The notes beneath the pieces are model-generated. The model was not told the DNA's origin. It did no database searches and saw nothing but the letters and a program-made list of their open reading frames with translations. Shown one piece after another: positions 1 through 64,000 of a DNA stretch of 64,000 bases (its first letter is position 1; each line of letters starts with the position of its first letter). Source of the stretch: Cupriavidus necator N-1 (GTDB lineage: Bacteria; Pseudomonadota; Gammaproteobacteria; Burkholderiales; Burkholderiaceae); assembly GCF_000219215.1 (NCBI RefSeq), contig NC_015723.1, positions 310,001-374,000 on the forward strand. The letters run 5' to 3'. A program made the position numbers and the translations under genes.

Positions 1-866
1 GCGTCCCAGCGCGGATCGGTGTCATCGTCCTTGTCGGTTCCGACCATGGCCGGCTCGACCAGATGCAAGTAGGCCATGCGCCGCTCGCTCAGCGCGCGCA
101 CAATGTGGCCGAAGGTGGCCTCTGGGGTGTCATCGCCCATGCCCATGAAGCGGCCCATTGGCGTCAGCCGCACGGCAACCCGCGAAGCCCCGATTTCCGC
201 AATGACGGCGTCGACGACTTCGAGCAGCAGACGAGACCGGTTCTCGATGCTGCCGCCATAGGCGTCAGTACGCGCGTTGCTGTTGGAGTTGATGAACTGG
301 TCGAGGAGGTAACCGTTGCCGGCGTGGATCTCGACCCCGTCCATGCCTGCCCTGATGGCGTTGCGGGCGGAACGCCGGTAGTCCTCCACGATGTCGCGAA
401 TGCCCGAGGTGGTCAACGGCTGGGGAACCGGTACGTCGCCCCAGACACCGTTGCCGCTTTCGTCCAGAATGAACGTCTTTCCAGGCACAGGCAGCGCACT
501 GGGTGCCACGGGCAGCGCACCATCAGGCTGGAAGACCGGGTGAGATACGCGACCGACGTGCCAGAGTTGCAGAAAGATGGTGCCGCCGCCCTCATGCACG
601 GCATCACTGATGGCACGCCAGCCCTGCACCTGTTCTCCGGAGTGGATCCCCGGCGTCCAGGCGTAGCCCTGGCCTTGCTGTGAGATTTGCGTTGCTTCCG
701 TGACGATCAGTGCTGCGCTGGCGCGTTGGCGGTAATACTCGACATTCATCGCGGTCGGAACGTTGCCCGGTTGGCCCGCCCGGGAGCGCGTCAACGGCGC
801 CATCGCGACGCGGTGCGAGAGCGTATGGTTGCCAATGTGAACGGGGGTCATCAGATGCTTGGTCAC
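1..866 (-). CDS. Old Yellow Enzyme family NADH:flavin oxidoreductase (3' end outside window)
   Basis: An FMN-dependent ene-reductase of the OYE/N-ethylmaleimide reductase type, which reduces activated C=C bonds with NAD(P)H in the cytoplasm. About 288 N-terminal residues are visible of a usual 360-370. The start, GTG at 866, is chosen because GGAG lies 7 bases upstream and the product opens with the family pattern VTKHLMTPVHIGNHTLSHRV. Further family marks are MAPLTRSRA near residue 22, FLQLWHVGR, the active-site region VEIHAGNGYLLDQF, and DAYGGSIENRSR. It lies downstream of a LysR gene on the same strand with 289 bases between that show no gene. The substrate cannot be read from the sequence. 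The gene runs off the left edge. Confidence 0.9.
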   Translation of the reverse strand, partial: MTKHLMTPVHIGNHTLSHRVAMAPLTRSRAGQPGNVPTAMNVEYYRQRASAALIVTEATQISQQGQGYAWTPGIHSGEQVQGWRAISDAVHEGGGTIFLQLWHVGRVSHPVFQPDGALPVAPSALPVPGKTFILDESGNGVWGDVPVPQPLTTSGIRDIVEDYRRSARNAIRAGMDGVEIHAGNGYLLDQFINSNSNARTDAYGGSIENRSRLLLEVVDAVIAEIGASRVAVRLTPMGRFMGMGDDTPEATFGHIVRALSERRMAYLHLVEPAMVGTDKDDDTDPRWD

Positions 867-1155
867 GGTAAATCTCCATCAAGTCGGTACGATCAATGCG
901 GGGCGGCAGGGCAATGCCTGGCGTGCCCGGATCTCGGAAGAGATGGTTCACAGAGTAGGGGCCGGTGCATCCGGCGAGAATCGGTCTGCCGCGCAAAGAA
1001 GCATTGCGTGGGCGGCAAGGTGAGGTTGCGTTGGTTGGGACCCCGGCTGCCGGATGAGTGCTGGACGGCGCACGATGGCTCAGGCGCCGGGTACGGGACC
1101 ATCACAGGATTCCGTGCCACCATGGCCAGTGTTTCGCACTGGCAGTGGCGGGGGG

Positions 1156-2079
1156 CTACCGTGCGGTATCGCCCCGATAAGTCGGCCCGGGAATCTCGCC
1201 AAGAAAGTCGAGAAACGCGCCAATACGCCTTGACCCGCGCTGGTTGGGCAGGAAGAGTGCCGAGATGGCGGAAGTGGCGCGGTTCGGGTTGACGGACCAG
1301 TCATCGAAGAGCGACGTCAGATTTCCGCGCTGGATGTCTTCTGCGACAAGCCAGTCCGGCAACAGCGCGATACCTGTTTCGGACATCACTAGCTCGCGCA
1401 GTACCTCGGAATTGTTGCTTCTGAAGTTGCCACGAACGGGGACTTGCACCTCTTCGCCGTCACGGACAAAGGTCCAGACTTGCTGCCCCACGCCATAGCT
1501 GAACCGCAAGCACTCGTGCCCCGCCAGGTCCAGTGGTGCTGCGGGGAGGCTGTGGCGCAGGAGATAGGCCGGGCTGGCTACTACCTTGCGGCGGAACGTG
1601 CCGATCTGGCGCGCAACCACATCATCCAGCGATGCCGCACTGCCAAGCCGGATGGACAAGTCAATACGCTCGCTAAGCAAGTCCACGATCTCGTCCGTCA
1701 GCGTCACTTCCAGCTCGAGCTTGGGATAACGTGCCAGCAGACCGCCCAGAAAAGGCGCGATGCAACGCCGCCCGAACGCAACCGGCAGCGAGACGCGCAG
1801 TTGGCCGACCGGCGTGTCGCCGCGGTCGGCGATCTGGGCGTCCGCTTCCGCAACGGCATCCAGGATCTTTCGCGCGCGCTGGTAGTAGGCGGCACCGGCA
1901 GCAGAAACCGTGACCTGCCGCGTCGACCGGTTCAATAGGACCGCACCGAGATCTTCCTCGAGACTGTCCATCATGCGCGTCACGGACGAGGTGGCAAGGC
2001 TCAACCGTCTGGCCGCAGAAGAGAAGCCCTTGGCGTCGACAGTCTCGACAAAAACTCTCAATGCCAGCAGCTTGTCCAT
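1156..2079 (-). CDS. LysR family transcriptional regulator
   Basis: A 307-residue regulator with an N-terminal winged helix (about residues 3-62, with FSSAARRLSLATSSVTRMMDSLE as recognition region) and a C-terminal substrate-binding domain containing SIRLGSAASLDDVVARQIG. The start is ATG at 2079, one base after the stop of the upstream TetR gene; the open frame extends further but the extension has no LysR character. Being in tandem with tetR and followed by an OYE gene, it probably controls the OYE gene, the nearby catabolic genes, or both. The effector is unknown. Confidence 0.88.
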   Translation of the reverse strand: MDKLLALRVFVETVDAKGFSSAARRLSLATSSVTRMMDSLEEDLGAVLLNRSTRQVTVSAAGAAYYQRARKILDAVAEADAQIADRGDTPVGQLRVSLPVAFGRRCIAPFLGGLLARYPKLELEVTLTDEIVDLLSERIDLSIRLGSAASLDDVVARQIGTFRRKVVASPAYLLRHSLPAAPLDLAGHECLRFSYGVGQQVWTFVRDGEEVQVPVRGNFRSNNSEVLRELVMSETGIALLPDWLVAEDIQRGNLTSLFDDWSVNPNRATSAISALFLPNQRGSRRIGAFLDFLGEIPGPTYRGDTAR

Positions 2080-2080
2080 G

Positions 2081-2746
2081 TCAGAGCCGAAGGCTCCGCA
2101 TGACAGCGGGCGCGCCCTGCAGAAACATATCGACCTTCTGGCGCACAACGCCGCCCAGGTCAGCCGGGACCTTGAGCCCGTAGACCCATTTGCGCACGCC
2201 CAGATAGAAGATGGCGGCGTGCAGACTCCAGATCATCTCGACCTCGGCATCAAGCTCGGCGGCGCTGCGCGGTTCCGGGATACCGTACTCTGCCCGGACT
2301 TCGGCCAGCACGGGCAGGAAGACCTTGCTGCGAAGCTTGCTGAGGTATTTGTTGTTGATGCCTTCGCGCGTCAGGCCGGCGAAAATGAAGATCCTGATCC
2401 ACTCCTCGCGTAAGATCACTGACGCATAGTCGAGGTAGAAGGCGTAGAGCCGCTGCGCCAGCGGAGTAGACCGGTCGGCGATTTGCCGCTCCCAATCTGG
2501 CCGCCATTGGAAGACCTCATTGTAGACGCGCTCAATCAGGGCATCTTTGCTCTCGAAATAGCGGTAAAGCAGCGGCTGCGTAACGCCGATCTGCTTCGCC
2601 AGCTCCCTGGTGCTGCCGGAGAAACCATTCCGGGTGAAATGCTCGATGGCCTTCTGGACAATCTGCTGTTCCCGCTCTTCCGGGAGCAGCCGTTTGCCGG
2701 GCTTGGCCGGTATGCCGTGCTTGGCTGTGGTGGCGCCTCGTTCCAT
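2081..2746 (-). CDS. TetR/AcrR family transcriptional regulator
   Basis: A 221-residue one-component repressor. Residues about 20-70 hold the TetR helix-turn-helix (FSGSTRELAKQIGVTQPLLYRYFESKDAL); the rest is a helical ligand domain. The start at 2746 is preferred because AGGTGA sits just upstream (caggtgaacaaATG) and the N-terminal extension of the open frame is not TetR-like. It is probably transcribed with the LysR gene, only one base apart. The upstream DNA carries a CCAAT-N10-ATTGG inverted repeat containing GATAAATTG, a string that recurs before the VOC gene and the amidohydrolase, so it may repress itself and both arms of the catabolic cluster. Confidence 0.88.
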   Translation of the reverse strand: MERGATTAKHGIPAKPGKRLLPEEREQQIVQKAIEHFTRNGFSGSTRELAKQIGVTQPLLYRYFESKDALIERVYNEVFQWRPDWERQIADRSTPLAQRLYAFYLDYASVILREEWIRIFIFAGLTREGINNKYLSKLRSKVFLPVLAEVRAEYGIPEPRSAAELDAEVEMIWSLHAAIFYLGVRKWVYGLKVPADLGGVVRQKVDMFLQGAPAVMRSLRL

Positions 2747-2794
2747 TTGTTCACCTGTGCAGAGCCCCGGATGGGGGGTGCCGCTTCCATTGTA

Positions 2795-2814
2795 CCAATC
2801 AAGTGATAAATTGG
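2795..2814. promoter_or_regulatory. candidate TetR autoregulatory operator
   Basis: Inverted repeat CCAAT-N10-ATTGG, 48 bases before the TetR start codon. It contains GATAAATTG, shared with sites at 6754 and 6990 in front of the catabolic genes. The role as operator is inferred from position and repetition. Confidence 0.4.
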
Positions 2815-2911
2815 AATATGCCGAATCAGCCCGGATGTGCACGGCTAGCCCTGCGCCGCGGTGAGGGGAGTCCGGCCGAACTGGCGCCGGACACCCCGCC
2901 GCAGCCCCCGC

Positions 2912-4543
2912 TTATTGACGCTTGATCAAGCCCAGCTCGCAATCCACCAGCTGATTGCGGAAGGCACCGCGCTCCCGCGCGCCGCGAGCGGATTTGTCAG
3001 TCACAGAGAAGACGTAAATTCCCGCAAACGCGACCAGCATCGAGAACAGCGCTGGATATTCGTAGGGATAGATCGCCTTCGCGTGTCCCAGCACCTGGAC
3101 CCAGACCGTCGGGCTCAGCACCGTCAGCAGCACCGCAGTCAACAAGCCGAGCGAGCCGCCGACGACGGCACCCCGCGTGGTCAGCCCGCGCCAGTAAATG
3201 GAGAGCAGCAGCACGGGAAAGTTAGAACTGGCGGCGATGGAGAACGTCAGGCTGACGATGAAAGCGATGGTCTGCTTCTCAAAAAGGATGCCCAGCAGGA
3301 TCGACAACACCCCGAGCACCAGTGTCGTCATGCGCGACACCCGCATTTCGTCCTTGTCCGTCGCCGTGCCCTGGCGCAGCACCTTGGCATAAAGGTCATG
3401 GGAGATGGCCGATGAGCCAGCCAGCGTCAGGCCCGCAACCACCGCCAGGATGGTAGAGAATGCCACCGCGCAGATGAAGCCAAGGAAGACGTTGCCACCT
3501 ACGGCATGCGCCAGATGCACGGCGACCATGTTGACACCGCCGATTACCGCGCCCGAGGCGTTGTGATACAGGGGGTCGTTGGCAACGAGCGCAATCGTGC
3601 CGAAGCCGATGATGATGATCAGCGCGTAGCCACTCCCGACGATGCCGGTCGCATACAGGATGCTCTTGCGCGCCGCCTTGACGTCAGCGACCGTAAAGAA
3701 GCGCATCAGGATATGCGGTAGTCCCGCTGTGCCGAAGATTAGCGCGAGCCCGAGGGAGACGGCCGAGACCGGATCGGAGACAAGGCCTCCCGGACTCATG
3801 ATCGCGGTGTGCTTGCCGTGGGCCGCGATAGCCTCGGCGAACAAGGTATTGAGGCTGAAGCCAAAGCGGCCCAGCACCATGAACGCCATGAATCCCGCGC
3901 CTGCCAGCAGGAGGACAGCCTTGATGATCTGGATCCACGTCGTCGCCAGCATGCCGCCGAAAAAGACATAGATGACCATCAGCACACCGACCAGCACTAC
4001 TGCCGCCGTGTAGTTGAAGCCGAACAGCAGCTCCACCAGCTTGCCCGCGCCCACCATTTGCGAAACCAGGTAAAGCAGCACGATGACGATCGAGCTCGAC
4101 GCCGAGAACGCGCGGATCGGGCGTTGCTGCAAGCGGTAGGAGACCACGTCGGCCAGGGTAAACCGGCCCAGGTTGCGCAGTGGCTCTGCAATCAGGAACA
4201 GGATAATGGGCCAGCTTGCCAGAAAGCCGATCGAATAGATCAGACCATCATAGCCGCTGGTGAAGACAAGTGCGGAGATGCCGAGCAGGGACGCGGCGGA
4301 CATATAGTCGCCGGCGATGGCCCAGCCGTTTTGCATGGCGGTGATCTTGCCCCCCGCGGCGTAGTGATCTGCAACGCTGTGGGTGTTCCTGGCGGCCCAG
4401 CGCGTAATCAGCAGCGTTGATGCGACGAAGACCAGAAACATCACGATGGCGATGACGTTCAGCCCCTGGCCGACCGTCGGTGTGGCGGCGATGGCTGGCA
4501 AGGTGGCCGAAAACAATGCAATGAACAGTGAAAGTCGCTTCAT
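2912..4543 (-). CDS. ActP-like sodium:solute symporter (monocarboxylate/acetate type)
   Basis: A 543-residue inner-membrane protein of the SSS family with about 13 hydrophobic segments and an N-terminal signal-like segment ([20 protein letters not shown]). Close in layout to ActP acetate permease: [43 protein letters not shown] region near 60-100, [20 protein letters not shown] near 275-295. Its ATG overlaps the stop of the DUF485 gene by 4 bases (ATGA), the usual yjcH-actP arrangement, so both are co-translated. In this cluster the substrate is more likely the carboxylic acid feeding the neighbouring monooxygenase pathway than acetate, but this is inference. Confidence 0.88.
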
Positions 4544-4902
4544 TTTGCCGCCCCTTCGCGAATCGCGTGAATCATCGCGTCATGCACGGTGTTGGCACGA
4601 TGGACATACAGGGCGACGAGGAAGAAGGTGATCGCGAACATGCCGAATCCGATCGGAATGCCGATGGACATTGGCTGTCCCGGCGTCAATGGACGTCCGA
4701 GCAGCGCCGGGTTGAAGGCGAGCGTGAGGATGTACCCGAAGTACACCGCCAGCATGAGAGTCGTAAGCGTATACGCGAAGCTGCGGCGCGCGCGGACCAG
4801 CGCCTGGAATGCCGGGTTGCTGAGCACCGGATTGGGTGGGGGAAGCGGCGTCGATGTTGCCTCATCACCGCTTGGCGGATACGTTGCGGCAAGGTGTTCC
4901 AT
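4540..4902 (-). CDS. DUF485 membrane protein (YjcH-like partner of ActP)
   Basis: A small inner-membrane protein of about 120 residues with two hydrophobic segments ([20 protein letters not shown] and [20 protein letters not shown]). The family nearly always precedes an ActP-type symporter, as here with a 4-base ATGA overlap. Two starts are possible: ATG at 4914 and ATG at 4902. The second has GGAG 6 bases upstream and is chosen. There are 97 bases between it and the upstream monooxygenase gene, so it may belong to the same transcript. Confidence 0.85.
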
Positions 4903-4999
4903 GCTTGTCTCCATTTGGACGGATCTTCTCTATTGTTGGCGGCAGCGTAACTGGCTGGCAGCGCACCGCCGCCGGGGATAGCGGTATGCGGTAATGCGA

Positions 5000-6223
5000 T
5001 CAGAATCGCGTCGACACCGCCGTCTCGCGCATGACTGCTTCCGGCGTGCGATAGCGCTCGGCCATCTGGCGATCGGTCTCGTCCTTGAGCTGGGCCTGCA
5101 TGTAGGCGCCGAGGTGGCGGGCGTGCTGGACGATCGCCGCCCCCACTTGAACGCGCTCAGCGCTGTAGCCTTCGAGCGCCGCCGGTACGGTGTCGTGAGC
5201 CCGCAGCGCCTTCACCAGTGCCATGGCATCGCCTGCAGCCTTGGTCACACCCATACCGCAGTGAGGTCGCGCCACGAAGGCGGCATCGCCCAACAGCGCG
5301 ACGCGATCGAACGCCATGCGCGGGACTTCAAGATCAAAGATTGGCTGGAACAGCGGTTGCGCGGCCTTTGTCACGACTTCGCCAAACTGGGGCGCCAGCA
5401 GGGTCAGCGCCGCTTCTTCCATGTCCGCGAGCACGTCGGGGCGGATCAGCGTAGGGGGAATACCACCCGACCAGCGCTTGCCGCTGGCGTCGGTCAGCAG
5501 ATTGGGCAGATCGATGTCCTCGCTGGTGGCGCGATACCACACGAAGTTATAGCGTCGCTCGCCGGGCTGGGTGCTGTTGTCTTGGCCGGCCACCGGGTAG
5601 CCGAGAATCTGCTCGTGCGGTGGGAGGCAAAACCCGAACTTTTCGAACAGCGCATCCCGCGTGGACTCGCTGAGCGCCATTTCGTCCACCAGGCCGCGCC
5701 ACGCAATGTAGCCCGCGTACTGGAGCTGGACATCAGGCAGCAGACGCTCGCGCAGCGCGGAGCGGAAACCGTCGGCGGCAATGACAAGATCGGCAGAATG
5801 CGTGGAACCATCATCGAGGGTCACGACGGCACGACCCGGCTCGCTCTCGACGGAAACCACGCTTCCCCCCGGTCGATAACAACCCAAATGGAAGGCTGCG
5901 CGCAGCACCTGATACATCTTGCCCCAAGCCGTCAGCATCTGAGGCATTTCCCGCTGCGAGAGCACTGATCCGTCCTGTGACAGCGTCAGGCGCGACTGCA
6001 CGCGCACACCGATCGAATCGTCGACCTGGACACCTGCCGCGGCCAGCGCTTCGAACAACTCGGGGTGCGTGACAATGCCGGCACCGCGGCCTGCGAGCGC
6101 CTCAGGAACGCGCTCGAAGACTTCGACGTCCCAGCCGTCGCGAGACAGAAGATTGGCCGCAAAGAGCCCGCCCAGCGAGCCACCCACTACGATCGCCTTG
6201 GGCTGCCTGGAAAATACTGTCAT
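5000..6223 (-). CDS. FAD-dependent aromatic hydroxylase, 2,6-dihydroxypyridine 3-monooxygenase-like
   Basis: A 407-residue single-component flavin monooxygenase. It has the FAD-binding GGSLGGLFAANLL near residue 14, the second FAD motif VALLGDAAFVARPHCGMG near 305, and the DHPH-type blocks YAGYIAWRGLVDE, ILGYPVAGQDN and YNFVWYR. These resemble nicotine-pathway DhpH more than PobA or MhbM. Such enzymes use NAD(P)H and O2 to hydroxylate a phenolic or hydroxypyridine ring. Starts at 6229 and 6223 are possible; 6223 is chosen because AGGAG is 7-8 bases upstream. It sits 2 bases after the VOC gene stop, clearly one operon. The actual substrate is not determinable. Confidence 0.85.
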   Translation of the reverse strand: MTVFSRQPKAIVVGGSLGGLFAANLLSRDGWDVEVFERVPEALAGRGAGIVTHPELFEALAAAGVQVDDSIGVRVQSRLTLSQDGSVLSQREMPQMLTAWGKMYQVLRAAFHLGCYRPGGSVVSVESEPGRAVVTLDDGSTHSADLVIAADGFRSALRERLLPDVQLQYAGYIAWRGLVDEMALSESTRDALFEKFGFCLPPHEQILGYPVAGQDNSTQPGERRYNFVWYRATSEDIDLPNLLTDASGKRWSGGIPPTLIRPDVLADMEEAALTLLAPQFGEVVTKAAQPLFQPIFDLEVPRMAFDRVALLGDAAFVARPHCGMGVTKAAGDAMALVKALRAHDTVPAALEGYSAERVQVGAAIVQHARHLGAYMQAQLKDETDRQMAERYRTPEAVMRETAVSTRF

Positions 6224-6225
6224 GA

Positions 6226-6714
6226 TCATTCTCCTGTCACTGCCATGCTGTGCGCAGTCGCGCTGCCACCTGGGATGTCAAGGCCCGCGACTTCTGCAGC
6301 GGGGTAATTCAGTTCGATGGTGACGCCAGACGGGTCTTCGATGAACACCTGGTGCAGGCCTAGGCTCGGCACCGTGCGGTCGCGCCAAGCCACGCCTTCA
6401 GCTTTCAGCTTCGCCCACATTTCCTGAACACCGGTGGCAAGGAAGGCGATGTGGTCGACTGTGCCGGTGCCGGAAACCGGGAGAAGACGGTCACCCAGAT
6501 AGGCACTCAGGCCAAAGAGGTTGTCCGGATCGACGCCGATGATGTGCACCACGCCGAACTCGCTTTCGTCATCTCCCAAATACAGCCAGGCGCCGGGGAA
6601 ATCGAACGGCGGGCGGTATCCCTGACGGAAACCAAGAATGCGTTGATAGAAGGCGCACGACCGGTCGAGGTCCGTGGTGCGGATCGAGTAGTGCGCAAGT
6701 TTCATAATTGCCAT
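6226..6714 (-). CDS. VOC family protein (glyoxalase/extradiol dioxygenase fold)
   Basis: A 162-residue single-module vicinal oxygen chelate protein. Metal ligand candidates are His in KLAHYSIRT, His in TVDHIAFL, and Glu in VTIELNYP, the expected H-H-E set. First gene of the operon with the flavin monooxygenase, whose translation starts at the VOC stop. The neighbourhood suggests a ring-cleaving dioxygenase or a lyase acting on the hydroxylated product; a lone VOC module could also be a glyoxalase-type isomerase. AGAGG precedes the ATG at 6714. A strong palindrome lies 16 bases upstream of the start codon. Confidence 0.82.
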   Translation of the reverse strand: MAIMKLAHYSIRTTDLDRSCAFYQRILGFRQGYRPPFDFPGAWLYLGDDESEFGVVHIIGVDPDNLFGLSAYLGDRLLPVSGTGTVDHIAFLATGVQEMWAKLKAEGVAWRDRTVPSLGLHQVFIEDPSGVTIELNYPAAEVAGLDIPGGSATAHSMAVTGE

Positions 6715-6727
6715 GGCTGCCTCTGCT

Positions 6728-6760
6728 ATTTATCGATCGATAAGTGATCGGTAGATAAAT
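6728..6760. promoter_or_regulatory. palindromic operator before the VOC-monooxygenase operon
   Basis: The perfect 14-base palindrome TTATCGATCGATAA (6730-6743) is nested in a longer dyad whose outer arms are ATTTATC (6728-6734) and GATAAAT (6754-6760). A near copy, TAATCGAACGATAA, is at 6981 before the divergent amidohydrolase. Likely the site of the TetR regulator encoded at 2081-2746; this assignment is inference. Confidence 0.5.
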
Positions 6761-6980
6761 TGTAGGCGAGCGGGTCCGGAGGGCCAAGCGTGATGCATGT
6801 GAGGATTTACCCTAGGTGCTATCGGCTGGTGTGCGACCAAGAGAGCACACTGGACTCTTATCGGGCCGCGTCCTGGCGCTGGTCCCCGCCGCCGGCGCTC
6901 ATCGGGCCGCGACAACAGGGTAATCCCGGATCTTTCTCCGCTTTCTGATTGAAGCCCACCGTCCTACAATGCCACGCAAA

Positions 6981-6997
6981 TAATCGAACGATAAATT
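6981..6997. promoter_or_regulatory. second palindromic operator, before the amidohydrolase gene
   Basis: TAATCGAACGATAA differs from the 6730 palindrome at two of 14 positions and is followed by ATT, so both sites contain GATAAATTG. The 360 bases between the divergent VOC and amidohydrolase genes hold no gene; the two palindromes near its ends are the only structure seen. Confidence 0.45.
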
Positions 6998-7120
6998 GAC
7001 TGGCGTTGTACTTTGCGTACGCATGGTCAGCGTCCTCCAAGCCGCGCTGGCCACACGCCGGAATAGGCCGGATGAAGGCAAGTGGTGCTTGGAACTTCAA
7101 CAATAAAAGGAGACAGAGAC

Positions 7121-8236
7121 ATGGATTGTCCTTGCTGCGTATCGCCCAAACGGCGTCGACTGCTTGGTTCGGTGAGTGCAATCGCCGCGGGCATGATGGC
7201 AGGATTGCCAGCGTTGGCTGCGCAGCCGTCCACGGCCGCTGCGGGCACCGGCAAACCGCTTTCGATCGACATACACGCGCACTATTATTCCGAAAGCTTC
7301 CTGGGGCTTCTGGGTGGCGAAGGGAAGCAGTTCGGCGGCCACTTTTTCCGCAACGACGACTCCTTCACGTTCCAGACACCTGCCGGCGGACTGGGGCCTC
7401 TGCCCATGAAATTTATCGACGTGGAGCAGCGCGTCCGGGACATGGACAATTCAGGGGTCGACGTCCAGGCCATCTCCCTGAGCGTGCCAATGGTCTACTG
7501 GGCCGATCGCACACTCAACGCAAAGCTCGCCAGAGCATGGAACACCGCGGCCTCCGATGTCCACCGGAAGCATCCCACCAGGTTCGTCGTACTGGCGACG
7601 CTGCCGATGCTGAATGCGAATGACGCGATCGATGAACTTGAATTTGCGGCGGGATTGCCGGGCGTGCGCGGCATCTACATGGGAACGAACATCAACAATC
7701 GTGACCTCGATGACCCGCTGTTTTCGCCGATATTCAAGCGCATCGAGCAGCTGAATCTGCCGATCTTTCTTCATCCCCAGCAAACAGTGGGCGGCGCGCG
7801 ACTCGCCGACTTTTATTTGAGCAACTTGCTCGGCAATCCGTTCGATACCGCGATCGCTGCGTCCCATCTGATTCTGGGCGGGGTCTTGGACAAGTATCCT
7901 GCGTTGCACTTCTCCCTGCCTCACGCGGGTGGCGCTCTGCCAATCCTTGTCGGGCGGATCGATGCGGGCTGGTCGATGCGTTCGGAAACGAAGCGCGTGG
8001 CACAGAAGCCCAGCAGCTACCTGCGCCGGTTTAGCTACGATACGATCTCGCACTCCGGCCCAACCCTTGACTTTCTCATTCGGAACATTGGGGCGGACCG
8101 CCTCGTGCTCGGCAGCGACTATTGCTTCGACATGGGCTATGAGCAACCCGTGCGCTTCCTGGATCGTCTCGCTCTGCCTGATGACCAGAAGCGCATGGTC
8201 GTTGGGGGCAACGCCGCACGTCTGCTGAACCTTTGA
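7121..8236 (+). CDS. Tat-signal amidohydrolase family 2 protein (ACMSD-like)
   Basis: A 371-residue TIM-barrel metal hydrolase/decarboxylase. It has IDIHAHYY (HxH metal pair) near residue 50, FLHPQQ, LPHAGGALP and the C-terminal LGSDYCFD aspartate, as in the ACMSD/gamma-resorcylate decarboxylase group. The start is ATG at 7121, after AAGGAG. The N-terminus reads MDCPCCVSPKRRRLLGS followed by a hydrophobic stretch and ALAA, a twin-arginine export signal. Export of this family is less usual, since the relatives act in the cytoplasm. It is divergent from the VOC-monooxygenase operon and shares its operator motif, so it probably acts on the same pathway, possibly in the periplasm on an incoming substrate. 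Confidence 0.85.
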   Translation: MDCPCCVSPKRRRLLGSVSAIAAGMMAGLPALAAQPSTAAAGTGKPLSIDIHAHYYSESFLGLLGGEGKQFGGHFFRNDDSFTFQTPAGGLGPLPMKFIDVEQRVRDMDNSGVDVQAISLSVPMVYWADRTLNAKLARAWNTAASDVHRKHPTRFVVLATLPMLNANDAIDELEFAAGLPGVRGIYMGTNINNRDLDDPLFSPIFKRIEQLNLPIFLHPQQTVGGARLADFYLSNLLGNPFDTAIAASHLILGGVLDKYPALHFSLPHAGGALPILVGRIDAGWSMRSETKRVAQKPSSYLRRFSYDTISHSGPTLDFLIRNIGADRLVLGSDYCFDMGYEQPVRFLDRLALPDDQKRMVVGGNAARLLNL

Positions 8237-8334
8237 GTTCTCAGGCATAGCGGCCACTGGCTGAATGTAGTCCATGCTGGCGGCTCATCAGCGGCGGCCA
8301 TAACGTGTACCCTGGTATCAGGCCAGCCTAGCGA

Positions 8335-9447
8335 TCAACCCCCCGCCTGCGATAGCACCCACAGCATTGCCCCCACGGCTTCGGCCTGGGATCGCGTGTT
8401 TGTCTTGTCGAAAATCGCCCGCAACTGCGTACGCACGGTGGCGAGCGAGACCCTGGCGCTGGCGGCGTACTCGTCAGGGGTCTTGCCGCAAATCAACGCT
8501 TCAGCCACAGCCGCCTCGGCCGCTGACAGCCTGAAGGCCCCCTGCAACTGTCTTGCGGTTACCAGCGGCGCCGTGCCGCGCCGCCTGGCTGTAACCAGGA
8601 GGGTTGCATCGCCAAACGCCGCGCGCGTGTCCCGGCCGGGAACGCGTGCGATATTGAGGAATATTTCGGGCGTGGCTCCCGATGCGGCCCGCAACGCCAG
8701 GCTTTCGCCCTTGCGCGTCTTTCCCACGCGCGCCATGGCCGCCTGCAGGCCATCATTCTCGGCCGCTGTGGTCGCGGCCAGGCGCTCATGCTCCAGTTTC
8801 AAACAGGCGCTTGCGCGCAGCATCGCTTCGGCAGCCTGGTTGGCAAAGACCAGCCGAAAACGCCTGTCCAGCGTGAACACCGCAAGGCCCAGCTGCTCCA
8901 TCAGTTCATTGCCAAGCGCGGCGTCGCGATGCAGGGTCCTGGCGTCCTGCCAGAGGTTGATGGAGCGCTGCAGGTGCCCGACCAGGCCCGCCGCCGCGGC
9001 GCGCTCTTCCAGTGTGTATGGCGGCCTGTCTTTCGCTCGCAGCAAGCCCAGCAGAATGTCATCACTGCCGGCGCGAGCCAGGCGTACGCCCTGCAGATAG
9101 CGCAACCCTGACGGAAGCTGGTAGTCCTGGAAAAACTCGCTGCGCGCAACGTCTTGCTCGGTAAGGCGGTCCTGGCAGCAGACAAATTCGCCTAGGGCCG
9201 CGGCTTCGACAAAGCTGCGCCGTGGATCCAATGCGCCGTAGTACTGATCGTAACTCTCGACGATGGCATCCCAGTCCCTGTCGGGCGTGTAGATGGACAG
9301 ACGCGGGGCGTTGCGCAGTGCATCCCAGCTGAACATATGGAATACATTGGCGCCCAATGATTCGGCGACTGTCTGAAACACCTCCAGAAAGCCGTCCTCC
9401 CGGACTGCGGCCTCATAGAGGTCCCCGATGAGATGATCCCTTGGCAA
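8335..9447 (-). CDS. LuxR family transcriptional regulator
   Basis: A 370-residue protein with a C-terminal LuxR helix-turn-helix (about 305-360: FRLSAAEAAVAEALICGKTP ... VSLATVRTQLRAIFDKTNTRSQAE). The middle region (GLAVFTLDRRFRLVFANQAAEAMLR) resembles a PAS-like sensor, and there is no receiver domain. No in-frame ATG exists near the 5' end; the start is TTG at 9447 with a GGGAG/AAGGGG ribosome site just before. Convergent with the amidohydrolase, 98 bases away. Target unknown. Confidence 0.82.
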   Translation of the reverse strand: MPRDHLIGDLYEAAVREDGFLEVFQTVAESLGANVFHMFSWDALRNAPRLSIYTPDRDWDAIVESYDQYYGALDPRRSFVEAAALGEFVCCQDRLTEQDVARSEFFQDYQLPSGLRYLQGVRLARAGSDDILLGLLRAKDRPPYTLEERAAAAGLVGHLQRSINLWQDARTLHRDAALGNELMEQLGLAVFTLDRRFRLVFANQAAEAMLRASACLKLEHERLAATTAAENDGLQAAMARVGKTRKGESLALRAASGATPEIFLNIARVPGRDTRAAFGDATLLVTARRRGTAPLVTARQLQGAFRLSAAEAAVAEALICGKTPDEYAASARVSLATVRTQLRAIFDKTNTRSQAEAVGAMLWVLSQAGG

Positions 9448-9714
9448 TTCCCCTTCTCCCCAAAGCTCTCTAATTCAGCGATTGCCTGATTGTCGCGACG
9501 CTGACGGTCTCTTACGGACCCGCCTAGCTTGCCCAAGCTGTCAGGGGATTTATGCCCCTCTCATTGGGGGTATCTGCGGATTTTCATCTGAATGAATGAT
9601 GCGCGTCGCTCTGCGTTCTTCGCAGAATCGCCCCCGGGTGGTTTCGATCGCCCACAGTGAACGGGTGAGGCAACGAGCTTGCATTCATTCATACGACAGG
9701 GGGAAATCAAAACC

Positions 9715-11313
9715 ATGAAAATCAGACTTCTAATATCCGCTATTGCAGCGGCAGCACTGACCGCGTGCGGAGGCGGGTCCTCGGACACCCAGTCGTCGGC
9801 GCCATCGACGCCGTCGACGCCTGGCACACCGGCCACCACCATCGCGGGAACGGCCGCCGTGGGTTCCGCGTTGCCCAATGCCACGGTCCAGGCCAAGTGC
9901 GCCAACGGCAGTGGTACCGCCACCACAGCCGCCGACGGGACGTTTACCATCAGCATTCCCGACGCCACGCGTCCGTGCGTGCTCAGCGTAACGACCCCCG
10001 ACGGCACGATCCTTCACTCCGTCGTGGAAGCTGGAACCGGCACGACTGCCGCCGCCAATATCACGCCTCTCACCGAACTGATCACTGCGTCGATCGCAGG
10101 CGGCAGCACCCAGGACTTCTTCAACAGCTTTGACGCTCAGGCACAGGCGAAGCTGACCACGGACGGTGTAGCCACTGCGGTGGAGTCCGTCAAACTGATC
10201 CTTTCCGGGACGGTCGATCTCGCTGGCGTGGACCCGCTCAAGGGCACGCTGGTCGCCGCGCATGGCGACACGCCGGGCAATGCGCTTGACCAGAAGCTCG
10301 ATACGCTCGGCGCCGCGCTCGAGTCGTCGCAAACCTCCCTTTCCCAGCTGTCTGCTGCTGTCGCGTCCAACAGCGGCTCGGCAGCCGGCGTGCAAACCAT
10401 TCTCCAGCCCGCGTCGGCAACCTGCGCGACGTTCCGCAGCGGCAAGTACCAGAAGGTTGGCCTCACTGCCAACAGCGTGCAGAGGTTCACAATCGATGCG
10501 GTCAAGCTGACGCAGACGAACGACACGACCGGGGCGGTCGAACAATTCCAGGCGAACGACACGCAGGCCTGCCGCTTCGGCAACACCGACGCCAGGCTGC
10601 TGGTCTCCAAGTCCGGTATCGGCCTTGAGCGCCGCAACGGCCCATCCAGCCTGGTGATTCCTGACCAGACCATTCCGCTGAGCGAAATCACCGGAGACTG
10701 GATCGCCATGGGCTTCGAACGGCCCGAGGGCGGCGGCACGCTCGCGCCGGGACTGATCAAGTTCACCGTGGACAGCACTGGAAAGTTCGCCAGCGGTGCC
10801 GACTGCGGGTTGAGCGGCTGCTCGCCCTGGCCTGCGGAAGACCTTCCGGTCGTGTCAGTCAACGCGGATGGCGGATTCAATGTCACGGATTCGACAGGAA
10901 CGGCCCGAGCGTTCGCCTTCAAGGGCGTCGATGGCGGCGTCGCGGTTGTGATCGTGCACAAGGGCGGCTTCATGATCGCAAAGCGGCCGACGCCGCGTGG
11001 TCTGCCGGCCGTGGGGGCCGTCAACGCCTACTGGGATGCTGTGATCAATATCAACGGGGGGACCGAAATCTCGGAGTATTCGAACACGGTGACGTCCGTC
11101 GACACGGCAGCAAATACCTATACTCGTCAACGTAACGACGGTCGCGTCGATCTTTGGCATAACAACATGCCGTCGGATGGGCTGCGTTATCGCCCTGCCG
11201 CACCAAATGCCGCTGAGGTTATCGGCATGAACGTGGCAAACACAGGCCTGACCGTGGCGATCAGCGTCAATCCGGCCAATAGTTTCTACGATATTTCGGT
11301 TGACCGGCCGTAA
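9715..11313 (+). CDS. exported lipoprotein of unknown function
   Basis: A 532-residue protein with a lipoprotein signal (MKIRLLISAIAAAALTACGGG, lipobox LTAC, acylated Cys at about 20) followed by a Ser/Thr/Pro-rich linker. Residues about 40-110 (TIAGTAAVGSALPNATVQAK, TTAADGTFTISIP) look like a carboxypeptidase-regulatory-like or Ig-like module. The rest is not recognised. ATG at 9715 is used rather than an upstream in-frame codon because the signal peptide begins there. Monocistronic, ending in a strong terminator. Confidence 0.8.
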   Translation: MKIRLLISAIAAAALTACGGGSSDTQSSAPSTPSTPGTPATTIAGTAAVGSALPNATVQAKCANGSGTATTAADGTFTISIPDATRPCVLSVTTPDGTILHSVVEAGTGTTAAANITPLTELITASIAGGSTQDFFNSFDAQAQAKLTTDGVATAVESVKLILSGTVDLAGVDPLKGTLVAAHGDTPGNALDQKLDTLGAALESSQTSLSQLSAAVASNSGSAAGVQTILQPASATCATFRSGKYQKVGLTANSVQRFTIDAVKLTQTNDTTGAVEQFQANDTQACRFGNTDARLLVSKSGIGLERRNGPSSLVIPDQTIPLSEITGDWIAMGFERPEGGGTLAPGLIKFTVDSTGKFASGADCGLSGCSPWPAEDLPVVSVNADGGFNVTDSTGTARAFAFKGVDGGVAVVIVHKGGFMIAKRPTPRGLPAVGAVNAYWDAVININGGTEISEYSNTVTSVDTAANTYTRQRNDGRVDLWHNNMPSDGLRYRPAAPNAAEVIGMNVANTGLTVAISVNPANSFYDISVDRP

Positions 11314-11337
11314 GGCGACTTGCCTGCAGTTCCGTCT

Positions 11338-11365
11338 GGCCCCACGTAACCCGTGGGGCCTTTTT
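11338..11365 (+). terminator. rho-independent terminator after the lipoprotein gene
   Basis: Stem GGCCCCACG / CGTGGGGCC, 9 base pairs with a 5-base loop (TAACC), followed by TTTTTA. Twenty-five bases past the stop codon. Confidence 0.85.
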
Positions 11366-11460
11366 ATTTCTCCGGAGCGCAAGAGTTTTCGTGCTGGGTT
11401 CGCCGCAGCTCTATAAGTAGTGCGCGGCCGTTGCAGGCAGTCCGTGGCCGCATGAACGGC

Positions 11461-11955
11461 TTACGCGAGCACGTGAAACGGGCGTTGGAAGGCTACGGAC
11501 CCGGCGTCTTGCCCGGGCGGGGCTTCCGCAGCGGACGGAAGCTCCAGTAGCGCGCGCACGTCCCGTTCGACCGTTGCGAGCGAAGCGGACCTGGATAGGG
11601 AGCGGGCAAACCGGCCGTCGAGGCCTGGCGGCAGACGCAGCCACATATTATCCGAGACCAGCAGCAGGCGCCTTGGCTTCAGCACCAGGCTGGCCAGGCG
11701 CAGCAGGTGCCAGCCGTCGGCAAGATCCGGCGGCATGCCGAACACGAGCAATGGCGGAGCCGGCAGGCGCGCATTGCGTGCCGCCAGCGCATCCGTCTCC
11801 ACGAGTTCGACCCGGCCAATGCCCGGCATTTCCCCGAGCAGCCGCATGACTCCGTGCCGGTACACCGGCATGTCATCGATCACCACGGCATGTGCCTCGC
11901 GGCTGCGCCCCAGGACTTGCTCCCAGGCGGCCGCTCCACGGTTCGTCCAGCTCAT
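11461..11955 (-). CDS. receiver-like protein lacking the phospho-acceptor (pseudo-receiver)
   Basis: A 164-residue protein that looks like a stand-alone response-regulator receiver. AVVIDDMPVYRHGVMRLL near residue 23 matches the acidic pocket and first helix of NarL-type receivers. Where the phosphorylated Asp is expected the sequence reads LLVFGMPPDLADG, with no Asp in the usual place, and LLLVSDNMW follows. No DNA-binding domain follows. ATG at 11955 has GGAGG/GGAG upstream. It is encoded near a LuxR-type response regulator and a hybrid kinase and may modulate them by protein contact; this is inference. Homology is motif-level only. Confidence 0.6.
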   Translation of the reverse strand: MSWTNRGAAAWEQVLGRSREAHAVVIDDMPVYRHGVMRLLGEMPGIGRVELVETDALAARNARLPAPPLLVFGMPPDLADGWHLLRLASLVLKPRRLLLVSDNMWLRLPPGLDGRFARSLSRSASLATVERDVRALLELPSAAEAPPGQDAGSVAFQRPFHVLA

Positions 11956-12150
11956 CCTTGTCTCCTCCGGTTTGCCGGCGTTGGCTTCGTGGCCAGCGCC
12001 CTGCACCAGAACCAGCAAGGGCAATGCCAACTCTGGCAAGGCAGCCTCGTGCCATCGCGCGCAAGCGCGGGAGCCAGGCCCGCTGCGGGTTTCCGGGAGG
12101 CTGACGCAGACCTGCCGGCCTTTGCGGGCGACTGGCAGCCGCGGGGGAGG

Positions 12151-12178
12151 CGTTACGTGTAACGTAACGTGTTACGCG
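12151..12178. promoter_or_regulatory. clustered GTTAC/GTAAC dyads between divergent genes
   Basis: Within 28 bases GTTAC occurs twice and GTAAC twice, forming two adjacent 12-mers, GTTACGTGTAAC and GTAACGTGTTAC, each nearly self-complementary. They lie in the 365-base region between the pseudo-receiver gene and the PPC-domain gene, which holds no other feature. Looks like a regulator binding site; the protein is unknown. Confidence 0.45.
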
Positions 12179-12320
12179 ACCGACCCCGGCCGGAAGTTGG
12201 CGGCCGTCGAAACCCTCGTGCCGCGCAGAGCACGACGCCAATGAGCGAAAGCTGGTGCTCAATTGCGATTGGTCTCAATTCGCTTTAACCTGTCACGAAG
12301 CCCCAACCTGGAGCCGCGTG

Positions 12321-12728
12321 ATGCAAGCACATCCCTTACGCCTCTCTCCCGGCGACGATCTGCGTGCCGCACTCGAAGACGTGCTGAGTCAGCTCAAGCT
12401 GCATGCGGCCTTCGTCATCCAGGGCATCGGGAGCCTCAGCGTTGCCCAATTGCGATTTGCCGGGGCGGAAGGCCCTACCGAACTGCGTGGCAATCTGGAA
12501 GTCCTGACGCTCGCCGGATCCCTGTCATCGGATGGAGCGCACCTGCATATGTCGGTTGCGGACTCGCGCGGGCGAGTGTTCGGTGGTCATGTGGCACGCG
12601 GTTGCACGGTCCGTACAACCGCGGAGATATTGCTGGCGCTGCTTCCCGAACATCGTTTTGCCCGGGAGTACGACCAGAATTCAGGGTTCATGGAACTGGT
12701 GGTACGGACTGAACAGCCCATGGAGTAG
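12321..12728 (+). CDS. PPC (DUF296) domain protein
   Basis: A 135-residue protein that is essentially one PPC/DUF296 domain: LRLSPGDDLRAALEDVL, FVIQGIGSLSVAQLRFA, LEVLTLAGSLS, DGAHLHMSVADSRGRVFGGHV. The last block contains the conserved HLH and GGH histidines. Bacterial members are small cytoplasmic trimers of uncertain function, some thought to affect transcription. ATG at 12321 has GGAG 7 bases upstream; the longer open frame adds an unrelated N-terminus. Divergent from the pseudo-receiver gene. Confidence 0.85.
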   Translation: MQAHPLRLSPGDDLRAALEDVLSQLKLHAAFVIQGIGSLSVAQLRFAGAEGPTELRGNLEVLTLAGSLSSDGAHLHMSVADSRGRVFGGHVARGCTVRTTAEILLALLPEHRFAREYDQNSGFMELVVRTEQPME

Positions 12729-12838
12729 CCTCGAAACAACACCCGGGCAGCGTAGATGAATGAGGTCGTTCGACCCGTTTCAGCCAGTCGGTGCGAGTGT
12801 CCGGGCGATCGCCTTACGCATAAGGCCTATGCCCTGGC

Positions 12839-13344
12839 TCACTTGATGACCGTGTAGAGCGTGCGAGTGGTGATGTCCTTTCCGAACGAGCGTTCGAGCA
12901 GGCGCATGAACACCGGGCCTTTCTTCGGGTCGGGCACGTAGGCGCTGAAGACCTCCGTGGCACGGGCCTTGACGATGCTTGCGCCGTCGCGCTCGATGGG
13001 CAGCTTCACGTCTGGCGGCACCGGGCTGCGGAGAAAGGTGCCAATCCGCTTGGCCGAAGGCGCAAGGCTGAGCTCGGCGAAAGGGTCCGAGTCGATGAGG
13101 TCCTGGAGATAGCGGGCCGGCCGGACGAAGGTGTCGAAGCTGTGGCCTAGTTCAGACTGAATCGCCTTCTCGGCGCGTCGCTCCAGGCTGGCCAGTGACC
13201 ACGATCGCGCGTCGAACACGACGTTGCCGCTGGAGAGCAAGGTTTTCACTTCGGAGAAGCCCGCGGCCTCGAGCAGCGCTTGAGTTCGGGCATCCGGGCG
13301 TTCATCGGGCTGACGCCGCGAAGAAAGGCAACGTATCGGGGCAT
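12839..13344 (-). pseudogene. DUF1697 family gene with a single-base frameshift
   Basis: Reading from ATG at 13344 gives MPRYVAFLRGVSPMNARMPELK, the standard DUF1697 N-terminus, then the frame is lost near 13270-13275. The continuation (LLEAAGFSEVKTLLSSGNVVFDA ... to the stop at 12839) is in another frame. Adding one base at the break would give a 168-residue protein, the normal family length. Either the gene is disrupted or the base is a sequencing error. Family function is unknown. Downstream sequence including the C-terminus looks intact, suggesting a recent change. Confidence 0.75.
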
Positions 13345-13829
13345 GGCTATCTCGTAATTGCTGGCGAACCGCTACACGGCTTGCGGTCAACGGTGAATGC
13401 AGGGTGATGTTGATAGTACGGCGTTCGCTGGCCAATTGGCCAGCGCAGCGGCTCGTCAATGGAGCTATGTCCGCAGTAGTTACGAGGTCCCCGCTGCCCA
13501 TCAATCCTGCAGGCCGAGGCGGCAAGGCTTACCTGGACCGGGGCGTCACCCAAGACGCCGTCGGCACCGTCAGTGGTTTGCGGCCTGTGCGGCCCGTGGG
13601 ACGATCAGTCAAGCAACTGACCCGATTCGTCAAATGGATGTGTGGGCCAATTGATACAATCGCGAGCCCTATGCAGGCTGGTCCCCCGGCTGGTCGCGCC
13701 ACCCCGATTCATTCATTGTGCCGCTGAGCGAGCGAAGGCATTTCTCGCCTCAAGGCCGGACCATCCATTGCAGGCTGTAGTAGCAGATACCCTCCCGGAG
13801 CCGATCCGGGGTGTGGAGAATTAACGCGC
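13345..13829. other. gene-free interval
   Basis: No convincing coding frame, repeat or terminator was seen. It should contain the promoter of the response regulator/kinase pair that starts at 13830, but no clear -35/-10 pair could be assigned. Confidence 0.5.
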
Positions 13830-14480
13830 ATGCCACCACGTACCATCTCCGCCGTGATCGCGGACGATCACCCGGTGATTCAACTCGCCGTCAAGACCAC
13901 CCTGAGCGAGATCCCGAATGTCCAGGTTTCTGCGATGTGCGCTTCCGGCAGGGAGCTTTTCGCTGCGCTGGAGGCGCACCGGCCCGATCTCATTGTTACG
14001 GATTTCACAATGGGACGTTCCGAAGAGAGCGATGACGGACTTCGCCTGATCCGGCGACTCAAGCAGTCCAGCCCCGACACGCCGATCGTCGTCTTTACGA
14101 TGCTGACCAACGGCGGTCTGCTCACGCGCATCCAGGAGACCGGTATCGCCGGCATCGTGGGGAAGAACGAGGACCCAGGCATCCTGCGGCAGATCTGCAT
14201 TGATGCGATCTCCGGTCAGGGCCTGCGCTTGTCGCCGGGGGTATCGGCCAGGATGTCGAGCGCCGGCGCGCTGGCAGGCGCAAGCGCCAGCGCGCTGTCT
14301 CCGAAGGAGATCGAAGTCGTGCGGATGTTCGCCGCGGGAAGCACCGTCACCGCAATCGCCGGATACCTCCACCGCACGCTGGCGACCGTGGCGACACAGA
14401 AGCGCTCGGCCATGCGCAAGCTGAACATCACCAGCAACGCGGACCTCGTCGCGTACGCGCGCGACAACGGTCTGACATGA
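13830..14480 (+). CDS. LuxR/NarL-type response regulator (BvgA/RcsB-like)
   Basis: A 216-residue two-domain regulator. Receiver residues 1-125: acidic pair in AVIADDHPVIQLAVK, phospho-acceptor Asp in DLIVTDFTMG, the conserved Thr/Ser position in IVVFTML, and Lys in IVGKNED. The LuxR helix-turn-helix is at about 150-210 (SALSPKEIEVVRMFAAGSTVTAIAGYLHR, KRSAMRKLNITSNADL). The stop overlaps the start of the hybrid kinase by 4 bases, so the two are co-translated and form a phosphorelay. DNA targets are unknown; the local lipoprotein or glycine-zipper genes are possible. Confidence 0.92.
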   Translation: MPPRTISAVIADDHPVIQLAVKTTLSEIPNVQVSAMCASGRELFAALEAHRPDLIVTDFTMGRSEESDDGLRLIRRLKQSSPDTPIVVFTMLTNGGLLTRIQETGIAGIVGKNEDPGILRQICIDAISGQGLRLSPGVSARMSSAGALAGASASALSPKEIEVVRMFAAGSTVTAIAGYLHRTLATVATQKRSAMRKLNITSNADLVAYARDNGLT

Positions 14481-17398
14481 TGCAGGGCACGTTCGAGCCG
14501 TCGCCCGACCTCCGCGCGGTTGAGCGGAATCTGCAGCGGGAACGCCGGGTCTTCTCGCTGGTGATTGTGTTGCTGGGGCTGCTTGCCGTGGCAATCGCCT
14601 CCACGGGCGTGTTCGTTCAGCTAAATGGCTCGCTGCGCGCCCAGGAGCAGGTGGCCCGCCTGTATGAGCAGGGTGTCGTCGATGCCGTCCTCGAACGCCG
14701 GAGTACACTGGCCGCGAGCAACCTGATCCTGGAACTGCGTGCCAATGGCACGCTTGCGCTCTCACCGGGCAGTCAGGGCGGCCTCTGCACGCAGGTTTTT
14801 CCGTCCGCGCCGGCCGACGACGTGCTGCAGCAGAGCTGCGACCAGTCGGTCGGCACGCTGATTGCCGCCAGCCAGAGGCCGTCGATCGAAATGATCTCGA
14901 TCGCCAGCGGTGCGACGTATCGTTATGAATCGCCCGATGCATCGGGATCGGCGGCGCGGTCGATACCGCCGCCGATGCCGCCGGCACTCATCACCAGGAC
15001 GATCCTCGATCGCTTCCGGAGCCGCGATATCGATGTTCTGCAGGCCGCGAGGGAAAAACGCGTCGAATGGCTGGGCGTCCCGGCCAGTGCGGCAGGCACC
15101 GATCCGGAGATGGTTGGCGCATCGCTGGTCGCGAAGGGAGACACGCTTTACGCGGTCGTGCTGACACGCATCCCACTGCACGAGCTACTGCGGCCTGCCG
15201 GGCCCAACCTGTCGATCCCCGAACCGATCGTGTTCGACAGCCTTGGCACTCCGCTGGTCGCGGCCGGCGCACGGGCCAACGCGCAACACCTGAATGCCAG
15301 GCTGGAAGCGCGGCCGGACGGATTATTCCACTGGGTCCCGGACTATGGCTGGGCAGTGCGCCGCCCGCCACTCGTGGCAGATTTCGGGCACCTGATCTTC
15401 GCGCTCCCGATCGGGCATCAGATTCGGGGGATGACGGAGGAACTGATTGTCATCGGCGCAATCACAGCCGTGCTGATTGCATTGCTGTTCGCGATGTACC
15501 GCTACTGGAACTATCGCTTCCTGACCGGCACTTATGCGGAAGCGGCGCGTGCACAGCGGCTCCTGCATGAAGCCCGGCTCGCGACCGAAGCGGCCGCCAG
15601 GGCCAGGGTGGCCTTCTTCGCGTCGATGAGCCACGAGATTCGCACGCCGCTTGCCTCGCTGCTGGGTAACATGGAACTCGTCGCAATGGGGCCTCTGGGG
15701 CCGGAGCAGCGGATGAGGGTGGGCGCGATGCAGGTGTCGGCGGAGGGACTGCTGCAGATCGTCAACGACGTGCTCGATTTCTCGAAGATCGACGTGGGCG
15801 CATTGAGCATCGAGGTACAGCCCGTATCCGTCACGGAGCTTCTCGGCCGCATCGCGATCGCCCATGCCCCGCTTGCCGCGCAGCGCGGACTGAGCTTCCT
15901 GGCGGTGTACAGCAGCCGCATTCCCTCGCAGCTCGATCTCGATCCCGTGCGCCTGACCCAGATCGTCAACAACCTGCTTGGCAACGCGTTCAAGTTCACC
16001 CAGGCGGGCAAGATCGTCCTGCGCGCGCAATGGCTGGAAGGGAATCTGGAGATCGTCATCGCCGATACCGGCATCGGCATACCGGATGAGTACCGGGACC
16101 GGCTCTTCCAGCCGTTCTCCCAGGTCGCCGACAATCGGATCGCCCAGGCGCGGGGAACCGGGCTGGGCCTGTCGATCTGCATGCGGCTGGTGGAACGGAT
16201 GGGTGGCCGCATCATGCTGGACAGCACCCTGGGCGTGGGAACGCGCGTCACGGTTCGTCTGCCGCTGGGCGTGTCCGACGCGGTGCCGCCCCCGGTGCGC
16301 CCAGGCTTGCCGCCGAACCGGACGCTGGTGCTGTCCCGCGAACCCGAGTGCATCGAGGGATTGCTGAACCACTTCGACTGGGGCGCGTGCCAGCCGTCGG
16401 CGCGCTCAAACCTGGATGAGCCCGTGGATGCAGACAGCTATGACTGCCTGCTGGTGACCGAGGCATTTGATCCTGGGCACGTCATGGCCTGGTGGCCGAA
16501 GCCGGCCTCGGTCGTCTGGCTGAAGCAGTTGGGGCCGCTGGTTGCGACGACACGGCCGGATGGCGGCCGCGAGGTTTCCAGCTATAGCCTCGCAGGCATC
16601 CATGCAGCAGCGCTGGCGGTCATCACCGGAGCACAGCCACCGAAGCGGAGCGAGGAAGGCCTTGTCGGGCGCCCCACATCGCCGCTTGTGGGCCACGCCG
16701 TGCTGATCGCGGAAGACAACTTGCTGAACCGGAATCTGCTGCGCGACCAGCTTCGCGCACTGGGCGCGAGAGTCATCGTCGCGGGCAATGGCATCGAGGC
16801 CATGGCGGCACTGAGGGGGAATCGCATGAACGCGGTCCTGACCGATATCGACATGCCCGTCATGAACGGCTTCGACCTGCTTCGGGAAATGAGGCACGCC
16901 GGCATCGACATCCCCGTCTATGCCGTGAGCGCAAGCGCACGGCCCGAGGATGTCGCCGAAGGGCGGGCAAGGGGATTCACTGGCTATCTGACCAAGCCGG
17001 TGTCTCTCGCCGCGCTGGCGTCGGTTCTTGCACGCGGTGACGATGGCGTTGGCCATGAGGACGTGGAGCAGACAACCGCATCGCCCGGTGACGATGCTCT
17101 CCCCGAGTTGCCACGGATTCCTGCCGGATATGTCGAAGCATTCCTCGCCCAGACCGGAGCGGATCTCGACAAGTACGACGCGATTCGGGCCGGACGGGAC
17201 ATGACTGGGCTGGCGCAACTGCTGCACCGTATCGCGGGCGGCCTGGCGGTCGTCGGGCCGTCAGAACTGGCCGAGCTGTGCGAAGACCTGCGCGACTACG
17301 CCGCGGATGCGGACGGCTGGGACGACGAGATCGAGCTTCAGTCCGCGTATATCGCACAAAGCCTCAGGCAGTTGTGCCAGTGCCTGTCCGCTGGCTAG
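14477..17398 (+). CDS. hybrid sensor histidine kinase with receiver and HPt domains
   Basis: A 973-residue inner-membrane phosphorelay kinase. Transmembrane segment 1 is at about 25-48 and segment 2 at about 320-345, with a roughly 270-residue periplasmic sensor between. HisKA follows (FFASMSHEIRTPLASLLGN, His about 386), then HATPase (QIVNNLLGNAFKFT, IADTGIGIP, GTGLGLSI), a degenerate receiver-like stretch, and a C-terminal receiver (VLIAEDN, acceptor Asp in VLTDIDMPVMNG, Lys in GYLTKPV). At the end is an HPt-like region whose His is in LLHRIAGGLAVVG. The domain order is that of the BvgS/RcsC/EvgS class. It overlaps the response regulator gene by 4 bases, its obvious partner. The signal is unknown. 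Confidence 0.93.
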   Translation: MMQGTFEPSPDLRAVERNLQRERRVFSLVIVLLGLLAVAIASTGVFVQLNGSLRAQEQVARLYEQGVVDAVLERRSTLAASNLILELRANGTLALSPGSQGGLCTQVFPSAPADDVLQQSCDQSVGTLIAASQRPSIEMISIASGATYRYESPDASGSAARSIPPPMPPALITRTILDRFRSRDIDVLQAAREKRVEWLGVPASAAGTDPEMVGASLVAKGDTLYAVVLTRIPLHELLRPAGPNLSIPEPIVFDSLGTPLVAAGARANAQHLNARLEARPDGLFHWVPDYGWAVRRPPLVADFGHLIFALPIGHQIRGMTEELIVIGAITAVLIALLFAMYRYWNYRFLTGTYAEAARAQRLLHEARLATEAAARARVAFFASMSHEIRTPLASLLGNMELVAMGPLGPEQRMRVGAMQVSAEGLLQIVNDVLDFSKIDVGALSIEVQPVSVTELLGRIAIAHAPLAAQRGLSFLAVYSSRIPSQLDLDPVRLTQIVNNLLGNAFKFTQAGKIVLRAQWLEGNLEIVIADTGIGIPDEYRDRLFQPFSQVADNRIAQARGTGLGLSICMRLVERMGGRIMLDSTLGVGTRVTVRLPLGVSDAVPPPVRPGLPPNRTLVLSREPECIEGLLNHFDWGACQPSARSNLDEPVDADSYDCLLVTEAFDPGHVMAWWPKPASVVWLKQLGPLVATTRPDGGREVSSYSLAGIHAAALAVITGAQPPKRSEEGLVGRPTSPLVGHAVLIAEDNLLNRNLLRDQLRALGARVIVAGNGIEAMAALRGNRMNAVLTDIDMPVMNGFDLLREMRHAGIDIPVYAVSASARPEDVAEGRARGFTGYLTKPVSLAALASVLARGDDGVGHEDVEQTTASPGDDALPELPRIPAGYVEAFLAQTGADLDKYDAIRAGRDMTGLAQLLHRIAGGLAVVGPSELAELCEDLRDYAADADGWDDEIELQSAYIAQSLRQLCQCLSAG

Positions 17399-17541
17399 CA
17401 GCATTGCCGGCACGCCGGCCCGCCTCTTTCTAATTCCTGTGATTGCGAACGCACCTCTGCGCAGTCAGCATTGAGGGGACGGGTACAGACCGTCTTGCAG
17501 GCACCCGTCTTGGGTATTTCCCCAGGCAAGACCTCGCAGTT

Positions 17542-17567
17542 TGCCCGCCTCCCCGGCGGGCATTTCT
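17542..17567 (+). terminator. possible terminator downstream of the kinase gene
   Basis: Perfect 8-base stem TGCCCGCC / GGCGGGCA with loop TCCCC, then TTTCTT. The T tract is imperfect. The rest of the 308 bases between the kinase stop and 17707 shows nothing further. Confidence 0.45.
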
Positions 17568-17706
17568 TCCTTGGCCAGGGACAAGCGGCGCAGCGTCGGC
17601 TGCCACCGCCGGATGCCGTCACGCCTGGGCGTGCGCCGGTATCACCGGGGCATGACGGACCGACGCCCGTGGGTGCCCCGGACCTGGCACCTCATCAGGA
17701 GAGCTT

Positions 17707-18213
17707 ATGAGCAATCGTCCAGACTTTGCGCTTGCCGCGTGTACGGCATTCGTTCTGATGTCGGGCGCGGTATCCGGCACGGCCGCAACGGCGCGGGCTC
17801 AGACCATGCTGCAGAAGCCCTACGCCTATCCGGCGCGAGGGCAATCGGCGTATCAGCAGACCAATGACGATGGCGCCTGCTACGGCTGGGCCAGACAGCA
17901 GACCGGCATCAATCCGTACCGGGTGGCAAGCACGCCGGTTCCGGTCATCGTGCCCGGTGGTGAGCGTATACGCGGCGCGGCGGGCGGGGCTGCTGCTGGC
18001 GCCGTGGCGGGCGCGATCGGCGGCGACGCAGGCAAGGGCGCCGCGGCGGGCGCGGCAGTCGGAACCATCGCGGGTGGCGTGGCGCATCGCCAGCAACGCC
18101 GCCAGGCCGTTGCCGCCAGTGCACAGGCGCAAGCCAGCAATGACTGGGCCATGACGTCGTACTGGCAAGCCTGGCGGGCCTGCATGACGGGCCGCGGCTA
18201 CTCGGTGCAGTAA
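17707..18213 (+). CDS. exported glycine-zipper protein
   Basis: A 168-residue protein with an N-terminal signal peptide (FALAACTAFVLMSGAVSGTAATARA). The centre, about residues 95-120, is a run of Gly/Ala repeats (GAAGGAAAGAVAGAIGG and a second copy GKGAAAGAAVGTIAGG), the glycine-zipper pattern found in outer-membrane or periplasmic small proteins. The C-terminus has WQAWRACMTGRGYSV, common in this family of hypothetical proteins. AGGAG precedes the ATG. Probably envelope-associated; precise role unknown. Confidence 0.75.
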   Translation: MSNRPDFALAACTAFVLMSGAVSGTAATARAQTMLQKPYAYPARGQSAYQQTNDDGACYGWARQQTGINPYRVASTPVPVIVPGGERIRGAAGGAAAGAVAGAIGGDAGKGAAAGAAVGTIAGGVAHRQQRRQAVAASAQAQASNDWAMTSYWQAWRACMTGRGYSVQ

Positions 18214-18307
18214 GCGCTGTTGTCAGGTGGACCGTGCTGAAATGGCCGGTCCACGGTGGCTCAGTGCGCCAGCCTGTGGAGCCCTGCAATCCTGCAATCG
18301 CGATCCG

Positions 18308-18754
18308 CTACAGAACAGCGCAGGCTTGCGCGCTGGCGGTGACGGTCAGGCTCACTCGCGCATCATTGCGCAACAGCACGCACAGGTAGCCGCCTGTCAA
18401 GTCCTCGGGGCGGGGATCTTCTGGCCACAGGGGCGGAAGCGGCACCGTGGAGGTGTGTTGCGCACCGGCGCCGGCATCGTTCCAGGTGATTGCAATGGGC
18501 CGCTCGGGCTTCTTGCCGAGGAAGCAGAACGAAGGCGCGGATTGCGATTGCCGCAACGAGGGCCCGGTCTCGCAATGGCCGGCGCGCACCGCCAGCACAT
18601 CGTGATCGGTCCGATTGACGGCGACGAGCTTCGTCCATGGCCACGGCTCCTGGAACGGGCTCAAGGTCTCGGCGGTTGGGATTGCGCACCCGGACAGGGC
18701 GCTGGCGGCTGCGACGGCGACGAGGCCCGCAACGATAGGGGAAACAGCATTCAT
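18308..18754 (-). CDS. small hypothetical lipoprotein
   Basis: A 148-residue protein with a lipoprotein signal (VAVAAASALSGCAIPTAET; Cys at about 23). The mature part has four further cysteines and no recognised domain. It is convergent with the glycine-zipper gene and divergent from the small exported protein at 19023. Function not recognised. Confidence 0.65.
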   Translation of the reverse strand: MNAVSPIVAGLVAVAAASALSGCAIPTAETLSPFQEPWPWTKLVAVNRTDHDVLAVRAGHCETGPSLRQSQSAPSFCFLGKKPERPIAITWNDAGAGAQHTSTVPLPPLWPEDPRPEDLTGGYLCVLLRNDARVSLTVTASAQACAVL

Positions 18755-18835
18755 TGGGCTCTGCGGGTCGGGCGAGCCTGGACTACACCCGAGCGATGTA
18801 CGACGGGGAACAGGGTAGGTCGGTCACGCCGTGGG

Positions 18836-18920
18836 GGCTATCAAAGGAATTCGAAAAGCGCCGCCGTACCGAGAGCGGATCCATGCCGCGCACCCGGACT
18901 TTCGAAGTTCTTTGATAGCC
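18836..18920. repeat. long inverted repeat in a divergent intergenic region
   Basis: Left arm 18836-18858 and right arm 18898-18920 share GGCTATCAAAG and TTCGAAA in inverted orientation, matching at about 18 of 23 positions with a 39-base spacer. It lies between the starts of the divergent lipoprotein gene (18754) and the exported protein gene (19023). It could be a paired operator, a cruciform or an RNA hairpin. Confidence 0.55.
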
Positions 18921-19022
18921 GCGACCGGCCCGCTGCCATAAGGTGTGGGCCTCATCGAGACGTGACCGGCTGCGCCGGTGCACGTCGTCGGCATCCGAAT
19001 CCAATCGAAGGAACCTGCAGAC

Positions 19023-19352
19023 ATGATCAACAACTGCCGCCCGGCCGTCCGGGCCTTTGGCATTGCGCTGCTGATCGCGGGCGCCGGGCAAGCATATGCG
19101 CAGCTCCCGCGCGGACTGGAGTCAAAGGGTCTGCGAGATCAGCCCGATGCGTGCGCGCAAGCCGGACTTGCCTCGAAGCCCGCGGTCTGCCGCGCTGCCG
19201 GCGAGCCCGCCAGCAGCAAGTACAACCTTCTGTACGCCGACGCTGCGTCAGCGGACGAAGGCGAGGACGAATCACCATCCCACCGGCACGCGGGACACGC
19301 GCGCGATGACGCCTACCGGGGCGGCCCGCGCAACGAGGCAACCGGCTCTTGA
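19023..19352 (+). CDS. small exported protein, function unknown
   Basis: A 109-residue protein with a signal peptide cleaved near GAGQAYA|QLP. The mature part is short, has three cysteines (QPDACAQ, KPAVCRAA) and an Asp/Glu/His-rich tail (ADEGEDESPSHRHAGHARDD) that could bind metal. ATG at 19023 has AAGGAA upstream. It is the first gene of a run leading into the DUF3302-HlyD-outer membrane factor genes and may be part of the same transcript. No family recognised. Confidence 0.62.
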   Translation: MINNCRPAVRAFGIALLIAGAGQAYAQLPRGLESKGLRDQPDACAQAGLASKPAVCRAAGEPASSKYNLLYADAASADEGEDESPSHRHAGHARDDAYRGGPRNEATGS

Positions 19353-19405
19353 CCGGCCCGTGCATTGTGCAACCGAGCGCCAACGCTCCATCTCAAAAAA
19401 ATTCG

Positions 19406-19900
19406 ATGAAACTGCGCCCCTATCTACTGGCGGGCATCGGCCTGCTGGCATCGAGCGAACCTGCTTTCGCATCCGTACTCAGTGGCAAGGCCCTGGAGAC
19501 CGCGGCCAATGCCATCTCCTGGGTGGTTCTGTTCTTCGTGCCGGTGGCAGGGGTCTACCTGTTCTGGATGCTGCATATCTGGCCCGAGAAGATCGCACAT
19601 CGCAAGCGCCATCCGCAAAAGGAGGCCATCCATTCGCTATGCCTGCTGTCGCTCTTCTTTGGGGGCTTGCTGTGGCCACTGGCCTGGCTCTGGGCGCACA
19701 CGAAACCCGTGTTCTACCGGGCCGCGTACGGCACAGACAAGGCACCGGAAGACGATGACGCGCCAGGCCATGACAAGGTGCCGTCGACGCAGGTAGCTGG
19801 GCATGGAGTCTCTTACGGGCCGAGGAACATCGTCACCTTGCGGGCATCCACGGCGATGGACATCGCCAGCGGCAAGCACGCCGGAAAGGAGCAGATCTGA
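19406..19900 (+). CDS. DUF3302 inner-membrane protein (YiaW/YibI-like)
   Basis: A 164-residue membrane protein. A signal-like segment (MKLRPYLLAGIGLLASSEPAFA) is followed by two transmembrane segments (AISWVVLFFVPVAGVYLFWML, SLCLLSLFFGGLLWPLAWLW) and the family motif HIWPEKIAHRKRHPQKEAIH. In E. coli the DUF3302 genes yiaW and yibI sit beside HlyD-type genes yiaV and yibH, and here too the stop at 19900 abuts the HlyD gene start. ATG at 19406 is preferred over an upstream TTG because the signal begins there. Probably forms part of an export or envelope complex. Confidence 0.82.
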   Translation: MKLRPYLLAGIGLLASSEPAFASVLSGKALETAANAISWVVLFFVPVAGVYLFWMLHIWPEKIAHRKRHPQKEAIHSLCLLSLFFGGLLWPLAWLWAHTKPVFYRAAYGTDKAPEDDDAPGHDKVPSTQVAGHGVSYGPRNIVTLRASTAMDIASGKHAGKEQI

Positions 19901-21079
19901 ATGGATGCGCTGCTGCTTGGTGTCTACGCGCTCGCCGTCTGGCTGATTTTCTTCAAGTTCAGATGGCTGCCTTGGAACACGACGTCGATGGTCATCGTGT
20001 TTACGATTCCCGTGGTTGCGATGACGATGCTGGTCCTTACGCTCAACGTGGTGGCCCCGTCTTCCCATGACGTGCGGGTGGTGGGCAAGGTCCTGCAGGT
20101 GGTGCCACAGGTCCGCGGCCGCATCGTCGAACTGCCGGCCGAAGGCAACCGGCGCTACAAGAAGGGCGATGTCCTGCTGCGGATCGATCCGACTCCCTAT
20201 CAGGCCTCGGTCAGGCAGCTCGAAGGCAGGCTGATGGCCGACGATGCCGCGCTGGCTGAAGCCGAGGCATCGGCGCGCCAGCTCAGCGAATCGGTGCGCG
20301 GCGCGGCTGGACGGGTCAGCACTGTGCAGGCCAGGCTGTCGCTCGCCCGCCAGCGGGCCAAGGAGCATGACGCGCTGCTTGCGGCGGGGGCCGGGTCAAA
20401 GTTCGACCGGGAAGATGCACTGACCCGCCAGCGTGAACTGGAAGGCGAGCTGGTCAGCGCGCAGGCCACCGAGGATGAGGCCCGGCAGAAGCTGTCGGCC
20501 AGAAGCCAGGGGGAGTTTGCCGCCATTGCAACGGCACGCGCGAAGCGGGCGGAAACCGAAGTCATGCTCGAGAACGCCCGATGGGAGCTTGAGCAGACCG
20601 TCTACCGGGCGCCCTCCGATGGCAAGGTCGTGAACCTGCAGGTGCGCGTGGGCACCATGCTCGTGCCGTTCCCGTTCTCGCCGGCGTTCAGTTTTGTCGA
20701 GGATTCGCAGGAGGTTGTTGCCTTCTACAACCAGAACGAGCTTTACAACGTCAAGGAGGGCGATCGCGCCGAGATCTATCTGCCGACGAATCCGGGCGAG
20801 ATCATCAAGGCGAAAGTCAATTCGATCGTCTGGGCACAATCGCAAGGCCAGATTGCGCAGGGCGGCATGATCCCGAACACCGGGGCCACCGAGGTGGTGC
20901 CGAACCGGTTCGCGGTCAAGCTCGATCTGCGCGACCAATCTAGCGGGCTGATGCTTCCGGTTGGGGCAGTCGGAGCGGGCGCGATCTATACGGAGCATAT
21001 GGAGATGTTTCACATTATCCGCATGGTCTTCCTGCGCGTCAGTTCCAAGCTGAACTACCTGGTGTTCAAGCTTCACTAG
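19901..21079 (+). CDS. HlyD-family membrane fusion/adaptor protein (YiaV/YibH-like)
   Basis: A 392-residue periplasmic adaptor anchored by two N-terminal hydrophobic segments. It has the split biotinyl-lipoyl motif (VVPQVRGRIVELPAEGNRRYKKGDVLLRIDPTPY near 70-105 and the returning half YRAPSDGKVVNLQVRVGTML near 240), separated by a long coiled-coil hairpin rich in Ala, Glu, Arg and Gln. It starts one base after the DUF3302 stop, with GGAG 8 bases before the ATG. Followed 44 bases later by an outer-membrane factor gene. No RND, MFS or ABC pump gene is in the run, so the energised partner is missing or is encoded elsewhere. Confidence 0.9.
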   Translation: MDALLLGVYALAVWLIFFKFRWLPWNTTSMVIVFTIPVVAMTMLVLTLNVVAPSSHDVRVVGKVLQVVPQVRGRIVELPAEGNRRYKKGDVLLRIDPTPYQASVRQLEGRLMADDAALAEAEASARQLSESVRGAAGRVSTVQARLSLARQRAKEHDALLAAGAGSKFDREDALTRQRELEGELVSAQATEDEARQKLSARSQGEFAAIATARAKRAETEVMLENARWELEQTVYRAPSDGKVVNLQVRVGTMLVPFPFSPAFSFVEDSQEVVAFYNQNELYNVKEGDRAEIYLPTNPGEIIKAKVNSIVWAQSQGQIAQGGMIPNTGATEVVPNRFAVKLDLRDQSSGLMLPVGAVGAGAIYTEHMEMFHIIRMVFLRVSSKLNYLVFKLH

Positions 21080-21123
21080 GCTCACTCGATTCGATTTGCC
21101 AGAGATTTGGAAGAGGGAAGTCC

Positions 21124-22509
21124 GTGTCGTCGTTTCAACTGAAGAAGACCTTGCTGCTGGCGCTTCCGGTCGCCATGCTTTGCGGCTGCGCCCTGCAGAC
21201 ACCGCCCGAGGGCGCGGCCCTTCGACGCCAGGCCGTGCCGGCGCTCGAAGGACAGGCCACGTGGGCGAACGCGGCAACGGCCGGCGCCGCCGCAAATGGC
21301 TGGCTCGCGACCTTCGACGATGCCGAGCTGCAGCGGCTGGTGCGGGAGGCCATTGCGTACAACGGCGATCTCCGGCTGGCCGCGGTGCGCGTGCATCAGG
21401 CGCAGGCGCTGGTCGCCATCCAGCGCAGCGGTATGCTCCCGAGCGCAGGCGTGAAGGGCAGGGCGGGCAATTCGGAAACGCAGATCCTATCGATCGGCGC
21501 GAGCTGGGAGATCGACCTCTGGGGACGCATCCGCGCCCAGTCGCGCGCTGCGGAATCGCAATATGCGGCCACGAGGGACGATTATCTCTGGGCCCAGCGC
21601 GTGGTCGCGGCGACCACTGCCAGGGCATGGTTCACGCTGATCCAGAACGCGACGCTGGAGGATCGACTGCGGCAGATCGCCGCCATTCAGGATGAACTGG
21701 TGCGGATCACCGGCCAGCGCGTCGAGATCGGGATAGCACCGGAGACCGAGCTGCTGGAAGCGCGGAATGCGCTCCGCGCGCAACGCGACGCAATCGGGAA
21801 AGCCGAACTGGCCAGAAGCCAGGCCGCGCAAGCGCTGGAACTGCTGCTGGGCCGCTATCCCGCCGGAGAAATCGCGACCGGGCCGGAACTGCCGGCCATG
21901 CCCCCGGCCCCGGCTGCGGGCTTGCCGGCGAACCTGGTCGAGCGTCGGCCCGACCTGACGGCGTCGGCGCACCGTGTTGCGGCGGCCTTCGATATGCGGC
22001 AGTCGGCGGAGGCAGCGCGCCTGCCGGGCATTTCCATCAGCGCAGCCATCACCGGCATCCGGAGCGACGTGTTCCTGCTCAACCAGGCCGGCAGCCCGAT
22101 CAAGGGACTCAGTGGTTCGTTCTTCGCACCGATCTTCACGGGTGGAGAGCTCAAGGCCAGGGCGGACTACTACAGCGCCGAAGAGAAAGCCGCCCTGATC
22201 GCCTATGGCAACACCGCGCTGCAGGCACTGAGCGAGGTGGAGGCGGGACTGCAGGCCGAATCCGGTTATGACGAGCGCACCAGGCAACTGCGGGAGCGGG
22301 TGGATGAAAGCCGTGGACTGGTGCTGCGAGAGGAGGCGCGCGCGGGTATCGGCGCCTCGGATACGCGGAGCGTGCTGAAGCAGCGGCAGGCACTCGTGGC
22401 CGCCGAGATGGATCTTATCAACGTGCAGGCCAACCATCTTAACCAGCGCATTGCGCTATTGTTGGCGTTGGGTGGTGATTGGAAGGACGAGGCGGGTGCC
22501 GGTGCATGA
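21124..22509 (+). CDS. RND-type outer-membrane factor lipoprotein (NodT/OprM family)
   Basis: A 461-residue TolC-like outer-membrane channel. The lipoprotein signal ends LCGC (Cys about 21). The two repeated halves typical of the OEP fold are visible, with SIGASWEIDLWGRIRAQ near 120, ERRPDLTASAHRVAAA near 275 and ALSEVEAGLQA near 370. The start is GTG at 21124, after GAGGGAAG. Expected to dock with the HlyD adaptor encoded just upstream to export small molecules across the envelope. Substrate unknown. Confidence 0.92.
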   Translation: MSSFQLKKTLLLALPVAMLCGCALQTPPEGAALRRQAVPALEGQATWANAATAGAAANGWLATFDDAELQRLVREAIAYNGDLRLAAVRVHQAQALVAIQRSGMLPSAGVKGRAGNSETQILSIGASWEIDLWGRIRAQSRAAESQYAATRDDYLWAQRVVAATTARAWFTLIQNATLEDRLRQIAAIQDELVRITGQRVEIGIAPETELLEARNALRAQRDAIGKAELARSQAAQALELLLGRYPAGEIATGPELPAMPPAPAAGLPANLVERRPDLTASAHRVAAAFDMRQSAEAARLPGISISAAITGIRSDVFLLNQAGSPIKGLSGSFFAPIFTGGELKARADYYSAEEKAALIAYGNTALQALSEVEAGLQAESGYDERTRQLRERVDESRGLVLREEARAGIGASDTRSVLKQRQALVAAEMDLINVQANHLNQRIALLLALGGDWKDEAGAGA

Positions 22510-22729
22510 AGGGCTCGTGCTTGCCTCCAGACGAAAATTCTTGCACCAGAGGATGGGCCGGGGCCTGGCTGTAGCCGAACGAAGTCGGCCGCGATATTTT
22601 CCCAAGCGCTTGCCGAAGCCATGACTGCGGTGAAGAGAAATCGTTGAGCAAATTTCAACGCCACGGACATTCGCACCTCGCATTCCGAGGCGATGGCGCG
22701 CACGCACTGACGGACGTCTCTACGATCGG

Positions 22730-22878
22730 GCTTGCCCACGTCGGGGTGCTGGCCATCAGCCCCCATCTCTACACGAGTGTTGGCTACGATTCGCTCAACG
22801 ACTTTGCACCGGGTCGCGCAGATCAGTGAGTACGAGAAAATCCTGTTGATCAACACCGCCCCATACGTGGACAAGTAG
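22730..22878 (+). pseudogene. fragment of a Bug-family (TctC) periplasmic receptor gene
   Basis: The frame reads LAHVGVLAISPHLYTSVGYD then SLNDFAP, the pattern of tripartite tricarboxylate receptors around residues 100-125. After FAP one base must be removed for the sequence to continue as VAQISEYEKILLINTAPYVDK before a stop. Only about 50 residues of a roughly 320-residue protein remain. This is the only content seen in the 381 bases between the outer-membrane factor and the hydrolase gene. Confidence 0.55.
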
Positions 22879-22890
22879 AGTCGGCAGTGG

Positions 22891-23589
22891 CTACGCCTTG
22901 ATGGCCTCGCTTGCAGCCTCGTCGATCAAGGCCGCGACGTCTGCTGCCTTGGACGCCAGCGAAGCATGGCTTGCCGCCAGAGTCACGACTTTCCTGGCAT
23001 TGAGCCGGGCCGCCATCTTCTGCTGGTTCTCCGGGGCGATCATCCGGTCTTCGCTGGAGACCTGGTACCAGGACGGCTTTTTCTTCCACGCCGGCGCAGT
23101 GATGGTATCGCCAAAGGTGCTGGCAAGCGGCGCCTTCTGCGTCACCGCCATCACCAGGGCTTCGTCGGGCGAAAGATCCCGGCAGAAGCTCTCGTGGAAC
23201 TTGTCGGGGTTGAGCCACAGGTAGCCATCGCTGTCGGGCACCAGGTTCGGCGCTGCGGCAGGAAGATGCTGCTGCGTGATTGCGCCGGGGCTCTCTCCCG
23301 CGTCGGGAGCAAAGGCGGCGATATAGACAAGCCCGATCACATTCGGCTGGTCACCCACCTGGGTAATCACGGCGCCGCCGTATGAATGCCCCACCAGCAG
23401 GACAGGGCCTGCCTGCTGGGCAATCATCTTGCGGGTACGCTCGGCATCGTCAGCCAGCGAAGTCAACGGGAGCTCCACGGCGCGCAGGGACGTATAGCCC
23501 TTGCGTGCCAGCTCAATGATGACGTTGCGCCAATGCGCGGCGCCGCCCCAGAACCCGTGCACCAACACAACCGTAGGCTTGTTGCTCAT
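22891..23589 (-). CDS. alpha/beta hydrolase
   Basis: A 232-residue alpha/beta-fold hydrolase of the esterase/methyl-esterase-like group. The oxyanion motif is VLVHGFWGGAAHW near residue 9, the nucleophile elbow GHSYGGAVI near 67 (Ser about 69), and the late histidine in LAASHASLASKA. No signal peptide is convincing, so it is cytoplasmic. AGGAG lies upstream of the ATG at 23589. Substrate unknown. Confidence 0.88.
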   Translation of the reverse strand: MSNKPTVVLVHGFWGGAAHWRNVIIELARKGYTSLRAVELPLTSLADDAERTRKMIAQQAGPVLLVGHSYGGAVITQVGDQPNVIGLVYIAAFAPDAGESPGAITQQHLPAAAPNLVPDSDGYLWLNPDKFHESFCRDLSPDEALVMAVTQKAPLASTFGDTITAPAWKKKPSWYQVSSEDRMIAPENQQKMAARLNARKVVTLAASHASLASKAADVAALIDEAASEAIKA

Positions 23590-23810
23590 GACCTGGACTC
23601 CTGTTCGTGGATGAATACGGCTCGCCGATCATGGCGGCACGCCGTGGGTCTTTCGGCGGCGCGGCCCGTGCTTCAACCGATGCCACGAAGGCTCGGCCTG
23701 GCGCCCCATACGACTATAGAAACAATGGCGCAGCGGAGCGAGCCATGATCGCGAGCCTTGACGTATGCGGAATACGGCGCCCCTGGCAGGGGGTAGCTCA
23801 TGATGGCCTG

Positions 23811-24782
23811 TCAGGCGGCAGCGATTGCCGTGGGCTGGGTCTCCCGTACCGCGGCCAGTGTCTGGCGGATACCCTCGACATATGGTGTCTTGCGAATTGG
23901 CCCGACCAGCCGCTGCAGCGCGGAGTCGTCCATGACCAGCGGGTCCGTCATCAGGTAATGCATCTCGACCAGCTCGCGCATGAACGGGTTGAACAGGCCC
24001 AGCAGGCGCAGCATCGTCTTGCCGGCGACGCGCAGTTTCAGCGTGCGCCCGGTCTGCCGTTCCATTTCCGAGACCAGCTCGCGCTGCGTCGTGACACCGG
24101 CGCCCGCCAGGTGCCAGATCTTGCCGAAGGCCGCCGGCGTGTCGATCAGCCGCGCCACCACTGGCCCCACGTCGGGCACATAGACGAATTCGTGCGGCTG
24201 GTCGAGGAGCCCGATCATGTCAGCCGTGCCACCATTCACGGCCGCCTGCGCGGCGCGGTGCAGCAGGCTGGCTTGCACGCCCGGGCCATAGAAGTCAGGC
24301 AGCCGCAGCACCGTGGCGCGGATCCGCCCGCTGGCATCGGCCTGCATCAGCAGATCCTCCTGGGCCTTGCGCATGCGGCCTTTGAACGTGTGCGGCTCGC
24401 GCGGATGGTCTTCGCGGACCGGGTTGCCGGTCTGGACCCGGCCGTAGGGATAGACGGTGCCGATCAGGATGAAGTACTTGACGCCAGCGGCCACGGCGCC
24501 ATCCAGGGTCTTGCGCATCAACTCGGGGTGCAGCTGGAACTGCCAGTAGTTGACGCCGACCATGTAGATCAGCGTCTCGATGCCGCTGGCGGCGGCTTGC
24601 ACCGACTCGGGCGAATCGGGATTCCAGGTGACGACCTCGGCGAGCGGGTCCGTCCCGAAGGCTGTGCGCAGGCTGCCCGCGCTGCGGCCGACCACGCGAT
24701 AGGGCCGGCCCTTGCTGCGCAGCGCGGCGGCCACGCTTTGCCCGATCGCGCCGGCTGCGCCGAAAAGAGCGACTTTGGACAT
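23811..24782 (-). CDS. NAD(P)-dependent epimerase/dehydratase-like oxidoreductase
   Basis: A 323-residue extended short-chain dehydrogenase. The Rossmann motif is GAAGAIGQSVAAAL near residue 8; VGVNYWQFQLHPELMR and YFILIGTVYPYG follow, and the region RVQTGNPVREDHPREPHTFKG resembles the NAD-dependent epimerase active-site neighbourhood, though the YxxxK pair is not clear. AAGGAG precedes ATG at 24782. Divergent from a LysR gene 114 bases away, which probably regulates it. Confidence 0.82.
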   Translation of the reverse strand: MSKVALFGAAGAIGQSVAAALRSKGRPYRVVGRSAGSLRTAFGTDPLAEVVTWNPDSPESVQAAASGIETLIYMVGVNYWQFQLHPELMRKTLDGAVAAGVKYFILIGTVYPYGRVQTGNPVREDHPREPHTFKGRMRKAQEDLLMQADASGRIRATVLRLPDFYGPGVQASLLHRAAQAAVNGGTADMIGLLDQPHEFVYVPDVGPVVARLIDTPAAFGKIWHLAGAGVTTQRELVSEMERQTGRTLKLRVAGKTMLRLLGLFNPFMRELVEMHYLMTDPLVMDDSALQRLVGPIRKTPYVEGIRQTLAAVRETQPTAIAAA

Positions 24783-24896
24783 GACGAATCTCCTTTTGAG
24801 TTGGCACCAGTGCTGAAAGCGGCTTCAGTCTGCAAGCTCGTGGGCTAAAAGGAAATTGCCTATAATCGGCTGGTCACTATAAATAAATGCATAGCC

Positions 24897-25793
24897 ATGC
24901 CCAAGCGCGAACCAGACTGGGAGTGGTACCGGGCCTTCCTTCATGTGCTGGAGACCGGCTCGCTGTCCGCAGCCGGGCGGGCAATGGGCCTGACGCAGCC
25001 GACCGTCGGCCGGCATATCGACAGTCTCGAAGCCGCCCTCGGGCTGAAGCTGTTCACCCGCTCATTCGACGGATTCGCGCCGACCGACGCGGCGCATGAG
25101 CTGAAGCCCTATGCCGCTGGCATTGCCGCGACGGCCGCGGCGATGCGGCGGGTTGCCAGCGGCCACGGAGCGGGCGTGCGTGGCACGGTGCGCCTGTCGG
25201 CAAGCGAAGTCATCGGCGTCGAAGTGTTGCCGCCGATACTGGCGGCGCTGCACAACGAGCATCCGGAACTGGAAATCGAACTGGTGCTGTCGAACCAGGC
25301 CGACGACCTGCTGCGCCGCGACGCGGATATCGCGGTCCGGATGTTCCGGCCCGAGCAGGCAGCGCTGGTGGCCACGCGCGTCGGCGGGATCGAACTGGGT
25401 CTGCATGCCCACGAAAGTTATCTGGCATCCCATGGCGTGCCGAAGTCGCTGGCGGATCTGTCCCGTTTTGCGGCGATCGGCTTCGATCAGGAGAACGCCT
25501 TTATCCGCCGCTTGCAGGCCAGGTTCAAGGCCTTCTCGCGCGACGCCCTGGCTTTCCGTGCCGATAGCGACCTGGCCCAGCTGGGCGCGATACGCGCGGG
25601 ATTTGGCATCGGCGTGTGCCAGTCAGCGCTGGCGGCGCGGGACCCGCGGCTGGTCAGGGTTCTGCCCAGCCAGTTCTCGATGACCATGGATACCTGGGTG
25701 GCGATGCACGAGGACCTGCGCGAGAGCGCGCGATGCGCGGTGACGTTTGCCGCGCTGGCTGCGGGGCTGCGCGCCTACGCCGAAGGGGCGTAG
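24897..25793 (+). CDS. LysR family transcriptional regulator
   Basis: A 298-residue regulator with N-terminal winged helix (FLHVLETGSLSAAGRAMGLTQPTVGRHIDSLEAALG) and effector domain (GTVRLSASEVIGVEVLPPIL, ADIAVRMFRPEQ). Short intergenic DNA shared with the divergent oxidoreductase contains TATAAT at 24861, a likely -10 box for this gene although no good -35 is present. LysR proteins commonly control the divergent gene, so the epimerase-like gene is the presumed target. Confidence 0.88.
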   Translation: MPKREPDWEWYRAFLHVLETGSLSAAGRAMGLTQPTVGRHIDSLEAALGLKLFTRSFDGFAPTDAAHELKPYAAGIAATAAAMRRVASGHGAGVRGTVRLSASEVIGVEVLPPILAALHNEHPELEIELVLSNQADDLLRRDADIAVRMFRPEQAALVATRVGGIELGLHAHESYLASHGVPKSLADLSRFAAIGFDQENAFIRRLQARFKAFSRDALAFRADSDLAQLGAIRAGFGIGVCQSALAARDPRLVRVLPSQFSMTMDTWVAMHEDLRESARCAVTFAALAAGLRAYAEGA

Positions 25794-25807
25794 GCGCATC
25801 GGCAAGC

Positions 25808-26827
25808 TCAGCCAGCGTTCTCCTGCGCCGCGTCGTATTGCCCCAGGCAGGCCATGGCATTCAGCCGTGAGCGCTGCAGCAGCGCCCGTTGCGCTTGCGC
25901 CGCGTTGGCGGCATCGCCACGCCAGGCTAGCAGGGGCGGTTCCTGTAAGGCGCGCCCGTAGGAGAAGGACAGCCGCCAGGGCAGCGGGGCAAGCCGGTTC
26001 ATGGCGTCCAGATTGACGGTGGCCTCGGTGGGAGTCTGGCCGCCGGACAGGAAGAAGATGCCCGGCACCGCTGCCGGCACCGTGCGCTTGAGCACCTGGA
26101 CGGTCTGCATGGCGACCTCGGCCGGCGGCGCGTGCCCGGCGTCCTTGCCGGGCAGCACCATGCTTGGCTTCAGCAGCATGTGTTCCAGCACCACCGCATG
26201 CCGGTGCAAGGCATGAAAGACTGCATGCAGCACGGCCTCGGTGACCTCGGCACAACGGGCCATGGAGTGTGCGCCATCCATCAGCACCTCGGGCTCGACG
26301 ATGGGTACCACGCCCGCTTCCTGGCAGATCGCGGCATAGCGCGCCAGTGCTTCCGCATTGGCCTGCACGGCAGCCCACCCCGGCAACTTGTCCGACACGT
26401 TGTAGACCGCACGCCACTTGGCAAAGCGCGCGCCCTGCTGGCGATAGCCGGCAAGCCGCTTGGCCAGCCCGTCGAGACCTTCGGTGACCTCGTCCCCGGG
26501 TGCCAGGGCCAGCGCGATCTTGCCCTTGTCCACCTTGATGCCGGGCACGATGCCCTGGCGCGCCGCCAGTTCCGGCAGCGGCGTGCCATCGTCGGCTCGC
26601 TGGCCCAGGGTTTCCTCGTACAGGATCACGCCGCTGATGAACTCGCCAAGACCCGGGGTCGACAAGAGCAGGTTGCGCCACGCGCGGCGGTTTTCCTCGC
26701 TCGACTCCACCCCGATGCGTTCGAACCGCTTGGCGATGGTCGGGCCGCTCTCGTCGGCTGCCAGCAACCCTCTGCCCGCTTGTGCCAGGGCGTCCACGGT
26801 GGCTTGCAGTTCGCTTTTTCTGTCCAT
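25808..26827 (-). CDS. class I fructose-bisphosphate aldolase
   Basis: A 339-residue glycolytic/gluconeogenic aldolase of the animal-type class I family. Key marks are GRGLLAADESGPTIAKRF near 20, RNLLLSTPGLGEFISGVILYEETL, KWRAVYNV, the Schiff-base lysine in VLEHMLLKPSMVLPG near 210, and FLSGGQTPTEATVNLDAM near 255. ATG at 26827 with GGAG upstream replaces a longer frame. It splits fructose 1,6-bisphosphate into two triose phosphates and needs no metal. The gene stands alone between a LysR gene and DUF3175. Confidence 0.93.
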   Translation of the reverse strand: MDRKSELQATVDALAQAGRGLLAADESGPTIAKRFERIGVESSEENRRAWRNLLLSTPGLGEFISGVILYEETLGQRADDGTPLPELAARQGIVPGIKVDKGKIALALAPGDEVTEGLDGLAKRLAGYRQQGARFAKWRAVYNVSDKLPGWAAVQANAEALARYAAICQEAGVVPIVEPEVLMDGAHSMARCAEVTEAVLHAVFHALHRHAVVLEHMLLKPSMVLPGKDAGHAPPAEVAMQTVQVLKRTVPAAVPGIFFLSGGQTPTEATVNLDAMNRLAPLPWRLSFSYGRALQEPPLLAWRGDAANAAQAQRALLQRSRLNAMACLGQYDAAQENAG

Positions 26828-26912
26828 GATCAGGCTCCGTGCAGGTGACATAGGAACAAGCATTGGCGCGAAAATGCCGTCGCGCAAGCAAGGCGGGGCG
26901 CGCAGTGCCCGC

Positions 26913-27248
26913 TCAAGGTGGCCGCCCGAACGCTTCGCGCAGCTTGCCCTTGGCCTTTTCCAGCGTGGCGCGACGCGCCTTTGGCAGATGACGGCCGGCG
27001 CGATTGATGTAGAAATTGAGCATCGACATTGCCGACTGGAACGCCGTGCCCTTGCGGCGCCGGCTGCTCACGGCGGAACGCTTGAGCGAAGCGGCAATTT
27101 CCTCGGGATTGTCCGAAGCGAAGAGGTGCGGTTCGAGGTCCAGCGCGTCGCTGTGCTCGGTTACCTGCTGTGACCAGCGCCGTCCCTTGCTGGTGCCAGC
27201 TTTGGCGCGGCCCTTTGCCGGCCGGCGGGTGGATTTCGTGGCAGCCAT
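26913..27248 (-). CDS. DUF3175 domain protein
   Basis: A 111-residue basic protein, rich in Lys and Arg at the N-terminus ([18 protein letters not shown]) and carrying the DUF3175 block [21 protein letters not shown] ... IAASLKRSA ... [19 protein letters not shown] ... [15 protein letters not shown]. Small, probably nucleic-acid associated given the basic tail, but the family's function is unknown. Divergent from ilvD. Confidence 0.8.
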
Positions 27249-27472
27249 GTCCGGTCCTCCCACAGCGTTATCGGGATCCGTCTAGCCTAGGCAACTTCTC
27301 GCCGTCAGTGGGGGCTCAGGCGGGACAGGTGCGTGGTGGCAAGACAGCCCCGGCGGTGTGGGATAATTGCCCCTTTGCCCAGGGCGCAGCTCAAGAGGTT
27401 GTTCGCACGGGCGCGCAAGGGCCCTTATTCCCGTGGCCCGCTTCCTTTCTGCGATATTTCTTCAGCAATAAA

Positions 27473-29332
27473 ATGCCCACATACCGTTCCAAAACCTCCA
27501 CCGCCGGCCGCAACATGGCGGGGGCGCGCTCCCTGTGGCGCGCCACCGGCATGAAAGACGAAGATTTCTCCAAGCCCATCGTTGCGGTGGTCAATTCCTT
27601 CACCCAGTTCGTGCCCGGGCACGTGCACCTGAAGGACCTGGGCCAGCTGGTCGCGCGCGAGATCGAAGCCGCGGGCGGCGTGGCCAAGGAGTTCAACACC
27701 ATCGCGGTCGATGACGGCATCGCCATGGGCCACGATGGCATGCTGTATTCGCTGCCCAGCCGCGACATCATCGCGGACTCGGTGGAATACATGGTCAACG
27801 CGCACTGCGCCGACGCCATGGTGTGCATCTCCAACTGCGACAAGATCACCCCCGGCATGCTGATGGCCGCCATGCGGCTCAACATCCCGGTGATCTTCGT
27901 CTCCGGCGGCCCGATGGAAGCCGGCAAGACGCGCCTGGCCAACCCCGTCACCAAGGCCATGGAGTTCAAGAAGCTCGACCTGGTGGACGCCATGGTGATC
28001 GCCGCCGACAGCGCCTATTCCGACGCTGATGTGGCCGAGGTGGAGCGCTCCGCCTGCCCCACCTGCGGTTCGTGCTCGGGCATGTTCACCGCCAACTCCA
28101 TGAACTGCCTGACCGAGGCGCTGGGCCTGTCGCTGCCCGGCAACGGCACGGTGGTGGCCACCCACGCGGACCGCGAGCAGCTGTTCAAGCGCGCTGGCAG
28201 CCGCATCGTGGAACTGGCCCGCCAGTACTACGAGCAGGAAGACGCGCGCGTCCTGCCGCGCTCGGTAGGCTTCAAGGCGTTCGAGAACGCCATGACGCTG
28301 GACATCGCCATGGGCGGCTCCACCAACACCATCCTGCACCTGCTGGCGATCGCGAGCGAGGCGGGCATCGACTTCAGCATGACCGATATCGACCGTCTCT
28401 CGCGCGTCGTGCCGCAACTGTGCAAGGTGGCGCCCAACACCAACAAGTACCACATCGAAGACGTGCACCGCGCGGGCGGCATCATGGCCATCCTGGGCGA
28501 GCTGGAGCGCGCCGGCAAGCTGCACACCGACGTGCCCACGGTGCATGCCCCCACGCTCAAGGACGCGCTGGAGCAGTGGGACATCAGCCGCACCCAGGAC
28601 GAAGCCGTCAGGAACTTCTACCTGGCCGGCCCGGCGGGCATTCCCACCCAGGTGGCGTTCAGCCAGAACACGCGCTGGCCCAGCCTGGACCTGGACCGCG
28701 CCGAGGGCTGCATCCGCTCCTACGAGCACGCTTTCTCCAAGGAAGGCGGCCTGGCGGTGCTGAGGGGCAATATCGCGCTCGACGGCTGCGTGGTGAAGAC
28801 CGCCGGCGTGGACGAGAGCATCCTCGTGTTCGAAGGCACGGCCCACGTCACCGAATCGCAGGACGAGGCGGTGGAGAACATCCTCAATGACAAGGTCAAG
28901 GCCGGCGACGTGGTGATCGTGCGCTACGAAGGCCCCAAGGGCGGCCCCGGCATGCAGGAAATGCTCTACCCCACCAGCTACATCAAGTCCAAGGGCCTGG
29001 GCAAGGCCTGCGCGCTGCTGACTGACGGCCGCTTCTCCGGCGGCACCTCGGGTTTGTCCATCGGCCACTGCTCGCCCGAAGCTGCGGCCGGCGGCGCCAT
29101 CGGCCTGGTGCGCGATGGGGACAAGATCCGCATCGACATTCCCAATCGCACCATCAACGTGCTGCTGCCCGACGAGGAACTGGCGAGCCGCCGCGAGGCG
29201 CAGAACGCCAAGGGGTGGAAGCCGGCCAAGCAGCGTCCGCGCAAGGTGTCTGCTGCGCTGAAGGCCTACGCCAAGCTGGTGATGTCGGCGGACAAGGGTG
29301 CGGTGCGGGACTTGTCGTTGCTGGATGACTGA
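27473..29332 (+). CDS. ilvD: dihydroxy-acid dehydratase
   Basis: A 619-residue Fe-S dehydratase that converts 2,3-dihydroxy-isovalerate and 2,3-dihydroxy-3-methylvalerate to the 2-oxo acids of valine and isoleucine synthesis. Cluster and metal ligands appear in [14 protein letters not shown] (Cys about 122) and [19 protein letters not shown] (Cys about 195). [15 protein letters not shown] and [23 protein letters not shown] are conserved. Length equals E. coli IlvD. The ATG at 27473 fits the family N-terminus [26 protein letters not shown]; the upstream open frame does not. Followed by a terminator. Confidence 0.97.
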
Positions 29333-29367
29333 TCCCGGGGTGAAGCGCTAGTCCGTTTGCCGAGAAG

Positions 29368-29392
29368 GCCGCTCTTAGGAGCGGCTTTTTTT
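29368..29392 (+). terminator. rho-independent terminator of ilvD
   Basis: Stem GCCGCTC / GAGCGGC with TTAG loop and seven T residues, 35 bases after the stop codon. It separates ilvD from the convergent sen-transporter operon. Confidence 0.9.
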
Positions 29393-29493
29393 GTTCTTCG
29401 CCGATCTGCGCGGTGGGATCTGGCAATTTTTCCAGGCGCGAGCGGCATGGATTCCTGGACGCAGGAAGTAACCGCAAGCGTCGCCGGCGCTCT

Positions 29494-30282
29494 TCACGAA
29501 TGCCAGCCAGCCCTCATGATCGCGCTGGCTGTGTCGACCACGGCCGCCAGGGCAAGCATGGCGATGATCACCGTGCAAGCCTGGGGCAGATGGAACAGGG
29601 ACAGCTCGAAATACAGCATCTGCCCAAGCCCGCCGGCGCCGACAAAGCCAAGGATTGCCGCCACGCGGATATTCGTTTCCCAGCGGTACAGGATGTAGGC
29701 CAGGAACTGGGGCCATACGCAGGGCAGCGTCCCATACATGAAGACCAGCACGGCAGGAGTGCCCCCTTCCGTCAGCGCGCGCGCGGGTGCGCGCGGCGCA
29801 TTCTCCAGCGCCTCGGCGAACAGGCGACCGAGCACGCCCGCGGTATGCAGTGCCAGGGCGAGGGTGCCGGCAAACGGTCCAAGGCCGACGGCGAGCACGG
29901 TCAGGGCTGCCCATACCAGCTCGGGAATCGAGCGCAACACGTTCAGTAGCAAGCGCGACAACGTGCGCAGCGCATCGCCGTAGAGCCCGGAAGCCGGTAG
30001 TGCCAGGCCAAAACCCAGCACCGCCGCACACAGCGTGCCCACGGCGGAAACCGCGAGCGTTTCGAGCATGCCGCCAGCGGTTCTGGCCAAAAAAGCGGAT
30101 GACAGCTCCGGCGGGAAGAACGTCAGCAGGAAGCGCCCCATCTCGGCTGCAGCGTCCGCGGACAAGAGCTGGCTCAGGTCGAGCGACAGATACGCGAAGC
30201 TGCCCGAAACCGCGGCGGCCAACGCGATCAGGGTGAGCAGGCAGCGCATGCAGAATTGAGCGGCCTTGACCTTGTGCGCCAT
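29494..30282 (-). CDS. PhnE-type ABC transporter permease (second permease of the sen operon)
   Basis: A 262-residue inner-membrane permease with about six transmembrane segments and the PhnE-type cytoplasmic loop ([64 protein letters not shown]). The last block is the EAA-like coupling site for the ATPase. ATG at 30282 lies 3 bases after the stop of the other permease, and this is the last gene of a six-gene unit starting at senB. Phosphonate-type transporters often have two permeases. No C-P lyase or phosphonatase gene is nearby, so phosphonate is not the expected substrate here. Confidence 0.88.
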   Translation of the reverse strand: MAHKVKAAQFCMRCLLTLIALAAAVSGSFAYLSLDLSQLLSADAAAEMGRFLLTFFPPELSSAFLARTAGGMLETLAVSAVGTLCAAVLGFGLALPASGLYGDALRTLSRLLLNVLRSIPELVWAALTVLAVGLGPFAGTLALALHTAGVLGRLFAEALENAPRAPARALTEGGTPAVLVFMYGTLPCVWPQFLAYILYRWETNIRVAAILGFVGAGGLGQMLYFELSLFHLPQACTVIIAMLALAAVVDTASAIMRAGWHS

Positions 30283-30285
30283 GAT

Positions 30286-31107
30286 TCAGTCGATCAGCTT
30301 GCGCAGGCGCGCGCTGAGCGCGTCCGCCAGCAGAACCAGCAGCAGGAACACCAGCAGGATGGTCGCGGCTTCCCCGCCGTTGAGCAGTTTCACGGCCTGG
30401 TCCATCAACTGCCCAAGCCCGCCGGCGCCAACGAAACCCATAACCACGGAAGCCCGGATGGCACATTCCCAGCGGTAGACGGTGTACGAGACCAGCTCCT
30501 GCGCGGCATGGGGAAGCAGCCCATAGAACAGTGCCGCCAGGCGCCCGCTTCCGCTGCCAAACAGGGCATCCACGGCGCGTTTGTCGCTGGATTCTAGGAT
30601 TTCCGCATAGACCTTTGCCAGCATGCCGCCATAGGTGATGGCCAGAGCGAGCACGCCCGCCGTCGCCCCCAGGCCGAGAGCACGCACGAAGACCAGCGCC
30701 CACACCAGTTCCGGCACCCCGCGCAGCAGCAGCACCAGGGTGCGCACGCCAGCGCGAACCGCCATGCGCGGCTTGCGTCCCCGGCCGGGGCCGATGCGCG
30801 ACACCGACAGGCTGCCCGTCATGGCCACGGCCAGAGGTGTTGCGATCACAAAGGCGAGCGCAATGCCCGCGGTGGCGATCGCCAGCGTTTCCAGCGTGGC
30901 GTTGACCACAAGCCCGAGGAATCCGGGCGAAACCTCGGGCGGAAGGAAGTTGCGCACGAAGGCGCCCATCACCTTGAGGTTTTCGGTGTCGAACAAGGCT
31001 GAAGGGCTGAACCGGGACAGCCGCAACAATGGCCACAGCAGAAGCAGCGCGAGCACCAGGCCGCTTGCGCGCTGCAGCGCCTGAGGATCGCGCGGGTGGG
31101 TGGTCAT
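30286..31107 (-). CDS. PhnE-type ABC transporter permease (first permease of the sen operon)
   Basis: A 273-residue permease paralogous to its downstream neighbour. It has a single N-terminal hydrophobic segment, then [49 protein letters not shown], and the ATPase-coupling block [28 protein letters not shown] at 31107 overlaps the ATPase stop by 4 bases (ATGA), which shows translational coupling. A long N-terminal extension of the open frame is an out-of-frame shadow of the ATPase gene and is left out. Confidence 0.88.
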
Positions 31108-31946
31108 CGGCACGCCGGCCTGGATGGGGTATCGCCATCGATGGCGGCGCTCGCACCTGCCGCGATGCTCATCAGGGCCTGGCTGCCTTGTACCGGGGGT
31201 GACGCGCTTTCGGAGGCATAGAGTTCGCGCAGCAGCGTGTCGGTCACGCGCTCGGCCGGCAGGTCGAAGGCGATCTCGCCCGCCTTCAAGCCGACGATGC
31301 GGGGAAACCAGCGCAGCGCCAGATCCACTGCGTGCAGGCTGGCGACCAGGGGCACCGCGCGTGTATCCGCTTCCCTGCGCAGCTCGCCCAGGGTAAGGTT
31401 GGCCAGCACCGGGTCCATTGCCGAGACCGGTTCGTCCGCCAGGATCAATTCCGGGCGCTGGTAAAGCACGCGGGCGACGCCCACGCGCTGCAGTTGGCCG
31501 CCCGAGAGCTGGTCGCACCGGTCGAACAGGCGGTCGGCCAGCTCAAGGCGGGCGAGCTGTTCACCGGCACCATCGATGTCTGCCGGATAGACCAGCGACA
31601 GCAAGGATTTCCAGCCGGGCCAGACGCCCAGGCGGCCGGCAAGGATGGCGGTGATCACCCGCTGGCGCGGCGGCATCGGCGGCGCCTGGTGCACCATGCC
31701 GATGCGGCAGCGCAATTGCCGCAGGCGTGCGGCGGACACCGCCCAGGGGCTTTGCTCCAGCACCTCCACACGGCCCTCGCTTGGCCGCAGCGACGTTGCC
31801 AGCAAGCGCAGCAAGGAGGTCTTGCCGGCTCCCGACGGACCGATGACGGCGATGGGCTCGCCGCGGCTGGCCGCCAGTGTGATCTGGCTGAGCGCACGCT
31901 GTCCGTTGGCGTAGCTGACGCTGGCGGCGTCCAGGCGGAAGCTCAT
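31104..31946 (-). CDS. PhnC-type ABC transporter ATP-binding protein (sen operon)
   Basis: A 280-residue nucleotide-binding subunit with Walker [15 protein letters not shown] near residue 36, Q-loop [10 protein letters not shown], signature [15 protein letters not shown], Walker [13 protein letters not shown] and H-loop SLHAVDLAL. Closest in style to PhnC of phosphonate-type importers (the stretch [16 protein letters not shown] resembles the PhnC insertion). ATG at 31946 is 10 bases after the binding-protein stop. Energises uptake or movement of whatever the PhnD-like protein binds. Confidence 0.9.
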
Positions 31947-31956
31947 CAGACCGGCA

Positions 31957-32808
31957 TCATTGGATAAGGCCCGCGGCGCGGGCTGCGGCCTCGATGCCGG
32001 CGTAGTTTTCCGGTCGGGTGGGGATGTACCTGGCGGTCCGCTGCAATGCCATGATTTCCCGCTGCTCGGGATTGGCCGGGTCAAGTCGCAGGAACGCTTC
32101 GGTCAGCTTCTTGCGCAAGGCCGGATCGAGCCCGCCGCGCACGGTCCAGTTGTAGTCGTAGTAGGGCGGTGTGACGGCAAATACCCTGACCTTGGCGGGA
32201 TCCACCTTATGCTGCTCAACCAGCTTGTCCCACACCGAGGCATTGAGCACGCCGGCGTCGGCCCTGCCGGCCTGCACGAAAGCCACCGTCGCATCGTGGG
32301 CGCCCGAATAGGCGACCGTCTTGAAGTCCTTGTCCGGGTCGATGCCGGCCTGCAGCAGGAAGTGCCGTGGCATCAGGTGGCCGGAGGTAGAGGACGGCGC
32401 GCCGAAGACGAAGGTGTGGCCTTTGAGGTCGGCCAGCGACTTGATCGCGCTGTTGGCGGTGATGAACTTGCTGGTGAACGCGGCATCTTCTTGGCGCTGG
32501 ACGATGGGGATGGTGGCTCCCTTCGTCCGGATCTTGCTCTGCACATAGGTAAAGCCGCCCAGCCACGCCATGTCGATCTTGCCGGTGGCCAGCGATTCGA
32601 CCACCGCAGCGTAGTCCGTGACGGGCACGAACTTCACCTTCATGCCGGTTTCCTTCTCCAGGTAGTTGCCGAGCGGCGCGAACTTGCGCTGCAGCTCGGT
32701 GGGGGACTCGTCGGGAATGGCCGAGACCTTCAGGACAGCCTGGGCACCGGCGAGGCCGGCAAAGCCCAGCAGGGTCAGCGCGGCAAGGCGCTTAAGCAAC
32801 GGCAACAC
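31957..32808 (-). CDS. PhnD-like periplasmic substrate-binding protein (sen operon)
   Basis: A 283-residue exported binding protein. Signal peptide [24 protein letters not shown], then the PhnD/SsuA-like fold: [104 protein letters not shown]. The family binds oxyanions or phosphonates, and the Thr/Ser-rich [10 protein letters not shown] loop is where the anion would sit. The start is GTG at 32808 after AAGGAG, inside the 3' end of senC (17-base overlap). Linkage to senB-senC suggests a selenium-containing or related ligand; this is inference. Confidence 0.85.
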
Positions 32809-33865
32809 GGGCGGCTCCTTGCGTCATTTCACCGATCACCGCAGCGTCTGCGAAGCCGTCCCGGCGAAAGATCTCCAGGATCTCGTCCACGGCTTCCGGT
32901 GCGCACGACACCAGCAAGCCGCCGCTGGTCTGGGGATCGGTCAGTAGTGCCTTCTGGCTTGGCGTGACCGACGTGGACAGGTCCACCTCGCTGCCGTAGC
33001 TGACCCAGTTGCGCCCCGATGCGCCGGTCACCAGCCCTTCGGCGGCCATGCGCTCAACCCGCGGCAGCAGCGGAATCCGCCCCATGTCCAGCCGGGCGCC
33101 GACGCCCGCGCCACGACACAGTTCCAGCAGGTGGCCGAGCAGGCCGAAGCCGGTCACGTCGGTCAGCGCGTGGACACCCGGCACTTCGGCCAGCAGTCGG
33201 CCGGGCGTGTTGAGTTTGGTGGTGCAGGCAATCAGGTCTTGATAGCCGGCCGCGTCGAGCTTGTCCTTCTTCACCGCGGCGGACAACACGCCCACGCCCA
33301 ACGGCTTGCCGAGGATCAGCTTGTCGCCCGCCTCGGCGCCGCTGTTCTTCTTGACCCGATTCGGGTGCACCAGACCAAGGACCACCAGCCCGTAGATCGG
33401 CTCAAGGGAATCGATGGTGTGGCCGCCCGCGACCGGGATGCCCGCCTGGGCGCAGATCGATTCCCCGCCTTCGAGGATCTTGCCGATGACCTCAGGCGGC
33501 AGCTTCTCGATAGGCATGCCGACCAGCGCCAGCGCCATGATCGGGGTTCCGCCCATGGCGTAGACGTCGGAGATGGCGTTGGTGGCGGCGATACGCCCGA
33601 AATCGTACGGATCGTCCACCACCGGCATGAAGAAGTCCGTGGTGGCGATCAGGGCCTGGCTGTCATTGAGCTGGTAGACCGCCGCGTCGTCGCTGGTTTC
33701 CTTGCCGACCAGCAGTGCTGCCGGAGCAGGGAAGCCGACCGAATTCCTGAGGATTTCGGAAAGCACACCGGGGGCGATCTTGCACCCACACCCGCCGCCG
33801 TGGGAGAAGGCGGTGAGCTTGATCTTTGCGTTGTTTGGCTGGTCCACTGCGGGGCTCCGGGTCAT
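32792..33865 (-). CDS. senC: selenide, water dikinase (SelD-type; SenC of the selenoneine pathway)
   Basis: A 357-residue selenophosphate synthetase that makes selenophosphate from hydrogen selenide and ATP. The N-terminal active-site block FSHGGGCGCKIAP carries catalytic Cys26 and Lys29 (equivalent to E. coli Cys17 and Lys20), so this is a Cys and not a selenocysteine enzyme. Metal-binding Asp residues are in ETSDDAAVY and IATTDFFMPVVDDPYDFGRIAATNA; LTDVTGFGLLGHL and TDPQTSGGLL are also conserved. The ATG overlaps the senB stop by 4 bases and the 3' end overlaps the PhnD-like gene. No selA, selB or mnmH is in the window, so the supplied selenophosphate is probably used by SenB. It could also serve as the cell's general SelD. 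Confidence 0.9.
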   Translation of the reverse strand: MTRSPAVDQPNNAKIKLTAFSHGGGCGCKIAPGVLSEILRNSVGFPAPAALLVGKETSDDAAVYQLNDSQALIATTDFFMPVVDDPYDFGRIAATNAISDVYAMGGTPIMALALVGMPIEKLPPEVIGKILEGGESICAQAGIPVAGGHTIDSLEPIYGLVVLGLVHPNRVKKNSGAEAGDKLILGKPLGVGVLSAAVKKDKLDAAGYQDLIACTTKLNTPGRLLAEVPGVHALTDVTGFGLLGHLLELCRGAGVGARLDMGRIPLLPRVERMAAEGLVTGASGRNWVSYGSEVDLSTSVTPSQKALLTDPQTSGGLLVSCAPEAVDEILEIFRRDGFADAAVIGEMTQGAARVAVA

Positions 33866-34857
33866 TCTGGTTTCAAGGCGTCGGCGACAAGTTTACTCAC
33901 TTCCGCCCGTTCCCGCGCCGGCGCAAACAGCGGTGCGCGAAGTGCGCATTGCTGCCGCAGGCGGTTCAGGAACCCGGCGTCCCGGCTGGTGCGTTCCAGC
34001 ACCAGCGCCAATTGCGCGGCGTCACCCAACGGAAAATAGCCTTCGTAGTCACGGCCCAGCATGCCGAAGTTGCCCGGGATGCGGCTGGCCAGCACCGGCA
34101 CGCCGCTGGCGACGGCCTCGGTGATCACGTTGGCGCCGCCTTCCATGGCGCTGGAGATCACCATGGCCTGTGCTTGTCGGATGTGCTGCCGGGTTTGGTC
34201 ATGGGGCAGGTTTCTGAGCCAGACATAGCGCCGCACGCCGGGCCAGGCTTGTGCTTCCAGCGCCAGGGCCGCCTGCTGATATGCGTCATCCAGCGCGCCA
34301 CCGATATGGATCAGGCGCACGCGCGAATCGTGGGGAAGCAGCGAAAGGGCGCGCATGGGCGTCAGCGGGTCTTTTTCCGCCCGCATGTGGCCGACCAGCA
34401 CGACGTCGAAGTGATCCTGGCTGGGCGCCGCGGGTGCGCATGCCGGGGCAGACTGGTAGATCACCCGGCACCGGGCGCGATGCGCGGCCGCCAGTTCGGC
34501 GAGCCCTTCGTCCTGCAGCACCACCAGATGGGTGGCGAGTGCGAGCGAGCGCTGGGCTGATGCATCGGTGCGGATGTCGCGGTACAGATCGGTGCCGGTC
34601 AGCACGACGATTAGCGGACGATCCGGACAAGCCTCGGCGAACCTGGCGATGGACTCGGCCGAGCGTCGGGCGTGCAGGGCGATCAGGCAGTCGGGCAGGG
34701 CGCCGCCCTGGCTGGCCGTCGACCATTCAGCGGCCAGTGTGACATCGTAGTCCCCCTGCAGGAACCGGGCCCAGCGATTGGCGGTTTGCCAGTTGCCATT
34801 GTTGGCTTTGCGCAGCGCCGGACTGATAATTGCGACGGTGGCCTTGGGAGGACGCAT
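33862..34857 (-). CDS. senB: selenosugar synthase SenB (GT4-like glycosyltransferase)
   Basis: A 331-residue glycosyltransferase of the family that joins selenophosphate to a UDP-sugar to make a selenosugar. It opens with [23 protein letters not shown], characteristic of this family, and continues with [43 protein letters not shown] near 190, and [20 protein letters not shown] near 255 for nucleotide-sugar binding. ATG at 34857 is chosen from the family N-terminus; no clear ribosome site precedes it. Its start codon overlaps that of the divergent senA, and its stop overlaps the senC start by 4 bases. Function rests on established knowledge of the sen pathway together with this gene context. 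Confidence 0.88.
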
Positions 34858-36058
34858 GACGATAGGTTCTGAGGGGGCAGCAGCAAGAAGGATAAACAAG
34901 TTCGAGCTGGATGCGGCGTTTGCCGAGGCGCACCGGCGCACGTGGGGCCTGCTTCAGGAGCTATCGCCGTCCCAATGGCAGGTTCCTTACGATGCAGGAA
35001 TCAATCCGCCCTTGTGGGAGTATGCCCATATCGCCTGGTTCACGGAGCTATGGGTGCTGCGGGAGCCGCGTGCCGGTCAGGACGGCCGCTGGGTGGCCAG
35101 CCTCCCGTCCATGCTGGCGGACGCCGACCGCCTCTTCGATTCCATGCGCGTCGCCCACCGGGATCGATGGCATCTTGCGCTGCCCCGGCTCCCCGAGATT
35201 CGCGACTACGCAGCCGCCGTGCTGGAGCACGTTCGCGCCAGGCTCGCCACGTCGGACGATACCGACGCTGCGCTCTATTTTTTCCGGCTCGCCTTGTTCC
35301 ACGAAGACATGCATGCGGAGGCGCTGACCTATATGCGCCAGACGCTCGATTATCCGCTGCATGCCCCGCTCGGCATGCCTTCCATTGCGCCAGGCGCCGG
35401 CTCGGCAGCCGCAGGCGGCGACACGTTCCAGATGGGGTCACCCATCGGAGGCGACGGGTTCGTCTTCGACAATGAGAAGTGGTCCCACCCGGTCCACATC
35501 GCCCCGTTCCGCATCGATCGCACTTGCGAAAGCAATGCCGCATTTGCGGAATTCGTGGCCGCAGGCGGCTACCGCGACCGTCAATGGTGGTCCGACGACG
35601 GACGCGCATGGCTGCAACAGAGCGGGCTGGCGCATCCGCTGCGCTGGCGCCGGACAGCCGGCGGCATCGCGGGGCAATGGGCGTTGCGCTGGTTCGGGCA
35701 GTGGGTGCCGCTGCCGGCCGAACAGCCGGTGTGTCATATCAATGCCTACGAGGCGGAAGCCTATTGCCGCTGGGCCGGCAAGCGCTTGCCCACGGAAGCC
35801 GAATGGGAGTATGCGGCAACGCATGACCTGATCCGCTGGGGTAGCGCCGTGTGGGAATGGACGGCTGATCCTTTCGTGCCCTATGCAGGGTTCTCGCCCG
35901 ACCCCTACCAGGAATATTCCGCCCCCTGGTTTCACACGCATCGCTCCGTTCGCGGCGGATCGTTCGCCACCCATGCCCGCATGCAGCATCCTCGCTACCG
36001 GAACTTCTACCTGCCGCACCGCGGCGACCTCTTTGTCGGATTCCGCTGCTGCGGTTGA
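34856..36058 (+). CDS. senA: selenoneine synthase SenA (EgtB-like non-haem iron enzyme)
   Basis: A 400-residue enzyme with an N-terminal DinB-like helical domain and a C-terminal formylglycine-generating-enzyme-like domain. Iron ligands are visible: His in [13 protein letters not shown] near 60 and the HxxxHxE motif in [15 protein letters not shown] near 150. The C-terminal domain has [40 protein letters not shown] and [36 protein letters not shown]. EgtB joins cysteine or gamma-glutamylcysteine to hercynine; beside senB and senC the likely role is oxidative transfer of selenium from a selenosugar to hercynine. GGGAGG lies 4 bases before the ATG. No EgtD (hercynine maker) is in the window. 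Confidence 0.88.
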
Positions 36059-36270
36059 GGAGGGAGGGCGTCTCCACGGTGATATCAATGCTTGCGCTGA
36101 GCGCTACGGTCTCACGTTGCGTCGCCAATTCCGTTCGGTTTCGTACATACCATGAAGGCTTTGGCGAAAAGACTCTCCGCAATTGACGGCTTCGCCGCTG
36201 CCAGGCCGACGCAGGGACCAAGACATGCATCACGTTAGCGAATCGCTGTATATGAAAGTCCGCTGGGACT

Positions 36271-36287
36271 AGATGGGATACCCATCT
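36271..36287. promoter_or_regulatory. short perfect inverted repeat upstream of the cupin gene
   Basis: AGATGGG-ATA-CCCATCT, ending 33 bases before the cupin start codon. Position fits an operator or a leader hairpin; the cognate protein is unknown. Confidence 0.35.
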
Positions 36288-36319
36288 CCGAAAATCCGAA
36301 ATAATTTCGAGGAGACGTC

Positions 36320-36709
36320 ATGCACTACCAGCATTTGGCCATGTTCGGCGCCGTGGCATTGATGGCAGCTAGCGCGCTGGCGCAGAGTTCGGGCCTGACC
36401 CGCACCTTGGTCGGACGGGCCGACGTATCCGTGCCAGGTCGCGAAGCCGTGGTCGCGCGCGTGGAGGTGGCGCCAGGCGCCTATGCCGGGCGTCATACGC
36501 ATCCCGGAGACGAGATCAGCTACGTTATGGAAGGCGAGGCGCAACTCCTGATCGACGGCCAGTCGCCACGCACGGTCAAGGCCGGTGAATCGTTCGTAGT
36601 GCCTGCCGGCGTGGTGCATGACGCCCACAACAGCGGTAGCACGGCGACGCGGGTGCTTGGCGTGTACGTGGTCGAGAAGGGGAAGCCGCTGGCATCGCCG
36701 GCGCCGTGA
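36320..36709 (+). CDS. exported cupin domain protein
   Basis: A 129-residue protein with a signal peptide (LAMFGAVALMAASALAQ|SS) and one cupin barrel. Motif 1 is GAYAGRHTHPGDEISYVMEGEAQL (His, His, Glu metal ligands) and motif 2 is VPAGVVHDAHNSG (His). Probably a periplasmic metal-binding cupin. GAGGAG precedes the ATG. It stands alone after senA, 262 bases away, and need not be related to it. Confidence 0.85.
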   Translation: MHYQHLAMFGAVALMAASALAQSSGLTRTLVGRADVSVPGREAVVARVEVAPGAYAGRHTHPGDEISYVMEGEAQLLIDGQSPRTVKAGESFVVPAGVVHDAHNSGSTATRVLGVYVVEKGKPLASPAP

Positions 36710-36710
36710 G

Positions 36711-37563
36711 TCAGATGTCGGTGGATTCGATGTTGAGCCCGCGCACCGGCCCGGGCCGGACATTCTGGTTCAGACGAAAGAAGTTGGCCGGGTCGTATTT
36801 GTTCTTGATCTCGACGAGCCTTTGGTAGTTTTCCCCATAGGCGGCCCGTACCCTGTCCTCTCCCTCCCCGCCCAGATTATTCGCATAAACCGCGCCCGTC
36901 GAGAACGGCCGGATAGCGTCCCACGTTTCGCGCGCCCACCGTACATTCGCTTCATCGTCTGCCGGATCGTCCCAGATCGAGATGGGGAAGCAGTCGTAGA
37001 GCGCATCGCGGTTTACGTAGGGTGTCTCCGTCCTCGGGACCCGGGCGATCGCCCCGCCAACCTGCTTCAAAACCAGCAGTGGCATGCCGCCAGGCGCGTT
37101 CGCGTAGGCATAACAGGTCCGCGTTCTCGGTGGCACTGGCTCTGAGCATGCGGCCATCGGCCAGCACGATCTCGGCCGCGATCAGGTTATCGCATGCCAG
37201 GCCATGCTTGCGGCCTAGCCTGCCGAAGCCGCCGCCAAGCGTCAGCCCGGCGATACCAGTATCGCTGTTGACCCCCATCGTCGTCGCCAGCCCGTGCGAC
37301 TGGGTTGCGCGGTCGAATTCGCCCAGGCTCAGGCCTGCACCCGCACGCGCAATGCGGTGTACCGGATCGAATTCGATCCGTTTCAGGCGCGCCAGATCGA
37401 TCACGATGCCGTCGTCGCAGACGGACAAGCCGGCGACGTTATGGCCTCCGCTGCACACCGCCACCAGATAGCCGCCAGACCGGGCAAACGTCACGGCACG
37501 GCTGACATCGGCGGCATCGGCGCAATAGACGATCATCGCCGGCCCCACTACTGCGTTGCTATG
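36711..37563 (-). pseudogene. decayed FAD-linked oxidase (berberine-bridge type) with internal deletion
   Basis: The 5' part reads as a FAD-binding type 4 domain (AMIVYCADAADVSRAVTFAR, VAVCSGGHNVAGLSV, GVNSDTGIAGLTLGGGFGRLGRKHGLACDNLIAAEIVLADG). After ENADLL the frame changes and the reading jumps to a C-terminal BBE domain (CYAYANAPGGMPLL ... YGENYQRLVEIKNKYDPANFFRLNQNV). The roughly 200-residue middle is missing, and the N-terminus is also cut near 37563. The junction is near 37110-37130. Not expected to make a working enzyme. Confidence 0.82.
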
Positions 37564-37574
37564 GCTAGCAAGTC

Positions 37575-38039
37575 TCAGGCGACGGCACCTGGCGGCGCAT
37601 GGCGTGCCAGGAAGCGGTCCAATTGGCCAGCGAACGCCTTGCTATCCTGCGGAGCGTACGGTGCCGGTCCGCCGGTATCCACGCCCGAGCTGCGGAGTTG
37701 TTCCATCACCTCGCGCATCGTCAGGCGCTCCTGGATATTCTCACGGCTAAACCAGCTCCCTCGCGGGTCGAGCACATAGGCGCCCTTGTCAAGGGCGGCG
37801 GCGGCAAGAACGATGTCCGCGGTAATCACGAGGTCCCCGCTGCTGACCAGTTCGACGATACGGTCATCGGCGACGTCGAAGCCCGCAGGCACTTGCAGTG
37901 CCTTGATAAAGCGCGAAGGCGGCGTGCGCATGTACTGGTTGGCAACCAGCGTGACGCACACTTCGACACGTTGTGCGGCCCGATACAACATTTCCTTGAC
38001 GACAACCGGGCAGGCGTCTGCGTCAACCAGTACTTGCAT
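37575..38039 (-). CDS. YaiI/YqxD (DUF188) family protein
   Basis: A 154-residue PIN-like protein of the DUF188 family. Conserved motifs are VLVDADACPVVVKEML at the start, VADDRIVELVSSGDLVITADIVLAA in the middle, and VLDPRGSWFSRENIQERLTMREVMEQLR, which carry the acidic residues of a nuclease-like pocket. Start ATG at 38039; a GTG codon immediately before it is also in frame. Biological role unknown. Confidence 0.92.
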   Translation of the reverse strand: MQVLVDADACPVVVKEMLYRAAQRVEVCVTLVANQYMRTPPSRFIKALQVPAGFDVADDRIVELVSSGDLVITADIVLAAAALDKGAYVLDPRGSWFSRENIQERLTMREVMEQLRSSGVDTGGPAPYAPQDSKAFAGQLDRFLARHAPPGAVA

Positions 38040-38130
38040 CACGGTACTTCCAATGGAGGGAGGGAACGCTCATATTACTGCCTGCGCGCGTCTCGATGGG
38101 AAGGAACGTCGGCCTTGATTGCGGCCAGCA

Positions 38131-38559
38131 TTATTTCTCTTCTCGCATCGATGGGGTAAAGGTGATCCCTACCAATAACCCTTCCGGCCCGATGAAACGA
38201 CTGACGGTCTGGCCCCACGGCTCTTTCTTGTTCCTGACCAGCATTCGGTACCCTCGTGATTCAAGCTCTGCCGTAGCCCTTTCGACGTTATCAACGTCAA
38301 ACTCAATCCAGGCTTGCGGGATAGGAACGTCACCAGGCCACGAATCGCTGCCATAGCAGGACTGAGCTGCCTCAGAAAGCGGCCACAGGGCGAAGCTGTT
38401 CGCTCCTTGCAGAGCCTCCGTATGAAGGTAACCGCCTTTCTCCTCATTGAAGGGGATGCCGAAGGTCTGGCTGTACAGCTTGCGGCTTGCCTCCGCTTCA
38501 CGAACAATCGGGCCAAAGCCTGCGATGAACAAGACTGTGGTATTTGCGATCTCTTCCAT
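38131..38559 (-). CDS. VOC family protein (glyoxalase/bleomycin resistance fold)
   Basis: A 142-residue protein with the VOC pattern: LFIAGFGPIVREAEASRKLYSQTFGIPF, then AWIEFDVDNVERATAELESRGYRMLVRNKKEPWGQTVSRFIGPEGLLVGITFTP. AAGGAG lies a few bases before ATG at 38559. The metal-ligand positions are weakly conserved (no His near the N-terminus), so it may bind a small molecule or antibiotic and need not be catalytic. Confidence 0.85.
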   Translation of the reverse strand: MEEIANTTVLFIAGFGPIVREAEASRKLYSQTFGIPFNEEKGGYLHTEALQGANSFALWPLSEAAQSCYGSDSWPGDVPIPQAWIEFDVDNVERATAELESRGYRMLVRNKKEPWGQTVSRFIGPEGLLVGITFTPSMREEK

Positions 38560-38883
38560 GGCTTCTCCTTTGCCCTGGGAATGAGCGGTTTGGCTCGGAA
38601 GCAATGGCCACAAGTACGGGATGCGAGCGGGTGGGTGACCGCAATGGCCGACTACCTGACGAGCATGACTGTCCACGCCGATCGAGCTTTGGCCTGGCAT
38701 AGAGGCCGGTTCATGGGGGGACTGGTCCTGGATAAGTGTAAGGCCTGTTTCGGTTGACTTGTAGCCGCTACTCCCGCGCGGCGACCGGCGGTCAGGCGGA
38801 TTCAGGAGCGCTCGCGGCATCGCATGCATGTCGTTTCACTGTGGCCTGGCAGCCGGCTGTCGCCCGCCGCGCTCCCTTCGACG

Positions 38884-39410
38884 CTAGCGGCGGGCCGACC
38901 CGCCAACGCGAAGTGCGTTCACCACCAGCGAAAAGGCTGGCGATGCCTGGCGGCGGCGGGGGTAGTACAGGTGGTAGCCCCCAAACGGAGGGCACCAGTC
39001 TTCCAGCACGCGTCCCAGCCGCCCTGCCTCGACGTGGGGTGCGAATTCCTCTTCCGGGAGGAAGGCGACGCCCAGCCCCTCAAGCGCGGCCATCACGATA
39101 TGCGGCGTGGTGTTGAAAACGACCTGGCAGTCGACGCGCACCTTCAATTGACGGCCACGGCGCTCGAAGTCCCAGACGGACAAGCCTCCGTGCGTTGGAA
39201 ACCGGAGATTGATGCAGCGGTGCGCTGGCAGATCACGTGGTGTCTTGCGAGCCGGATTCCCGGCGAAGTAAGACGGCGCGGCCACCACGGCCATGCGCAG
39301 CCTGGGGCCGATGGGCACGGCGATCATGTCCTTGTCGATGGTGTCGCCCAGCCGCACCCCTGCGTTGAAGCGATCCGCCACGATATCCCTGCCTGCCTTC
39401 AATGCAGGCT
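38884..39410 (-). pseudogene. 3' half of a LysR family regulator
   Basis: About 173 residues corresponding to the C-terminal effector domain (DIVADRFNAGVRLGDTIDKDMIAVPIGP, PAHRCINLRFPTHGGLSVWDFERRG, HIVMAALEGLGVAFLPEEEFAPHVEAGRLGRVLEDWCPPF). The helix-turn-helix and first half are absent; the sequence instead runs directly into the 3' half of an MFS gene on the other strand at about 39405. It cannot bind DNA. Confidence 0.82.
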
Positions 39411-40013
39411 GAATCGCGCGCAGCCGCCTCTGGCAACGTCCTCAGGCTGTTCAAGAGCCGCGGTGCGGCTCTCGGCATGACTGCCTGCGGCGCCTTCTTC
39501 ATGGGGCAGTTCGCGTTGTTCACGTATGTGCGGCCGTTCCTTGAAGGCGTGACGCATGTCAGCATGTCCGCGTTGTCGCTCGTTCTGCTGACCATCGGTG
39601 TTGCAGGCTTCATCGGCACCACGCTCATTGGTCATGTTCCTGAAGCGGGGGGTGTACCGCACCCTGATCTCCATCCCACTGTTGATGGCGGTTATCGCCT
39701 TGGCGCTGATCCCCTTTGGCGGCTGGTCGCAGCGGTCGCGGCGCTGTTGGGTCTTTGGGGGCTGGCGGCTACTGCGGCTCCGGTTGGCTGGTGGAGCTGG
39801 ATCGCCCGGACCATGCCGAAGAACGCCGAAGCCGTCGGCGGGTCGATGGTGGCCGTGATTCAGCTGGCCATCGCACTGGGCTCCACCCTTGGCGGCCTGC
39901 TGTTCGACATCAGCGGCTACCAGACCACGTTCGTGGCGAGCGCCGCGCTGTTGCTCGTCGCAGCCTTCCTGACTTTCCTTGCCTCGCGCTCGGGCATGGC
40001 ACAGGCCGCCTGA
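39410..40013 (+). pseudogene. 3' half of an MFS transporter gene with two frameshifts
   Basis: The C-terminal half of a SotB/AraJ-like sugar efflux MFS protein begins abruptly (GNVLRLFKSRGAALGMTACGAFFMGQFALFTYVRPFLEGV). It shifts frame near 39634 (continuing MFLKRGVYRTLISIPLLMAVIALALIPFGGW in frame 2) and returns near 39724 (AAVAALLGLWGLAATAAPVGWWSWIARTMPKNAEAVGGSMV). The N-terminal six transmembrane segments are gone. Inactive. Confidence 0.82.
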
Positions 40014-40271
40014 GTCAGAAGCCGGAGCAGTACTGGACGTCCCTGGCGACGGATGCGCTGTTTCCCGATGAAGTGCTGGCCGGGGGAAGCTTGCGGATCC
40101 GGCCACCATAGCTGATCCAGGCGCCCGCATGTATCGCCGATGCCACGCGCATGAAGTACCTTTTACAAAGGCGAGGCGCGCCTGCCGCTGGAAGCCCGGC
40201 CGGACTTGTGCCAGGGCCGTGGACCGGTTCTTGCATGGCAGGCTGTGCCTGAGCCGTGACAGGAGCGCGCC

Positions 40272-41732
40272 ATGTCCGAAGCACTTCGATATTCGCTTTG
40301 CCGATTCTTCATCGCCTGCTGCCTGGGTCTCGCGGCCTGCGGAGGGGGCGGGGACGGCGGGGGTAGTGACAGCGCCACGGGCACCGGCACCGGCACGCTG
40401 ACGCTCTCCATCTCCGGCCTGCCGTCCGGGACGTCGGCGGCCATCACGGTATCGGGGCCTGGCCAATTCCGCCAGACCGTGACCCAGTCGACTACGCTGT
40501 CCAACCTGGCTGCTGGCAGCTACACCATCAGTGCCGCCAGCGTGCTGACGGGCAGCACGCTCCTCAAGCCCCAGCCGCCTTCGCAGACCGTGGCGGTGAC
40601 CGCGGGCGGCCGTGCTTCGGCAAGCGTGGCCTACGGCTCGCCGGAAACCGTGCAGTTGTCGCTGACGCAGGTTGCCGGCGGGTTATCAGCGCCTATCTTC
40701 CTGACCGCGCCCCACGGCGATTCGCGCCTGTTCGTGGTCGAGCGGGCCGGCCGCATCCGGATCGTGCGCAACGGCACATTGGTCGCTACACCGTTTCTCG
40801 ATATCGCAGCGCTGACGACGACCGACGGCGAGCGCGGGCTGCTGTCGATGGCGTTCGATCCCAACTATGGGACCAACGGCCGCTTCTACGTCTATTACAC
40901 CGACGCCAATGGCGCCATCACCATCGCCCGCTACAGCGTGTCGGCCGCGAATCCGGATATCGCCAATGCATCCGGCACCGTGCTGCTGTCGATCCCGCAC
41001 GGCACTTTCTCCAACCACAACGGCGGCCAGCTCGCGTTCGGCCCGGAGGGCATGCTCTATATCGGCACGGGCGACGGCGGCGGCAGTGGCGATCCTTCGG
41101 GCAACGCCCAGAACCCGGGAACGCTGCTCGGCAAGATGCTGCGCATCGACGTCAGCGGCGCGTCCGGCTACGGCTTGCCTGCCGGCAATCCGTTCGTCGG
41201 CCAGTCCGGCAGCCGCGGCGAAATCTGGGCTCTCGGCCTGCGCAACCCGTGGCGGTTCTCGTTCGACGCCGGCTTGTTGTATATCGCCGATGTCGGCGAG
41301 GACCAGCGCGAGGAAGTCGACGTGGCGCCGGCCACCAGCGCGGGCCTGAACTACGGCTGGAACCGGACCGAGGGCACCGCCTGCGTGGGTGCGGCCGGGT
41401 GCGACAAGACCGGGCTGACTATGCCGGTCTTCGAATACGGCCATGACGCGGGCGCTTGTGCCATCGTCGGCGGCTATGTGTACCGGGGCAGTGCCAGTCC
41501 GGCGCTGCAGGGGCGGTACTTCTATACCGACCTTTGCACGGGCAAGCTGCTGAGCTTCATGTATCGCGACGGCGTTGTCGTCGAACAGGTCGACTGGAAG
41601 GTCACTGTCCCAGGCAGTGTGTTCTCCTTTGGCGTGGATGACGGGCAGGCGCTGTACGTGCTGGCCGATCCGGGCACGTCGACGACGAGCGGGCGGGTGT
41701 ATCGGGTCGATGTGTCGGGCGGCACGCCGTAA
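40272..41732 (+). CDS. PQQ-dependent sugar dehydrogenase-like lipoprotein
   Basis: A 486-residue exported protein. The lipoprotein signal ends GLAACGGGG (Cys about 20), followed by an Ig-like module (about 40-120) and a six-bladed GSDH/Hhip-type beta-propeller: LTAPHGDSRLFVVERAGRIRIV, GERGLLSMAFDPNYGTNGRFYVYYTD, FSNHNGGQLAFGPEGMLYIGTGDGGG, EIWALGLRNPWRFSFD, YIADVGEDQREEVDV. The conserved HNGG histidine and GLRNPWR arginine match PQQ-binding residues of soluble glucose dehydrogenase relatives. Acts in the periplasm; substrate uncertain. AGGAG precedes ATG. The 258 bases upstream hold no recognised gene. Confidence 0.88.
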   Translation: MSEALRYSLCRFFIACCLGLAACGGGGDGGGSDSATGTGTGTLTLSISGLPSGTSAAITVSGPGQFRQTVTQSTTLSNLAAGSYTISAASVLTGSTLLKPQPPSQTVAVTAGGRASASVAYGSPETVQLSLTQVAGGLSAPIFLTAPHGDSRLFVVERAGRIRIVRNGTLVATPFLDIAALTTTDGERGLLSMAFDPNYGTNGRFYVYYTDANGAITIARYSVSAANPDIANASGTVLLSIPHGTFSNHNGGQLAFGPEGMLYIGTGDGGGSGDPSGNAQNPGTLLGKMLRIDVSGASGYGLPAGNPFVGQSGSRGEIWALGLRNPWRFSFDAGLLYIADVGEDQREEVDVAPATSAGLNYGWNRTEGTACVGAAGCDKTGLTMPVFEYGHDAGACAIVGGYVYRGSASPALQGRYFYTDLCTGKLLSFMYRDGVVVEQVDWKVTVPGSVFSFGVDDGQALYVLADPGTSTTSGRVYRVDVSGGTP

Positions 41733-41974
41733 CGGCGGGGCTTAGGGGAGTACTGCGACTTCGGGCAGGGGTCACGCCGCTGGTTTCCGCCTCGTCGCCC
41801 ATGAACGCGATAATCGAGCTCGCGCTGAGGCAAGCGCTTGCGCAAGCCACTGGAGCAGTCGAGCTCCAGCACTTATGCATGGGGAACATCCAGGGATGGA
41901 ATCAATGCACGACCACAAGCCCCAACAGCAGGCATCCTCCCTCAGTCATCCGGATGCCTGCATGGGTGCGAGAG

Positions 41975-43357
41975 TCAATGCCCCGCCCCCCGGATCGAAT
42001 CGGGCGAGAAATACGCTTCACTGAACTGCGGACTGCTGTTCAGGCGTACCGGCTTGCCTTCATTGGTCAGCCGGTCCGCCAGATAGGCGCCAGCGGTGAG
42101 GTCGTGATAGAACGCCACCGCCGGGTAATAGCGCCGTGCATCGTAGGCGAAAAGCGACGATTGCAGATTGGTCCGCCACAACTGGCCGCGGGCATCGTAG
42201 TTGTCGGCAAGCACGGCCATCCAGGTGTCCTCGTCCAGGTACAGCACGCGCTTCGCGTATTGATGCCGGAAGCCTGGCTTCAATTTGGCTTCGAGCACCC
42301 AGACGCGGTGCAGTTCGTAGCGGACAAGGTCGGGGGCCGCGTGGTTGGCGCCCAGCAGCTCGGCGTACTTGACGGCGGGATCGGCCAGCTTGTAGTTGTG
42401 GTAGGGGATATAGATCTCCCGCTTGCCGACAATCTTCCAGTCGTAGCGCTCACCTGAGCCATTGAACAGGCGATCGTCGTCCACGGTGCGGAAGCCGCCC
42501 GGACCGAGCGGCTGGTCGAAGCCGAACTCGGGTGCCTGCCGGACCCGGCGCGTGCCGGGATTGTATTGCCAGGTCCTGGCCGTATCCGAACCTTCGCGAT
42601 CCCAGAAATTGTGGGAGACGATGATATTGCCGCGTTCGCGTAAGGGCAGTTCGGTTTCAACGCGGGCGAAAGTCCGGTTGATCAGGGGCGAGCCTTTTTC
42701 GAATGCGGTGCCGTTGACCGGCGACCAGATGTCGTATTTCCACTTGCCCCACGCGATCTTGCCGTCGCGATACACGACTGCCTGGTCATAGACGGCGGCC
42801 TCTTCGGCAATGGCGGAAGAGAAGCGAAGGTTCCACATCAGCTCCAGGCCATTCTTGGGAACGGGAAAAGGCGCGGTGGGCGGATAGTCCTTGAGGCCGT
42901 TCGCGTCGCTCGTCAGCTGCGTGCCGGGGGCGTGGTGCTGGATCGCCTTGTAGACGGCATCGCCATAGCGAAAGTCGCGATGGCTGGGATAGATCGCCAT
43001 CTTGAAGGTTGCCGGGTACAGCCTGAACATGGCGAGCTGCCCGTCGCTCAGGCGGGCACGGTACTGCTCCAGGTTCTGGGCCGTGATCGTTGCCAGCGGT
43101 TGTTCCGACGCGTAGGGGTCGGGATATGCATCGCCCGGCCGGAACGCCAGGCCTGCGGGCGTGGCCTGCCACTTGCCGCTCCACGCGGGGATGCTGCCAT
43201 CCTTGTTGGCAGACCGTTCCGCGCCCATGGGCGTGAGGGGACCGTCTAGGCGCTTGACTTCGTCAGGCGTCATCGCGGCCAGGGAAGGTGCGTTGATCTG
43301 TGAAACGGCTAGCACCGCACCGGCAAGCGTGCATAGCAGGAGAGCTTTGCTCTTCAT
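41975..43357 (-). CDS. DUF1329 outer-membrane-associated protein
   Basis: A 460-residue exported protein: signal peptide MKSKALLLCTLAGAVLAVSQINAPSLAA, then the DUF1329 domain (LDGPLTPMGAERSANKDGSIPAWSG, VSHNFWDREGSDTARTWQYNPGTRRVRQAPEFGFDQPLGPGGFRTVDDDRLFNGS, YDWKIVGKREIYIPYHNYKL). The family resembles LolA/LolB-type lipid-binding folds and is linked to degradation of hydrophobic compounds. ATG at 43357 with GGAG upstream. Last gene of a five-gene catabolic unit divergent from an AraC regulator; probably handles the hydrophobic substrate in the envelope. Confidence 0.88.
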   Translation of the reverse strand: MKSKALLLCTLAGAVLAVSQINAPSLAAMTPDEVKRLDGPLTPMGAERSANKDGSIPAWSGKWQATPAGLAFRPGDAYPDPYASEQPLATITAQNLEQYRARLSDGQLAMFRLYPATFKMAIYPSHRDFRYGDAVYKAIQHHAPGTQLTSDANGLKDYPPTAPFPVPKNGLELMWNLRFSSAIAEEAAVYDQAVVYRDGKIAWGKWKYDIWSPVNGTAFEKGSPLINRTFARVETELPLRERGNIIVSHNFWDREGSDTARTWQYNPGTRRVRQAPEFGFDQPLGPGGFRTVDDDRLFNGSGERYDWKIVGKREIYIPYHNYKLADPAVKYAELLGANHAAPDLVRYELHRVWVLEAKLKPGFRHQYAKRVLYLDEDTWMAVLADNYDARGQLWRTNLQSSLFAYDARRYYPAVAFYHDLTAGAYLADRLTNEGKPVRLNSSPQFSEAYFSPDSIRGAGH

Positions 43358-43386
43358 TGTCTTTACTCCGTTCGATGGTGTCATGG

Positions 43387-44379
43387 TCATGCGCCAGCAT
43401 TGGCTGGCTCGGCGATACGCAGCACCAGCTTGCTTGCCGCCTTGCCCGACTGGACCAGATCGAGTGCGCGCCCGGCCTGCTCCAGTGGCAGGCATTCGAT
43501 GCGGGGCGGTCGCAGGCGCCCGCTGCCGAGCAGCGCTGCGATCTCGCGCAGCCGCGCGCCGCTGGGCATCTTGCTGAACGCCACGGCGGTGCGGACGCCG
43601 CGCTGCGCGGCTGCGGCAGGATCCGGGCCGTTGTCGCCACTGACCAGCGTCAGGATGGCGACAAGGATGCCGCCGGGCCTGAGCAGGTCCATGCCGTTCG
43701 GCAGGGTGCCGCAGCCAACCGCGTCCAATACCAGGTCGACGCCAGCCGGCGCCCATGCCCGCATGGCGGCAGCGATGTCGTCGCCCCGGTAGTCGATTGC
43801 CAGGTCGCACCCGAGCGCCATTAGTTCGTCGCGGCGTGCCGCGCTGCAGGTGGCTGCGACGGTTGCCCCGGCCGCCTTTGCCAGTTGCACGGCAAACGTG
43901 CCGACCGCGCCGGCACCGCCATGGACTAGCACCGTCTGGCCTGGCTTGAGTCCGCCTTCGTCGAAGAGTCCCGTCCAGGCGGCCAGCGCCGGGGTGGGGA
44001 CGGCCGCGGCTTCGGCAAATCCCAGGTTGTCGGGAATCGGCACCACGCAATCCTGGCTGACCGCAACGTACTCGGCATAGGAACCCCACTTGCCTGCGCC
44101 GACCGCGGTCTGCGCGAACACGCGTTGTCCCGGGACAAAGTCCTTGACGCCGCTTCCCACCGCTGCCACGACGCCGCTGGCATCGAAGCCGATCACGAAC
44201 GGGAAGCTGTACTGCATGAAGTGGCTCAGATAGCCTTCGCGGCATTTCCAGTCAGCGGGATTCACGCCGGCACAGGCCACGCGGACCAGGACTTCGCCGG
44301 CAGCGGGTTCCGGCCTCGGGAGGTCTCCAAGCCTGAGTACGTCGGGCCCGCCGGTACGATCAATGACGACAGCGCGCAT
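43387..44379 (-). CDS. zinc-independent quinone oxidoreductase-type alcohol dehydrogenase (MDR family)
   Basis: A 330-residue medium-chain reductase. N-terminal GroES-like domain MRAVVIDRTGGPDVLRLGDLPRPEPAAGEVLVRV, GVNPADWKCREGY, GFDASGVVAAVGSGVKDF; NADPH Rossmann motif HGGAGAVGTFAVQLAKAAGA near 145. Typical zinc ligands are not evident, as in quinone/enoyl reductases. ATG at 44379 has GGAG 6 bases upstream, better than the ATG at 44391. Lies between the SDR gene (16 bases) and DUF1329. Confidence 0.88.
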   Translation of the reverse strand: MRAVVIDRTGGPDVLRLGDLPRPEPAAGEVLVRVACAGVNPADWKCREGYLSHFMQYSFPFVIGFDASGVVAAVGSGVKDFVPGQRVFAQTAVGAGKWGSYAEYVAVSQDCVVPIPDNLGFAEAAAVPTPALAAWTGLFDEGGLKPGQTVLVHGGAGAVGTFAVQLAKAAGATVAATCSAARRDELMALGCDLAIDYRGDDIAAAMRAWAPAGVDLVLDAVGCGTLPNGMDLLRPGGILVAILTLVSGDNGPDPAAAAQRGVRTAVAFSKMPSGARLREIAALLGSGRLRPPRIECLPLEQAGRALDLVQSGKAASKLVLRIAEPANAGA

Positions 44380-44395
44380 GCTCTTCTCCATGGCC

Positions 44396-45271
44396 TCACC
44401 TTGCGGACAGTTCGTGGTTCAAACCAGGATGTGCCCAGGACGGAATCACGGGCGGCGGCAGCATGCCCTGGCCATCAAGCGTACGGACGTTCAGCCCGTG
44501 CGCCAGGGGGAAGTGCAGGCTATGGGCGATGTGGCCGGTGCGCAGCCGGGCCGGCACGCTGCAGAGTGCAAGCGCCGTTTCCACCAGGTACTCCACTGGC
44601 TCGGTGGGATAGCCGTCCGGGATATAGCGCTCGCTGCCTGGCGTGCGGATCGCCGTGCTCGGCGCTACGGAATTGACCGCGATATTGTCGGCCTCCAGTT
44701 CCGCTGCCAGGCCCTCGGTGAACCGGTTGATGGCGGCCTTGACCGCGGCGTAGGCCGTGACCCCGCCAGCCCGGTCAAAGTCCTGATATGGGCGAGCAGG
44801 CGACAGGGCGGTGACGGAGCCCAGGTTCAGGATCCACCCCGCGCCGCGCGTGCGCATCAGCGGGATCGCTGCACGGCTGAGCACGAAGGGGATGCGCAGG
44901 TAGTGCTTGACCGTCCTGTCGAAGATTTCCAGCGGCATCGATTCGATGCGGCTGTATTCCGCCATGCCGGCATTGTTGACCAGGATGTCGAGACCGCCCG
45001 CAGCACTTGCCGCCTGCGCCACCAGGTCGTCGCGTTGCGCGGGATCCTCGAGATCCGCCGCCAGCGCGATGGCACTGCCCCCTTGCCGCCGGATCTGGCC
45101 AACCGTCTCAGCCAGCGTGCCAGGTTCGTCTTCGGACTCGCCTGCGCGCCGTGCCGTGGCAACCACCAGCGCGCCCTCCGCCGCGAAGCGCTGCGCGATG
45201 GCACGACCGATGCCGCGGCTGGCGCCGGTTACCAGCGCAATCTTTCCTGTCAGTTTTCTGTGTGCGGTCAT
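44396..45271 (-). CDS. short-chain dehydrogenase/reductase
   Basis: A 291-residue SDR with cofactor motif TGASRGIGRAIAQRF near 16, NNAG near 97, and catalytic Ser in ILNLGSVTAL with Tyr and Lys in TAYAAVKAA near 170. NAD(P)-dependent oxidation or reduction of a hydroxyl/keto group. The ATG at 45271 overlaps the stop of the upstream Dabb gene by 4 bases (ATGA). The extended C-terminus (TLDGQGMLPPPVIPSWAHPG) is longer than the usual 250 residues. Confidence 0.92.
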   Translation of the reverse strand: MTAHRKLTGKIALVTGASRGIGRAIAQRFAAEGALVVATARRAGESEDEPGTLAETVGQIRRQGGSAIALAADLEDPAQRDDLVAQAASAAGGLDILVNNAGMAEYSRIESMPLEIFDRTVKHYLRIPFVLSRAAIPLMRTRGAGWILNLGSVTALSPARPYQDFDRAGGVTAYAAVKAAINRFTEGLAAELEADNIAVNSVAPSTAIRTPGSERYIPDGYPTEPVEYLVETALALCSVPARLRTGHIAHSLHFPLAHGLNVRTLDGQGMLPPPVIPSWAHPGLNHELSAR

Positions 45272-45927
45272 GGCGCGTATTCCTCGGTGCGGTTGTGGTT
45301 GGCAATCAGGCTTGTCGCGAGCGGGCAGAAGGCATGGGAGATCGCCTGGACTGTCCATTCGGGAAACTCGGGGTCGAACCATCGGTCGACATGGCCCCAA
45401 TGAAAGGGGTGCATCAGGTATTCGCCCAGCAGGTCGTCTGCGCTGGCGAACTCCTGCTGCCAGACATGGGTCCAGGTGCCGGGCGACAGGACGCGGGCAA
45501 GCCGCCAGTTGAGGATGCCGGGCATGTACTCGGGCATCCGCAGCAGGTCTTGCTCAAGTGCGCGGACCTGCCAGTCCGGCGCTTCAGGCCGGAGCCGGAA
45601 CATCAGCGTGCGCCAGATCCCGTGGCACAGTGGAGGGGCGCGCAGTCCGTCCGAGATCGGGCGATAGGCGACGCTATCCACCTCTGCCATGCCGTCCAGC
45701 GCGGCAACCAGGCCGATGTCGTGACCGGGCGAGCCGGATGCAGTCGGGTCGAATAGAAGGTCGAGCGTGTAGTCGCCAGCGCCCCAGCTTCCCGCCAGGT
45801 TCCTGCCAATCGCCACATGGCTCAGGCCCGGCAGCGTTTCAATGCGGGCAAGCAGGGCTTGCTCCTGTGTGCACGTCCCGGAGCAGAAGCCGGCGAGCAA
45901 TCGCACCTGTGCTGTCTCAAGCCGCAT
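45268..45927 (-). CDS. Dabb (stress-responsive A/B barrel-like) protein, 219 residues
   Basis: A cytoplasmic protein with two ferredoxin-like barrel halves: SHVAIGRNLAGSWGAGDYTLDLLFDP and LSPGTWTHVWQQEFASADDLLGEYLMHPFHWGHVDRWFDPE. The second half is the typical Dabb pattern in which a small module binds a hydrophobic substrate. Start ATG at 45927, overlapping the 3' end of the next Dabb-like gene by 11 bases. Enzymes of this fold include monooxygenases and cyclases; a role in the same pathway as the SDR and ADH is inferred. Confidence 0.72.
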   Translation of the reverse strand: MRLETAQVRLLAGFCSGTCTQEQALLARIETLPGLSHVAIGRNLAGSWGAGDYTLDLLFDPTASGSPGHDIGLVAALDGMAEVDSVAYRPISDGLRAPPLCHGIWRTLMFRLRPEAPDWQVRALEQDLLRMPEYMPGILNWRLARVLSPGTWTHVWQQEFASADDLLGEYLMHPFHWGHVDRWFDPEFPEWTVQAISHAFCPLATSLIANHNRTEEYAP

Positions 45928-46261
45928 CGCAATGCTCCTTGCGCTGGGGCAGCGTAGCTGTCGCATCGGCCATCACATGGCGGCGGCGCGCTTCACACAG
46001 CGTGTCGACTGTCGACCAGAAGGCGAGCACCGGGGCATCGATGCTGGCGCGCATGGCGTAGTAAGCCGGCGCATCCGCCACTTGCCACAGCAGCCACAAC
46101 GTATTGGGTGCATCTTCCAGCGCCACGGGCGGCGACACGCAGCGCTGCAGCAGCGCCAGGCCCCTGGCGGCGCTGCCGGGCAGGTACTGGCTTTCCAGCA
46201 GGCTCAGCACAGTGGGCAGGTGCCCGGGCGCGAGCACGATTTCATCGAGGATGTGGATCAT
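45917..46261 (-). CDS. small Dabb/NIPSNAP-like protein, 114 residues
   Basis: First gene of the operon. A single ferredoxin-like barrel is suggested by MIHILDEIVLAPGHLPTVLSLLESQYLPGSAARGLALLQ and TLWLLWQVADAPAYYAMRASIDAPVLAFWSTVD. Start ATG at 46261 is chosen over a further in-frame codon at 46273. Overlaps the next gene by 11 bases, so the two proteins are likely made together and may pair. Function unknown. Confidence 0.68.
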   Translation of the reverse strand: MIHILDEIVLAPGHLPTVLSLLESQYLPGSAARGLALLQRCVSPPVALEDAPNTLWLLWQVADAPAYYAMRASIDAPVLAFWSTVDTLCEARRRHVMADATATLPQRKEHCDAA

Positions 46262-46512
46262 GGTGTGTCTCAAGCGGCGCAGGCAGGGCAGCAGGGCTGC
46301 GATGCCGGAGCCGGGGGTTTGCGGGAGGGAAGCGCGGTCATGGGTTGTCCCGTATAGGCATGGTGTTCAGGGCATGGCAACCTCCATCGCCCAGGCCGTG
46401 CGCAAGCTGTCGCGCGGGTGGAAGTGCCGGGATGATTATGGGAGGCCAGGCCGCACCGAGTCCCCACCCGAACGATCAACCATCGCTACCGAAGCAATCA
46501 GAACCAGCGACC

Positions 46513-47520
46513 ATGAATGCCCACATACCGGGGAATCCCGTACCTGTTCCGCACGGCATGGTGCAGCGCCTGCTGGACGAACTGAAGCGGCAGGGCGTCG
46601 AGGTTCCACCTGCCGCCGGCGCATCCGGGCATGCGCCGGCGGCCCGGTTCACCGCGCTCTATCGCGCCGCGATCGAGCGGCTGGAAGCCCTGGTCGCCAA
46701 AGGCAACGGCCACCCCCCGATGCGCAAGCAGGAAGTGGACTTGTTGTGCCGTTGCGTATTGAGCAGCCAGACGCTGAGGGAGGCGATCCGCTGCGCGGCC
46801 GACTTCTGCGCGATGCTGTATCCGCGCGCCGGGGCGCTCAGCCTCGGGCAAAGCGCAGGGCAGGCGGTGTTCCGCATGGATTCGCTGCGGCGTGCGAACT
46901 CCTCCGCGGCTTGCCTGGTGGACCTGACCGGGCTCTTCTTCTATATGCTGCTGTTCGGCTGGCTGGTCGGCCAGCCGCTGCGCCCGACCCACGTCTACCT
47001 GGCGCATCCCCGGCGCGAGGACGCCATGCCTTTCCTGGGCTTGTTCCATGCCGCGGTGACGTCTGGCGCCCAGACCTACGGCTTCGAATTCGATGAGGCC
47101 TTGCTCGACCGGCCGGTCGTGCGCCAGGCCGCGGAGCTCGACGCCTTCCTGGAAGATTTTCCTTACCGCCTGATCGGCGCGCCGGTCGAGGTCGTATCAG
47201 TGAGCCAGCAGGTGCACGGCATCCTGCACGCAGCGCTGGTGCATGGCGCGCGGCTGCCGACGCTGGCTGAGCTGGCCATGCGCTTTGATGTGAGCGAGCC
47301 GACCCTGCGCCGCCGTCTCGCTGCCGACGGCAGCAGCTACCGGGTACTGCGCGAACACAGCCTGCAAGAGTACGCGGAACAATGCCTGTGCACGACCAAC
47401 TGGTCGGTAGGAAGAATCGCGGAGCAGCTTGGCTTTGCCAGCGAGGAAGCGTTTCGGCGGGCGTTCCAGCGCTGGACCGGGCATGCGCCGACGCGCTTCA
47501 GGCGGGAAAGCAGGGGGTGA
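46513..47520 (+). CDS. AraC family transcriptional regulator
   Basis: A 335-residue regulator: N-terminal effector domain of the OruR/ArgR-like type (residues about 40-215) and C-terminal double helix-turn-helix (LAELAMRFDVSEPTLRRRLAADGSSYRVLRE, WSVGRIAEQLGFASEEAFRRAFQRWTGHAPTRFR). Divergent from the Dabb-SDR-ADH-DUF1329 operon with 251 bases between, so it is the likely activator of that operon in response to its substrate. Confidence 0.9.
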   Translation: MNAHIPGNPVPVPHGMVQRLLDELKRQGVEVPPAAGASGHAPAARFTALYRAAIERLEALVAKGNGHPPMRKQEVDLLCRCVLSSQTLREAIRCAADFCAMLYPRAGALSLGQSAGQAVFRMDSLRRANSSAACLVDLTGLFFYMLLFGWLVGQPLRPTHVYLAHPRREDAMPFLGLFHAAVTSGAQTYGFEFDEALLDRPVVRQAAELDAFLEDFPYRLIGAPVEVVSVSQQVHGILHAALVHGARLPTLAELAMRFDVSEPTLRRRLAADGSSYRVLREHSLQEYAEQCLCTTNWSVGRIAEQLGFASEEAFRRAFQRWTGHAPTRFRRESRG

Positions 47521-47590
47521 GGCGGTGAACGGGAGTTGGTGATGCGGTCAATCCAGCTGTCGGCAATAGAGAACAGGCTGCCCGCGCCCG

Positions 47591-48706
47591 TTACGTGCGA
47601 CGCGGCAGACGCACGTCAAACGTGGTCCCTGTCTGGTCGGAGCGCGCCTCGATCGATCCCTGATGGGCCTTGGTAATCTCGCTCACTATGTACAGCCCGA
47701 GTCCGAGGCCGTCCGCATTTTTGTTCTCCTGATCCGGGCCTCTCCTCAACGGATCAAAAAGGCGCTCCAGCGACAGCGGGTCAATGGCGGGACCACTGTT
47801 CCTGACCTCGAGACTGACTTCCGCGTCATGGCCGGTGACTGCAACGCAGACCGGCTCGTCCGGCGCGCCGTACCTTATCGCGTTAAGCACCAGATTGGAA
47901 AGCAGTTGCTGCAGGCGCAGGCCGTCCCAAATACCCTGCACGTTGCCCTTCACCTCAAGCTCGATGCGGCGGGTCGGATGAGCTGCACGCAACTGGTCCA
48001 CGGTATCGGCGACCAATTCAGCCAGATCGACGTCGTAAGGCGTGATGTTGATGCCCAAGCCGAGTTTCGTTCGGTTGAAATCGCACAGATCATCCAGAAG
48101 AGAATTCATGCGGGAACCACTTCGAATCAGTCGGGCTGCAGCTTCCGATACCTTCTCCCCAGCGTTCAGCGCCGCCAGATATGAGGCGGTCGTCTGGATG
48201 GTCTGCAGTGGGCTGCGCATATCGTGCCCAACCATGCCGAGCAACAGGTCGCGAGCCTGCTCTACCTGCGAATGGAAAAATGCCACGGATTCCGCGACTG
48301 CCTGATCGATAGCCTCGTTGAACCGCATCACGTCGTCCAGATAAGGGGCGGCCGGCTGACATTCGTCAATCCACAAACGCAGCACGCTGGCGCGCAGCGC
48401 CAGGTACTCAGCGACCAGTTGATTGATGTTGAAGCCACCGCGCGCCCGCAGGAGGGCGTGCGTTTGTGCAGCGGTCTCCGGCGCACCGAGTAGCTTGGGA
48501 GCCTGTCCCATGGATTTTTCGCGTTGAGCTTCCCTCGTTTGCGGGGTCAACAAATCCTTCGCCACGGCTTGCAAGATCTGCGGTGCGTGGTCACGCAGCG
48601 CGAGGGAGTCCATGTTTCTTGCGGCTGGCAGCAGGGTGGTCGCAAACTCCTCCCACGCCGCCACAATGCGGCCTGTATCCCGCAAGATGAAGTCAGCTAG
48701 TCGCAT
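47591..48706 (-). CDS. soluble sensor histidine kinase with RsbRD-type N-terminal domain
   Basis: A 371-residue kinase without transmembrane segments. The N-terminus (about 10-150: IVAAWEEFATTLLPAARNM, LRARGGFNINQLVAEYLALRASVLRLW) resembles the RsbRD/RsbT co-antagonist domain. HisKA follows (LLLGMVGHDMRSPLQTIQTTASYL, His about 175) and HATPase (LQQLLSNLVLNAIRYG, ADGLGLGLYIVSEI). AGGAG precedes ATG at 48706. No response regulator is next to it. Likely a cytoplasmic stress or redox sensor. Confidence 0.88.
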   Translation of the reverse strand: MRLADFILRDTGRIVAAWEEFATTLLPAARNMDSLALRDHAPQILQAVAKDLLTPQTREAQREKSMGQAPKLLGAPETAAQTHALLRARGGFNINQLVAEYLALRASVLRLWIDECQPAAPYLDDVMRFNEAIDQAVAESVAFFHSQVEQARDLLLGMVGHDMRSPLQTIQTTASYLAALNAGEKVSEAAARLIRSGSRMNSLLDDLCDFNRTKLGLGINITPYDVDLAELVADTVDQLRAAHPTRRIELEVKGNVQGIWDGLRLQQLLSNLVLNAIRYGAPDEPVCVAVTGHDAEVSLEVRNSGPAIDPLSLERLFDPLRRGPDQENKNADGLGLGLYIVSEITKAHQGSIEARSDQTGTTFDVRLPRRT

Positions 48707-48880
48707 GTCTTCTCCTGGAGAGAGCGAGCCCCGGAAATGCACGCTTGAGAATTTATCTTACGCTAGTAATCGGCGGTTCCAGCAGCGTTGGGAACGGACT
48801 TGCATGACCGATTCGGCACAAACGTCGGTTGACCGGCCATGGGGCGAAAGTGGTCTCCCGCAGACCCCTGGCGGCCCCGT

Positions 48881-49230
48881 TCAGCGCCGCTGCAGGCCGC
48901 CCGACTTGTGCTTCCTGACCGCACGCAGCACCAGGCCCGCCAGCACCGCGACGACCGCCAGGATGCCGACGGCGATAAGAAAAGGTAAGGGCCGATCGAT
49001 TGCCAGGCTTTCCCCGGCGACGACGATACCAAATGCATAGCCCGCTTCGGCAATCGCCATCGCGGCCAGGAATTTGCGGAAGGGGTAATGCATGGAGCCG
49101 AACAGATAACCGGGAATTTCCGACGGAACCGCGATACAGAACAGCAGCACCGCCCAGAACTTCATGCGCTGCGACACGTAGTCCCGGTACTTCGCCAGCT
49201 TGTCCGCGTAACCACTACCGGGCCAAAGTT
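48881..49230 (-). pseudogene. 3' part of a TVP38/DedA-type (VTT) membrane protein gene
   Basis: About 115 residues of the C-terminal part (GSGYADKLAKYRDYVSQRMKFWAVLLFCIAVPSEIPGYLFGSMHYPFRKFLAAMAIAEAGYAFG, then a last transmembrane segment FLIAVGILAVVAVLAGLVL). The N-terminal membrane segments are missing, and the sequence runs into the truncated IS256 transposase near 49230. Broken by the mobile-element scar. Confidence 0.75.
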
Positions 49231-50216
49231 TCAAGGTGAGTCTGCAACGCCGGCTGTCCGGCTTCGACGACCACGTAATCAGCATGTATGCACGCGGGAT
49301 GAGCGTGCGTGAGATTCAGGGCCATTTGCAGGAACTGTATGGGCTGCAGGTCTCGCCTGACCTGATTTCCACCATCACCGACGAAGTGCTGGCCGAGGTC
49401 GAACAATGGCAGCAGCGCCCGCTGGAGGCGATGTACCCCATTGTCTACTTCGACGCGCTGCGCCTGAAGATCCGCGACGAAGGCACCGTCAGGAACAAGG
49501 CGGTGTACCTCGCGCTGGGCATCCGCGCCGATGGGCGCAAGGAAGTCCTCGGCCTGTGGATCGAGCAGACCGAAGGCGCCAAGTTCTGGCTCAAGGTCTT
49601 CAACGAACTGAAGAACCGCGGCCTGGAGGACATCCTGATCGCCGTGGTCGATGGCCTGCGCGGCTTCCCCCAGGCCATCGAGGCCGTCTACCCGGCCGCG
49701 CAAATCCAGACCTGCATCGTCCACCTGATCCGCAACTCGCTCAACCTGGCGAGCTGGAAGGATTGCAAGGGCCTGGCGGCCGCACTCAAGCCGATTTACC
49801 AGGCTGCCACGGCCGATGCCGCTGCCACTGCGCTGGATGCCTTTGCCGGCAGCGACTGGGGCCGCAAATTCCCGACGGTGGCCGACATGTGGCGGCGGCA
49901 ATGGGAGCAGGTCATCCCGTTCTTCGCCTATCCGCCGGAAGTGCGCAGAATCATCTACACCACTAACGCCATCGAGAGCATGCACATGCAGCTGCGCAAG
50001 ATCGTCAAGAACCGGGGCCACTTCCCCAGCGACGAAGCCGCCAGCAAGCTGCTGTACCTGGCCTTGCGCAACATCGAGAAAGATTGGAAGATGCCGCCCA
50101 TCACCTGGAAACAAGCGGCCAACCAGTTCGCCATTCTCTTCGGTGACCGCTTCACCAACGCCCTACGCTGAGATTTATTTAACCGACCTCAGCACACAGA
50201 ATTCCTGACACCTCCC
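49231..50216 (+). mobile_element. IS256-family insertion sequence remnant, left end deleted
   Basis: Comprises the 3' two thirds of a transposase gene and a right end ATTCCTGACACCTCCC (50201-50216), which fits IS256-family terminal repeats. No matching left end is present; the element begins abruptly beside the VTT gene remnant. It is inserted in the 5' part of an IS110-family transposase gene. Confidence 0.8.
49236..50171 (+). pseudogene. IS256 (mutator) family transposase, N-terminally truncated
   Basis: About 311 residues of a roughly 415-residue transposase. Start of homology is LQRRLSGFDDHVISMYARGMSVREIQGHLQELYG. The DDE residues remain: Asp in IVYFDALRLKI, Asp in IAVVDGLRGFP, Glu in YTTNAIESMHMQLRK. 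The DNA-binding N-terminus is lost, so transposition from this copy is unlikely. Confidence 0.9.
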
Positions 50217-51300
50217 ACCCAAAGTACGTGCGACCGTTCGTGCGGACCAACAAGACCGATGCGGCCGACGCGCGCGCGATCTGGACAGCCGCGCAGCAAC
50301 CTGGGATGCGACCGATACCGGTAAAGACTGAGGCACAGCAAGCCTTACTTGGATTGCACCGAATTCGCTCGGAACTAGTCGACAGCCGCACGCGGCAAGT
50401 GAATCAGATTCGCGGCTTGCTGGGCGAATACGGCCTGCACTTCGTGCTTGGTCGCAAGGCTGCCATGGCGCAGTTTGTCACCCGACTGAGCGAGATCGAG
50501 CAAACCATCCCGGCTCCCTTGTGGCGACTGTTGTCGCGCCAGTTACAGCGACTCAGGCAGTTGGACGCTGAAATCCTCGCGGCCGAGCAAGAGATCGCTG
50601 CATGGCTAAAAACCGAGCCTGCCGCCCAATGTGTGGATGCGATTCCGGGAATTGGCCCGATCACCGCCACGGCCCTGGTAGCCACCATGGGATCTCCCCA
50701 GGCTTACCGCTCAGGCAGAGCCTTCGCGGCCAGCCTGGGCCTGGTACCAACCCAGAGTGGCACCGGCGGCAAGGTTCACCTCGGCCATATCAGCAAACGT
50801 GGCGATCCCTATTTGCGCAAACTGCTGATCCATGGCGCACGCATCGTGCTGACCCGCTCGAAGCGGCGCCCGTGCTGGGCTGAGGCCCTGCTGGTCAGGC
50901 GCCCGACCAATGTTGCCATCGTCGCGCTAGCCAACAAGATGGCGCGCACCGCCTGGGCATTGCTTGCCCATCGCCGCGTCTATGAACCCGGCTATGTCAG
51001 CGCACGGCCTGCGTAGCGAAAGCACGACCACAGCAGGGCACAAACGAATACCTTCAGGGTTGCACAGGGTAAGGAGATAAGGTGTGATGGCAAACTAGGT
51101 CGGACCGCGGGAACGCAAACCCGATGACATCCAAGCGGCTTACAGCCCGTCGTGGGAGATGGGGACGTTCCCGGCTGATTCCATCAAGGCCCGCAGGCAC
51201 GTTCCTGCAGCAAGGTCGGATATAAGACAGCAACCCATACCTACAAGCCAAAGCCCTTCAATTTACCTTGGCATCCGGGCGGTGTTCATATAAGGATGTC
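50217..51300 (+). mobile_element. IS110-family insertion sequence remnant, left part missing
   Basis: Starts inside the transposase gene at PKYVRPFVRTNKTDAADA, exactly where the IS256 right end stops, and continues through about 280 bases of downstream non-coding DNA to the point where a sulfatase gene resumes near 51300. The right boundary is judged from where the sulfatase reading breaks and is good to about 15 bases. Confidence 0.75.
50228..51016 (+). pseudogene. IS110 family transposase, N-terminally truncated
   Basis: About 262 of about 340 residues. It keeps NKTDAADARAIW, LLGLHRIRSELVDSRTRQVNQIRGLLGEYG and the C-terminal transposase_20 domain (CVDAIPGIGPITATALVATMGSPQAYRSGRAFAASLGLVPTQSGTGGKVHLGHISKRGDPYLRKLLIHGAR). 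The N-terminal DEDD domain is mostly gone. Confidence 0.9.
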
Positions 51301-51584
51301 AAAAAGGTCGTACCGCGCTTCATCAAGCGTTCATGTGCAGGCAGGCCATAGCCCTTGGGCAACTCGCCAGGTCGGAAGTAGCGTTCCTGGTCAACAAGGA
51401 TAAACAGGATGTTGTACGGTCCCGATGCCGGGCTCCCGGCGGCCTGGGCCGCGTCGCTTGCCCCGGCAGGGGCATCCTTGGCATCCGCGCCTGCGCCAAG
51501 ACCCAATGCCATGGTGCCAACCCCGGCAGTCAGGAGGAAATCGCGTCGCGTCAATGTGCCGCCAGGCTTGTTGTCGTTGCTCAT
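51296..51584 (-). pseudogene. 5' fragment of a Tat-exported sulfatase gene
   Basis: Starts with MSNDNKPGGTLTRRDFLLTAGVGTMALGLG, a twin-arginine signal, and reaches the sulfatase N-terminal motif YNILFILVDQERYFRPGELPKGYGLPAHERLMKRGTTF before breaking near 51300 at the IS110 right end. GGGAGAA precedes the ATG at 51584. The catalytic Cys/Ser motif and the rest of the roughly 500-residue enzyme are lost. Confidence 0.82.
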
Positions 51585-51826
51585 TGGCTTCTCCCTGCCT
51601 GTTTGCGCGGCCCATGGCGGGTGGACGCTGTGCTGCTGCAGGCCCGCCCAGGCATGCGTAAGGCAGTCTAGCAAGCACGTTTTCTGCCGCCAAGGCTGGG
51701 TGCGGCGCCGGCAGGAGGCGAGGGTTGGCAACCACACACATTCGCGGTTCAGGCAGTCGAACTACGTTTCGCAGATGATCGGAGTGCGGACAAGATTCCC
51801 CACACCCTGGGACTGCGCTTGCCGCT

Positions 51827-53221
51827 TCACAACATATCCTCGATGGGATCTCGTTGCGAGCGAATCTCCTCCGGACTGAGGACGATATAGCCCAGCGACT
51901 TCAGCAACTGCACCGCCTCCAGCTCCGCGTCCAGGTACACCGGCCGTTCCGGGCGGCGCGGGCGCGGCGCGGCCGGCAGCCATGCGGCGCTGGCCTGCGC
52001 GGCGGGCGCTGGCTGGCCGTCAGACCATCGCGCGGTCAGGATGCGGCAATGCTCCAGGTTGGGCTTCCAGGCAACGTCCACGGCGGCATTGAACCTGGCG
52101 GTGCAAAGCCGCAAGCGCTTCAGCGCCTTCAGCCAGTTGATGAAGGCATCGCGCTCCGGTGGCTGGTAGCCCTTCAGCAAGGTAGCCAGGCTGTCTTGCG
52201 CAGTGGCGCTGTCGGCTGCCTGGTCGTCTTCTAGCAGGGCAAGCTCAAGCGCCACGTGCTGGCGGCCGTCATGGTCATAGATCGCGCAGTCGGCGTCCAG
52301 CACGCCTTCGCGCAGCAGCTCGCACAGCAGTACCCAGGCCCTTGGATTCTTGTCGAGCCGGCCTTCGAGCGTCGGGTCGATCTGGCTGAGAATGTCCGGG
52401 ATGGGGCGCGCCTCGTCTGACTGGATGGCCAGGGCGAATGCCATCGTGTTGTCGGACGGCCTGGCTCCGCTTGCCAGCATCTGCAATGACGCTTCCCAGA
52501 GTTCGCGGATTTCTGCCGCGGTATCCACAGCATGCATCCATGCATAGTCCTCCAGCGCCGCGCACAGCCTGCGCGCGGGCCTGGCCAGCTGGCCGGCCAG
52601 CGTCTTGATAAAACCCGTGCAATGCGCGCAGCGGCATTCCAGGCGGCCCGCATGCAGGAAACCGGCGTACAGCCGTTCCTGGTGTCCGCAGTGTGCGCAT
52701 TCGATTGAGAAGCCGCCCTGCCGTGCCGGCCGCTGCGAGGCGAGCAGCCCGTCGACCTGATAGTGCGCCGGTCCGTCGCAGCACGGGCAGATCCATTGCA
52801 GCTTGTGCGCGCCGTCCCGAGGTCGCGCCGCCCGGTCGAACTGGCGCTCGATGGCGCTGCGCGGAATGCCCTGCGCGCGCCCGACCACGTCTGCGCTGTA
52901 GCGCCAATAGCAGTACGAGTGGGCGGCAGCGGCGATCTCCGGAGAGAGCCGCTGCAGATCCGGCATCAGGCGGGGGCTGTGCCGGATCTCGTCGGCCATG
53001 GCATCGATCTGCGCTGGCCCGCCCGGCATCACCGCCTCAAGGGCAGCGCGGCTCTGTTCCAGGAAATCGGGCACGTAGACCCGGCGGATGTAGTCCTCGT
53101 TCTCGAGCCAGAGCAAGTGGCCGGGGAGGGCTTCCAGTACATCAACCCCTTCCCTGACTTCCGACATGCCGGCGCAGGCGAGAAACGTGAACGGCTTACT
53201 AAACAGGAAGGCGTCTGTCAT
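51827..53221 (-). CDS. unrecognised protein with three CxxC zinc-ribbon pairs
   Basis: A 464-residue cytoplasmic protein that I do not recognise. Cysteine pairs occur at 145/148 (ICPCCDG), 175/178 (ECAHCGH) and 198/201 (CRCAHCTG), consistent with one or two zinc ribbons in the middle. The N-terminal 140 residues include WRYSADVVGRAQGIPRSAIERQFDRAARP, which could be a helix-turn-helix. The C-terminal half is helical and acidic, ending SLGYIVLSPEEIRSQRDPIEDML. No signal or membrane segment. ATG at 53221 lacks a clear ribosome site. Possible roles are nucleic-acid binding or a regulatory scaffold; neither is supported further. Confidence 0.68.
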   Translation of the reverse strand: MTDAFLFSKPFTFLACAGMSEVREGVDVLEALPGHLLWLENEDYIRRVYVPDFLEQSRAALEAVMPGGPAQIDAMADEIRHSPRLMPDLQRLSPEIAAAAHSYCYWRYSADVVGRAQGIPRSAIERQFDRAARPRDGAHKLQWICPCCDGPAHYQVDGLLASQRPARQGGFSIECAHCGHQERLYAGFLHAGRLECRCAHCTGFIKTLAGQLARPARRLCAALEDYAWMHAVDTAAEIRELWEASLQMLASGARPSDNTMAFALAIQSDEARPIPDILSQIDPTLEGRLDKNPRAWVLLCELLREGVLDADCAIYDHDGRQHVALELALLEDDQAADSATAQDSLATLLKGYQPPERDAFINWLKALKRLRLCTARFNAAVDVAWKPNLEHCRILTARWSDGQPAPAAQASAAWLPAAPRPRRPERPVYLDAELEAVQLLKSLGYIVLSPEEIRSQRDPIEDML

Positions 53222-53437
53222 GTTGTCGTCAACGGAGTATCCCGCCCACGAGCTGGCAACATGCCTCGTGTGCGATGGGTCACCACCCCGTGACTCGGCC
53301 AAGCAAGCGCACGGAAAGCGCAATCCTGATGGCGCCTTCCGTTCCGGGGACTTCCCCCTTCTTGTTTTCAGATCCATGGGACCTGTGCGGATTTTGCATC
53401 TGCCGCATTGGACAGCATAGGCGAACCTGACGCCTCG

Positions 53438-53911
53438 TTACAGAGGAATTCCTTTTCTTGACGTCCTCGTCCTACGACCTGGGAGACCCGCCGGGGCACC
53501 ACCGTTGCCATCCTGATTCATTCGCTCCAGGACCCGCCTGGCCTTGCCCTCGCAATCTTCGCCTTCCCTGGTGCCGTTGATCTCGTCGATCAGTGCGACG
53601 AGGCGGTGCTTGCTCTGCGCCAGACGCTGCTCCAGCAACTCGATCTCATCGACCTTGCGCCGCAGGGCTTGGAGGAGTTGGTCATGTGGCCACTTGTCCA
53701 GGTCTGGTGGCAGGATGGCTCGAATCTCTTCCAGGGAGAAGCCCGAGCCTTGCGCACACATGATGATCTCCAGCCTGGTCAACGTTTCCGGCGCGTATTC
53801 GCGATAGCCGTTGGCTTGCCGCTGCGCGGGCTCGAGCAGGCCGCTCGCTTCATAAAACCGGATGCGTGAGGCGGCAATGCCACTCAGTCGAGCCAGTTCT
53901 CCGATTTTCAT
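53438..53911 (-). CDS. MerR family transcriptional regulator
   Basis: A 157-residue regulator: MerR helix-turn-helix KIGELARLSGIAASRIRFYEASGLLEPAQRQANGYREY at the N-terminus, then a long coiled coil (LLQALRRKVDEIELLEQRLAQSKHRLVALIDEI). A single Cys (EDCEGK) is in the C-terminus, so a metal-cluster sensor is not obvious. GGAG is 7 bases before ATG at 53911; the ATG six bases earlier is too close to it. Divergent from an OYE gene, with overlapping palindromes in the shared promoter, the usual arrangement for a MerR regulator and its target. Confidence 0.9.
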   Translation of the reverse strand: MKIGELARLSGIAASRIRFYEASGLLEPAQRQANGYREYAPETLTRLEIIMCAQGSGFSLEEIRAILPPDLDKWPHDQLLQALRRKVDEIELLEQRLAQSKHRLVALIDEINGTREGEDCEGKARRVLERMNQDGNGGAPAGLPGRRTRTSRKGIPL

Positions 53912-53934
53912 CCGCATTCTCCAGAGGCCTTGAC

Positions 53935-53961
53935 CTTAAAGTTGACTTTAAGCTTAAAGTC
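53935..53961. promoter_or_regulatory. MerR operator/promoter between merR-type gene and OYE gene
   Basis: Perfect 18-base palindrome GACTTTAAGCTTAAAGTC (53944-53961) overlaps a second dyad CTTAAAG-TTGA-CTTTAAG (53935-53952). TTGACT at 53942 could be a -35 box read toward the OYE gene. Sited midway between the divergent starts. Confidence 0.65.
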
Positions 53962-53989
53962 GGGCTCTGGTCAAATCAGGATGCCTCCC

Positions 53990-55228
53990 ATGAAGCTGTT
54001 CACACCCCTTGCCCTGCCCAACGGCGCTGTGATTCCCAACCGTCTCGCAAAAGCGGCCATGGAAGAGAATATGGCGGATGCGGACCACGCCCCATCGGAT
54101 GCGCTGCTGCGCTTGTACGACGCCTGGGCCAACGGCATGGCAGGCCTGATCCTGACCGGCAACGTCATGGTGGATCACCGTGCTATGACCGGGCCCAACG
54201 GTGTGGTCCTGGAAGACGACACCCACCTGGACCGCTTCCGGCGTTGGGCCCGCACCGCACGGGCCGGCGGCGCCCATGTCTGGATGCAGATCAACCACCC
54301 CGGGCGCCAGATGCCTGCGGCACTCGGCCAGACCACCTTGGCGCCGTCGGCCGTTCCGCTGGACCTCGGGGCGCTGTCCAAGCAGTTTCCCGTGCCCAGG
54401 GAAATGACCGGCCGGGACATCGCCGACGTACAGCAGCGCTTTACACGATCCGCCCAACTGGCGGAACGAAGCGACTTTACCGGGGTGCAGATTCATGCGG
54501 CCCATGGCTACCTGTTGAGCCAGTTCCTGTCACCGATCGCCAACAAGCGGCAGGACCAGTGGGGCGGCAGTATCGAGAACCGTGCGCGCCTGCTGCTCGG
54601 CATCGTCCGGTCCGTACGAAGCGCGGTATCGCCCCGGTTCGCGGTCTCGGTCAAGCTGAATTCGGCCGACTTCCAGCGCGGCGGCTTCAGCGCCGATGAC
54701 GCGAGGCGGGTGGTCGAGATGCTCAACCCGCTCAACGTCGACCTGATCGAGCTGTCGGGCGGAAGCTATGAGGCGCCGGCAATGCAGGGGCAAGCCCGTG
54801 ATGGCCGCACGCTGGCCCGGGAAGCCTACTTCCTGGAGTTTGCGCGCGACATCGCGTCCGTCGCGCGCATGCCCTTGATGGTCACCGGAGGCATCCGCCG
54901 CCGCGCCGTGGCCGAACAGGTGATCGACAGTGGCATCGCCATGGCGGGCATCGCCACAGCGCTGTCCATCGACCCGAACCTGCCGCGCAACTGGCATGCA
55001 GGAAAGAACAATGCGCCCGCGCTGCGATCGATCACCTGGAAGAACAAGACGCTGGGCTCCCTGGCCAAAATGGCCGTCGTCAAGTTCCAGCTCAAACGGC
55101 TCAGTGAGGGACGTGTCACGGACCCACGCGTCTCGCCCGTCAGGGCGCTAGTGTTGCAGCAGCTGTCCACTTCGTGCCAGACGCGGCGGTATCGCCGATG
55201 GACGACGCAGCGGGCCGGTGCCCGTTAG
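53990..55228 (+). CDS. NADH:flavin oxidoreductase (Old Yellow Enzyme family)
   Basis: A 412-residue FMN enzyme of the OYE class. Marks are FTPLALPNGAVIPNRLAKAAMEENMA, LILTGNVMVDHRAMTGPNGVVLED, WMQINHPGRQMPA near 100, GVQIHAAHGYLLSQFLSPIANKRQDQWGGSIENRARLLL near 170-205 and PLMVTGGIRRRAVAEQVIDSG near 295. The AxHGYL motif supplies the substrate-binding His and the Tyr. The start at 53990 suits AGG 9 bases upstream; an in-frame ATG at 53981 would add three residues. Probably induced through the divergent MerR protein by an electrophile or quinone. Confidence 0.93.
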   Translation: MKLFTPLALPNGAVIPNRLAKAAMEENMADADHAPSDALLRLYDAWANGMAGLILTGNVMVDHRAMTGPNGVVLEDDTHLDRFRRWARTARAGGAHVWMQINHPGRQMPAALGQTTLAPSAVPLDLGALSKQFPVPREMTGRDIADVQQRFTRSAQLAERSDFTGVQIHAAHGYLLSQFLSPIANKRQDQWGGSIENRARLLLGIVRSVRSAVSPRFAVSVKLNSADFQRGGFSADDARRVVEMLNPLNVDLIELSGGSYEAPAMQGQARDGRTLAREAYFLEFARDIASVARMPLMVTGGIRRRAVAEQVIDSGIAMAGIATALSIDPNLPRNWHAGKNNAPALRSITWKNKTLGSLAKMAVVKFQLKRLSEGRVTDPRVSPVRALVLQQLSTSCQTRRYRRWTTQRAGAR

Positions 55229-55317
55229 TGGTGGTTGTGCGGGGCCACCGGGAATCGCGTGCGCCAAGGCGGGCGGCGTGACGTCAACCGCCGGGCAGGC
55301 GATCGCGACACAATTAG

Positions 55318-55345
55318 TTCACAACGTGACAGAGTTTTCTATACT
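55318..55345 (+). promoter_or_regulatory. probable sigma-70 promoter of the DUF4142 gene
   Basis: TTCACA (55318-55323), 16-base spacer, TATACT (55340-55345), 41 bases before the start codon at 55387. Confidence 0.5.
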
Positions 55346-55386
55346 CCTTATTGCCAATTTCGACACGAACAATAGGATGTGACGCC

Positions 55387-55911
55387 ATGAAACTTGCAAA
55401 TTTCGCCTTGGCTGCGGCCATATTGTTTTCGGCAGGCACGACGTTTGCCCAGGATGCTGTCAACGACGCGCAGATCGCCTCGATCGTGGTCACAGCAAAT
55501 CAGGTCGATATCGACGCCGGGAAATTGGCAAAAAGGAAGGCATCTGGCAAGGACGTGAAGGCGTTCGCGCAACAGATGATCACGGATCACACCGGTGTCA
55601 ACAAGTCGGCCACCGCCCTGGTAAAGAAGCTGAAGGTGAAGCCAGAGGGCAATCCGACCAGCACAAGCCTCAAGTCGGATGGCGACAAGAATCTCAGCAA
55701 GCTCAAAGGCCTCAAGGGTGCGGAGTTCGATAGCGCCTATATCGACAATGAGGTGACTTATCACCAGGCCGTGATCGACGCGATGGACAAGACGTTGATT
55801 CCCGGCGCCAAGAACGAAGAGCTGAAGGCGTTGCTGGTGAAGGTTCGTCCGGCCTTCGTGGCGCATCTTGAGCATGCCAAGCAAATCCAGGGTTCGCTGG
55901 GCAAGAAGTGA
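55387..55911 (+). CDS. DUF4142 exported protein
   Basis: A 174-residue periplasmic protein: signal peptide MKLANFALAAAILFSAGTTFAQ and one DUF4142 four-helix domain (AQIASIVVTANQVDIDAGKLAKRKASGKDVKAFAQQMITDHTGVNKSA, DSAYIDNEVTYHQAVIDAM). The family is ferritin-like in fold and often stress-linked in proteobacteria. Its last bases overlap the GTG start of the cupredoxin gene, so both are made together. Confidence 0.9.
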   Translation: MKLANFALAAAILFSAGTTFAQDAVNDAQIASIVVTANQVDIDAGKLAKRKASGKDVKAFAQQMITDHTGVNKSATALVKKLKVKPEGNPTSTSLKSDGDKNLSKLKGLKGAEFDSAYIDNEVTYHQAVIDAMDKTLIPGAKNEELKALLVKVRPAFVAHLEHAKQIQGSLGKK

Positions 55912-56288
55912 CAGAGCGCGTGGATCGCACCGGGAGCCGGCATCGGCTTGCTGCCTGGATTCCGCTGCTTATGGTGGCGGGGAGTTGTGCCAGTTGGCCG
56001 GCGCTTGGCCGGCCGGCTACCCATACCGTGCTGATGGACGGTACTGCATACGTACCGCGGACACTCGCCGTACGGCGCGGTGACGTTGTGGTGTGGGTCA
56101 ATAAGGACCCGTTTCCGCATACCGTGACCGCGTCGGGCGGCGGCTTTGATTCCAAGGCCATCGCCCCGGGTAAGTCGTGGACGTACACGGCAAGGAAGAC
56201 CGGCGTGTTCCCGTACACCTGTACCTTGCATCCGACCATGACAGGCACGCTCAGCGTGGGGTCGAATGCAAAGGCCAGTGGCGAATGA
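55908..56288 (+). CDS. small cupredoxin (plastocyanin/amicyanin-like blue copper protein)
   Basis: A 126-residue exported protein. After an N-terminal hydrophobic segment (LAAWIPLLMVAGSCASWPALG) comes one cupredoxin domain with type-1 copper ligands visible: His in FPHTVTA near 70, Cys, His and Met in FPYTCTLHPTMTGTL near 104-112. The start is GTG, overlapping the DUF4142 stop by 4 bases (GTGA). Likely a periplasmic electron carrier or copper-binding protein; partner unknown. Confidence 0.88.
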   Translation: MTERVDRTGSRHRLAAWIPLLMVAGSCASWPALGRPATHTVLMDGTAYVPRTLAVRRGDVVVWVNKDPFPHTVTASGGGFDSKAIAPGKSWTYTARKTGVFPYTCTLHPTMTGTLSVGSNAKASGE

Positions 56289-56310
56289 CGCCAGCCGCGC
56301 GGATGCCCCG

Positions 56311-57867
56311 TCAGGTGATCGCGCCAAGCTGCCAGGGAACGAACTCGTTCTGGCCGTAACCGTGCAATTCGCTCTTTGAGCGCTGTCCCGACGCTGCCGC
56401 CAGCATGAGGCGGAAAATCTCTTCCCCAAGCGCGTCGATCGTCTGCGTGCCGTCGATCACGGTGCCGCAGTTGATGTCGATATCCTCCTGCTGGCGCTGC
56501 CACAAGGCGGTATTGGTGCCGAGCTTCAGGGACGGGGACGGTGCACAGCCATAGGCGGAGCCGCGCCCGGTGGTAAAGCAGATCAGGTTGGCGCCGCCGG
56601 CCACCTGTCCGGTCGCCGAGACCGGATCGTAGCCAGGGGTGTCCATGAAGACCAGGCCAGCCGCCTCCACCGGCTCTGCGTAGCGGTATACGTCGACCAG
56701 GTTGGTGGTGCCGCCCTTGGCCACGGCACCGAGCGATTTCTCCAGGATGGTGGTGAGTCCGCCCGCCTTGTTGCCGGCGGACGGGTTGTTGTCCAGGCTG
56801 GCGTTCATGCGCGCGCAGTAGGCTTCCCACCAGCGGATGCGGTCGAGCAGCTTGTGCCCGACTTCCGGCGAGACGGCACGGCGCGTCAGCAAATGCTCGG
56901 CGCCATAGATCTCCGGCGTCTCCGACAGGATGGCGGTACCCCCGTGCGCCACCAGCCGGTCGACGGCTGCGCCGAGCGCGGGATTGGCGCTGATGCCGGA
57001 ATAGCCGTCGGAGCCGCCGCATTGCAGTCCGACCACCAGGTGGCTGGCATCGACGGGCTCGCGTCGCACCCGGTTGGCGTCGGGCAGCATCGCCTTGATC
57101 TGCTCGATGCCTGCCGCCACCGTACGGGCCGTGCCGCCGGTGGCCTGGATGGTCATGGTTTTCAGCGCGGCGCCGCGCGCCAGTCCCTCGCTGTCGAGCA
57201 GGCCGTCGATCTGGTTGGTTTCGCAGCCCAGCCCGACGATCAGCACGGCGGCAAAGTTGGGGTGGCGCGCATAGCCCGCCAACGTGCGTCGCAGCAGCGC
57301 CAGGCCTTCGCCTTCGCCATCCACCGCGCAGCCTTGCCCGTGCGTCAGCGCCACCACGCCATCCACGTTCGGGTAGTCTGCCAGCGCCTGCGGATTGAGC
57401 TCGCGCCGGAAATGCTCGGCGATGGCGCGTGCCGCGGTGGCAGAGCAATTGACGGAGGTAAGGATGCCGATGTAGTTGCGCGTGCCGACCCGCCCATCGG
57501 CGCGGACGATGCCCATGAACTGCGCGCGCTGCGGCGCCACGGCGGCAGGGCGCGTCGCGGTACCAAACGCGTAGTCGCGCTCGAACGCGCCGATGGCCAG
57601 GTTATGAGTGTGGACGTGCTCGCCTGGCGCGACCGGGCGCGTGGCGAAGCCGATGACCTGTCCGTAGCGGCGCACCGGCGCGCCGGCCTCGAGTGCGCGC
57701 ACTGCCAGCTTGTGTCCTGCGGGCACCAGGCCGCGCACCACCAGGCCTGCGCCGAGGCGCGCGCCTGCCACCAGTTGCGCACGCGCGATGACGACATCGT
57801 CATCCGGATGCAGCCGTATGACGAGTTCGGCCGCGGTTGCTGCTTCCTGTTCCAGGACGACGCTCAT
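56311..57867 (-). CDS. UxaA/GarD family sugar-acid dehydratase
   Basis: A 518-residue hydro-lyase with an N-terminal SAF domain (IRLHPDDDVVIARAQLVAGARLG, VRRYGQVIGFATRPVAPGEHVHTHNL) and a C-terminal UxaA domain (GTRNYIGILTSVNCSATAA, YPNVDGVVALTHGQGCA, VVGLQCGGSDGYSGISANPALG, ICFTTGRGSAYGCAPSPSLKL). Length matches galactarate or altronate dehydratases, which remove water from aldonates or aldarates to give 2-keto-3-deoxy acids. ATG at 57867 overlaps the aldehyde dehydrogenase stop by 4 bases. Substrate is probably a hexarate or pentonate, given the KGSA dehydrogenase and AraD1 in the operon. Confidence 0.85.
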   Translation of the reverse strand: MSVVLEQEAATAAELVIRLHPDDDVVIARAQLVAGARLGAGLVVRGLVPAGHKLAVRALEAGAPVRRYGQVIGFATRPVAPGEHVHTHNLAIGAFERDYAFGTATRPAAVAPQRAQFMGIVRADGRVGTRNYIGILTSVNCSATAARAIAEHFRRELNPQALADYPNVDGVVALTHGQGCAVDGEGEGLALLRRTLAGYARHPNFAAVLIVGLGCETNQIDGLLDSEGLARGAALKTMTIQATGGTARTVAAGIEQIKAMLPDANRVRREPVDASHLVVGLQCGGSDGYSGISANPALGAAVDRLVAHGGTAILSETPEIYGAEHLLTRRAVSPEVGHKLLDRIRWWEAYCARMNASLDNNPSAGNKAGGLTTILEKSLGAVAKGGTTNLVDVYRYAEPVEAAGLVFMDTPGYDPVSATGQVAGGANLICFTTGRGSAYGCAPSPSLKLGTNTALWQRQQEDIDINCGTVIDGTQTIDALGEEIFRLMLAAASGQRSKSELHGYGQNEFVPWQLGAIT

Positions 57868-59468
57868 GCTGCGGCCTCCAGATCGTGCGCGCCTTGCACC
57901 GCGGCGCGTGTCGGCACGCCGTCGACCAGGCGCGGCAGCTGCCACGGGTTACGGTCGCGCAAGGCCGGTGGGAGCACGGAATCGGGATAGTTCTGGTAGC
58001 ACACCGGGCGCAGGAAGCGCTCGATGGCAGCGCTGCCGACGGAGGTGCCGCGCGCATCGGTGGTAGCCGGGTAGGGGCCGCCGTGGACGATGGCGTCGCT
58101 GACTTCCACGCCGGTCGGGTAACCGTTGAAGAGCAAACGGCCGACCTTGCTTTCCAATAGCACGATCAGCGCGGCGTGGTGATGGAGGTCACCGTCATCG
58201 GCCATCAGCGTGGCCGTAAGCTGGCCGCGCATCCGTTCGGCAAAGGCCAGGAAGTCATCTTCGGAATCCAGCGCGACGATCACCGTCGACGGGCCGAATA
58301 CCTCCTCCTCCAGCGGACGATTTTCCGCAAACAGCACGCTGCGATCGGCCTTCAGCAGATGCCCGCCGATGCGGCCGTCCGCTTGCTTTGACACCAGAAC
58401 TTCCACGCCGGGGACTTCGCGCAAGCCGGCCAGCCCGCGCTGGAAATTGTCCCGGATGCCGGCGCCCAGCATGGGCTGCGGCTCGGCCAGCGCCAGTGCC
58501 GTGCCGAGTTCGGCGAGGAACGCATCGAATGCCGGTGAGCGGATGCCAAGCACCACCCCCGGGTTGGTGCAGAGCTGGCCGCAGCCGAAGGTGACCGAGG
58601 CTGCCAGTTCGCGCGCAATCTGCGCGCCGCGAGCGGACAGTGCCGAGGGCATCAGGAACACCGGGTTCACGCTCGACATCTCCGCAAACACCGGAATCGG
58701 ATCCGGCCTCGATTGCGCCAGATCGAACAACGCCCGGCCCGCAGCCAGTGACCCGGTAAAGCCTACGGCCTTGATGTGCGGCGCCCGTACCAGTGCCGCG
58801 CCGGCGGCTGCGGTGCCGAACACCATGTTGAAGACGCCCGCCGGCGCACCGCTGCGCGCGATCGCGCGTTCGATTGCATTGGCCACGTATGCAGACGTGA
58901 CCATGTGGCCCGGATGCGCCTTCACCACCACCGGGCAGCCCGCTGCCAGCGCCGAAGCCGTGTCGCCGCCGGCCACCGAGAATGCGAGTGGGAAATTGCC
59001 GGCGCCGAAGACCGCCACCGGACCCACGCCGACGCGGTACTGCCGCAGGTCGGGCCGCGGCAGCGGCTGGCGCGCAGGCTGCGCGCGGTCGATGCGGACA
59101 TCGAGGAAGTCACCGCGCCGTACCGTGGCCGCGAACATGCGCAGCTGATTGCTGGTGCGCTTGCGCTCGCCTTCCAGCCGCGCCGGCGGCAGGGCGGTCT
59201 CGCGGCTGGCCGCCGCGATGAACGCCTGGTCCAGCGCATCGATTTCATCGGCGATGGTTTCCAGCAGCGCGGCGCGTTCGGCCGGGCTGCTGGCGCGGAA
59301 TGCGGGGAAGGCCTGGTGCGCGGCCAGCGCGGCTGCTGCAACTTCGGCTCCGGTGGCTTCGTGGAAGCTGACCGGGTATCGCTCGCCGGTCACGGCGTCA
59401 ATGCTGTACAGCGGGGTGCCGGCGGCACGGCGTTCGCCGCCGATGTAGTGAAGTCCGAGGATGGTCAT
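57864..59468 (-). CDS. 2,5-dioxovalerate (alpha-ketoglutarate semialdehyde) dehydrogenase
   Basis: A 534-residue aldehyde dehydrogenase of the KGSADH type that oxidises 2-oxoglutarate semialdehyde to 2-oxoglutarate with NAD(P)+. Distinctive marks are VAVFGAGNFPLAFSVAGGDTASALAAGCPVVVKAHPGH near 150, VGFTGSLAAGRALFDLA near 225, catalytic Cys in VTFGCGQLCTNPGVV near 305, and EEEVFGPSTVIVAL. It is the last enzyme of several sugar-acid pathways, which fits the UxaA-type dehydratase and AraD1 encoded with it. 35 bases after the MFS gene. Confidence 0.92.
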   Translation of the reverse strand: MTILGLHYIGGERRAAGTPLYSIDAVTGERYPVSFHEATGAEVAAAALAAHQAFPAFRASSPAERAALLETIADEIDALDQAFIAAASRETALPPARLEGERKRTSNQLRMFAATVRRGDFLDVRIDRAQPARQPLPRPDLRQYRVGVGPVAVFGAGNFPLAFSVAGGDTASALAAGCPVVVKAHPGHMVTSAYVANAIERAIARSGAPAGVFNMVFGTAAAGAALVRAPHIKAVGFTGSLAAGRALFDLAQSRPDPIPVFAEMSSVNPVFLMPSALSARGAQIARELAASVTFGCGQLCTNPGVVLGIRSPAFDAFLAELGTALALAEPQPMLGAGIRDNFQRGLAGLREVPGVEVLVSKQADGRIGGHLLKADRSVLFAENRPLEEEVFGPSTVIVALDSEDDFLAFAERMRGQLTATLMADDGDLHHHAALIVLLESKVGRLLFNGYPTGVEVSDAIVHGGPYPATTDARGTSVGSAAIERFLRPVCYQNYPDSVLPPALRDRNPWQLPRLVDGVPTRAAVQGAHDLEAAA

Positions 59469-59503
59469 GTCAGGTGTTTGGATACAGGGAATACGGGACG
59501 CGG

Positions 59504-60835
59504 TCAGGCCGCCTCGGAGGAACCAAGCCGCAACGTCGAAGCGCGGCGGGCCCGTGCGCCGATGCTCATCAGCAGCAGCACGCCGACCACGCCTGCGATG
59601 GCCAGGGCCAGCATGCCCGCTTGCTGGCTATGGAATGCGGATTCGACCGCGGTCTTCAGCGTCGGCGCGATAAAGCCACCGAGATTGCCCAGCGCCCCGA
59701 TCAGGGCGATGCCGCTGGCCGCAGCGGTGCCACTCAGGTACGCGGTGGGCAGCGTCCAGAACAGCGGCTGGACCACGACAAAGCCGACGGTAGCCAGGCA
59801 GAACGCCATCAGCACGGGCACCAGTTCGTGCCCCAGCGTCGACAGTGCGATGCCGGTGGCCGCCATCGCGAGCATGGCCATGGCGAATTCCCGTTGCTTG
59901 CCCCTGGCATCCGCGATGCCGGTGATCAGGCGCAGGGAAACCAGCGCGCACAGCCACGGAATCGCGGTGAGCAGGCCGACCTTGGCACCAATCGCCGTGC
60001 CGGTCAGCTCGGAAATACGCGTCGGCAGGTAGAAGATGACGCCGTAGACGCTGACCTGGATGGCGAAGTAGATGGCGACGAAACGCAGCACTTGCCAGTT
60101 GCCCAGCGCGCTCAGTGCGGTTGCCGGGCCATGCGCGGTCTTCTGGTTGTCTTCCGCGGTGATAGCGGCTTCGAGCGAAGTCTTCTCGTCGGCGTTCAGC
60201 CACTTGGCATCGCGCGGCTTGCTGACTAGGTAGAAGAAGGCGATCACGCCCACCACCGACGCCGCCAGGCCTTCGATGATGAACATCCATTGCCAGTTGC
60301 GCAGGCCCAGCTGGCCACCCATCACATCGAGCAGCAGCCCCGAGACCGGCCCGCCCAGCACCAGTGCCACCGGCAAGCCGAAGTAGTAGACGCCGAGCGC
60401 CTTGCCGCGCTGGCTGGCCGGGAACCAGTAGGTCGAGTACAGGATCACGCCCGGCGAGAAGCCCGCTTCGGCGACGCCAAGGATAAAGCGCAGCACGTAG
60501 AACGAGGTCTCGTCATGCGCGAACATCATGGCCGCCGAGGCCAGCCCCCAGGTGACCATGATGCGGCTGAGCCAGACCCTGGCGCCGACCCGGTGCAGGA
60601 TCAGGTTGCTGGGGATTTCGAAGACGGCATAGCCGATGAAGAAAATGCCGGCGCCAAGCGCATAGGCCGCGTTGCCGATATTGGAATCGACCATCAGGGC
60701 TTGCTTGACGAAGCCGACGTTGGAGCGGTCGAGCATTGACAGCGCGAACATCAGTGCAAGGAAAGGCGCGAGGCGCAGGCGGGCCTTGCTTACCGCGCTT
60801 GCGAGCGGATCGCGGTTGGCAGCTTGAGTCTGCAT
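59504..60835 (-). CDS. MFS transporter, anion:cation symporter family (sugar-acid type)
   Basis: A 443-residue inner-membrane carrier with 12 transmembrane segments. Family marks of the GudP/phthalate group are ALSMLDRSNVGFVKQAL near 30, FFIGYAVFEIPSNLILHRVGARVWLSRIMVTWG near 65-95, and FILGVAEAGFSPGVILYSTYWFP near 115. Sits between araD1-type and aldehyde dehydrogenase genes, so it probably imports the aldarate or aldonate degraded by the operon. Confidence 0.9.
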   Translation of the reverse strand: MQTQAANRDPLASAVSKARLRLAPFLALMFALSMLDRSNVGFVKQALMVDSNIGNAAYALGAGIFFIGYAVFEIPSNLILHRVGARVWLSRIMVTWGLASAAMMFAHDETSFYVLRFILGVAEAGFSPGVILYSTYWFPASQRGKALGVYYFGLPVALVLGGPVSGLLLDVMGGQLGLRNWQWMFIIEGLAASVVGVIAFFYLVSKPRDAKWLNADEKTSLEAAITAEDNQKTAHGPATALSALGNWQVLRFVAIYFAIQVSVYGVIFYLPTRISELTGTAIGAKVGLLTAIPWLCALVSLRLITGIADARGKQREFAMAMLAMAATGIALSTLGHELVPVLMAFCLATVGFVVVQPLFWTLPTAYLSGTAAASGIALIGALGNLGGFIAPTLKTAVESAFHSQQAGMLALAIAGVVGVLLLMSIGARARRASTLRLGSSEAA

Positions 60836-60968
60836 GGGTTTGTCTCCGGTACGAAGCCGCGCGTCGCGGCCTCATGTCATGGATTGCGGCATCCCCGTCT
60901 TTTGCTTGCGCGAGGGTTGCTGCGGTGTTCAGGGCGGGGCGCCGTGGCGCCCGTTCAGAAATCGCCGT

Positions 60969-62168
60969 TCAGAAAGTGGTGTGGCCACGTGCGGCCAGGT
61001 TGGCCATCAGGGCGCGTACGCCGAACGTCCACGGAGCGATACGGTCGCTGCGGCCCACGCGGTTGACCAGGCTGCCGAGCTGGCGGCTGGAGATGGTGAC
61101 AAGATCACCACCCTTGTGGGTGAAGCCGCCGCCCGCGGTGTCGCGGTCTTCCACCGGCGCGAACAGCGTGCCGAGGAACAGCATGGCGCCATCGGGATAC
61201 TGGTGGGTCGCCCCCATTGCCTGCTCGGCCAGCTCCAGCGGGTCGCGCGTGATCTGGTCCATCGAGCTGGTGCCGGACAACACGAAGCCGTCCAGGCCAT
61301 CGACACGCAGATCCACCGTCGCCCGCCGCACGTCGTCGAGCGAGAAACTCTGGTCGAACAGGCGCAGGAACGGACCGATCGCGCAGGAGCCGTTATTGTC
61401 CTTGGCCTTGCCCAGCAGCAACGCACTGCGGCCCTCGAAGTCGCGCAGGTTGACGTCATTACCCAGCGTGGCGCCGAGCACATCACCGCGGCTGTTGATG
61501 GCCAGCACGATCTCGGGTTCCGGATTGTTCCATGCCGAGCCGGGATGCAGTCCGATTTCCGTACCGGTGCCAAGCGCGGAAAGCAGCGGTGCCTTGGTGA
61601 AGATCTCGGCGTCCGGGCCGATGCCCACCTCAAGGTATTGCGACCACATGCCATGCTCGATCAGCAAGGCCTTGAGTTCGCCCGCCTCGCGGGAACCCGG
61701 CCGGATCCGGGACAGGCGCTCGCCCACCAGCGCCTGGATCCGGTTGCGGACCTCGGCGGCGCCTTGCGGGTCGCCCTTGGTCTGCTCTTCGATGACACGC
61801 TCGACCAGGCTGCCGGCAAAGGTCACGCCTGCCGCCTTGATCACCTGCAGGTCGCATGGCGCCAGCAGGCGGGCCACGCCGTTGCTGCCGTGCGGATCGG
61901 CCGTGTTGGCCAGCAGGTCGTCCAGCTTGCCGATCCAGCGCCCGGGCGCATTGTGCACCACCGTGAGCGGGTCGTCCTGTTCGAGCAGGGTGCTCATGGT
62001 CGGGGCGACATCGGAAATGTCGAATACACCATCCGGCCGCAAGACCACGACAGCCGGGCCGGCCGGAACGCCGTCACCGGCCGGGATCCATGCGCGGCCG
62101 ACCAGCGTCCCCGCCAGCCCGTCGGCAGGAAGCGTTTGCGTAGCGCTGAGCGTGAGCGGCAATGCCAT
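60969..62168 (-). CDS. AraD1-type fumarylacetoacetate hydrolase superfamily dehydratase
   Basis: A 399-residue protein of the FAH superfamily (AraD1 group, where characterised members are L-2-keto-3-deoxyarabonate dehydratases giving alpha-ketoglutarate semialdehyde). Metal-ligand block is AWNNPEPEIVLAINSRGDVLGATLGNDVNLRDFEGRSALLLGKAKDNNGSCAIGPFLR near 215-270, with Glu-x-Glu. GLDGFVLSGTSSMDQITRDP and LFLGTLFAPVEDRD follow. First gene of the operon. Its product feeds the KGSA dehydrogenase two genes on. Confidence 0.88.
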   Translation of the reverse strand: MALPLTLSATQTLPADGLAGTLVGRAWIPAGDGVPAGPAVVVLRPDGVFDISDVAPTMSTLLEQDDPLTVVHNAPGRWIGKLDDLLANTADPHGSNGVARLLAPCDLQVIKAAGVTFAGSLVERVIEEQTKGDPQGAAEVRNRIQALVGERLSRIRPGSREAGELKALLIEHGMWSQYLEVGIGPDAEIFTKAPLLSALGTGTEIGLHPGSAWNNPEPEIVLAINSRGDVLGATLGNDVNLRDFEGRSALLLGKAKDNNGSCAIGPFLRLFDQSFSLDDVRRATVDLRVDGLDGFVLSGTSSMDQITRDPLELAEQAMGATHQYPDGAMLFLGTLFAPVEDRDTAGGGFTHKGGDLVTISSRQLGSLVNRVGRSDRIAPWTFGVRALMANLAARGHTTF

Positions 62169-62255
62169 CGATTGTCTCCACTGATGTTGTTGTCATGAGC
62201 GCCGCGACCACCGCAGCGTTGGGTGGAACTCTACGTGGCAGTCCGATAAACATCC

Positions 62256-62280
62256 AATCGATTATTGGGTAGAATCGATT
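62256..62280. promoter_or_regulatory. direct repeat of palindromic AATCGATT between divergent genes
   Basis: AATCGATT at 62256-62263 and again at 62273-62280, 17 bases apart, 39 bases before the LysR start and 88 bases before the AraD1-type start. A likely LysR binding region for the sugar-acid operon. Confidence 0.45.
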
Positions 62281-62318
62281 CCGTTTAGTTATTGATTCAG
62301 CCGGGTTTACCCCCCTTC

Positions 62319-63257
62319 ATGGCCAGACAAACTGCTTCCGCCCCTTCCGCCGTGCTAGCCAAGCTGCGCTTCCGGCACCTGCAGCTGCTGGATGTGCTGG
62401 GACGCAGCCGCAACCTGCGCATCGCGGCCGAGCAGCTGCATATCACCCAGCCGGCTGCCACGAAGATACTGAGCGACATTGAAGACACTCTGCAGGCCAG
62501 GTTGTTCGATCGCTTGCCAAGGGATATGCGCCCGACCGAATTGGGCGAGTTCGCGCTGCGCTACGCATCGACGGCGCTGGCCGAACTCGGCAAGTTTGTG
62601 AGCGAACTGGAAGCGCTGCGGGCCGGCGGGCACGGCCACCTCACGGTTGGCGCGATTTCGGCGTCGGCCGCGCAGGTGGTGACCACGGCGATCCGCGAGA
62701 TCCTGCAGCAGCGCCCGCGGCTGGTCGTCAAGCTGATCGAGCAGAGCAGTGACCAGCTCGCCGTCTGGCTGGAAGACCGGAAGCTGGACATCATGGTCGG
62801 GCGCCTGACCGAGCCACGGCACCAGGCGATCTTCGATTTCGAGGCACTGTCGCCAGAGCCGGTATGGGTCGTCTGCCGGCCGGGACATCCCTTGCTGGAC
62901 AGGCCCAGGCTGGAAATTGCCGACATCGGCGCATGGCCGTGGATCCTTTACCCGCAGCTCACCGCCATCCGGCAACTGTTCGATGAAACCATTGCGGCAG
63001 CAGGCATCCAGGGCCTGGTCGGCATGGTGGAAACACCGTCAATCTTTTCCACGCTGGAACTGCTGCAGGCGACGGATATGCTTTCGCTGCAGCCGCGCGC
63101 CGTGGTCGAGCGCTTCGTCGCGGAACGCATGCTGTCACACGTGCCGGTGCCCATCCGGCGCGCCATGTCGAGCTACGGCATTGTCACCCGCAAGAATGAG
63201 CTGCCGTCGGAGGCCATGTTGCAGTTCATGGCGGCGCTACGGGCGGCGGCCCGGTGA
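62319..63257 (+). CDS. LysR family regulator (GbpR-like)
   Basis: A 312-residue regulator: winged helix FRHLQLLDVLGRSRNLRIAAEQLHITQPAATKILSDIEDTLQARLFDR and effector domain (GGHGHLTVGAISASAAQVVTTAIREIL, ILYPQLTAIRQLFDETIAAAGIQG). It resembles GbpR, the galactose/arabinose regulator, in the HTH. ATG at 62319 is used; an upstream in-frame TTG lacks a ribosome site. Divergent from the AraD1-MFS-KGSADH-UxaA operon, its presumed target. Confidence 0.9.
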   Translation: MARQTASAPSAVLAKLRFRHLQLLDVLGRSRNLRIAAEQLHITQPAATKILSDIEDTLQARLFDRLPRDMRPTELGEFALRYASTALAELGKFVSELEALRAGGHGHLTVGAISASAAQVVTTAIREILQQRPRLVVKLIEQSSDQLAVWLEDRKLDIMVGRLTEPRHQAIFDFEALSPEPVWVVCRPGHPLLDRPRLEIADIGAWPWILYPQLTAIRQLFDETIAAAGIQGLVGMVETPSIFSTLELLQATDMLSLQPRAVVERFVAERMLSHVPVPIRRAMSSYGIVTRKNELPSEAMLQFMAALRAAAR

Positions 63258-63866
63258 GACGGCACGGGGATCGGAGATAGCAGGCGGGTCCGATGAGCTG
63301 GCCGGTTCGCCGTCCCCGGCAGATGGCTTGCGTTGATCCGGCGCCGCCGGTTTCCTTCCGGTCACCATGGACAGGATCAGGTTCTCCCTGTGCAGCCGGC
63401 TCATCAGAATCGCGGCGACAACATGCACGCTCACCAGCGCCAACAGCGCGTCGGCGAGGATGCCATGGAGCTCCTTGGGCCAGTCTTCGCCCCAGAACAT
63501 GTCCAGTCTCGACATCCAGCCGGTGGCGGCAAGTGAAAGGATGAGGATCCACAGCACGAGCATCATCAGCGCGCCAAGCGGATTATGGCCAAGGTGGCGG
63601 GGCGGACGCCCGGCAATGGCGGCCTTGACATAGGCAACCACGCCGCCGCGGCCGGGAAGCCATTCGCGGATATTCCCGGCACCGTTGCCCACCATGCTCC
63701 ACGCTACGCGGACCAACACCAGGCACGCGGCCGCGTAGCCAAGGTTGCGGTGCAGCGGCCCGCCGGAATCCTCGTACAGGTCCCAGAGCACCAGTGCCGC
63801 CACGGCCCAGTGCGTGAAACGGACAATGGGATCCCAGATCTGGACAGACTGGCGCGAAGGCTTCAT
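63237..63866 (-). CDS. cytochrome b561 family protein
   Basis: A 209-residue inner-membrane dihaem protein with four transmembrane segments. Haem ligand candidates are His in PIVRFTHWAVAALVLWDLYE, His in PLHRNLGYAAACLVLVRVAW, and two in KELHGILADALLALVSVHVVAAILMS. The C-terminus is a Pro/Ser-rich tail. The 3' end overlaps the LysR gene tail by 21 bases on the opposite strand. The following PepSY protein suggests a membrane electron-transfer pair, common in Cupriavidus. Confidence 0.88.
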   Translation of the reverse strand: MKPSRQSVQIWDPIVRFTHWAVAALVLWDLYEDSGGPLHRNLGYAAACLVLVRVAWSMVGNGAGNIREWLPGRGGVVAYVKAAIAGRPPRHLGHNPLGALMMLVLWILILSLAATGWMSRLDMFWGEDWPKELHGILADALLALVSVHVVAAILMSRLHRENLILSMVTGRKPAAPDQRKPSAGDGEPASSSDPPAISDPRAVSPGRRP

Positions 63867-63891
63867 GGCGCGGCGGCAGGGAGGTGCGGTG

Positions 63892-64000
63892 TTACTTCTC
63901 GATTTCCGCCTTGACTATGTCCAGCGTCTTGGTATCGAAGTAGATCTCCGCCTTCTTTCCTTCCTTGGTCGTGCCGTAGATCTCGTAGCAATTCCCGTCG
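63892..64000 (-). CDS. PepSY domain protein (5' end outside window)
   Basis: The visible last 35 residues read CYEIYGTTKEGKKAEIYFDTKTLDIVKAEIEK, the C-terminal beta hairpin of a PepSY domain. Stop at 63892, upstream of the cytochrome b561 gene start by 25 bases, so probably co-transcribed. The N-terminus lies outside the window. Confidence 0.8.
   Translation of the reverse strand, partial: DGNCYEIYGTTKEGKKAEIYFDTKTLDIVKAEIEK

Follow-up and report, generated by a model that had tools for sequence, protein, structure and literature searches.

An ABC importer with a phosphite-type binding protein in the selenoneine locus of Cupriavidus necator N-1: recurrent association with selenium genes and selenite as the most likely cargo

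Described relatives of the locus and its composition

The three selenoneine enzymes encoded by senABC are known from Variovorax paradoxus, where, according to the description in PMC10891094, three proteins are encoded by the cluster (the word "transport" is absent from the main text of that paper). The same three enzymes by name are encoded in the DNA analyzed here, a stretch of 64,000 nucleotides from Cupriavidus necator N-1 (the window), together with a substrate-binding protein, an ATPase and two permeases of an ABC transporter. The closest solved structures to this binding protein, by sequence and by fold, are those of picocyanobacterial PhnD1 (7s6g, 5lq5, 5lq8). PhnD1 is present in all 97 picocyanobacterial strains of Cyanorak, shows no upregulation when cells are starved of phosphorus and binds phosphite with a Kd of 0.05-4.3 uM as its best measured ligand, phosphate being bound more weakly (PMC10284923). 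Tested strains without phosphite-use genes were unable to use phosphite, and the system, whose gene is co-located with tesA, was published as probably a phosphate transporter of medium affinity that binds phosphite fortuitously; the string "selen" does not occur in the main text of that study (PMC10284923). PhnD1 and the window protein are identical at 10 out of 11 tabulated positions, including all nine pocket and cap residues, and differ at position 207, which is His in PhnD1 and Asn in the window protein.

The remaining described systems are more distant. PtxB of the PtxABC systems (5o2j, 5jvb, 5lv1) shares the fold, the Ser-Thr-Ser plus His site and the Tyr cap with the window protein but carries the motif QYPW, whereas the TIGR04553 family mostly displays D/N-Y-(N/Q/H)-W. 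In a phylogenetic tree the PtxB rows form a separate clade (support 100/100) with the window binding protein outside it, and Prochlorococcus PhnD2/PtxB (5lv1) was placed with the true PtxBs. The PhnCDE system of Escherichia coli belongs to the same ABC superfamily and has a binding protein of the same fold, but E. coli PhnD contains an Asp in place of the capping Tyr that the window protein has, and the window protein falls below the cut-off of the PhnD equivalog model (TIGR03431, 169.8 bits vs. 261.1). Linked C-P lyase genes, which are a criterion for a PhnCDE importer, are absent from the window, as the original prediction stated; the claim does not extend to the rest of the genome, where phnI- and phnJ-like genes are located ~1 Mb away and are accompanied by their own PhnD and PhnC (locus L144). 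Finally, the arsenite-binding AioX and the arsenate-binding ArrX belong to the same fold family and provide a precedent for oxyanions other than those of phosphorus, but are only 18-25% identical to the window protein in fold alignments.

The window contains a sen locus, with SenA and SenB above the curated cut-offs and a selenophosphate synthetase encoded beside them (table 1), and its SenB is 92% identical to the SenB of Cupriavidus necator UYPR2.512. The assignment of senA, senB and senC, originally made from sequence motifs, was thus confirmed by family models, with the specification that senC is selD. Its product is a full-length, ordinary SelD and a genome search identified no other SelD above cut-off, which rules out senC as a separate, selenoneine-specific synthetase. 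Sec decoding is not claimed as a third user of SelD in this genome: SelB is present, but SelA gave no match. The genome also carries EgtD (G000:C3:2684444-2685337, 377 bits vs. a cut-off of 290.9), so that the host is expected to synthesize its own hercynine, and import of hercynine owing to an inability to make it is ruled out.

The six genes from senB to permease 2 form one tightly packed unit on the same strand. All of the spacings reported earlier were reproduced: overlaps of 4 bases (senB/senC) and 17 bases (senC/binding protein), a gap of 10 bases to the ATG of the ATPase gene at 31946, an overlap of 4 bases between the ATPase and permease 1 genes, and a gap of 3 bases between the two permease genes. 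Inspection of the start regions places the start of senA at ATG 34856, which is preceded by GGGAGGA (the longest open reading frame begins at TTG 34778), and leaves GTG 34941 and ATG 34857 as candidates for senB.

Table 1. Genes of the sen/importer locus (positions in the window) and their scores on family models
Gene or product	Positions	Strand	Model	Score (bits)	Cut-off (bits)
senA, selenoneine synthase	34856..36058	+	NF041186	524 (longest ORF scored)	420
senB, selenosugar synthase	33862..34941	-	TIGR04348	463	300
selD (senC), selenophosphate synthetase	32792..33865	-	NF002098	548	299
Periplasmic substrate-binding protein, phosphite-type pocket	31957..32808	-	TIGR04553	400	250
ABC ATPase, PhnC-like	31104..31946	-	TIGR02315	211 (under cut-off)	266 (equivalog)
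ABC permease 1, PhnE-like	30286..31107	-	TIGR01097	195 (under cut-off)	217
ABC permease 2, PhnE-like	29494..30282	-	TIGR01097	226	217

Recurrence of the importer with selenium genes

A total of 51 SenB loci were collected with the SenB of the window as query. The linkage of a PhnCDE-like set to sen loci that the original prediction led one to look for was observed in part of this collection: 17 loci contain the binding protein, it was not detected in 23 loci with sufficient flanking sequence, and the contigs of the remaining 11 are too short to judge its presence. Within the 17 loci the gene is located directly after senC (5 loci), directly after senB (5 loci), farther on the same side with egtD in the locus (5 loci), or on the senA side (2 loci). 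Among the ten loci in which it directly follows senB or senC, an overlap like that of the window occurs in two, and in the other eight the genes are 8-198 bases apart (judged by tblastn match ends); the 17-base overlap between senC and the binding protein gene is not conserved among the related loci. Some relatives (L011, L013, L014 and L017) carry no senC in the locus.

Searches of whole genomes revealed that 20 out of 31 SenB genomes, drawn from the collected loci, contain a TIGR04553 protein above the cut-off and that 11 are without a TIGR04553 match (E up to 1e-60). In nine of the 20 genomes the SenB locus showed no importer; six of these nine have it next to selD or egtD. In several Oxalobacteraceae egtD and an EgtB-like gene lie divergent to the importer (the EgtB-like neighbor was scored in locus L182 only), and overall 25 neighbor families recur in at least three importer loci.

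The co-occurrence of the importer with selenium genes was analyzed in 185 genomes of the class and 349 genomes of the phylum, samples that include close relatives and are not corrected for kinship. TIGR04553 was found above its cut-off in seven genomes of the class sample and 26 of the phylum sample, corresponding to 30 different genomes. These 30 genomes encode SelD (28 genomes), SelU (25 genomes), SelB (15 genomes) and SenB (nine genomes) above the respective cut-offs; counted by genus and at the E-value limits of the searches, SelD is present in 20, SelU in 17 and SenB in seven out of 21 genera. Within the class, SelD is above the cut-off in 39 out of 185 genomes and all seven TIGR04553 genomes are among these 39 (hypergeometric p ~1e-5, or 6e-5 without the genome of the window). 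Together with the recurrence beside sen genes in several arrangements, this upholds the earlier view that the transporter is part of the selenium locus. The two TIGR04553 genomes without SelD are G437, with an assembly that is 78% complete, and the complete genome G318, whose binding protein is one of two copies that lack the cap Tyr.

The association is wider than selenoneine biosynthesis. SenB is below the cut-off or missing in 21 out of the 30 TIGR04553 genomes; SenB and EgtD are both without a match in ten, and one more genome (G481) has only a broken EgtD match that falls under the cut-off. In three of the 21 SenB-negative genomes (G231, G381 and G445) the importer is divergent from selD, where 0.11 such cases are expected (P ~2e-4). 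A SelD of fusion length (>750 residues) adjoins the importer in five Proteobacteria (G126, G154, G247, G313 and G349), and the fusion in G126 reaches the cut-off for SelD and not that of the model "fusion_not_SelD", the name of which doubts that such fusions are SelD. No SelD or SenB was located within ~10 kb of the importer in 19 out of the 30 genomes, several of whose contigs end sooner. In a 2016 survey, orphan selD genes were noted to have the gene of an ABC transporter ATPase in their vicinity (PMC5029168). The importer tracks the general use of selenium and not selenoneine specifically. SenB is nevertheless present in five of the seven class genomes with the importer and is enriched even within the SelD genomes (p ~0.01), so that some lineages do have a closer connection to selenoneine.

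Neighboring clades of the tree were examined for the same association. The sister clade consists of nine rows and none of their source genomes contains SelD above the cut-off, two of these genomes being <90% complete. Three out of four class rows of the PtxB clade originate from SelD genomes (G127, G077 and G179, but not G140), and co-occurrence with SelD alone is therefore not specific to the TIGR04553 family. In G179 the PtxB-clade transporter is located before selD and selU on the same strand, with 341 bases between the permease gene and selD, and its binding protein scores 150 bits on TIGR04553, under the cut-off. This arrangement is what a selenite importer predicts, but a single case proves little.

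The binding protein and its phosphite-type pocket

The NCBIfam name of TIGR04553 is "putative selenate ABC transporter substrate-binding protein", and near-identical public Cupriavidus proteins bear this name (among the best 120 of 8000 scored). The link to selenium is therefore not new. The model is of the hypoth_equivalog type, which marks the named function as a guess, and a search of the open-access literature found no experimental evidence for the function of the family. A "phosphonate/selenate" binding protein is listed in an exoproteome table of Pseudomonas putida (PMC9426549).

The predicted structure of the window protein (pLDDT 92) has PhnD1 (7s6g, 5lq8 and 5lq5) as its top fold matches; transferrin rows also occur among the matches and were taken to reflect a common fold only. 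The site is formed by S140, T141, S142 and H171 with Y219 as the cap, and every residue that holds phosphite in the pocket of Prochlorococcus PhnD1 is retained. Pm_PhnD binds phosphite via these pocket residues, and the carboxylate of its Asp205 touches the ligand, from which the authors infer that the ligand is bound in a mono-anionic form (PMC5700983). Following the Pm_PhnD numbering, Tyr46, Ser126-Thr127-Ser128 and His158 are conserved in all 46 aligned rows, the cap Tyr206 in 44 and Asp205 in 40, the other six rows having Asn at this position.

The PhnD1 chains score above the TIGR04553 cut-off of 250 bits (338 bits for 7s6g and 302 bits for 5lq5) and group in the tree with 16 TIGR04553 rows (support 100/99), 12 of which are from the class of the window and four from other classes of the phylum. 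This group lies inside the family, although the support for the whole family including PhnD1 is not strong (92/68) and 5lq5 forms a long branch. The position of PhnD1 inside the TIGR04553 family suggests that it may serve a selenium importer as well.

Candidate cargoes of the importer

The four genes from the binding protein to permease 2 probably encode a high-affinity ABC importer that provides a general selenium supply by taking up an inorganic oxyanion of selenium, with hydrogen selenite (HSeO3-) as the most likely form. Uptake of an inorganic oxyanion is inferred from the small closed pocket of the phosphite type. The binding protein would trap hydrogen selenite among the Ser-Thr-Ser, His, Tyr and Asp residues beneath the capping Tyr. 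Both permeases, together with the ATPase, would carry the anion into the cytoplasm, where it would be reduced to selenide. SelD would convert the selenide to selenophosphate, SenB would then make the selenosugar, and SenA would couple the selenosugar to hercynine, the product of the EgtD encoded elsewhere in the genome. SelU would be fed from the selenophosphate made by SelD as well, and the importer would thus be a general supplier, encoded in this lineage in one operon with senB and the gene of the only SelD above cut-off. Counted against selenite are the NCBIfam name, which says selenate, the binding of phosphite by the solved family members (PhnD1), the link to egtD-egtB in the Oxalobacteraceae, the 19 genomes with no SelD or SenB near the importer, the 11 SenB genomes without a TIGR04553 match, the complete genome G318 that lacks SelD and the occurrence of PtxB-clade proteins in SelD genomes.

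An importer specific for selenate (SeO4 2-) would agree with the family name, and the Asn at position 205 in six out of 46 rows would not repel a dianion. At neutral pH selenate is an unprotonated dianion, whereas selenite is largely present as HSeO3-. The Asp205 contact, read as a sign of a mono-anion in Pm_PhnD (PMC5700983), is retained in the large majority of the rows, which argues against selenate. A selenate-specific importer is accordingly unlikely, and of the two oxyanions selenite is favored with reasonable, though far from complete, confidence. A phosphite or phosphate transporter that is located beside selenium genes by chance would explain why all pocket residues are those of PhnD1, with phosphite as its best measured ligand, why PtxB ranks next among the solved families and why proteins of the PtxB clade occur in SelD genomes too. 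It would leave unexplained the association with SelD across genomes and the several arrangements in which the transporter adjoins selD, selU and sen genes. Furthermore, the C-P lyase locus of this genome is equipped with its own PhnD and PhnC, and two PhnD1-bearing Synechococcus strains cannot use phosphite or methylphosphonate as sole phosphorus source (PMC10284923). A chance neighborhood of this kind is considered improbable, ranking behind selenate.

The cargo proposed in the original prediction (selenoneine, ergothioneine or hercynine) fares worst and is very unlikely. The recurrent adjacency to senA and senB, the neighborhood of egtD-egtB in the Oxalobacteraceae and the enrichment of SenB within SelD genomes speak in its favor, but most importer genomes lack SenB above cut-off, a third of them matched neither SenB nor EgtD, three carry the importer beside selD without SenB, and the host of the window has EgtD itself. 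The known importers of ergothioneine (EgtUV) use a different type of binding protein. The closed, Tyr-capped pocket, whose residues the window protein shares, has been described for Pm_PhnD as a steric barrier against bulkier groups (PMC5700983).

The selenite reading can be extended, more tentatively, to the picocyanobacteria. The SelD of Prochlorococcus and Synechococcus is a fusion with an NADH-dehydrogenase-like domain, and cyanobacteria have been noted to carry ybbB (PMC1273633). It is possible, if somewhat less than an even prospect, that the PhnDCE transporter of these organisms is a selenite importer of the TIGR04553 family that feeds the NADH-dehydrogenase/SelD fusion. The binding and growth data of PhnD1 fit poorly with its proposed role in phosphorus uptake.

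Overall, the transporter of the window is a real and recurrent selenium-linked importer, as already guessed by NCBIfam, and its cargo is most likely an inorganic oxyanion that is best read as selenite. A search of the open-access literature found no paper that demonstrates an ABC importer dedicated to selenium in bacteria. If true, selenite in a phosphite-type pocket would suggest how cells gather scarce selenium and would account for a transporter that is conserved in abundant phototrophs of the ocean.

Selenium and ergothioneine genes of the window's genome

In the window, senA and senB are divergently oriented, and their ATG start codons overlap within a single CATG provided that senB uses its in-frame ATG. 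Elsewhere in the same genome, an orphan SelB scores above the curated cut-off, and no match to SelA was identified. A second locus of this genome carries egtD and a SenA/EgtB relative that falls below both curated cut-offs (SenA, 365 bits against a cut-off of 420; EgtB, 188 against 360).

Coordinates of features in the window and in the fetched loci
Locus	Positions	Feature
Window	34855-34858	CATG of senA and senB
L186	9956-11866	SelB
L188	5042-7395	egtD and SenA/EgtB relative
L172	7517-12450	selD-selU and preceding transporter
L137 (genome G445)	9543-11342	Tandem binding-protein genes beside selD
L015 (Paraburkholderia tagetis)	9184-14695	Importer locus
L012	9096-9359	Short senC match
L013	~4523-4643	senC-start-like residues

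Other neighborhoods of the importer and selD

In the Oxalobacteraceae (L179, L182-L185, L032, L034, and L048), egtD and an EgtB-like gene are divergent from the importer. In L172, selD-selU is preceded by a PhnC-like ATPase, a binding protein of the PtxB clade (the separate phosphite-importer group), and just one PhnE-like permease. In G445, selD adjoins two binding-protein genes in tandem; a residue comparison indicates that one of the two proteins lacks the cap tyrosine that closes the phosphite-type pocket, and this copy clusters in the tree with the binding protein of G318, a complete genome without SelD.

Altered importer and senC genes in relatives

The P. tagetis importer looks as if interrupted: the binding-protein match is of truncated length, no ATPase match was identified within the locus, and permease 2 is located ~4 kb farther along. 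Among relatives without senC, a short senC match persists between senB and the binding-protein gene in L012, and residues resembling the senC start open the binding-protein frame in L013. In relatives of this type, senC may have been deleted and the importer retained.
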